Notes under the pieces: model-generated
What the model was told of the DNA's origin: nothing
The model's input: only the letters and a program-made list of their open reading frames with translations
Databases searched by the model: none
Shown here: positions 1 to 32,692 of the stretch, piece after piece
How positions within the stretch are numbered: position 1 is the first letter of the stretch
Layout: the number at the start of each line of letters is the position of its first letter
Made by a program: the position numbers and the translations under genes
Assembly (NCBI RefSeq): GCF_002965065.1
Contig: NZ_PTRE01000032.1
Span: forward strand, 1 to 32,692
Direction of reading: 5' to 3'
DNA length: 32,692 nt
From: Escherichia sp. MOD1-EC7003
GTDB lineage: Bacteria > Pseudomonadota > Gammaproteobacteria > Enterobacterales > Enterobacteriaceae

Positions 1-833
1 AAACCAAGGTATGCGAGAAGACCAGCCACATCTTTTCCACTCAAATTAGTCAGCGTCTCATCCAGTGGCTGCTTACCTGACAGCGCATTGTTAATGGTGG
101 TGCTGAATTTCGGGTCATTGTTAATGGCTGCGGCAATTTCTTTCAGTGTGTCCAGCGTGGCTGGCGCACCGTTAATCAGAGCGGTAATAGCGGCCTGAAC
201 AAACGCAGTGGTCGCAATCCGCGTGGTTTTATTTCCTGCGGCAGGCGTCGGCGCTTTTGGTTCTCCGGTAAATGTCGGATTATGTTTCTGTGCATACTGG
301 GTATGAGGATCCTGTGCGGCAATATGTTTTGCCATCTTGTCATCCACATACAGCTTTAATTCCAGGACTTCATCATCCACGTATTTACGGGTCGCCAGTA
401 CCACCGACGGGTCGATTTTCAGCGTGATGGCTTCGGTATTCGTGACAACCAGAATCATGCGGATAGTCTGAGTACGACCACTGCCTTCCTGTAACTGCGG
501 TTTGTACGTTTCCGGGCAGTTCGCCACCGCAATGAGTACGCCTTCATCATCATAAAGCCCAATCTCACGGATCCAGAATCCACCCTCGTTCTCAGGGATG
601 ATTTGCTCCGCAATAATCTGGCTCTGGTTGTTCGGATCAATGCTCAGAAGATTCAGCGGCGCGATGCGTTTCTGGTTAATCAGCTTTGTCTGTGCCGGGT
701 CTGGTGTCGGCAAAACACCATTCGCATCACCAACGGCCATTTGCGTCAGATTCAGCTTACTGCCGAGCATCGTCGCGTTAGCCAGCCGTGCTGCGCCCTG
801 ATTAGTCAGAATGGCGTAGTATTTCACTGTCAT
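1..833 (-). CDS. H: Tail fibre protein gpH, N-terminal 277 codons (cut by window edge)
   Basis: The reading frame opens at the CAT at 831-833 (product MTVKYYAILTNQGAARLANA...) and stays open to base 1, so only the N-terminal part is present. The first ~150 residues resemble the P2 gpH N-terminal domain that joins the fibre to the baseplate: a conserved MAVGD segment, GGFWIREIGLYDDEGVLIAV and EGSGRTQT. The following part (GEPKAPTPAAGN, TTRIATTAFVQAAI, SGKQPLDETLTNLSGKD) is the low-complexity shaft typical of enterobacterial phage fibres. The start lies within a few bases of the I stop (830), so translation is probably coupled. The receptor-binding C-terminus and the assembly chaperone G are outside the window, so host specificity cannot be judged. 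Confidence 0.9.
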   Translation of the reverse strand, partial: MTVKYYAILTNQGAARLANATMLGSKLNLTQMAVGDANGVLPTPDPAQTKLINQKRIAPLNLLSIDPNNQSQIIAEQIIPENEGGFWIREIGLYDDEGVLIAVANCPETYKPQLQEGSGRTQTIRMILVVTNTEAITLKIDPSVVLATRKYVDDEVLELKLYVDDKMAKHIAAQDPHTQYAQKHNPTFTGEPKAPTPAAGNKTTRIATTAFVQAAITALINGAPATLDTLKEIAAAINNDPKFSTTINNALSGKQPLDETLTNLSGKDVAGLLAYLG

Positions 834-1441
834 GCGTTTACTCTCAGGTTATCAATTAAATGAATGGCCGAGGCCGGGAAATAATCTCCTCCGACAATAA
901 TGGCCTCCGGGGTGTAGGGATAAACCGTCAGGGCGTCGCCGTGATAGCATCCCGCACCGGCAAAAATGTTGCCGGTTGTACTTAAACTGATAGCCAGTCC
1001 CGTCAGATGGCGGCTTGCCGGTTTTGCATCAGCAACGAGGCGCTCCAGCTCCTGATACATTTCCTCGGTAATACCCTGCTCAAGCACGCCAACAACGATA
1101 CGGAACGTCCCCGGCTCCTCGTTGAGTTGCCACCACTCCCTCACCTCAATCAGATAGCCGAGCGGCTCCACCACGCGCCGGATTGCGCCTATAGTGCCCT
1201 TATGGCAGTGAATGAAATACGCATCGCGGATAACAGCGCGTTTTGTCGCTTCCGGCCATTTATCATCCCAGCGGTCAACCGAAAATGACCACGCCAGCCA
1301 CGGCAGCAGATTTGCCGGACAGGTGTCCGGGTTCCACAGCTCACGAATACTGACCGGCGTTTTTTCAATTTCCGCACAGGCTTTTGCGGCGGCGACTTCA
1401 AGCGGTGATGAGCCGGTCGGCAGCAGTCGCGAATCACTCAT
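830..1441 (-). CDS. I: Baseplate/tail protein gpI
   Basis: 203-residue protein beginning MSDSRLLPTGSSPLEVAAAK, a P2 gpI-family tail protein of the baseplate that links J to the tail fibre H. The central part (NPDTCPANLLPWLAWSFSVD) is the family signature. It overlaps the end of J (1434) by 8 bp and ends over the first bases of H, a tightly packed order J-I-H. As I recall, P2 gpI is about 176 residues; this one is longer at the C-terminus (YTPEAIIVGGDYFPASAIHL), the side next to the divergent fibre gene H, which suggests I and H were exchanged together. Confidence 0.92.
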   Translation of the reverse strand: MSDSRLLPTGSSPLEVAAAKACAEIEKTPVSIRELWNPDTCPANLLPWLAWSFSVDRWDDKWPEATKRAVIRDAYFIHCHKGTIGAIRRVVEPLGYLIEVREWWQLNEEPGTFRIVVGVLEQGITEEMYQELERLVADAKPASRHLTGLAISLSTTGNIFAGAGCYHGDALTVYPYTPEAIIVGGDYFPASAIHLIDNLRVNA

Positions 1442-2342
1442 CCGAGCCTCCGGTCACGACGCTGTATTCGGTACAGAAAGACGCCTGCGTATTGTTGAGC
1501 ACGATGTCGGCCAGCGGTGCAGCCAGTTCGACACGCTGCACGCCTTCCACATGCAAAGCGGCATAAATGGCAGACAGACGGATGTCGCGCCCCAGCCGGT
1601 GCTGTGCCGTGATATACGCTTCCAGTTTTTTCACGGCGGCAGCGCGAATGGGTTCGCTTTCGGGACCAGGGTAAAGATACAGCGTGGCGTTTATCTGGTA
1701 TTCAACGATGGCGGCAGACTGCACGGTCACGCGGTCGGCCACCGGCCTGACGTCCTCGCCATTAAGGGCGTTACGCACCACGGCCAGCAGGTCTTCGGAT
1801 GCGACACCGTTATTTTCACGTGACAGCACAGAGATGGTGACGCAGGCCGGAGACGGACTGGTGACAGAGATATCCGCGACACGCCCGTCGGCACTGCGAC
1901 CATGATACTGATAGGCACCCACCGACCCGGCGACGCTTAAGCCCTCAAACGCCTGCTGAATACGCAGACGATAATCGGTGTCAGACTCCATCACTGCCGG
2001 TGTCGGCGGAATGGTCGAATCATCTGCCGGGGTGATAGTCAGGCGCGTGGTGTTGTAATTGGCACCAATCACATCAAGGTCATTACCGGCTGCACAGGCC
2101 AGCATCACCGCCCGTGCAGCCTCATTCACACGCTGACGCCAGATAAGCTCACGATAAGCATTTTCCTCCAGCAGTTTGACGAGAGGCTCAGATTCCAGCG
2201 TCAGGGTACGGGCGACCGCCTCCTGCTGGTCTTCCGGGTAAAGGGAAATCAGTGTCGCCTTGCGTTCGGCGAGAATGGTTTCAAAGTCCAGCTCCTCAAC
2301 CACATCCGGTGCGGGTAGCTGGTTCAGGTCGATAATCGGCAT
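1434..2342 (-). CDS. J: Baseplate protein gpJ
   Basis: 302 residues, the length of P2 gpJ. It belongs to the baseplate J / T4 gp6-like family, which forms the peripheral wedges of contractile-tail baseplates. The N-terminus PIIDLNQLPAPDVVEELDFE and the segment LACAAGNDLDVIGANYNTTR are typical of the family. It begins 4 bp after the W stop and overlaps I by 8 bp, within the V-W-J-I-H late transcription unit. Confidence 0.95.
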   Translation of the reverse strand: MPIIDLNQLPAPDVVEELDFETILAERKATLISLYPEDQQEAVARTLTLESEPLVKLLEENAYRELIWRQRVNEAARAVMLACAAGNDLDVIGANYNTTRLTITPADDSTIPPTPAVMESDTDYRLRIQQAFEGLSVAGSVGAYQYHGRSADGRVADISVTSPSPACVTISVLSRENNGVASEDLLAVVRNALNGEDVRPVADRVTVQSAAIVEYQINATLYLYPGPESEPIRAAAVKKLEAYITAQHRLGRDIRLSAIYAALHVEGVQRVELAAPLADIVLNNTQASFCTEYSVVTGGSDE

Positions 2343-2346
2343 GGTT

Positions 2347-2694
2347 TCAACTCACAGGGATGGTTAACGAAAGTGGCTGGCCGGTGTCGTTGTGCTGACC
2401 GGTTAATGTGACCGTCATTCGCCCGTCAAAACTGCGCTCAGTGGTGACGGATGACAGGGTGACGCGGGGTTCCCATTTCAGCACCGCCATGTAACAGGCA
2501 ACCTTAATCTGCAACTCAAGCGCCGGGGTCTGCGGCTGGTCAATCATTGACGCCAGCAACGAGCCGTAATCACGACGCATCACCCGTGAGCCGACCGGTG
2601 TGCGCAGGATATCGCCGATACTCTGGCTGATATGCTCAAGGTCAGTGACAGTCAGGCCATCACTGCGATTCATTCCAAGATAACGCGCTGTCAT
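2347..2694 (-). CDS. W: Baseplate wedge protein gpW (gp25-like)
   Basis: 115 residues, as in P2 gpW. It is a T4 gp25 / lysozyme-fold baseplate wedge family member without enzymatic function; the segment IGDILRTPVGSRVMRRDYGS is the usual family signature. It overlaps the end of V by 4 bp, so translation is coupled. It forms the inner baseplate with J and V. Confidence 0.95.
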   Translation of the reverse strand: MTARYLGMNRSDGLTVTDLEHISQSIGDILRTPVGSRVMRRDYGSLLASMIDQPQTPALELQIKVACYMAVLKWEPRVTLSSVTTERSFDGRMTVTLTGQHNDTGQPLSLTIPVS

Positions 2695-3326
2695 AGAGGA
2701 CTCCCGGTTGTGCCGCCGCTGTCGCCGGGGTGTTTATGGGTATGCAGTACTTTACCGTTTGATGAGAGTTCACCGCCGGTGTGTTCAATGTTGCCGCGCA
2801 TCGTCCCGCCCTTCTGCACTTCCAGCGTGCCGGTAATCAGCCTGTTGGTGCAGACCACCTCTGGTGTGTCCAGGGTGACGCGGGTTGATGCTTTCACCGT
2901 GACCACCGGCACCGTGGCAGTAACAGAATCAGAAGCCGTCACGCTGGCCGTTTTAATTCCGCTTACCGTGAGTGCACTGGTTTCGGGTTCATACTCAATC
3001 ACCGCCCCGTCAGGGAAACGGATATGCAGGGCATCCGCCGACGCAGACGGCGCGGGGTTATCACCGGAATAAATCCCCGGCAGAACGAACGCCGTGTCGA
3101 GTTCACCGCCCACGGCCAGAATCAGCACCTGTTCCCCCACGGAAGGTGCCCACCATGTGCGCGAACGTCCGGCACGATGGGTCAGCCACTGAAGCCAGTC
3201 GGTGCACATGCCGCCGGTCTGCACACGGCAGCGACTGGCGTTAAGGTCGGTTTCGACGATAATGCCGGGGCGTATCATGTTGCGCAGCGTGCGCGCGAGT
3301 TCCTGGATATTTGCGAGTGTTTTCAT
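2691..3326 (-). CDS. V: Baseplate spike protein gpV
   Basis: 211 residues from the ATG at 3326 (MKTLANIQELARTLRNMIRP), the same length as P2 gpV. An in-frame extension to a TTG at 3362 exists but has no support. gpV is the trimeric tail tip that pierces the outer membrane. Its extreme C-terminus carries the HTHKHPGD motif (His195, 197 and 199) whose H-x-H histidines bind iron at the tip in P2. There is no good Shine-Dalgarno directly upstream of the ATG (AGATCTT precedes it). This is where the accessory gene region begins, so the V leader seems to have been altered by the insertion. Confidence 0.94.
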   Translation of the reverse strand: MKTLANIQELARTLRNMIRPGIIVETDLNASRCRVQTGGMCTDWLQWLTHRAGRSRTWWAPSVGEQVLILAVGGELDTAFVLPGIYSGDNPAPSASADALHIRFPDGAVIEYEPETSALTVSGIKTASVTASDSVTATVPVVTVKASTRVTLDTPEVVCTNRLITGTLEVQKGGTMRGNIEHTGGELSSNGKVLHTHKHPGDSGGTTGSPL

Positions 3327-3383
3327 AAGATCTAGCATGCTGCTGAGAACTGATGAGAACAATAAAAGAGTGTTTTTCTAAGG

Positions 3384-3416
3384 TTGACACAACACTCCAT
3401 TTGAAGTGAATATAAT
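3384..3416 (+). promoter_or_regulatory. Promoter-like hexamers upstream of the RelA/SpoT-domain gene
   Basis: TTGACA at 3384-3389 and TATAAT at 3411-3416 are both exact consensus hexamers, but the spacer is 21 bp, longer than the usual 16-18. A TG lies two bases upstream of TATAAT, so the -10 might work as an extended-type element. It points toward the + strand gene at 3460 and away from V. No phage operator or late-activator site was recognised here, which suggests constitutive expression in the lysogen. Confidence 0.45.
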
Positions 3417-3459
3417 GATTACTTAACTGGCAAAAAAACATCCTCACTAATTGGAGCCA

Positions 3460-4551
3460 ATGGATACACGCATGTCAGACATTCTAATTACTTATGATGA
3501 ACGGAAAGATAAATTTGAATCCTATGCCCTTACTCTTAAATCGTTATTAACCACGTTAATTCGCAATGAAAAAATTTCAATTCACTCACTAGAATCAAGA
3601 GTTAAAACAAAAAAAAGCCTTGAAGGCAAGATTAATAAAAAGGGAAAATACAAGTCTATAGATGATATTACTGATATCGTTGGTATCAGGATCATCACAC
3701 ATTATGCTGATGATGTTGATAAGATAGCTGCTATAGTTGAAAAGGAGTTCACCATTGACCAAGAGAACTCTATTGATAAAAGAACCTCAATTGCGCCTGA
3801 TAAATTTGGTTACTTATCACTTCATTATATAGTAACTTTAAGCTCAACCAGAACAAACTTAAAAGAATATGAAGTATATAAAAATATCAAAGCCGAATTA
3901 CAAATACGATCAATCCTTCAGCATGCCTGGGCTGAAATTGAACACGACATTGGTTATAAGTCGGCCACAGGACTGCCTAATGAAATAAGAAGATACTTTT
4001 CACGCTTAGCTGGTCTTTTAGAAATGGCCGATGATGAATTTATTAAAATCAGAAAAAAGATTTCTGAACGGCAGAAAGAGGTTGCAAAAGAACTAGAGCA
4101 AGGAACTAGTGATTCAGTTTTAGATATTTTCACTTTGGATGAATTCTTAAACACAAGTCGAATTATGAGTGAACTTTCAGAAGAGATAAAAGAAAAAACA
4201 GGAATCACAGTACATGGCCGATACAAGGATAAAGATTTGGGATACCTACTAAATAGTTTAAAGCTAGCCAACATAACTACAATAGAACAGCTCAATCAAA
4301 AACTCTCACAAATGAAAAAGCAGATCGTAGATAGAATATTCTGCTTCGGAGAACTATTTATTGATTATTGCAGAGAAACCCCCATGCCAAAAGAAGTTCT
4401 TTTGAGTTATTTATGTCAAATTATCGTTGCGTTTCAAAACTCACCTTCGTTAGAATCTGAATTTAATAACAAAGCAGGTTTAAATCTGAAAAACAGCGAT
4501 ATCTCCGATTTTTTCTCGAATATAAGAGAAAACATAAGCACACAACCTTAG
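3460..4551 (+). CDS. RelA/SpoT-domain nucleotidyltransferase, candidate anti-phage toxSAS/CapRel-like protein
   Basis: 363 residues from the ATG at 3460; GGAG at 3453-3456 lies only 3 bp upstream, so the ATG at 3472 or a TTG at 3451 are alternatives. Residues below are numbered from the TTG (366 aa). Residues ~45-170 are a RelA/SpoT (p)ppGpp-synthetase fold: basic stretch SRVKTKKSLEGKINKKGKYK (49-68), metal-binding Asp in DITDIVGIR (72-80), FGYLSLHY (119-126) with the base-stacking Tyr, and catalytic Glu in KAELQIRSILQHAWAEIEHD (148-166). No HD hydrolase domain, zinc-finger, TGS or ACT domain is present. The C-terminal ~190 residues are probably helical and not recognised; they could autoinhibit or sense infection. 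The gene is strikingly AT-rich, lies opposite to its neighbours S and V, and is absent from P2 itself. Known toxic small alarmone synthetases make (p)ppApp/(p)ppGpp or pyrophosphorylate tRNA; which applies here is unknown. Confidence 0.85.
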   Translation: MDTRMSDILITYDERKDKFESYALTLKSLLTTLIRNEKISIHSLESRVKTKKSLEGKINKKGKYKSIDDITDIVGIRIITHYADDVDKIAAIVEKEFTIDQENSIDKRTSIAPDKFGYLSLHYIVTLSSTRTNLKEYEVYKNIKAELQIRSILQHAWAEIEHDIGYKSATGLPNEIRRYFSRLAGLLEMADDEFIKIRKKISERQKEVAKELEQGTSDSVLDIFTLDEFLNTSRIMSELSEEIKEKTGITVHGRYKDKDLGYLLNSLKLANITTIEQLNQKLSQMKKQIVDRIFCFGELFIDYCRETPMPKEVLLSYLCQIIVAFQNSPSLESEFNNKAGLNLKNSDISDFFSNIRENISTQP

Positions 4552-4580
4552 CTTTAGTTTTAAAGTATTCTAACAGAAGA

Positions 4581-4606
4581 CTGCTGCCGATAAGCACCGG
4601 CAGCAG
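4581..4606. terminator. GC-rich hairpin between convergent genes
   Basis: CTGCTGCCG (4581-4589) and CGGCAGCAG (4598-4606) are perfect 9-bp arms around an 8-nt loop. It lies between the convergent stops of the RelA/SpoT gene (4551, +) and S (4632, -). On the minus strand it is followed by TCTTCTGTTAG, a weak U-rich tail; on the plus strand by CGATGAGG. It therefore best fits termination of late transcripts leaving S, and protects or separates the accessory gene. Confidence 0.5.
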
Positions 4607-4631
4607 CGATGAGGTGTCGGGAATGGCACAA

Positions 4632-5084
4632 CTAACGATCGAGGTGAGTCAGGATAATCTCTTCAATCATCTGCACATCCTCACCGGTAAAGCCGAGCAG
4701 AGGACGCGCCGGATAATCAATTTTCTTACCGTCTTTCCGGGTTTCTTCCGACAGACCGAACTGATGCACACTGGCGATTTTCGGTGACTTTCCGCCGTAA
4801 AACTCCATTGATGCCTGTTCCGGGCTGGCGCGGATATGCAAAAAACGACTGGTGATAAGTTTCGCAAACATTTTTCGCTTAACGCGACCGGTCTTTTTTC
4901 TGGCGCTCTGCTGCTGGCGTGGCGCGTAGGGGGTGCCGTCCGGGGCTTTCTGTGCCATCACCCGACGCTGCTGACTCTGCCGCAGACGTTTCGCCAGTTC
5001 GGCACTCAGTCGCCGACGCCCTGACGGTGACAGCGATTCAATAAGTCCGGTCAGCCGGTCTTCAAAACGCTTAAACTCATTCAT
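4632..5084 (-). CDS. S: Tail completion protein gpS
   Basis: 150 residues, as in P2 gpS. It is a phage virion morphogenesis protein needed to complete the tail and join it to the head. It is rich in basic residues (RRRLSAELAKRLRQSQQRRV near residues 23-42). It overlaps the end of R by 8 bp and is the last gene of the long O-to-S late operon; the accessory gene lies immediately downstream on the other strand. Confidence 0.94.
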   Translation of the reverse strand: MNEFKRFEDRLTGLIESLSPSGRRRLSAELAKRLRQSQQRRVMAQKAPDGTPYAPRQQQSARKKTGRVKRKMFAKLITSRFLHIRASPEQASMEFYGGKSPKIASVHQFGLSEETRKDGKKIDYPARPLLGFTGEDVQMIEEIILTHLDR

Positions 5085-5544
5085 CCCACTTGCTCACCAG
5101 TTCGCCATTGATATACAGCTCCATCGGGCGGGTGACCGGCTCCGGCGGCGGAGGTTCCGGGATATTCTTCACATGCAGCGCGCCGTCCACCTCACTGACC
5201 AGCGTGCGCTCGGTCAGCATCAGGCTGATGCTGATATCAAAACTGCTGTCATTGTTGATGTCTGCATAAAACGTGAAGCCTTTTTTCTGGCCTTCGTCGG
5301 TGGTCATGATATCGGGCTGATTTTCCCGCAGCCACGCCAGCACCGGCACAATGAGCAGGTCAAAATCACCGGTAAAGTCGGTCACAATGACATTGAGCGT
5401 GTAACGCTTTTCGAATGACAGCGACGCCGCCAGTGTGGAGGCAATACTCCCGTTATCCACGAATATCCGCAGCATATCGGGGTTAGTTTTCAGCACCGTG
5501 ACGGCATCAGTCAACGCCCTGCGCAGGCTGTCGGGTTTGAGCAT
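5077..5544 (-). CDS. R: Tail completion protein gpR
   Basis: 155 residues, matching P2 gpR, a tail completion protein acting with gpS at the head-proximal end of the tail. It begins MLKPDSLRRALTDAVTVLKT. It overlaps the 3' end of lysC by 38 bp and S by 8 bp, a compact arrangement typical of P2. Confidence 0.94.
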   Translation of the reverse strand: MLKPDSLRRALTDAVTVLKTNPDMLRIFVDNGSIASTLAASLSFEKRYTLNVIVTDFTGDFDLLIVPVLAWLRENQPDIMTTDEGQKKGFTFYADINNDSSFDISISLMLTERTLVSEVDGALHVKNIPEPPPPEPVTRPMELYINGELVSKWDE

Positions 5545-5797
5545 CGTTTTCGTCCTGACAGTGTTTAATCATTTTTACCTGGCTGGCACAGCGTGCCAGC
5601 GCGTTCTCAAGCTGCCGAATATCGGCACTTAAATCGCCGTTCGTCTCCGGGTCACTGCCCGGCATCGGGCAAAGACTCACTTTCGGGCAGGCGTTGTGGG
5701 CAATCACTGGCGTCGGTGCAGGCGGGGCGCTGGTGCAACCGGCGCACAGCATCAGGCAGGTCAGCGCCGTACCAGCGGCGAAAATCTTCGTTTTCAT
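5507..5797 (-). CDS. lysC: Outer-membrane spanin LysC (Rz1-like), nested start inside lysB
   Basis: 96 residues from the ATG at 5797 (MKTKIFAAGTALTCLMLCAG then Cys21). The longer frame upstream is only the lysB shadow. The N-terminus is a short lipoprotein signal with a lipobox-like CAGC ending in Cys21, followed by a proline-rich stretch (SAPPAPTPVI), the hallmarks of an Rz1-type o-spanin. The gene starts out of frame within lysB and runs past its end. With LysB it spans the periplasm and disrupts the outer membrane in the last step of lysis. Length equals P2 lysC as I recall it. Confidence 0.9.
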   Translation of the reverse strand: MKTKIFAAGTALTCLMLCAGCTSAPPAPTPVIAHNACPKVSLCPMPGSDPETNGDLSADIRQLENALARCASQVKMIKHCQDENDAQTRQPAQGVD

Positions 5798-6077
5798 TGA
5801 GTAACCTCGTGATGGTTTTCTCGCGCTGTGCTTCACGCTTCGCGGCGTTCTCCAGTTCCTGACGCAGTGCCACCTGCGCCATCTCGTTTTTGTCTGCCCT
5901 GGTGAGGGCAACATGAAGCTGATTTTTCAGCATGGTGATGGTCGTCTGCTGCCCACTGGCGACATTGTTTGCCCTGTCCAGCGAGGCGCGCAGGCTGGCG
6001 TTTTCATGCTTCGCCAGAAACAGACAAGCCACCGCCAGTGATAACAACACAACCAGCACAATCATCAGCTTTGACAT
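5652..6077 (-). CDS. lysB: Inner-membrane spanin LysB (Rz-like)
   Basis: 141 residues. It has an N-terminal hydrophobic segment (residues 4-22, LMIVLVVLLSLAVACLFLA) followed by a charged helical region that probably forms a coiled coil (about 25-105), the usual i-spanin layout. It overlaps the lysA stop by 13 bp and contains the lysC start in another frame. It is the partner of LysC in fusing inner and outer membranes after gpK degrades the wall. Confidence 0.92.
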   Translation of the reverse strand: MSKLMIVLVVLLSLAVACLFLAKHENASLRASLDRANNVASGQQTTITMLKNQLHVALTRADKNEMAQVALRQELENAAKREAQREKTITRLLNENEDFRRWYGADLPDAVRRLHQRPACTDASDCPQRLPESESLPDAGQ

Positions 6078-6490
6078 GGTTCCCGCCCCTCAAAACGCTG
6101 ACGGCAGGCCGTACGTATCAGCCGGAAGAACACCGACGCTACGAGATAAATCAGCGCGGTAAAAATCCACCCGGCAGCGACCAGCGAGATAAATGTCGCC
6201 ACCATCACCACCAGATCCACTGCCCGTCTGCGCCACGGCACCGGCTGCAAAAACAGCGACGTGACAATCTTCACGGCCAGCGATTCCGGCGGCAGCTCCC
6301 GCCCGTAGCGTTCCAGCACATACTCAGTGGCATACACGCCGACACCACCGGCAACCACACAGATAACCGTCGCCAGAATCGCCCAGGTGGCGACAAAACT
6401 GACGGCCACGCTCTGCGGGTTAATCAGGGACAGTGCCAGCATCAGCGCCAGCGACACGTTCAGCATCAGTGAAAGGGATAATTTCTTCAT
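6065..6490 (-). CDS. lysA: LysA, membrane protein regulating lysis timing (antiholin)
   Basis: 141 residues, as in P2 LysA. Several hydrophobic segments are visible (about 5-22, 31-54, 90-120), indicating an integral membrane protein. In P2 it modulates lysis timing as an antagonist of the holin gpY. It lies 14 bp after K and overlaps lysB. Confidence 0.88.
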   Translation of the reverse strand: MKKLSLSLMLNVSLALMLALSLINPQSVAVSFVATWAILATVICVVAGGVGVYATEYVLERYGRELPPESLAVKIVTSLFLQPVPWRRRAVDLVVMVATFISLVAAGWIFTALIYLVASVFFRLIRTACRQRFEGREPCQS

Positions 6491-6504
6491 GGTGTTTACT
6501 CCGT

Positions 6505-7002
6505 TTAAGCCGGTACGCCGCCAGCGGTACGCCAGACGGTGACCAGTTTTTCCAGTGAATGCTCACGCTGACCGTAACCGGCACCCGGCAGGGACGCCCA
6601 GATATTGCGACAGCGTGAAATGGCGCGCTCAATACGTCCCGCCCGGATGTCATCCAGTGCACCGCGTTCGCGGATCAACTGAATGGCAAGTCTGTCCTGT
6701 GACAACGGACTGAAATCCGGCAGGGCAAGCTGTTTGCGGTAATGCGGCCAGAACAGGTAAAGCTGCTGATAGCGACCGGAGGCCGTGGATTTTTCACCGC
6801 GACGGTTAAACACCTTCGCCGGTCGGCCATGCGCGAACGGGTGGTCACTGTAGTCGGTGAAAATTTCCGGCTTTCCGTCCAGTCCGGTGACTATCACGTC
6901 ATAGCCCCGGTTTTTCGTCAGCGGATGGTTCGCCGTCCCTTCGGACACTGCCAGCATGTCGAGAAAGGCGGCGATATTCTGATGCGTGTTAATTACCGGC
7001 AT
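6505..7002 (-). CDS. K: Endolysin gpK (lambda R-like transglycosylase)
   Basis: 165 residues, equal to P2 gpK. It resembles lambda R endolysin throughout: FLDMLAVSEGT with the probable catalytic Glu21, GYDVIVTGLDGKPEIFTDYS, SGRYQQLYLFWPHYRKQL, and RCRNIWASLPGAGYGQREHS near the end. It should cleave peptidoglycan glycan strands as a lytic transglycosylase. No signal peptide is visible, so it relies on the holin gpY for export. Its start overlaps the Y stop. Confidence 0.95.
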   Translation of the reverse strand: MPVINTHQNIAAFLDMLAVSEGTANHPLTKNRGYDVIVTGLDGKPEIFTDYSDHPFAHGRPAKVFNRRGEKSTASGRYQQLYLFWPHYRKQLALPDFSPLSQDRLAIQLIRERGALDDIRAGRIERAISRCRNIWASLPGAGYGQREHSLEKLVTVWRTAGGVPA

Positions 7003-7283
7003 TACGGTTTCCCCCTGCCCTTAAAGCGGCGCTGAATGGCAATCTCAATCACCTGATAACCGGCGATACCCAGCATGGAGCCGATGCCGCACACCGCAGG
7101 CAGTGACAGGTCAGGAAACTGCACCAGAACAACACCGGCAACCATCGAGACAAAACCACCGAGCAACATGCGCCCGATAAACAGACGCGGGGTGATGGGT
7201 TCACCACCGGCAAGCACCTTGCCGACAACAATCAGCACCCCAATCATGAAAAGCGACAGGACGCTTTTTTCTTCTGCTGTCAT
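7002..7283 (-). CDS. Y: Holin gpY
   Basis: 93 residues as in P2 gpY. Three hydrophobic segments (about 9-25, 37-53 and 60-77) and a positively charged tail (QRRFKGRGKP) fit a class I holin. It forms the inner-membrane lesion that releases endolysin gpK. It follows X with a few bases between and overlaps K by one base. Confidence 0.93.
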   Translation of the reverse strand: MTAEEKSVLSLFMIGVLIVVGKVLAGGEPITPRLFIGRMLLGGFVSMVAGVVLVQFPDLSLPAVCGIGSMLGIAGYQVIEIAIQRRFKGRGKP

Positions 7284-7286
7284 GCG

Positions 7287-7490
7287 TTACTCCCACAGAT
7301 TGACAGTTTCAGCCACGGGCGCGGTCTGAACGTCGGGCAGTTCGACGGCGGTGCCATGTGGCAGCACCGCACCCAGTTCAGCCAGTCCCGGATTTGCGGC
7401 GAGCACGGTCTCAACCACGCCCTCAGTGCGCCCGTAATACCGGACACAAATGGCGTCGAGCGTGTCGCCCTGTAGCGCAAAGGTCTTCAT
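7287..7490 (-). CDS. X: Tail protein gpX (LysM-like)
   Basis: 67 residues from the ATG at 7490 (MKTFALQGDTLDAICVRYYG); longer in-frame extensions are the L shadow. The sequence GDTLDAICVRYYG...NPGLAELG..LPHGTAVELPD looks like a LysM-type fold, as in other small tail proteins of contractile phages. It is essential for P2 tail assembly. The start overlaps the L stop by one base. Confidence 0.92.
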   Translation of the reverse strand: MKTFALQGDTLDAICVRYYGRTEGVVETVLAANPGLAELGAVLPHGTAVELPDVQTAPVAETVNLWE

Positions 7491-7999
7491 CAGATTTGAC
7501 TCACGATGCAGCGCGGCTTGTCCTGGATGCGCGCCACTGCCCAGCGCATATCCCGCCACAGCTCATCAATGGTGCTGTCAATGCTGTCGGCCTTCTTGTC
7601 TCCTTTCGCACTGGCATCCACGCCGCGGTAACGCTCATAAAGCGACGCGGTCGCCATCGCACACACGGCGCGCTCGTAGTAAAAAACTTTGATACTTTCA
7701 CCGTCGATGTCGTCCGCCGGAACGTCCGCCAGACGCGTAAAACCGGCGGCAATTTTCTGTTCGCGGTACTCGTACAGCTCCGCATTTGTTTCCGCCATGC
7801 CTGACTTGATGGCCTCACGCAGACGGGCGGGGGCGACGGTCTGCTCAAGGCGCATACGTTCCCGGACGCGCTTCGGGTCGATATCGGGAAAAAAGAACGT
7901 GTTTTTAATCACCGGCTCGTCGCCTGCCGGTTGCGGGATGACCACCGTACCCTCACCGGACACGGGAGCCTCCTTTCGCGGAATAATCAGCGTCATCAT
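7490..7999 (-). CDS. L: Head completion protein gpL
   Basis: 169 residues from the second of two adjacent Met codons-in-context at 7999 (MMTLIIPRKEAPVSGEGTVV), equal to P2 gpL. It is a head completion (connector) protein that prepares the filled capsid for tail joining. An upstream in-frame ATG at 8059 gives a 20-residue extension not present in P2 and was not chosen. Confidence 0.92.
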   Translation of the reverse strand: MMTLIIPRKEAPVSGEGTVVIPQPAGDEPVIKNTFFFPDIDPKRVRERMRLEQTVAPARLREAIKSGMAETNAELYEYREQKIAAGFTRLADVPADDIDGESIKVFYYERAVCAMATASLYERYRGVDASAKGDKKADSIDSTIDELWRDMRWAVARIQDKPRCIVSQI

Positions 8000-8098
8000 G
8001 ACTACCTCTGAAAAGTCGGGCGGTGGACGCCGGTGCAGTGTCAGGTGATTCACCCTCACTGACCGGCGTGCCGCCCTGGCGCGGGGCGCATTCGGTTG

Positions 8099-8842
8099 TT
8101 AACTGGCTTTCTTTTTCGGGCGTCCACGTTTTGCCGGTGTCACGCTCCGGGTCTTACGCGTGGCACGGGTGGCCGCTTTGGGTTGCGGCTCCGGCTTAGG
8201 TTTCAGCTCCCGCTCCAGTCGCTCAATCTCTTTTTTGACGCCTGCCTGACAGTCGAGCTGTGTCGCACGTTGCAGGTGAGCCAGCGCACCGGCGGCATCA
8301 CCACCGTCACGCAGAAACAGACCGGTGATTTTGTGCAGCTTTGCGCGCACTTCATCAGGCATGTCAGCAGCGGCAGTCAGTTCAAGGGTCTCCGTCAGCA
8401 GGCGGGTATCCACAGACTCACCGGCCGCGTGGGCGCGCATGGCCGCGAGCGCGACCTCCTCGGTGAACATATACGGCGGGGTGCGGCGGTGTTTACCCGG
8501 CATGGTCAGACCGTATTTCAGGGCATAACGGGCAATCTCCAGCGCACCGGCAATATCGCCGGTATCCAGACGCCACAGCATGACCGTCATCAGAATGTCA
8601 TCCTGTGCGCCTTTGCCCTGCTCCAGCACGCCGTTCACCCACGGCAACCAGAACGGCAGCAGTTCGCGCTTTTTCGCGGCCTTCAGCTCTTTTGAATAAA
8701 TCGCTTTCAGTGTGCGCTGGTCTGCGGCCAGCTTGACCAGCATCTGCTCATAGACAGTTGCATGTCGCAGCGGGGCGGCTTCCCGCTGCGCGGTCATCGC
8801 TGCCGAGACCCGCATCATGTGGCGCTGTGCGGGACTCGTCAT
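8099..8842 (-). CDS. M: Terminase small (endonuclease) subunit gpM
   Basis: 247 residues, as in P2 gpM. In P2 this subunit carries the cos-cleaving endonuclease activity while gpP supplies the ATPase. The N-terminus MTSPAQRHMMRVSAAMTAQR is conserved; the C-terminus is highly basic (TRATRKTRSVTPAKRGRPKK), suited to DNA binding. It starts 3 bp after the N stop. The exactly conserved cos site at 13982-14000 fits conservation of the terminase. Confidence 0.95.
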   Translation of the reverse strand: MTSPAQRHMMRVSAAMTAQREAAPLRHATVYEQMLVKLAADQRTLKAIYSKELKAAKKRELLPFWLPWVNGVLEQGKGAQDDILMTVMLWRLDTGDIAGALEIARYALKYGLTMPGKHRRTPPYMFTEEVALAAMRAHAAGESVDTRLLTETLELTAAADMPDEVRAKLHKITGLFLRDGGDAAGALAHLQRATQLDCQAGVKKEIERLERELKPKPEPQPKAATRATRKTRSVTPAKRGRPKKKAS

Positions 8843-8845
8843 CGG

Positions 8846-9919
8846 TTACGCTCCCGGCTCTGCGGTCGCCTTAGCCGGTGTGGAGAAATCACCGACCTTA
8901 ATTTTTTCCACCAGACAACCGGCGGCGTAGTCTTCCACCACGTAATCAATGTTCATTGACTCGTAGTTCTCCACGCGGTCGAGTTTCGGGTTTTCCACAA
9001 TCACGCGGCGATGGCTGTCATCCATGTAGTAGATGGACAGGTTTTCCAGCTTCGTGATGAGCATCGCATCCGCCGGGAAGTACGGGACGCGTACCGCCGG
9101 CAGGTTACCGATGCGTTTCTGGCTGATGATGACGTCAGCGGCCAGCATTTCGCTGTTGTCCTGCTCCTTGTTGACGATGGGGAAATACTTGTCCGCCAGT
9201 AGCTGGCGACCCACAATCACCACAAGGTCAGGGTCTTCCTGATACCACGGTTCAATCAGGTTGTTGGTCGCATCCATCACCAGTGCGTCAAGGCTGGCAT
9301 AATCACCGCCCTTACCCACGCGGATAACCTCAGAGGTGGTGTGCCCTTCCTCGTCAGTGACCTTGCTCATCACGCGCGCCGGGGCTTCATTGCGGTATTT
9401 CTGCAGCCAGCCGACCGCCACATCCTGCAGCATCGGATTACTGCTGCGGTCAGAGGTTTCGGCACGCTTCACGCCGTTAAAACCGGCCATGATGAAATCA
9501 AGGGACTGGCGTTTGATAATGGCGTTACGGATACGGAGCTGGAAATCCTGATAACGCGCCCACAGGTCCAGCGTTTTGTAGCGGATATAAAAATCGAAGT
9601 TAATCTGGTCGCATTCGTACTTGTTTGACGCCAGCTTCGAGAAGTCCTTCGGCTGACGCTCGGTGCCACCGGCGGTGTCGGTGGTGCTGGCGATGGAGCC
9701 GGTGACACCGATACCAATTTTTTCCCCTTTCATTTCGCTGACCGGCACAATGTTGATGCGGGTCAGAAAGTCAGAGGACTCCTGCATGGTGTTCATCAGG
9801 GTCTGGGTGACCGACGGTTCAACGGTGAATTTTTTCGACACATCACCGGCGTCGATGCCGTTCAGTTCGGCAACACGGGACAGGTAGGCATTAAATTTAA
9901 AGCGGGTTTCCTGGCGCAT
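8846..9919 (-). CDS. N: Major capsid protein gpN
   Basis: 357 residues, same as P2 gpN. It is the HK97-fold coat protein that builds the T=7 head. In P2 the first 31 residues are removed by the gpO protease; here the N-terminal MRQETRFKFNAYLSRVAELN segment is retained. AGGAAAAACT precedes the ATG, a good ribosome site. It lies in the O-N-M-L order. Confidence 0.96.
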   Translation of the reverse strand: MRQETRFKFNAYLSRVAELNGIDAGDVSKKFTVEPSVTQTLMNTMQESSDFLTRINIVPVSEMKGEKIGIGVTGSIASTTDTAGGTERQPKDFSKLASNKYECDQINFDFYIRYKTLDLWARYQDFQLRIRNAIIKRQSLDFIMAGFNGVKRAETSDRSSNPMLQDVAVGWLQKYRNEAPARVMSKVTDEEGHTTSEVIRVGKGGDYASLDALVMDATNNLIEPWYQEDPDLVVIVGRQLLADKYFPIVNKEQDNSEMLAADVIISQKRIGNLPAVRVPYFPADAMLITKLENLSIYYMDDSHRRVIVENPKLDRVENYESMNIDYVVEDYAAGCLVEKIKVGDFSTPAKATAEPGA

Positions 9920-9977
9920 AGTTTTTCCTGAAATTAAGGGTTAATCGTGAAGGTTTTCCCGGACTGACTGACGCCGG

Positions 9978-10832
9978 TCAGCAGTTCGTCATCAGGGCGT
10001 CACCGCCACCGCCGGTGGCCTTGCTGCGGCGCTGCTGGGTCAGACTTTCGGTGTGGTCGAGACTGTTTTTCAGGCGGGTGAATGCCTGGCTGGTTTCATC
10101 CGCCCTGTCAGTCACCTCCTGCTTAAGTGCGGAAAAGGCGGTTTCCATCTCAGCGAGTCGCTGCTCAGTGGCGCTCAGTTTTTCCTGTACATGTTCAGCA
10201 ACAGCAGTCACCGCTTCATGCACGTCATTCAGACGGGCGTCATCGCTGGCCTGTTTGCGGCCAAAAATGGATTTCACCTTTTCGGTCAGGGCGGTGAACA
10301 CGGTTTCAGGCAGGTCTTCAAATTCCAGCTCAACAGGCGTTGCCACTGAAATCAGGTTTTCAGGGCTTAATTTGAAGCGGTTCAGGGGGTTGTGTTTTGC
10401 CGTGCGGCAGAATTCCAGGTATTCCGTGCCGAGGCTTGCCGGGTCATCGGTGACGGCCAGACCCACCAGATAACATTTGCCGGTATTGGCAAAGTTCGGC
10501 TGAATTTCCATTGAGGTATAGACCTTCTGCGCGGCCTTGTTCATCGCGATAAGGTCATCGGTCGGGGTGATTTTCGCAAACAGCGCCCATTTGCCTTTCA
10601 GCGCCGAATCGTCATCAATCTTTTCGGCCTTCAGTTCGACCACATCGCCATAACGCTTAAAAATACCGTCAGGCAGGATGCCGCGCAGATGTTCCAGGTT
10701 AATGCGGCAACCATAGACTCGCGGGTCAAAGGTTTCGGCCATTTCCTGAATATCCTGCGCACTGATGACACGCCCGTCACAGGTGTCACCCTCAACGCCG
10801 ATACGAAAGAATTTTGAGACTTTTTTTGCCAT
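9978..10832 (-). CDS. O: Scaffolding protein and maturation protease gpO
   Basis: 284 residues from the ATG at 10832 (MAKKVSKFFRIGVEGDTCDG), the P2 length; the longer frame to 10898 lacks a suitable start. The N-terminal half is a herpes-assemblin-like serine protease. The triad reported for P2 (Asp19, His48, Ser107) is present at exactly these positions: GDTCD19, INLEH48, VYTS107. The C-terminal half is helical scaffold with a coiled-coil look (about residues 190-265). It is released by self-cleavage during head maturation. O heads the late operon divergent from P. Confidence 0.96.
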   Translation of the reverse strand: MAKKVSKFFRIGVEGDTCDGRVISAQDIQEMAETFDPRVYGCRINLEHLRGILPDGIFKRYGDVVELKAEKIDDDSALKGKWALFAKITPTDDLIAMNKAAQKVYTSMEIQPNFANTGKCYLVGLAVTDDPASLGTEYLEFCRTAKHNPLNRFKLSPENLISVATPVELEFEDLPETVFTALTEKVKSIFGRKQASDDARLNDVHEAVTAVAEHVQEKLSATEQRLAEMETAFSALKQEVTDRADETSQAFTRLKNSLDHTESLTQQRRSKATGGGGDALMTNC

Positions 10833-11005
10833 TGTCAGGAGTCCTGAATAGTGATTAGAGGAGTCACATGTCGGCATCAGTTTCCCGACGATGCGCATCC
10901 TCCGCCATCAGTCCCGGATGGCTTATCACTGACACAACAGCACCTTAGCGAATCGCAGGGCGCGACTCAGTAGCCTTGCCGTGTATTCATCACGGCGAGG
11001 TATTC

Positions 11006-12778
11006 ATGACCATCACCACAGACACCACTCTTTTACACGACCCGCGTCGTCAGGCGGCGCTGCTGTACTGGCAGGGGTTTTCCGTGCCGCAGATTGCCGC
11101 CATGTTGCAGATGAAACGCCCGACGGTGCAGAGCTGGAAACAGCGCGACGGCTGGGACAGCGTTGCCCCCATCAGCCGTGTCGAAATGAGTCTGGAAGCG
11201 CGACTGACCCAGCTCATCATCAAACCGCAGAAAACCGGCGGTGACTTCAAGGAAATTGACCTGCTGGGACGCCAGATTGAACGACTGGCACGGGTAAACC
11301 GCTACAGCCAGACCGGCAACGAGGCAGACCTTAATCCGAACGTCGCTAACCGCAACAAAGGCGGGCGGCGCAAACCGAAAAAGAATTTTTTCAGTGACGA
11401 GGCCATCGAAAAGCTGGAGCAGATTTTCTTTGAGCAGTCTTTCGACTATCAGTTGCACTGGTATCGCGCCGGGCTTGAGCACCGCATCCGCGATATCCTG
11501 AAATCCCGCCAGATTGGCGCGACGTTTTATTTTTCCCGCGAGGCGCTGCTGCGCGCCCTGAAAACCGGCCATAACCAGATTTTTCTGTCGGCCAGTAAAA
11601 CGCAGGCGTATGTGTTCCGCGAATACATCATCGCCTTTGCCCGTCTGGTTGACGTTGACCTGACCGGTGACCCGATTGTCCTGGGCAATAACGGCGCAAA
11701 ACTGATTTTTCTCGGCACCAACTCCAACACCGCACAGAGCCATAACGGCGACCTGTACGTCGACGAGATTTTCTGGATCCCGAATTTTCAGGTACTGCGT
11801 AAGGTGGCATCAGGTATGGCCTCACAGAGTCACCTGCGCTCGACCTATTTCTCCACCCCGTCCACGCTGGCGCACGACGCCTACCCGTTCTGGTCAGGTG
11901 AACTGTTCAACCGGGGACGCGCCAGCGCCGCCGAACGCGTGGAAATCGACGTCAGTCATAACGCCCTTGCCGGAGGTCTTCTCTGTGCGGACGGCCAGTG
12001 GCGGCAGATTGTCACCATTGAAGATGCCCTGAAAGGTGGCTGCACACTGTTCGACATTGAGCAGCTTAAACGCGAAAACAGCGCCGACGATTTTAAAAAC
12101 CTGTTCATGTGTGAATTTGTTGACGACAAGGCGTCGGTGTTCCCGTTCGAGGAGCTGCAACGCTGCATGGTCGACACACTGGAAGAATGGGAAGACTATG
12201 CGCCGTTTGCCGCCAATCCGTTCGGCTCCCGCCCGGTATGGATTGGTTACGACCCGTCACACCGTGGCGACAGCGCCGGATGCGTGGTGCTGGCACCGCC
12301 GGTGGTGGCCGGTGGCAAATTCAGAATACTTGAGCGTCACCAGTGGAAAGGCATGGACTTTGCCACTCAGGCGGAATCCATCCGCAAACTCACCGAAAAA
12401 TACAACGTCGAATACATCGGAATTGATGCCACCGGCCTCGGTGTCGGCGTGTTCCAGCTCGTGCGCTCGTTCTATCCCGCCGCGCGCGATATCCGCTACA
12501 CGCCGGAAATGAAAACCGCAATGGTGCTCAAGGCAAAAGACGTTATCCGTCGTGGCTGTCTGGAATATGACGTCAGCGCCACCGACATCACCAGCTCGTT
12601 TATGGCTATCCGCAAGACCATGACCAGCAGCGGACGCAGCGCCACCTATGAGGCCAGCCGCAGCGAGGAAGCCAGCCACGCCGACCTCGCCTGGGCGACC
12701 ATGCACGCCCTGTTAAATGAGCCACTCACCGCCGGTATCAGCACCCCGCTGACATCCACCATTCTGGAGTTTTACTGA
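11006..12778 (+). CDS. P: Terminase large (ATPase) subunit gpP
   Basis: 590 residues from the ATG at 11006 (MTITTDTTLLHDPRRQAALL), the P2 length; GGCGAGG lies just upstream. Residues 18-48 form a helix-turn-helix (GFSVPQIAAMLQMKRPTVQS). The ATPase domain has a Walker A-like KSRQIGATF (166-174) and Walker B LYVDEIFW (250-257, D253/E254). The C-terminal part has an RNase H-like nuclease fold with acidic residues in WIGYDPSHRGD (D416) and YIGIDATGLG (D474). It acts with gpM to cut cos and pump DNA into the prohead through portal gpQ. Confidence 0.96.
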   Translation: MTITTDTTLLHDPRRQAALLYWQGFSVPQIAAMLQMKRPTVQSWKQRDGWDSVAPISRVEMSLEARLTQLIIKPQKTGGDFKEIDLLGRQIERLARVNRYSQTGNEADLNPNVANRNKGGRRKPKKNFFSDEAIEKLEQIFFEQSFDYQLHWYRAGLEHRIRDILKSRQIGATFYFSREALLRALKTGHNQIFLSASKTQAYVFREYIIAFARLVDVDLTGDPIVLGNNGAKLIFLGTNSNTAQSHNGDLYVDEIFWIPNFQVLRKVASGMASQSHLRSTYFSTPSTLAHDAYPFWSGELFNRGRASAAERVEIDVSHNALAGGLLCADGQWRQIVTIEDALKGGCTLFDIEQLKRENSADDFKNLFMCEFVDDKASVFPFEELQRCMVDTLEEWEDYAPFAANPFGSRPVWIGYDPSHRGDSAGCVVLAPPVVAGGKFRILERHQWKGMDFATQAESIRKLTEKYNVEYIGIDATGLGVGVFQLVRSFYPAARDIRYTPEMKTAMVLKAKDVIRRGCLEYDVSATDITSSFMAIRKTMTSSGRSATYEASRSEEASHADLAWATMHALLNEPLTAGISTPLTSTILEFY

Positions 12779-13812
12779 TGAGCAAGAAAGAAGGGAAAAC
12801 ACCGCAGCCAGCGGCAAAAACAATCACCGCCAGCGCCCCGAAAATGGAAGCATTCACCTTTGGCGAGCCGGTGCCGGTACTCGACCGCCGTGACATTCTG
12901 GATTACGTCGAATGCATCAGTAACGGCAGATGGTATGAGCCGCCGGTCAGCTTTACCGGTCTGGCAAAAAGCCTGCGTGCTGCCGTGCATCACAGCTCAC
13001 CGATTTACGTCAAACGCAATATTCTGGCCTCAACATTTATCCCGCATCCGTGGCTTTCGCAGCAGGATTTCAGCCGCTTTGTGCTGGATTTTCTGGTGTT
13101 CGGTAATGCGTTTCTGGAAAAGCGTTACAGCACTACCGGTAAAGTCATCAGACTGGAAACCTCACCGGCAAAATATACCCGCCGTGGTGTGGAAGAGGAT
13201 GTTTACTGGTGGGTGCCGTCCTTCAACGAGCCGACAGCCTTCACGCCCGGCTCCGTGTTTCACCTGCTGGAGCCGGATATCAATCAGGAGCTGTACGGCC
13301 TGCCGGAATATCTGAGCGCCCTTAATTCTGCCTGGCTGAATGAGTCGGCCACGCTGTTCCGCCGCAAGTATTACGAAAATGGCGCACATGCCGGATACAT
13401 CATGTACGTCACCGATGCCGTGCAGGATCGCAACGATATCGAAATGCTTCGCGAAAACATGGTTAAGTCGAAAGGCCGCAACAACTTTAAAAATCTGTTT
13501 CTCTATGCCCCACAGGGGAAAGCCGACGGCATTAAAATTATCCCCCTCAGTGAAGTGGCGACGAAGGACGATTTTTTTAATATCAAAAAAGCCAGTGCCG
13601 CTGACCTGCTGGACGCGCACCGCATCCCCTTTCAGTTGATGGGTGGCAAGCCGGAGAACGTCGGGTCGCTGGGTGATATTGAGAAAGTGGCAAAGGTCTT
13701 TGTCCGCAATGAGCTTATCCCGTTACAGGACAGGATTCGGGAAATAAACGGCTGGCTCGGCCAGGAGGTCATCCGCTTTAAAAACTACTCACTGGAGACT
13801 GACAACGGCTGA
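12778..13812 (+). CDS. Q: Portal protein gpQ
   Basis: 344 residues, as in P2 gpQ. It forms the dodecameric portal at one capsid vertex through which gpP drives DNA. The start overlaps the P stop (TGATG), so the two are translationally coupled in a two-gene operon. A strong terminator follows 5 bp after the stop. Confidence 0.96.
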   Translation: MSKKEGKTPQPAAKTITASAPKMEAFTFGEPVPVLDRRDILDYVECISNGRWYEPPVSFTGLAKSLRAAVHHSSPIYVKRNILASTFIPHPWLSQQDFSRFVLDFLVFGNAFLEKRYSTTGKVIRLETSPAKYTRRGVEEDVYWWVPSFNEPTAFTPGSVFHLLEPDINQELYGLPEYLSALNSAWLNESATLFRRKYYENGAHAGYIMYVTDAVQDRNDIEMLRENMVKSKGRNNFKNLFLYAPQGKADGIKIIPLSEVATKDDFFNIKKASAADLLDAHRIPFQLMGGKPENVGSLGDIEKVAKVFVRNELIPLQDRIREINGWLGQEVIRFKNYSLETDNG

Positions 13813-13817
13813 ACATC

Positions 13818-13839
13818 GCCGCCTGCGGGCGGCTTTTTT
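13818..13839 (+). terminator. Rho-independent terminator of the P-Q operon
   Basis: GCCGCC (13818-13823), loop TGCG, GGCGGC (13828-13833), then six T. A classic intrinsic terminator directly after Q. Confidence 0.93.
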
Positions 13840-14160
13840 ACACCCCGCCATCACGCCCTCACACGCTCATCACCGCACAAAAAATCCCGCAGACACACCA
13901 ACGCCTCAACGGGCAGACTAAGCGCCGTCACGACGCGCTCAGACGCTGAAAAAATAAAATCAGCACCACCGCCAGCGCGCAGTGCTTTCCCCGCCTCGCC
14001 CGCCCGCTTCATGGGGCGATTTTAATGCAGTTGCATGAACATACCGAGAATGCGCCAGCACTGACAACGCTCATAAGCAACAGGGGATGAAAACGCATGC
14101 AATTCGATGCAATAGCACATGCATGAATAGAAACGACCGTAATTAAGGGGAAACAGTATA
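13840..14160. other. Non-coding packaging region flanking cos
   Basis: From the Q terminator to the terminator of the accessory gene I see no convincing coding sequence. It contains the 19-base cohesive-end sequence (listed separately) and nearby C-rich repeats of CGCC/GCCCGC type. Further on there are short repeated ATGCAATTC / ATGCAATAG / GCACATGCATG motifs at about 14030-14125, which may be terminase-binding sequence. The short minus-strand frame at 14009-14191 has no phage homologue I recognise. Confidence 0.6.
13982..14000. other. cos: cos site (19-base cohesive end), identical to P2
   Basis: GTGCTTTCCCCGCCTCGCC; its complement is GGCGAGGCGGGGAAAGCAC, which is the 19-nt cohesive-end sequence of P2 and P4 as I remember it. 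It sits between Q and the early-region end, the correct place in the P2 map. Terminase gpM/gpP would cut here after circular replication. Confidence 0.88.
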
Positions 14161-14182
14161 AAAATCCGGCTAAAAATAGCCG
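14156..14182 (-). terminator. Intrinsic terminator of the accessory gene beside cos
   Basis: On the minus strand CGGCTA (14182-14177), loop of four T, TAGCCG (14172-14167), then GATTTTTATA (14166-14157). It ends transcripts of the gene at 14219-14821 before cos. Confidence 0.8.
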
Positions 14183-14218
14183 ACCGTTCACTAGAATCGA
14201 CTATTTATTGCTTATTTT

Positions 14219-14821
14219 TCACCCCATTTTAACGAGGTGGCTCATTTTTATAGCTGTTACAGAGTCTTCATAATGAGGCACATCTACAAGAAGAAGTTCT
14301 TCATTCCCGGCAAGAGAAACAATGTGCTTTAACAGTAGAGTTTCAATTCTTGATAAATACTCTGGAACTTTTTTATGAAACCCCAGCGAGTTTTCCCTAA
14401 CCCGATATGGGTTCCTTACGTGAATATGTTTTGAGCATTCATCATATAGCTTGATAAACTGTTTTTTCGTCAAAAAACCTCCCGTTAGTTTCGTCCAGCC
14501 CGTTTTGGTTACTCCTGATATTGGTACTGGATAAAAGTTAGGGTTTATCTTTTCCAACTCTTTAAATATATTCTTCGCCTTCCATACACCATCAATCTTC
14601 TTTGTAACCTTCTCGTATGCTTTTTCATGTGAAATTAGAGATGAAAATGCAATGAGCTCTAGTAGCTTCCTAAGCTGCAACGCCTCCATTTCAATTAACA
14701 CTTGAAAATAAATGCCATCAATCCTTCCAGATGATAAAGCATGAAGTGTTTCAAGTCGCTTTTGACATTCAAACATTATCTTTAGATATTTTTGTCTTTT
14801 TTTCTCATTCATTAATAACAT
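14219..14821 (-). CDS. Unrecognised AT-rich accessory protein in the tin/old locus
   Basis: 200 residues, MLLMNEKKRQKYLKIMFECQ. I do not recognise the family. No signal peptide or membrane segment; mostly charged and probably helical for residues 1-90 (QKRLETLHAL, EMEALQLRKLLELIAFSSLI). A conspicuous central segment, LYDECSKHIHVRNPYRVREN (125-144), precedes LGFH149. R142 and H149 are spaced as R-x6-H, which could be a HEPN-type RNase motif, but that is speculation. The gene is clearly more AT-rich than the flanking phage genes, has its own terminator, and occupies the place where P2 carries tin and old, both phage-exclusion genes. By position it is a candidate defence or lysogenic-conversion gene. 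The ATG at 14812 is an alternative start; neither has a strong ribosome site. Confidence 0.75.
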   Translation of the reverse strand: MLLMNEKKRQKYLKIMFECQKRLETLHALSSGRIDGIYFQVLIEMEALQLRKLLELIAFSSLISHEKAYEKVTKKIDGVWKAKNIFKELEKINPNFYPVPISGVTKTGWTKLTGGFLTKKQFIKLYDECSKHIHVRNPYRVRENSLGFHKKVPEYLSRIETLLLKHIVSLAGNEELLLVDVPHYEDSVTAIKMSHLVKMG

Positions 14822-15036
14822 GATCTCATCATCATTCTAACGTCATGCAGAAAGCTATATTAGGCACGTCACCCGAATAAAGCTTCATTACCTAAAAACA
14901 AGACCATACCATCAAACATGAGGGGAGGCGTTGAGTTTTTTGTTTTCTCATTGGTTCCAATACCACTAACGCCTCGCGATGCTCGTTGTTCAACCCCGCC
15001 AGCCCTGAAAACAAGTTTCAAGACTGACGGCGTTTT

Positions 15037-15243
15037 CTATAGTCTGCGTGGTGGTGGCGTAACTCTTGATTGACCGATATGGTTAAACCGCCCGTAATTA
15101 TCCCGGACTATTTCTGCACACCCGACTAGCTCATCTGGCGTCAGATTTTCGTTGACCATAATCCGCTGTAAACGCTGAACAATAGCCATCAGCTTGATAT
15201 TTTTAGTTTTATGGTGCGGTATCTCGCCTGGTATTCTGTGCAT
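15037..15243 (-). CDS. Small conserved-looking phage protein of unknown function
   Basis: 68 residues from the ATG at 15243 (MHRIPGEIPHHKTKNIKLMA). The start overlaps the stop of the preceding gene by one base (TAATG), which argues for a real, coupled gene. It is short, basic, ending in TPPPRRL. I do not recognise a domain. It is the last gene of the early operon that begins at cox. Confidence 0.65.
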   Translation of the reverse strand: MHRIPGEIPHHKTKNIKLMAIVQRLQRIMVNENLTPDELVGCAEIVRDNYGRFNHIGQSRVTPPPRRL

Positions 15244-15698
15244 TATCCAAGCCACCCGTTTTGCTGTGCACGCTCCATCTGTTCATCTGAATAGTTCCAT
15301 GCTCCATCCGTGGCAACCATTGCACCGCCAGACATCCCCGTCTCTGGTTCATACATAACAGCAAGGCCGAGCTGATGCATAATTTCATGATTAATTCTGA
15401 ATACCAGACCACGCTCACTAAGTTCTTTCCAGTTCACAATCTCATATGCACCTGAATTAAGCAGCTCAATACTTAGCAAGACATAATCTTCCAGCCAGTC
15501 TGACAGGTCAGTAACATCTGTTATCCGGGCTTCAACCTTTCGCCCCGTATACACACCCTGCACCCATTCATGCAAAATCAACGTGTCCCCGCGCTCATAA
15601 TTACGGTCATTTTTCCGAAACTCTGCGCGTTTCTTTCCTTCCAGCACAAGGTCGAAATATTTTGCGTGCAGCTTTACCTCGTGAATTTTTGCCATCAT
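15243..15698 (-). CDS. ASCH/DUF3850-type protein (P2 orf91-like position)
   Basis: 151 residues from the ATG at 15698, which overlaps the A stop (ATGA) and has GGAG 5 bp upstream; the next codon is also ATG. The N-terminal ~85 residues (KIHEVKLHAKYFDLVLEGKK, FRKNDRNYERGDTLILHEW) are an ASCH/PUA-like fold of the DUF3850 family, thought to bind RNA or modified nucleotides. The C-terminal ~65 residues contain a short motif INHEIMHQLGLAV (HExxH-like, but probably not catalytic) seen in other phage proteins of this type. Function unknown. Confidence 0.75.
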   Translation of the reverse strand: MMAKIHEVKLHAKYFDLVLEGKKRAEFRKNDRNYERGDTLILHEWVQGVYTGRKVEARITDVTDLSDWLEDYVLLSIELLNSGAYEIVNWKELSERGLVFRINHEIMHQLGLAVMYEPETGMSGGAMVATDGAWNYSDEQMERAQQNGWLG

Positions 15699-17980
15699 GT
15701 CCACTCCATTACTGTTGAGAATCCCGGCCACTCATCAGCGACCGTATACGTGAATTTTTTCCCGTCATAATTTACGGTCGCGCCACGCACCAGCGCCTCA
15801 AGCTCCCATCGCTGCGGCCTGATACCGTTCTGAGCAAGGTCAACGCGGATACGGGTGATTTGCAATCGTTCAGACCGGGTCAGTCTGGCCGATGGTGCAA
15901 TTTCATGCGGTTTTAACGGGCTTCCGTTTCTTTGCTGACGGTTTGGCGTTCTCCGGTCGTGTTTTAATGCGCCCCTGAGCGCCCTCACGACCTCCGGGTC
16001 ATTCCATTCGATAACACCGTCATCAACCAGATTAAGCACTGCTGCGGCGTGCTCAGAAGGCGTGGGAGCCGGTAACGAAGTATCACCACCGGTGAGCTTT
16101 CCACAGTTATTGACAGGACTCCGAGGCGCGGCGATGCCGCTTTTTAAAGTCAAAGGCTCAACGACCGGAAATTTCGGAACAATGCGCCAGTCCGTGGTTC
16201 TGGTGATATGAATATGACGCGCGCCGAGATGCGGCGCGTAAATGCCGACCACTCTCTCGACTTCTTCCTCGTACTCGTTGACGTCATCCGACGGGCTACG
16301 GGCAACCCTGACAGTCTGACAATCGCGCGGGACATTTGCCCCACCCTGCGCGCTGATATACAACGCAAAATCACCACTGTCTGCGGCAGCGCGAGCAGCC
16401 TCGACGCGTTCGTCAAACTCATCAGCAATACTGACGCCGCGAGGCAATTTGCGTAGTTCACGGTAAGCCCCCATTGTCGGCAGGCCAACCGTTTTAAATT
16501 GCGGGATGCGCCACGTTGACGCCCATGCGGTAACAGCCGCGGCAGTATCTTTAAGCGGCTTACCGGTATCGTTATCGAGCTGACCATCCAGTGCATAGCC
16601 GTCGATATTTTTTGAAATGTATTTCGCGATATATCCCGCAGCACCGCCCCGGTTAAGGTGCTTTGCCTGAAAACGGTTTCGCGCGGCTCCTCTTTCGTCA
16701 CCATCCTCTTTGAGCGCATAGCGACGCATGATTTCGATAATCTGGTTACGCTGGCGTGGATTACAAAAAAGCATCATATGCCAGTGCGGCGTTCCGTCGT
16801 GGTGTGGCTCGACGACACGCAAACCGTAGACCTGTAAATCATTATCCTTGAATGCCGTGCGCATCAGGCTCCAGATACGGCAGAGATAACGCTGCGCATC
16901 CTTTGGATTAAATGCCTCATCATTCCAGCCGTGATTAAGCTGGACGGTTTTACTTTCGCCTTTTCCGACCTGACGTGTCGGGTGATACTTTGACGGCGTG
17001 GTCAGCGTGATAAACATCCCCACATCCCCCTCTGCGGCGGCGTAACGCTCAATACCGGCAATGGTGTTCATCAGCTCCATCCGGCGAATTTCAGGATTAG
17101 AAATACTGCCCATCACCTTACTGATAAGGTCGATGCGCTCGCCGGTTTCCCTGTTTTCAAGGTCACACGATTTAAGAAATTCCAGATTTGCCTGGCGGCG
17201 TGCACGCACATCACGAATGGCATGTTTACTGGCATAAGGAGAACGGTCTTTATTCACCTCCCCGACAGCAATCAGTAACGCCTCATGCCAGCGCATACGC
17301 TGGCCTTTAAGCTGATGAGTCCACCACTCATCGTTAAACAGACGGGCAATGGCAGAATATGCCTGCCTCGTGGTCATCTGTCCTTTACGGTATTTTTTCC
17401 AGTAGAGCGGGGAAATATTGAAAGCACGTGCAGCGCCAGCAACATGACCATAGAGGTGAGCCTGCGCCTCATCCGTAAACAGCGATTCTTTCTCGCCATG
17501 CGCATCCACCCAGGCATCGCAGAGTTCCTCATACATCATGAAAAGCTGTGATGAGATACGGGCGGCAAACTTTTTCAGCTCCTTGTCATTCATCCCCGGC
17601 AGGCGCGCATACTGGTCGCGCTCTGCCAGAAACAGCAACGACGCGTCGGCGTTCATTTCATGACGCTGATTCACACGCTCAATGCGCGGCCATAAACGAC
17701 GCTGAAAAGTGGATGTGAGGAAATAAAACCCGTGCACCGGGCTTTTATTGCGCCGGATGTAGTCATAGCGTGAAGTAAACAGCGAGCGCAAAAAGTAAGG
17801 CAGGCGGTTAATCGTGGATAAAACACCTTGCACCTGACGCATCTCGTCACGTGTAAGGGGTCTTTCGCGCCCGACAGCCTCGCGTGGCGCGTTCCATGCA
17901 TAAGCACCGGTAAACGCCTTACCGGTGCCTGCAGCAAATGCTGACGGAGGGACAAAACGCCCGGAGGCTTTAACGGCCAT
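15695..17980 (-). CDS. A: Replication initiator A (rolling-circle HUH endonuclease)
   Basis: 761 residues from the ATG at 17980 (MAVKASGRFVPPSAFAAGTG), the length of P2 gpA; the frame extends 14 codons upstream but P2 uses this start. It nicks the phage origin and becomes covalently attached to DNA to start rolling-circle replication. The HUH metal motif is visible as PHWHMMLF and the two catalytic tyrosines as YIAKYISK (Tyr450/Tyr454 in P2). The P2 origin lies within the A coding sequence, so ori is expected here too. The start overlaps the end of the preceding orf; the stop overlaps the next gene. Confidence 0.96.
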   Translation of the reverse strand: MAVKASGRFVPPSAFAAGTGKAFTGAYAWNAPREAVGRERPLTRDEMRQVQGVLSTINRLPYFLRSLFTSRYDYIRRNKSPVHGFYFLTSTFQRRLWPRIERVNQRHEMNADASLLFLAERDQYARLPGMNDKELKKFAARISSQLFMMYEELCDAWVDAHGEKESLFTDEAQAHLYGHVAGAARAFNISPLYWKKYRKGQMTTRQAYSAIARLFNDEWWTHQLKGQRMRWHEALLIAVGEVNKDRSPYASKHAIRDVRARRQANLEFLKSCDLENRETGERIDLISKVMGSISNPEIRRMELMNTIAGIERYAAAEGDVGMFITLTTPSKYHPTRQVGKGESKTVQLNHGWNDEAFNPKDAQRYLCRIWSLMRTAFKDNDLQVYGLRVVEPHHDGTPHWHMMLFCNPRQRNQIIEIMRRYALKEDGDERGAARNRFQAKHLNRGGAAGYIAKYISKNIDGYALDGQLDNDTGKPLKDTAAAVTAWASTWRIPQFKTVGLPTMGAYRELRKLPRGVSIADEFDERVEAARAAADSGDFALYISAQGGANVPRDCQTVRVARSPSDDVNEYEEEVERVVGIYAPHLGARHIHITRTTDWRIVPKFPVVEPLTLKSGIAAPRSPVNNCGKLTGGDTSLPAPTPSEHAAAVLNLVDDGVIEWNDPEVVRALRGALKHDRRTPNRQQRNGSPLKPHEIAPSARLTRSERLQITRIRVDLAQNGIRPQRWELEALVRGATVNYDGKKFTYTVADEWPGFSTVMEWT

Positions 17981-18245
17981 ATGAGCCAAAAGCCTCTGAA
18001 CAACGCCTGCTGAGTTGCTCAACCTGCGCGTTTAAATCAGCAAAAGACTTTGCGCTTCCGGTCAGAATATCGTGATGCATCAGGCCGGAAACGAGCTGGC
18101 TTAATTTCGGATAATAACCAACCACCGCCAGCCATTCCTGACCGGCGTTTTTACCGCTTTCCGCTCTCTTTTTCTCGTGGAGAATAAACTGAAAGCTGTC
18201 ACTGGTAACGACATAACGTTCGCCAATTTCAATACGAATACTCAT
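17970..18245 (-). CDS. Early-operon protein, DUF5405-like (P2 orf83-like)
   Basis: 91 residues, MSIRIEIGERYVVTSDSFQF, with a central VVGYYPKLSQLVSGLMHHDI segment conserved in P2-like phages. Function unknown. Start overlaps the zinc-finger gene stop by ATGA; its end overlaps the start of A by 11 bp. Confidence 0.85.
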   Translation of the reverse strand: MSIRIEIGERYVVTSDSFQFILHEKKRAESGKNAGQEWLAVVGYYPKLSQLVSGLMHHDILTGSAKSFADLNAQVEQLSRRCSEAFGSYGR

Positions 18246-18466
18246 GCCGTTCTCCGGTAATGTTTGTTTTTTGCTTCAAAGACTGACTGGCAGGAAACAC
18301 AACGCGTGGCTGACGGATAAGCCGCACGACGGGCAGCAGGTATTGGCGCGTCACACTCTTCGCAAACCAGCGCAGAAGCACCGCAATGTTTTACCCTTGC
18401 CGCGTTAATCTGACGCTCCAGTAATTCAGCCTGTTGTTCCTGAATAAAATCCACGTTGTCCGGCAT
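18242..18466 (-). CDS. TraR/DksA-family C4 zinc-finger protein (P2 orf82-like)
   Basis: 74 residues. Four cysteines in CEEC (35-38) and CVSC (56-59) around APIPAARRAAYPSAT match the TraR/DksA zinc finger, and the total length equals plasmid TraR. The N-terminus MPDNVDFI keeps Asp3 and Asp6, corresponding to the acidic tip residues by which TraR acts in the RNA polymerase secondary channel. It may therefore alter host or phage promoter activity without ppGpp, but no experiment on this protein is known to me. Start overlaps the preceding stop (TAATG). Confidence 0.88.
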   Translation of the reverse strand: MPDNVDFIQEQQAELLERQINAARVKHCGASALVCEECDAPIPAARRAAYPSATRCVSCQSVFEAKNKHYRRTA

Positions 18467-18768
18467 TACCAGCTCCTTTTGTCGTTCAGTTTCTTAAATT
18501 CATCAGCGCAATAGCTGGCGATTTCTGTCGTTAATTTTGTCAGTTCATCCACTGAGGAAATTTGCTTGTGGAATACAGCGCGTTTAACAAGTAAATTGAC
18601 CACATCAGACAGGAGGTTTAATTCGTTCTGATAAATCGCGATAACAGATTCAGTTATTTCGCGTTTTTCTTTATCAAGACCAAGTTGAATAAGAGACAAA
18701 TCGCCATTTTTCATAACAGCGATTTTTAAGGCGTTATTCAGTAATACAACTGAATGAGAACAGGACAT
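18466..18768 (-). CDS. Early-operon protein, DUF5347-like (P2 orf81-like)
   Basis: 100 residues from the ATG at 18768 ([20 protein letters not shown]), preceded by GGAGGTGCTTTG, a strong ribosome site; the TTG directly before it is not needed. The start overlaps the previous stop by one base. Mostly helical; function unknown but common in P2-like phages. Confidence 0.85.
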   Translation of the reverse strand: MSCSHSVVLLNNALKIAVMKNGDLSLIQLGLDKEKREITESVIAIYQNELNLLSDVVNLLVKRAVFHKQISSVDELTKLTTEIASYCADEFKKLNDKRSW

Positions 18769-18992
18769 CAAAGCACCTCCCCGCGAGACAATCCGATATT
18801 GTGAAATTTTTCCGACTCCTGACTGAGCAGCTCGACTATCTCCACGCGGGATAACTCCGCCTTTGTGATATGGCGAATCATGGCGTCAAGATGAGAAGAA
18901 AAGCGCGTCGCTGCGTCGGCCTGTGCTTCGGTTCTGGCCTGTTGCAGCAGTAATGCGTATTTACCGCACTGATTTTCAGAAACTGTATGCAT
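18768..18992 (-). CDS. Early-operon protein, DUF2732-like (P2 orf80-like)
   Basis: 74 residues, [20 protein letters not shown], helical and charged. GGAG lies 6 bp before the ATG. It is found at this place (after B) in P2-like phages; function unknown. Confidence 0.85.
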
Positions 18993-19055
18993 GACTTTCT
19001 CCAGGCAAAAAGAAGCCCCGCACGATTAAGTGCGTTAAAAACTCTGGTTAATTAC

Positions 19056-19556
19056 TTAATGCAGATATTGCTCTGGTTTTACCGACGTCAGAATTGTCGG
19101 CGCATACTCAAACAGACTGAATAATTCACGTAACGCACGGAATAAAGCATCACGCCAGTAACATGACTCTTCATTAATTCGCCAGTATGGCTGGTTGAAT
19201 TCTTTTTCAGTCAATCCGGCATGCATAAATAAAGTACGGCGCTGACTGACTGTTAAAAAACTAATATATGCATACTCACTTGCGCCAACCTGACGGCGTT
19301 TTGAGAATGCCCCACGCAATTCATCAATTGCACAAACCAGCCGTTCACGTTCGACGTCGTTCATTTCTTCAAAACGCATCGTTGCGTGACGCTGTTTTAA
19401 CTGCGCATGAAAGCAAACCGTTAGCCGTTCGCGTTCCATCATCTGATTATAATAATCGCATGTCTCCTGCCAGCGAGGGACGGCCAGATGCTTACCAATT
19501 ATCCGGCGCATAGTTGCTGGCTGTTTTTCAACGAGATTGAGCGTCATCACTGTCAT
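19056..19556 (-). CDS. B: Replication protein B (DnaB helicase loader)
   Basis: 166 residues from the ATG at 19556 (MTVMTLNLVEKQPATMRRII), equal to P2 gpB. GGAGGG lies 7 bp upstream and the ATG overlaps the preceding stop (ATGA), so this start is preferred to one two codons earlier. In P2 gpB binds host DnaB and is needed for lagging-strand synthesis; it works with A. Confidence 0.94.
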   Translation of the reverse strand: MTVMTLNLVEKQPATMRRIIGKHLAVPRWQETCDYYNQMMERERLTVCFHAQLKQRHATMRFEEMNDVERERLVCAIDELRGAFSKRRQVGASEYAYISFLTVSQRRTLFMHAGLTEKEFNQPYWRINEESCYWRDALFRALRELFSLFEYAPTILTSVKPEQYLH

Positions 19557-19723
19557 TTCCATACCCTCCGGCTTTTCAGAAAGGTCAGAGCCTTTTTTAA
19601 CGGACTCTGTTTTTTGGTGCGGATAATGATTCCCTTACGCCCCTTACCGTGGGTGATGGTGAAGTCAATCGCCCTGGGGCTTTCGTTACGCAATAACTGA
19701 GCAATACAACGCGGCTCATTCAT
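19553..19723 (-). CDS. Small early protein (P2 orf78-like)
   Basis: 56 residues from the ATG at 19723 (MNEPRCIAQLLRNESPRAID), 2 bp after the cox stop; in-frame starts upstream inside cox are possible. Very basic (HGKGRKGIIIRTKKQ). It lies between cox and B as in P2. Function not known to me; the related phage 186 has a cell-division inhibitor (Fil) near this place, but homology is not shown. Confidence 0.75.
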   Translation of the reverse strand: MNEPRCIAQLLRNESPRAIDFTITHGKGRKGIIIRTKKQSPLKKALTFLKSRRVWK

Positions 19724-19725
19724 AA

Positions 19726-19998
19726 TCACAACCCCATCCACAAAAGCCATGCATCACGCTGTTCAACCGGTCGGTTATAAAACGCCTCACGTACAGCGCG
19801 ATTAAACTCAGGAATGAAAACCCATTTTTCACCGGCACGAGCCTTCGGTTTGCAAGGATCACGCAATTCAATAATTGGTAATTTATTTGCCTTCACCATT
19901 TCACTGACGGCTGTCTTTGGCTTCCCTAATAAATCAGCAAATTTATCCACATGAACCGCATCAAGCGGATACTGAATCACATAATTTTCAGAGTCCAT
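19726..19998 (-). CDS. cox: Cox: excisionase and repressor of the C promoter
   Basis: 90 residues from the ATG at 19998 (MDSENYVIQYPLDAVHVDKF), with GAGG 9 bp upstream; an ATG five codons earlier has a poorer site. A winged-helix/HTH lies at FADLLGKPKTAVSEMVKANK, followed by LPIIELRDP and a conserved RAGEKWVFIPEFN, matching P2 Cox. It directs excision with Int and blocks the lysogenic promoter. It is the first gene of the early operon, divergent from C. Confidence 0.92.
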   Translation of the reverse strand: MDSENYVIQYPLDAVHVDKFADLLGKPKTAVSEMVKANKLPIIELRDPCKPKARAGEKWVFIPEFNRAVREAFYNRPVEQRDAWLLWMGL

Positions 19999-20004
19999 AT
20001 ATGG
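19995..20004. promoter_or_regulatory. Third operator-like palindrome at the cox start
   Basis: CCATATATGG, within GGTACCATATATGGACTC on the minus strand, matches much of the main operator (GGAACCTATATAGGTTCC). It overlaps the cox start codon, so binding there could block cox translation or transcription; it may be only a chance resemblance. Confidence 0.3.
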
Positions 20005-20058
20005 TACCCTCATAGGATCCAGCCCTTTCTAAACCACTCAAAACCGTTTAGACGCTGG

Positions 20059-20087
20059 TTTATTCTCAAATCAATGGAACCTATATA
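20059..20087 (+). promoter_or_regulatory. Candidate lysogenic promoter Pc
   Basis: TTTATT (20059-20064), 17-bp spacer, TATATA (20082-20087). The -10 lies inside operator palindrome 1, so C would autoregulate. It points toward C and int. Confidence 0.4.
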
Positions 20088-20093
20088 GGTTCC
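20076..20093. promoter_or_regulatory. Immunity operator O1 (perfect palindrome)
   Basis: GGAACCTATATAGGTTCC is an 18-bp perfect palindrome in the C-cox intergenic region. Its centre lies 34 bp from that of the second palindrome. P2 C uses direct repeats, so this is a different immunity type; paired inverted repeats are what I recall for WPhi. Confidence 0.8.
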
Positions 20094-20104
20094 AGTTTTG
20101 AGGG

Positions 20105-20134
20105 AATTTAGTCCCTATATAGGCACCATGTCAA
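20105..20134 (-). promoter_or_regulatory. Early (lytic) promoter Pe
   Basis: Minus strand TTGACA (20134-20129), 18-bp spacer, TAAATT (20110-20105), driving cox-B-A. Operator 2 lies between the hexamers, so repressor binding would occlude RNA polymerase. The -35 touches the first base of C. Confidence 0.7.
20114..20123. promoter_or_regulatory. Immunity operator O2
   Basis: CCTATATAGG core shared with O1; the outer bases (GT on the left, CACC on the right) match only partly. It sits within Pe, 34 bp from O1. Confidence 0.7.
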
Positions 20135-20428
20135 ATGAAATTAAGCGAAAAGATTAAGGCCTTGCGTGAGGCTGAAGGGCTAAGCCAATCAAAATTCTGT
20201 GAAATCATAGAGTTACCGCTAAGCACACTTAAAAAATATGAAGGAGGAAACTTTGAACCCGGTGGCACAGCTTTGCTAAAAATCACTATGCATCCCACAT
20301 TCCAAAAATATGCTCTATGGCTTATGACAGATAAAACCGCGCCGGACGCAGGACAAATCGCACCGGCTCTCGCGCACATTGGGCCAGAGTCAACAGAGTC
20401 CAACCACTCCGCGAAAAGGATTGGCTAA
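20135..20428 (+). CDS. C: Immunity repressor C
   Basis: 97 residues, P2 C family (P2 C is 99). An HTH lies at about residues 14-35 (GLSQSKFCEIIELPLSTLKK). The C-terminal half shares FQKYALWLMT..TAPDAGQIAPALAH with P2 C, while the DNA-binding part differs, agreeing with different operators. It holds lysogeny by repressing Pe. Only a weak ribosome site (AGG, 11 bp) precedes the ATG. It is transcribed with int. Confidence 0.9.
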   Translation: MKLSEKIKALREAEGLSQSKFCEIIELPLSTLKKYEGGNFEPGGTALLKITMHPTFQKYALWLMTDKTAPDAGQIAPALAHIGPESTESNHSAKRIG

Positions 20429-20448
20429 CTCTATATAAAGATTACATT

Positions 20449-20475
20449 TTCACCATTTGCTACCAAGATGGTGAA
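20449..20475 (+). other. Hairpin between C and int
   Basis: TTCACCAT (20449-20456) and ATGGTGAA (20468-20475) are perfect 8-bp arms with an 11-nt loop, ending 9 bp before the int ribosome site GGAGGG (20485-20490). No T run follows, so it is not a standard terminator; it could affect int translation or transcript stability. Confidence 0.5.
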
Positions 20476-20497
20476 TACAGCGCCGGAGGGCTTTCTT

Positions 20498-21478
20498 ATG
20501 GCAATTAAGAAGCTCGATGATGGTCGCTATGAAGTGGACATTAGACCTCGCGGTCGCGACGGAAAACGCATCCGCAGGAAATTCGAAAGAAAAGCTGAAG
20601 CACTAGCATTTGAGCGATACACGATCGCCAATGCCAGTCAGAAAGAATGGGGAGGCCAGCGAGCAGACCGCCGGACTTTGAGTGAGTTGCTGGACATCTG
20701 GTGGAAATATCACGGGCAAAACCACGAGCATGGAACAAAAGAGTTTAATCATCTACTCAAAACCATCAGCGGCATAGGTGATATACCAGTGAGCAGGATG
20801 AGCAAAAGGGCTTTGATGGATTATCGTTCCATGCGACTACGTGATGGTATCAGTGCCGCAACGATAAACCGTGACATGTACCGATTATCCGGCATGTTCA
20901 CAAAATTAATTCAATTGGATGAATTTTCCGGGCAACACCCAATTCACGGACTGCCGCCACTGGCGGAGGCCAACCCTGAAATGACGTTCCTGGAAAAAGC
21001 AGAAATCGAAAAACTGTTAAATGTTTTGGCTGGTGATGACTTACTTGTCGCGCTTTTATGTCTGAGCACTGGAGGAAGATGGACGGAAGTTGCCACGCTA
21101 AAACCAGCACAGATTACAAATTGCAGGGTTACCTTCCTGAAAACCAAAAACGGTAAAAAGCGAACCGTGCCGATTTCTGAGGAACTGGAGAAAAAAGTTA
21201 AAGAGGAGGCCAGCGCCAAATTATTCAAAGTTGATTATGAGAAATTTTGCGGGATTTTACGCAGAGTGAAACCTGATATACCACCCAATCAGGCAACCCA
21301 CATCCTGCGGCATACATTCGCAAGCCATTTCATGATGAATGGGGGCAATATAATCGCACTGCAACAGATTCTGGGACATGCGAGCATTCAGCAGACGATG
21401 GCCTATGCGCACCTTGCGCCTGACTATCTGCAAAATGCCGTCGCTCTGAATCCACTAAAAGGCGGAGTGACGTTATAA
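20498..21478 (+). CDS. int: Integrase (tyrosine recombinase)
   Basis: 326 residues from the ATG at 20498 (MAIKKLDDGRYEVDIRPRGR), 7 bp after GGAGGG; an upstream in-frame ATG at 20468 sits in a hairpin and is less likely. P2 integrase family: an N-terminal arm-binding domain (1-55), a core-binding SAM-like domain (~60-160), and a catalytic domain with Arg194 (TGGRW), Lys217, His268-x-x-Arg271 (THILRH), His294 (LGH) and the nucleophile Tyr303 (MAYAHLAP). It recombines attP with the site next to cpxP. int lies downstream of C in one transcription unit and beside the attachment site, as in P2. Confidence 0.95.
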   Translation: MAIKKLDDGRYEVDIRPRGRDGKRIRRKFERKAEALAFERYTIANASQKEWGGQRADRRTLSELLDIWWKYHGQNHEHGTKEFNHLLKTISGIGDIPVSRMSKRALMDYRSMRLRDGISAATINRDMYRLSGMFTKLIQLDEFSGQHPIHGLPPLAEANPEMTFLEKAEIEKLLNVLAGDDLLVALLCLSTGGRWTEVATLKPAQITNCRVTFLKTKNGKKRTVPISEELEKKVKEEASAKLFKVDYEKFCGILRRVKPDIPPNQATHILRHTFASHFMMNGGNIIALQQILGHASIQQTMAYAHLAPDYLQNAVALNPLKGGVTL

Positions 21479-21492
21479 ATTTCCCCCTCTGA

Positions 21493-21512
21493 GTGTCCAC
21501 ATAGTGTCCACA
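21493..21512. repeat. Probable integrase arm-binding direct repeats
   Basis: GTGTCCACA occurs at 21493-21501 and 21504-21512, offset by 11 bp (one helical turn). The complement contains TGTGGACA, which I recall as the P2 Int arm-site consensus. They lie just after int, on the P arm of the attachment site. Confidence 0.65.
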
Positions 21513-21559
21513 CTCAAGAAATTTTGAAACCGCTCCAAACCCTTACAGCTTTCGATAAG

Positions 21560-21660
21560 TACCTGTTTTTACTTTTGACTGCATGTAAGTAATTGATAAA
21601 AAAAACCCCCACATCATGTGGGGGAAGACAGGGATGGTGTCTATGGCAAGGAAAACAGGG
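21560..21660. other. att: Prophage-chromosome junction (att) region at the 3' end of cpxP
   Basis: Between the phage arm repeats and the cpxP stop the sequence changes from phage to host. The CpxQ sequence and terminator on the right are host-type, so the crossover core probably falls in or just left of about 21598-21655. The exact core can be fixed only by finding its repeat at the other end of the prophage, outside this window. Confidence 0.6.
21598..21655 (-). ncRNA. cpxQ: CpxQ sRNA (from the 3' UTR of cpxP) with terminator
   Basis: Minus strand begins TTTTCCTTGCCATAGACACC, matching the processed CpxQ RNA as I recall it, released from cpxP mRNA by RNase E. It ends in a hairpin of CCCCCACAT and ATGTGGGGG (21606-21624) plus eight U. 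CpxQ with Hfq represses envelope-protein mRNAs when Cpx is active. The prophage end lies directly behind this terminator, and the sRNA appears complete. Confidence 0.85.
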
Positions 21661-21664
21661 TTTA

Positions 21665-22165
21665 CTACTGGGAACGTGAGTTGCTACTACTCAATAGCTT
21701 CAACGATGAACTTTTTTGCCATTGCGTCACGTCACGCAACTGCTCCATTCGTTGTTGATGTTTCTCGTTTAAAACCGCTTGCTGCTCCGGCGTTAACAGG
21801 CGATACATTTGGTTGCGGACTTTTGCCATCTCAACCTGACGAGCAATTTGCTCATTCGCCATTTTTTCTGCCTGTGCGCGCACAGCGTTTTCATCAAAAT
21901 TTTCTGCGGTGACAAGGCGATGCATTGTCTCCAGTTCGCTAACATTAACTGGCGGCTGTTCGTGCCGGGCCTGTTGCATAAGATCTCGCATCTGCTGACG
22001 CTGATGTTCGGTTAAACTTATGCCGTCGAACATATGGCTCTGCGTACTGCGCTGCGTAAGTTCTTCACCCGGATGCCAGTTATCGCCTGAACCGACTTCA
22101 GCAGCGTGGCTTAATGAACTGACTGCCAGCGTTGAGGCCATGACGGCAGCGGTAACTATGCGCAT
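21665..22165 (-). CDS. cpxP: CpxP, periplasmic inhibitor of the Cpx response
   Basis: 166 residues from the ATG at 22165 ([20 protein letters not shown]), the second of two adjacent ATGs and 6 bp from GGGAG. It has a cleavable signal peptide ending near SHA-AEV (residues 20-22) and the two LTxxQ-type motifs (LTEHQ about residue 51, LTPEQ about residue 124). In the periplasm it binds CpxA and dampens signalling, and delivers misfolded proteins to DegP. Its gene is the strongest CpxR target and lies divergent from cpxR. Length and sequence are intact despite the prophage next to its 3' UTR. Confidence 0.97.
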
Positions 22166-22244
22166 CATTTGCTCCCAAAATCTTTCTGTCGCGATTCAAC
22201 GATAGAGAGTTTACGATTCAGGCTGCAAACATGCGTCAGGGGGT

Positions 22245-22259
22245 GTAAAACAACGTAAA
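22245..22259 (+). promoter_or_regulatory. CpxR box
   Basis: GTAAAACAACGTAAA: two exact GTAAA half-sites separated by 5 bp, the CpxR consensus. It lies in the cpxP-cpxR intergenic region and should activate both directions. Another TTTAC (22210-22214) may be part of a further cpxP box. Confidence 0.9.
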
Positions 22260-22314
22260 GTCATGGATTAGCGACGTCTGATGACGTAATTTCTGCCTCG
22301 GAGGTATTTAAACA

Positions 22315-23013
22315 ATGAATAAAATCCTGTTAGTTGATGATGACCGAGAGCTGACTTCCCTGTTAAAGGAGCTGCTCGATATGGAAGGCTTCAACGTGAT
22401 TGTTGCCCATGATGGGGAACAGGCGCTTGACCTTCTGGACGACAGCATTGATTTACTTTTGCTTGATGTAATGATGCCGAAGAAAAATGGTATCGACACA
22501 TTAAAAGCCCTTCGCCAGACACACCAGACGCCTGTCATTATGTTGACGGCGCGCGGCAGTGAACTTGATCGCGTTCTCGGCCTTGAGCTGGGCGCAGATG
22601 ACTATCTCCCGAAACCGTTTAATGATCGTGAGCTGGTGGCACGTATTCGCGCGATCCTGCGCCGTTCGCACTGGAGCGAGCAACAGCAAAGCAACGACAA
22701 CAGTTCACCGACTCTGGAAGTTGATGCCTTAGTGCTGAATCCAGGCCGTCAGGAAGCCAGCTTCGACGGGCAAACCCTGGAGTTAACCGGCACTGAATTT
22801 ACCCTGCTCTATTTGCTGGCACAGCATTTGGGTCAGGTGGTTTCTCGTGAGCATTTAAGCCAGGAAGTGCTGGACAAACGCCTGACGCCTTTCGACCGCG
22901 CTATCGATATGCATATTTCCAACCTGCGTCGTAAGCTGCCGGATCGCAAAGACGGGCATCCGTGGTTTAAAACCTTACGTGGTCGCGGCTATCTGATGGT
23001 TTCCGCTTCATGA
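22315..23013 (+). CDS. cpxR: CpxR, envelope-stress response regulator
   Basis: 232 residues, OmpR/PhoB family. Receiver domain 1-115 with acidic pocket DDD (8-10), phosphorylated Asp51 (LLLLDVMMP), Thr in MLTARG, and Lys in LPKPF. The C-terminal winged-helix domain (130-232) has the usual LELTGTEFTLLYLL start. Activated by CpxA; regulates cpxP, degP, dsbA and cpxRA itself. GGAGGT lies 8 bp before the ATG. Its stop overlaps the cpxA start (ATGA). Confidence 0.98.
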   Translation: MNKILLVDDDRELTSLLKELLDMEGFNVIVAHDGEQALDLLDDSIDLLLLDVMMPKKNGIDTLKALRQTHQTPVIMLTARGSELDRVLGLELGADDYLPKPFNDRELVARIRAILRRSHWSEQQQSNDNSSPTLEVDALVLNPGRQEASFDGQTLELTGTEFTLLYLLAQHLGQVVSREHLSQEVLDKRLTPFDRAIDMHISNLRRKLPDRKDGHPWFKTLRGRGYLMVSAS

Positions 23014-24383
23014 TAGGCAGTTTAACCGCTCGCATCTTCGCCATCTTCTGGCTGACGCTGGCGCTGGTGTTGATGTTAGTTTTGATGTTACCCAAGCTCG
23101 ATTCACGCCAGATGACCGAGCTTCTGGATAGCGAACAGCGTCAAGGACTGATGATTGAGCAGCATGTCGAAGCAGAACTGGCGAACGATCCACCCAATGA
23201 TTTAATGTGGTGGCGGCGTCTGTTCCGGGCGATTGATAAGTGGGCACCGCCCGGCCAACGTTTGTTACTGGTGACCACCGAAGGCCGCGTGATCGGCGCG
23301 GAACGCAGCGAAATGCAGATCATTCGCAATTTTATTGGCCAGGCCGATAACGCCGATCATCCGCAGAAGAAAAAGTATGGCCGCGTGGAACTGGTCGGTC
23401 CGTTCTCCGTGCGTGATGGCGAAGATAATTACCAACTTTATCTGATTCGTCCGGCCAGCAGTTCTCAATCCGATTTCATTAACTTACTGTTTGACCGTCC
23501 GCTATTGCTGCTGATTGTCACCATGTTGGTCAGTACGCCGCTGCTGTTGTGGTTGGCCTGGAGTCTGGCAAAACCGGCGCGTAAGCTGAAAAACGCTGCC
23601 GATGAAGTTGCCCAGGGGAATTTACGCCAGCACCCGGAACTGGAAGCGGGGCCACAGGAATTTCTTGCCGCCGGTGCCAGTTTTAACCAGATGGTCACCG
23701 CGCTGGAGCGCATGATGACCACCCAGCAGCGCCTGCTTTCTGATATCTCTCACGAGCTGCGCACACCGCTGACGCGTCTGCAACTGGGTACGGCGTTACT
23801 GCGCCGTCGTAGTGGTGAAAGCAAGGAGCTGGAACGTATTGAAACCGAAGCGCAACGTCTGGACAGCATGATCAACGATCTGTTGGTGATGTCACGTAAT
23901 CAGCAGAAAAACGCGCTGGTTAGCGAGACCATCAAAGCCAACCAGTTGTGGAGTGAAGTGCTGGATAACGCGGCGTTCGAAGCCGAGCAAATGGGCAAGT
24001 CGTTGACGGTTAACTTCCCGCCTGGGCCATGGCCGCTGTACGGTAACCCGAATGCCCTGGAAAGTGCGCTGGAAAACATTGTTCGTAATGCTCTGCGTTA
24101 TTCCCATACGAAGATTGAAGTGGGCTTTGCGGTAGATAAAGACGGTATCACCATTACGGTGGACGACGATGGTCCTGGCGTTAGCCCGGAAGATCGCGAA
24201 CAGATTTTCCGTCCGTTTTATCGTACCGATGAAGCGCGCGATCGTGAATCTGGCGGTACAGGTCTGGGGCTGGCGATTGTTGAAACCGCCATCCAGCAGC
24301 ATCGGGGATGGGTGAAGGCAGAAGACAGCCCGCTGGGCGGTTTACGTCTGGTGATTTGGTTGCCGCTGTATAAGCGGTCATAA
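23010..24383 (+). CDS. cpxA: CpxA, envelope-stress sensor histidine kinase
   Basis: 457 residues. First membrane helix about 7-29, a periplasmic sensor domain to about 163, second helix about 166-187, HAMP 188-240. The phosphoaccepting His248 lies in SDISHELRTPLTRL, followed by ATP-binding boxes N (NIVRNALRYS), G1 (DDDGPGVSPEDREQIF) and G2 (GGTGLGLAI). It senses misfolded envelope proteins and, with CpxP bound, stays off; it phosphorylates or dephosphorylates CpxR. Translationally coupled to cpxR. Confidence 0.98.
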   Translation: MIGSLTARIFAIFWLTLALVLMLVLMLPKLDSRQMTELLDSEQRQGLMIEQHVEAELANDPPNDLMWWRRLFRAIDKWAPPGQRLLLVTTEGRVIGAERSEMQIIRNFIGQADNADHPQKKKYGRVELVGPFSVRDGEDNYQLYLIRPASSSQSDFINLLFDRPLLLLIVTMLVSTPLLLWLAWSLAKPARKLKNAADEVAQGNLRQHPELEAGPQEFLAAGASFNQMVTALERMMTTQQRLLSDISHELRTPLTRLQLGTALLRRRSGESKELERIETEAQRLDSMINDLLVMSRNQQKNALVSETIKANQLWSEVLDNAAFEAEQMGKSLTVNFPPGPWPLYGNPNALESALENIVRNALRYSHTKIEVGFAVDKDGITITVDDDGPGVSPEDREQIFRPFYRTDEARDRESGGTGLGLAIVETAIQQHRGWVKAEDSPLGGLRLVIWLPLYKRS

Positions 24384-24405
24384 CGTCAACCTTCGGGTAA
24401 AAAAT

Positions 24406-24543
24406 GCCTGATGCGCTACGCTTATCAGGCCTACAACACCTGTTGAATTTATTGATTTTGTAGGCCGGATAAGGCGTTACGCCGCATCCGGCATTTAAGC
24501 AGGAAGCCTGATGCGACGCTGATAGCGTCTTATCAGGCCTACT
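24406..24543. repeat. Three REP elements between cpxA and yiiM
   Basis: Palindromic units at 24406-24436 (TGCCTGATGCGCTACGCTTA...), 24459-24493 (TGTAGGCCGGATAAGGCGTT...) and 24506-24543 (GCCTGATGCGACGCTGATAG...), in alternating orientation. They lie between convergent cpxA and yiiM and probably stabilise the 3' ends or bind gyrase/IHF as a BIME. Confidence 0.9.
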
Positions 24544-24552
24544 CTGCGGAGG

Positions 24553-25227
24553 TTATTTTCCCCACAACCGTCGTGAAAAATCTTCAATCTTGCCGCTCAG
24601 TCGGCGCTTTTGCATCGTCCGCGTCCAACTTTTCGATAATCCGGCAGCGCAGAGTAAACGGTGATACTGCTCGTCATCAAACGGCATATGCCATGCGATA
24701 GCGGCAGCCTCCTGCACGGTCACATCGCTGACACGGGAAACCAACTCCAGCGGCGCATCCGCAGATACCCGCCCTGGCGCAATTACGCTGTACAACCAAC
24801 CAACTTTTCCGCAATGCTGCATCAGTTGCGCCATATCACTGATGCCAAAATGGTCATTGAGTTTGAAGCATGGCGAGCGCGGCTGCGTGACCTGAATCAG
24901 CGCCTCTCCCCAGCGGAAGATATCGCCAATATAAACATTTTGCTCAGTGAGACCGTCAGTGGAGATATTCTCGCCAAAGGCTGGCGCAACAAACAATTCT
25001 GCCTGTTCAGGAAACTCTCGCGCCCAGTAGAGATAATGCTCGCGAGGATAATGACACAGCGCTCTATCCGGCCCGCCGTGAATCTTTTTCTCTGCCTGTT
25101 CATCGCTTTCCAGGCCCAGTTCCGTCAGCATCAGCTCGCCATCAACCTGAACTTTTGCAATAGCGCTGGGGCGACTTTCCAGATAATCCTGAACTTTGCC
25201 TGTATACACATCAACGGGGTAATGCAT
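24553..25227 (-). CDS. yiiM: YiiM, MOSC-domain molybdenum-cofactor protein
   Basis: 224 residues from the ATG at 25227 (MHYPVDVYTGKVQDYLESRP), the K-12 length; the 8-codon extension upstream overlaps the sodA terminator. MOSC domain with AEKKIHGGPDRALCHYPREH, FGENISTDGLTEQNVYIGD and the conserved Cys in QPRSPCFKLN. In K-12 YiiM uses Moco to reduce N-hydroxylated bases such as 6-N-hydroxylaminopurine. It shows more amino-acid differences from K-12 than its neighbours, as far as I remember that sequence. Confidence 0.95.
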   Translation of the reverse strand: MHYPVDVYTGKVQDYLESRPSAIAKVQVDGELMLTELGLESDEQAEKKIHGGPDRALCHYPREHYLYWAREFPEQAELFVAPAFGENISTDGLTEQNVYIGDIFRWGEALIQVTQPRSPCFKLNDHFGISDMAQLMQHCGKVGWLYSVIAPGRVSADAPLELVSRVSDVTVQEAAAIAWHMPFDDEQYHRLLCAAGLSKSWTRTMQKRRLSGKIEDFSRRLWGK

Positions 25228-25245
25228 CTGTTTTCGCCTTCGCAG

Positions 25246-25275
25246 ATACAAAAAAGCGAGCCATCAGACTCGCTT
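25246..25275 (-). terminator. Terminator of sodA
   Basis: On the minus strand AAGCGAG (25275-25269), 8-nt loop, CTCGCTT (25260-25254), then a T run, directly after the sodA stop. Confidence 0.88.
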
Positions 25276-25296
25276 CTCACAGGCGTTTATGCAACC

Positions 25297-25917
25297 TTAT
25301 TTTTTCGCCGCGAAACGCGCCGCAGCTTCGTCCCAGTTCACCACGTTCCAGAACTCTTTGATGTAGTCCGGGCGGCGATTCTGGAATTTCAGGTAGTAAG
25401 CATGTTCCCACACATCCAGGCCCAGAATCGGGAAGCCGGAAGCGCCAGAAATCGCTTCGCCCATCATCGGGGAGTCCTGGTTAGCAGTAGAAACCACCGC
25501 CAGTTTATCGCCTTTTTGCACCAGCCATGCCCAGCCGGAACCAAAGCGGGAAGCTGCCGCTTTTTCAAATTCTGCTTTGAAGTTATCTACGGAACCGAAA
25601 TCACGTTCGATAGCCGCTTTCAGGTCACCCTGTAGAGTGGTGCCTTTTTTCAGACCTTTCCAGAACAGGCTGTGGTTAGCGTGACCACCAGCGTTGTTGC
25701 GCAGTACGGTTTTCTTGTCTGCTGGCAACTGGTCCAGTTTAGTGATCAGCTCTTCAACCGGCAGGTTGGCAAATTCTGGCAGGCTTTCCAGCGCCGCGTT
25801 GGCGTTGTTGACGTAGGCCTGATGGTGTTTGGTGTGGTGGATTTCCATGGTCTGCTTATCGAAGTGCGGTTCCAGGGCATCGTAAGCATACGGCAGGGAT
25901 GGCAGGGTATAACTCAT
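25297..25917 (-). CDS. sodA: Manganese superoxide dismutase
   Basis: 206 residues from the ATG at 25917 ([20 protein letters not shown]), 6 bp after GGAG. Cytoplasmic homodimer that dismutates superoxide. Mn ligands are visible: His27 (IHHTKHHQ), His82 ([10 protein letters not shown]), Asp168 and His172 ([11 protein letters not shown]). Controlled by Fur and SoxS; a Fur box lies upstream. Own promoter and terminator. Confidence 0.98.
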
Positions 25918-25974
25918 ATTCATCTCCAGTATTGTCGGGCGGCCGATTGTTAATGCCGCGTAAGCAGTTGGTTC

Positions 25975-26010
25975 ATTATAGTTAATTAAATGATATTGAA
26001 AATGATTATC
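25975..26010 (-). promoter_or_regulatory. sodA promoter with Fur box
   Basis: TATAAT on the minus strand at 25980-25975 is the -10. GATAATCATTTTCAATATC (26010-25992) is a close match to the 19-bp Fur box and covers the -35 region, so iron-loaded Fur should repress. Activator (SoxS) sites are expected upstream but I do not assign them. Confidence 0.8.
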
Positions 26011-26059
26011 AATGCCGTACTTTTCGTAAGGGTATGGTTTTGCAGGGAAATGCCCGAGA

Positions 26060-26075
26060 TGTGAAGCAAATCACC
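26060..26075 (+). promoter_or_regulatory. CRP site upstream of rhaT
   Basis: TGTGAAGCAAATCACC fits TGTGA-N6-TCACA with one mismatch. It lies about 140 bp before rhaT. RhaS half-sites are expected between here and the gene; TACACT at 26149-26154 is a possible -10. Confidence 0.65.
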
Positions 26076-26201
26076 CACTTAATGCCGTGATTGCCAGTAA
26101 ATCGACAGCGGCGGCAACAGGCGAAAGGTTAATCGACAGCACGATTTTTACACTCATCTCGTCGGAGATGTGACGCGACGAAAAATGATGAGGATAAGAA
26201 G

Positions 26202-27236
26202 ATGAGTAACGCGATTACGATGGGGATATTTTGGCATTTGATCGGCGCGGCCAGTGCAGCCTGTTTTTACGCGCCGTTCAAGAAAGTTAAAAAATGGTCA
26301 TGGGAAACCATGTGGTCAGTCGGTGGGATTGTTTCGTGGATTATCCTGCCGTGGGTCATCAGCGCCATGCTGCTACCTGATTTCTGGGCTTATTACAGCT
26401 CGTTTAGTCTCGCTACGCTGCTGCCTGTTTTTCTGTTCGGCGCTATGTGGGGGATTGGAAATATCAACTACGGCCTGACCATGCGTTATCTCGGTATGTC
26501 GATGGGAATTGGCATCGCCATTGGCATTACGTTGATTGTCGGTACGCTGATGACACCGATTATCAACGGTAATTTCGATGTGCTGATTAATACCGAAGGC
26601 GGGCGCATGACGTTGCTCGGCGTACTGGTAGCGCTGATTGGCGTAGGGATTGTGACTCGCGCCGGGCAGTTGAAAGAGCGCAAAATGGGCATTAAAGCCG
26701 AAGAGTTCAATCTGAAAAAAGGGCTGGTGCTGGCGGTGATGTGTGGCATTTTCTCTGCCGGGATGTCTTTTGCGATGAACGCCGCAAAACCGATGCATGA
26801 AGCCGCTGCCGCGCTAGGAGTTGATCCGCTGTATGTCGCTCTGCCAAGCTATGTTGTCATCATGGGTGGTGGCGCGATCATTAACCTCGGCTTCTGCTTT
26901 ATTCGTCTGGCAAAAGTGAAAGATTTATCGTTAAAGGCTGACTTTTCGCTGGCAAAACCGCTGATCATTCAAAACATATTGCTATCGGCGCTGGGCGGGT
27001 TGATGTGGTATCTGCAATTCTTTTTCTATGCCTGGGGACACGCGCGCATTCCGGCACAATATGACTACATCAGTTGGATGCTGCATATGAGTTTCTACGT
27101 ACTGTGCGGTGGCATCGTCGGCCTGGTATTAAAAGAGTGGAACAATGCGGGTCGTCGTCCGGTGGCTGTGTTGAGCCTCGGTTGTGTGGTGATTATTGTC
27201 GCCGCTAATATCGTCGGCATGGGAATGGCGAATTAA
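26202..27236 (+). CDS. rhaT: L-rhamnose:H+ symporter RhaT
   Basis: 344 residues, about ten hydrophobic membrane segments (first at 5-25), with a charged cytoplasmic loop [17 protein letters not shown] in the middle. It imports L-rhamnose with protons. AGGAT lies 6 bp before ATG. Its stop (27234-27236) overlaps the stop of convergent rhaR. Induced by RhaS with rhamnose and CRP. Confidence 0.97.
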
Positions 27237-28081
27237 TCTTTCTGCGAATTGAGATGACGCCACTGGCTGGGCGTCATCCCGGTTTCCCGGGTAAACACCA
27301 CCGAAAAATAGTTACTATCTTCAAAGCCACATTCGGTCGAAATATCACTGATTAACAGGCGGCTATGCTGGAGAAGATATTGCGCATGACACACTCTGAC
27401 CTGCCGCAGATATTGATTGATGGTCATTCCAGTCTGCTGGCGAAATTGCTGACGCAAAACGCGCTCACTGCACGATGCCTCATCACAAAATTTATCCAGC
27501 GCAAAGGGACTTTTCAGGCTGGCCGCCAGCCGGGTAATTAACTTATCCAGCAACGTTTCGCTGGATGTCGGCGGCTGCGAGTCGCTGGTGTAACGATGGC
27601 GATTCAGCAACATCACCAACTGCCCGAACAGCAACTCTGCCATTTCGTTAGCAAACGGCACATGCTGACTACTTTCATGCTCAAGCTGACCGATAACCTG
27701 CCGCGCCTGCGCCATCCCCACGCTACCTAAGCGCCAGTGTGGTTGCCCTGCGCTGGCGCTAAATCCCGGAATCGCCCCCTGCCAGTCAAGATTCAGCGTC
27801 AGCCGCTCCGGGCAATAAATAATATTCTGCAAAACCAGATCGTTAACGGAAGCGTAGGAGTGTTTATCGTCAGCATGAATGTAAAAGAGATCGCCACGGG
27901 TAATGCGATAAGGGCGATCGTTGAGTACATGCAAACCATTACCGCGCCAGACAATCACCAGCTCACAAAAATCATGTGTATGTTCGGCAAAGACATCTTG
28001 CGGATAACGGTCAGCCACAGCGACTGCCTGCTGGTCGCTGGCAAAAAAATCATCTTTGCGCAGTTTTAACTGATGTGCCAC
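27233..28081 (-). CDS. rhaR: RhaR, activator of rhaSR
   Basis: 282 residues if translation begins at the GTG at 28081 (product [V/M][19 protein letters not shown]), 8 bp after CGAGG; this is the K-12 annotated length. The frame continues to ATG 28171 (312 aa, preceded by GGGACGGG) and 28192, so a longer form is possible. AraC family: an N-terminal cupin sugar-binding domain ([20 protein letters not shown]) and C-terminal double HTH ([40 protein letters not shown]). With L-rhamnose it activates rhaSR. It is downstream of rhaS in the same operon. Confidence 0.92.
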
Positions 28082-28154
28082 CGTGGCTACCTCGGCCAGA
28101 GAACGAAGTTGATTATTCGCAATATGGCGTACAAATACGTTGAGAAGATTCGCG

Positions 28155-28991
28155 TTATTGCAGAAAGCCATCCCGTCCCTGGCGAATATCACGCGGTGAC
28201 CAGTTAAACTCTCGGCGAAAAAGCGTCGAAAAGTGGTTACTGTCGTTGAATCCGCAGTGATAGGCGATGTCAGTTACGCTGGCCTCACTGTGGCGTAGCA
28301 GATGACGGGCCTTCATCAGTCGCAGGCGGTTCAGGTATCGCTGAGGCGTCAGTCCCGTTTGCTGCTTAAGCTGGCGATGCAGCGTACGCAGCGAAAGAGA
28401 AAATTGATTCGCCACGGCATCCCAATTCACCTCATCGGCAAAATGGTCCTCCAGCCAGGCCAGAAGCAAATTGAGGCGTGATGCGCTGCTTTCCAGGCTC
28501 TCCTGCAAACTGCTTTTACGCAGCAAGAGCAGTAATTGCATAAACAAGATCTCGCGACTGGCAGTCGAGGGTAAATCATTTTCCCCGTCCTGCTGTTCCA
28601 ACTGTGCAACCAGCTGTCGCACCTGCTGCAATACGCTTTGGTTAACGCGCCAGTGAGACGGATACTGCCCGCCTTGCTCTTGTGGCAGCAACTGATTCAG
28701 CCCGGCGAGAAACTGAAATCGATCCGGCGAGCGATAGAGCACATTGGTCAGACACAGGTTATCGGTATGTTCATACAGATGCCTATCATGATCGCGTACG
28801 AAACAGACCGTCCCGCCGGTGATGGTATAGGGCTGTCCATTAAACACATGAATACCCGTGCCATGTTCGACAATCACAATCTCATGAAAATCATGATGAT
28901 GTTCAGGGAAATCCACCTGCGGAAGCCGGGGTTCAATCACCACGGACGCGTTACCAGACGGAAAAAAATCCACGCTATGTAATACGGTCAT
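28155..28991 (-). CDS. rhaS: RhaS, activator of rhaBAD and rhaT
   Basis: 278 residues, AraC family. Cupin domain with [21 protein letters not shown]-terminal HTHs [20 protein letters not shown] and [20 protein letters not shown]. Binds paired half-sites at rhaBAD and rhaT promoters when L-rhamnose is present. AGGAGG lies 7 bp before ATG. First gene of rhaSR. Confidence 0.97.
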
Positions 28992-29019
28992 AACGGCCTC
29001 CTGATGTCGTCAACATGGC

Positions 29020-29140
29020 GGAATAGTAATCACGAGGTCAGATTCTTACCTTAAACTTTCGACGGTAAACCACGTAAAAAATGTCGATTTTTCAAGATAC
29101 AGCGTGAATTTTCAGGAAATGCGGTGAGCATCACATCATC
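29020..29140 (-). promoter_or_regulatory. rhaSR promoter region (RhaR sites)
   Basis: The intergenic part nearest rhaS, including GTAAGAATCTGACC and the AT-rich CTGTATCTTGAAAAATCGAC stretch on the minus strand, matches the K-12 rhaSR promoter as I recall it. RhaR half-sites lie here; I cannot mark their exact edges. Confidence 0.6.
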
Positions 29141-29154
29141 ACAATTCAGCAAAT

Positions 29155-29170
29155 TGTGAACATCATCACG
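29155..29170 (+). promoter_or_regulatory. CRP site of rhaBAD
   Basis: TGTGAACATCATCACG, TGTGA-N6-TCAC(G), about 90 bp before the rhaB transcription start, the known place of the CRP site in K-12. Confidence 0.85.
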
Positions 29171-29173
29171 TTC

Positions 29174-32004
<2,831 letters not shown>

Positions 32005-32629
32005 ACACTGCCGGATGCGGCACAAGTGCCTTATCCGGCCTACGGATCACCCACAGTTGTAGGCCTGATAAGACGCGGCTGCGTCGCATCAGGCATTGAT
32101 TGCCGGATGCGGCACAAGTGCCTTATCCGGCCTACGGGTCATCAACAGTTGTAGGCCTGATAAGACGCGGCTGCGTCGTATCAGGCATTGATTGCCGGAT
32201 GCGGCACGAGTGCCTTATCCGGCCTGCGGGTCACCAACAGTAGGCCTGATAAGACGCGGCTGCGTCGCATCAGGCATTGATTGCCGGATGCGGCACGAGT
32301 GCCTTATCCGGCCTGCGGGTCACCAACTGTTGTAGGCCTGATAAGACGCGGCTGCGTCGCATCAGGCATTGATTGCCGGATGCGGCACAAGTGCCTTATC
32401 CGGCCTACGGGTCACCAACTGTTGTAGGCCTGATAAGACGCGGCTGCGTCGCATCAGGCATTGATTGCCGGATGCAGCACGGGTGCCTTATCCGGCCTGC
32501 GGGTCACCAACTGTTGTAGGCCTGATAAGACGCGGCAGCGTCGCATCAGGCATTGATTTCCGGATGCGGCACAAGTGCCTTATCCGGCCTACGGGTCACC
32601 AACAGTAGGCCTGATAAGACGCGGCTGCG
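32005..32629. repeat. BIME array: seven ~92-bp tandem units of paired REPs
   Basis: GCCGGATGCGGC units begin at 32010, 32102, 32194, 32283, 32375, 32467 and 32559, i.e. a period of 92 bp except one of 89 (a TTG deletion). Each unit holds one REP as GCCGGATGCGGCACAAGTGC...TCCGGC and one in the other orientation as GCCTGATAAGACGCGGCTGC...CAGGC. The units are nearly identical, a sign of recent expansion. It replaces ordinary intergenic sequence between rhaA and the expected rhaD. No coding sequence is present. Confidence 0.95.
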
Positions 32630-32692
32630 TGTAGTGGTCAAGTAATTCTGGCCACGGTTTTACAGTAAGAACGATATCTGTTCTCTGACTCT
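32630..32692. mobile_element. Terminal part of a probable IS3-family (IS1397-like) element
   Basis: The seventh unit stops in the middle of its second REP, in the loop of the palindrome (GACGCGGCTGCG), where TGTAGTGGTCAAGTAATTCT begins. The remaining 63 bp match nothing in the repeats. IS1397 inserts into REP palindrome loops and, like other IS3-family elements, begins with TG. The element runs off the edge, so no transposase is seen and the name is inferred from target choice. Confidence 0.6.

Follow-up and report, generated by a model that had tools for sequence, protein, structure and literature searches.

A putative sensor-fused alarmone synthetase between genes S and V of a P2-like prophage of Escherichia

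Why should a prophage carry an alarmone synthetase gene between its genes S and V? The question is raised by a stretch of 32,692 nucleotides from Escherichia sp. MOD1-EC7003 (hereafter the window), which holds a P2-like prophage adjoining cpxP, cpxRA, sodA and rhaT (names read from Pfam matches). An initial annotation of this DNA saw in the gene a candidate anti-phage system and likened the C-terminal part of its product to the inhibitor and phage sensor of CapRel. The present analysis favors, with a probability of about 0.58, a one-protein, sensor-fused alarmone synthetase that would defend the lysogen against phage, CapRel-like in outline. This reading is built on computation, namely on an intact active site, the lack of an adjacent antitoxin gene, a predicted C-terminal fold different from that of CapRel, the replacement changes of the C-terminal half and the company found at the S-V slot.

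The gene and the S-V slot

The gene lies on the + strand, opposite to both of its neighbors on the minus strand, i.e., V (2691..3326; RefSeq start, the ORF opening at 3362), coding for the baseplate assembly protein, and S (4632..5084; RefSeq), coding for the tail completion or virion morphogenesis protein. The ORF present in the window (3451-4551, +) comprises 366 codons from TTG 3451, with ATG 3460 as a further in-frame start option upstream of ATG 3472. Because the RefSeq start of the same gene in E. coli MS7163 is the codon equivalent to ATG 3472, and because a start codon is also found at this position in the nearest phage relatives (L102-L106), the product is most likely the protein of 359 aa (MSDILITY...) encoded by 3472..4551 (ORF, Pfam and RefSeq start) rather than the 366-aa version. 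Since a motif scan of an 84,980-species genome collection yielded 380 stretches encoding relatives among 388 candidates (the best 80 of the 380 were kept), the gene is, on the strength of its relatives, a real one and not a chance ORF; relatives whose ORF was read out are mostly 320-386 aa long. The single AT-rich gene opposite S and V that the initial annotation had drawn from 3451 thus stands, with a start that is most likely 3472.

The GC content of the gene is 33.1% vs. 57.3% in the flanking stretches. By comparison with the commonest empty site, a swapped-in segment of 1,271 bp (3336..4606, 33.9% GC) replaces the final 32 of the 60 spacer bases, so that a gene stands between S and V instead of the short spacer or other cargo, as expected of a P2 variable (moron) gene. 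No adjacent antitoxin had been noticed, and indeed the S-V interval of the window holds no further likely gene (ORF list and RefSeq). In FaRel2/ATfaRel2 and Tas1/Tis1, a separate antitoxin or immunity protein keeps the enzyme in check, as stated in the available passages of PMC11782079, whereas the window gene has no such gene beside it. Around the relatives, no neighbor family recurred in more than four of 78 genome-contig loci (three genes per side, BLASTP 1e-6). A two-gene toxSAS toxin-antitoxin was rejected on both counts. It is also most improbable that the gene is a self-contained addiction module which stabilizes the prophage and has no anti-phage role: a fused enzyme-inhibitor layout would suit such a module, and a 3.5-kb ColRNAI plasmid from Klebsiella carries one relative next to just three other annotated genes, but a single polypeptide would show no differential decay on loss, which would make post-segregational killing hard.

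The cargo of the slot was surveyed in 223 loci (62 loci with RSH relatives from a viral-contig scan, 159 from scans for V and S, L001 and L020), 169 of which had S and V resolved with the interval between them; 157 of these stem from the scans for S and V and correspond to 131 distinct contigs by name. Insert kinds were called by interval length and checked against protein clusters, some copies being shortened ORFs. The slot is empty (60-76 bp) in 94 of the 131 contigs and filled in 37, with about eight kinds of insert whose frequencies are not population estimates since the scans are biased toward S and V proteins related to those of the window: a 261-aa membrane-type protein (16 contigs), a 357-aa membrane-type protein (8), a 247-268-aa protein with an RX4H motif like that of HEPN RNases (4), HNH-like (3), AAA or AAA-TIR (2) and short inserts (2), Pycsar (1) and RSH (1). 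Membrane-type, RX4H/HEPN and HNH are labels from our own reading of the proteins. The Pycsar pair (L233, 1507-2043 and 2021-3406), a cyclase and a membrane effector, matches PycC and PycTM of PADLOC at 1.3e-128 and 7.6e-29, and the two AAA or AAA-TIR proteins (L178, 1901-3424; L212, 2153-3394) match the PADLOC candidate PDC-S59. The slot thus takes known and candidate defense genes, which agrees with the variable spot recognized by the initial annotation.

The other four kinds, represented by five proteins, gave no PADLOC match at 0.01; they are single AT-rich genes (L318:4028-4810, L280:1713-2783, L188:2677-3417, L252:4170-4973 and L169:2677-3429; two membrane-type, RX4H and HNH-like kinds) and can be regarded as candidate defense genes. 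The S-V spot was already described as one of three moron regions in the portions available of PMC6823313 and PMC3091744. Published P2 defense loci are the A-Q hotspot (PMC9122126) and a second locus containing fun (PMC9519451), and the accessible text of these two papers does not name S-V as a P2 defense hotspot. That S-V is a single-slot swap site with about eight insert kinds is new here. Most of the inserts belong to kinds without known function; the slot is a place to seek more defense genes. The window also bears a 200-aa ORF (14219-14821, minus strand) in an AT-rich stretch between the portal gene Q and the replication gene A, i.e., in the known hotspot, with no Pfam match at 1e-5.

A RelQ-like catalytic half and a predicted all-helical C-terminal half

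The protein matches Pfam RelA_SpoT with E = 1.7e-21. At E ≤ 1, Pfam gives just two other matches, DUF2680 and a coiled-coil, neither of which reaches its cut-off, so that hydrolase, TGS and ACT domains are all absent. The catalytic residues of the SYNTH (alarmone synthetase) domain (residues 1-200; 3472..4071, +), numbered from ATG 3472, are D68 (3673-3675), Y114 (3811-3813) and E142 (3895-3897). They are invariant in 104/104 aligned sequences (130 usable sequences of at least 315 aa, reduced to 106 below 80% identity, minus L160-L162, plus the window) and in all eight members of a separate set found without motif patterns. Most aligned relatives were found by scans for LQHxWAE, WAExxHD or QxRxxLQH, where identity is partly by construction; the three residues fall outside these motifs. 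The active site is, as far as these residues tell, intact, and the protein has the make-up of a small alarmone synthetase (SAS), with neither hydrolase nor the regulatory domains of RelA/SpoT, as the initial annotation had it.

RelQ and RelP form oligomers that make (p)ppGpp. By sequence and by structure, RelQ/SAS1 and RelP/SAS2 (5dec, 5ded, 6ewz and 2be3) are the closest matches of residues 1-200. Their chains of 209-255 aa are short proteins with the SYNTH domain alone, whereas the window protein adds about 150 residues predicted to form a helical domain (residues 205-359), and its gene, unlike theirs, is prophage cargo. The NCBIfam model YjbM (GTP diphosphokinase equivalog) was not reached (72.8 bits vs. 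a cut-off of 320). The protein matches phrog_9640 over its full length (3.5e-197), a family annotated as of unknown function, which the S-V relatives L106 and L104 also match over nearly their full length.

The C-terminal domain (4084..4548, +), proposed here as inhibitor and sensor from the AF2 models and the polymorphism described below, spans the last ~150 residues and is predicted with high confidence to be all-helical. AF2 gives a confident two-domain model for the whole protein (pLDDT 94.3, pTM 0.85) and an equally confident one for the C-terminal domain alone (pLDDT 93.8, pTM 0.89), with no strand of at least three residues beyond residue 147. The part had been called one of no recognized family; accordingly, its 152 residues match no Pfam family at E ≤ 0.01, and a structure search with the predicted domain returned no solved relative and no fold match.

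CapRel is a single-protein RSH defense whose C-terminal domain acts as inhibitor and sensor and is the least conserved region, according to the available part of PMC9712102. The window protein resembles CapRel (7ztb) in joining, in one polypeptide, an N-terminal synthetase-type domain to a least-conserved C-terminal part; a CapRel-like logic is plausible in outline. Comparing the halves separately with CapRel and RelQ, as the initial annotation had suggested, did not support a closer kinship: both sequence and structure place the catalytic domain closer to RelQ/RelP than to CapRel, and the C-terminal part is predicted all-helical, whereas that of CapRel is a pseudo-zinc-finger with a beta-sheet. 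The YXXY neutralization motif of CapRel is absent from the C-terminal part of the window protein, while 45 of the 104 aligned sequences have a YXXY there, 31 of them at one common column. Beyond the logic, the likeness to CapRel first drawn is not supported. Membership of CapRel was rejected on the predicted C-terminal fold, and a divergent CapRel, i.e., a fused toxSAS restrained by a pseudo-zinc-finger and acting by tRNA pyrophosphorylation, is quite unlikely. CapRel SJ46 is a phage-encoded example of the type.

All 104 aligned sequences match the PADLOC profile PDC-S33 at E ≤ 1e-5, the window protein with 2.5e-16 over positions 48-255 of 349, which correspond mostly to the catalytic part. 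PDC-S33, already in PADLOC, is a candidate type only; its name is absent from the main text of the open-licence papers searched, and no paper on the window protein or its family as a tested defense system is among those that the searches listed.

Distribution and polymorphism

Relatives span many bacterial phyla in the tree, and one genus, Desulfosporosinus, has them in many of its genomes; one relative is carried by a Bacteroides plasmid that bears phage capsid genes. Closer to the window, a sample of 394 genomes from its order includes 15 with a match at E ≤ 1e-15, the window's genome being one of them. Among 5,426 complete E. coli genomes, 14 hold the gene together with its flanks, S and V lying alongside in all 14, and the next best E. 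coli match among the matches listed covers only 7% of the query. On genome contigs, the first neighbors of relatives are varied ordinary genes. Some relatives may be in operons, since a same-strand gene lies within 60 bp upstream in 12 of 78 loci and downstream in five. A PADLOC scan of 130 proteins from these loci, run with no control set, gave as commonest families reverse transcriptase and GajB-type helicase, with two proteins each, which suggests no obvious defense-island setting.

RSH genes adjoin V in P2-like phages whose V is just 59-84% identical to that of the window; in L108 and L065/L124 the contig stops before S and the V side alone is visible. A tree built from 151 catalytic domains (L002, L101, L124, L034, L113, L158 and identical rows left out) groups 12 of the 13 S-V copies into one clade (100/87, the bootstrap not being settled), two of the 12 being near-identical E. 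coli-type copies; the thirteenth, L159, has a separate origin. Since the 12 copies form one clade, the gene appears to have stayed at the S-V slot or to have kept returning to it, and a long residence is what the tree suggests. This S-V clade, as it appears in the catalytic-domain tree, is new here. Elsewhere in the family, L008-L014 form a distinct RSH subgroup of 344-364 aa from other Enterobacterales families (100/100 clade), with a C-terminal part of its own; L008, the one searched, has the RelP-type YwaC as its best PDB match. Two relatives, L034:4998-6053 and L113:897-1976, each read as a pair of neighboring ORF pieces, not as a single gene.

The two halves of the protein differ in their rate of change. 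Compared with its S-V orthologues L102 and L104-L107, the window protein is 69-83% identical in the N part and 29-53% in the C part; against L108 and L109, the values are 55-60% and 19-20%. Twelve of the 14 E. coli genomes were fetched, 11 with intact copies, which together with the window and L001 from IMG/VR gave 13 sequences and eight alleles, the broken copy NZ_CP062865.1 and the unfetched matches H5 and H9 being left out of the count. Over the eight alleles, the catalytic half shows eight silent changes and one replacement (pN/pS 0.03), vs. three silent and 14 replacements in the C-terminal half (pN/pS 1.18). The difference is significant by a Fisher test that treats changes as independent (P = 0.0008), unchanged with the boundary between the halves set anywhere from 170 to 215 and rising to 0.004 at 220. 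Residues 295-304 hold six of the 14 C-terminal replacements. This contrast in silent vs. replacement change is new here.

Fast replacement in the C-terminal part is as expected of a phage sensor, and would fit one engaged in an arms race. A pN/pS near 1 can also arise from relaxed constraint, unpurged variants or recombination, and eight alleles are few. The C part is not simply free to vary, because it is constrained over longer times (window vs. L106, dN/dS 0.14, with dS of 2.36 near saturation). These figures bear on the idea of an uncontrolled or decaying moron, whose enzyme may work while its C-terminal half is under relaxed constraint with no specific role. The C-terminal pN/pS, the rarity of the gene among complete E. 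coli genomes and the copy annotated as broken speak for it; against it stand the strong constraint on the catalytic half, the single clade of 12 S-V copies, and a C-terminal domain retained at similar length across phyla, with a confident fold predicted from 80 sequences (the 80 of 104 used in the C-terminal alignment), so that it is judged unlikely. One of the 12 fetched copies is annotated as broken: that of NZ_CP062865.1 (L324:18331-19251), the nearest to the window among complete E. coli genomes at 99.6% DNA identity. The portal gene of the same prophage is cut short beside an IS66-like element.

Proposed function

The favored reading is that the prophage carries the alarmone synthetase as a lysogenic-conversion defense gene acting through one protein. 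The all-helical C-terminal domain would keep the RelQ-like SYNTH domain of the same protein inactive. On infection by a competing phage, the C-terminal domain might recognize a phage product, or a change that the phage causes in the host, and free the enzyme. Because of the likeness to RelQ/RelP, the alarmone made would most likely be (p)ppGpp, tRNA or ATP being other possible acceptors, and its accumulation would arrest growth and translation so that few phages leave the infected cell. Counted against the defense reading are the presence of the gene in just one of the 131 contigs from the S and V scans, the ordinary first neighbors, the four cargo kinds that gave no PADLOC match, the largely catalytic extent of the PDC-S33 match, the broken copy and RelAP1 of the P1-like phage P1M114, the expression of which caused no fitness loss according to the accessible text of PMC10865808. 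A bolder proposal is possible, with the odds against it: a RelQ-type synthetase under a hypervariable all-helical phage sensor would constitute a second, CapRel-independent one-protein alarmone immunity, spread over many phyla and working by regulated (p)ppGpp, not by tRNA modification.

Alternatively, a constitutive or stress-responsive SAS with no part in defense could raise basal (p)ppGpp and shift growth, persistence or prophage induction to the benefit of the phage. The RelQ-like catalytic domain, the relatives scattered over genome contigs with no obvious defense-island pattern and the many Desulfosporosinus genomes are in line with this explanation, and similar ideas were put forward for RelAP1 in the passages available of PMC10865808. 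Taken alone, it leaves unexplained both the fast replacement in the C-terminal half beside a stable catalytic half and the company at the S-V slot, and it is considered doubtful. Should the defense reading be right, fusions of alarmone enzymes with phage sensors would be a broader class of immunity than CapRel, in which a related enzyme fold is combined with an unrelated sensor, and (p)ppGpp itself would become testable as an abortive-infection signal.

A Yersinia hibernica plasmid (L323:1325-3825) bears a shorter RelA/SpoT-domain gene directly after another gene, as an operon-like pair, with a reverse transcriptase and a DNA methylase nearby. RelAP1 can be likened to the window protein by description only, as an RSH-type synthetase that is encoded by a phage and lacks the RelA/SpoT regulatory domains; from what is available of PMC10865808, its gene also occupies a variable phage spot, but between mat and lxc of P1 and not in P2. 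This mat-lxc interval (L325:3544-9750 in phage P1) holds the EcoP1 restriction-modification genes and, with relAP1 placed there by the same partial source, would therefore be another phage slot common to a defense system and an RSH gene.
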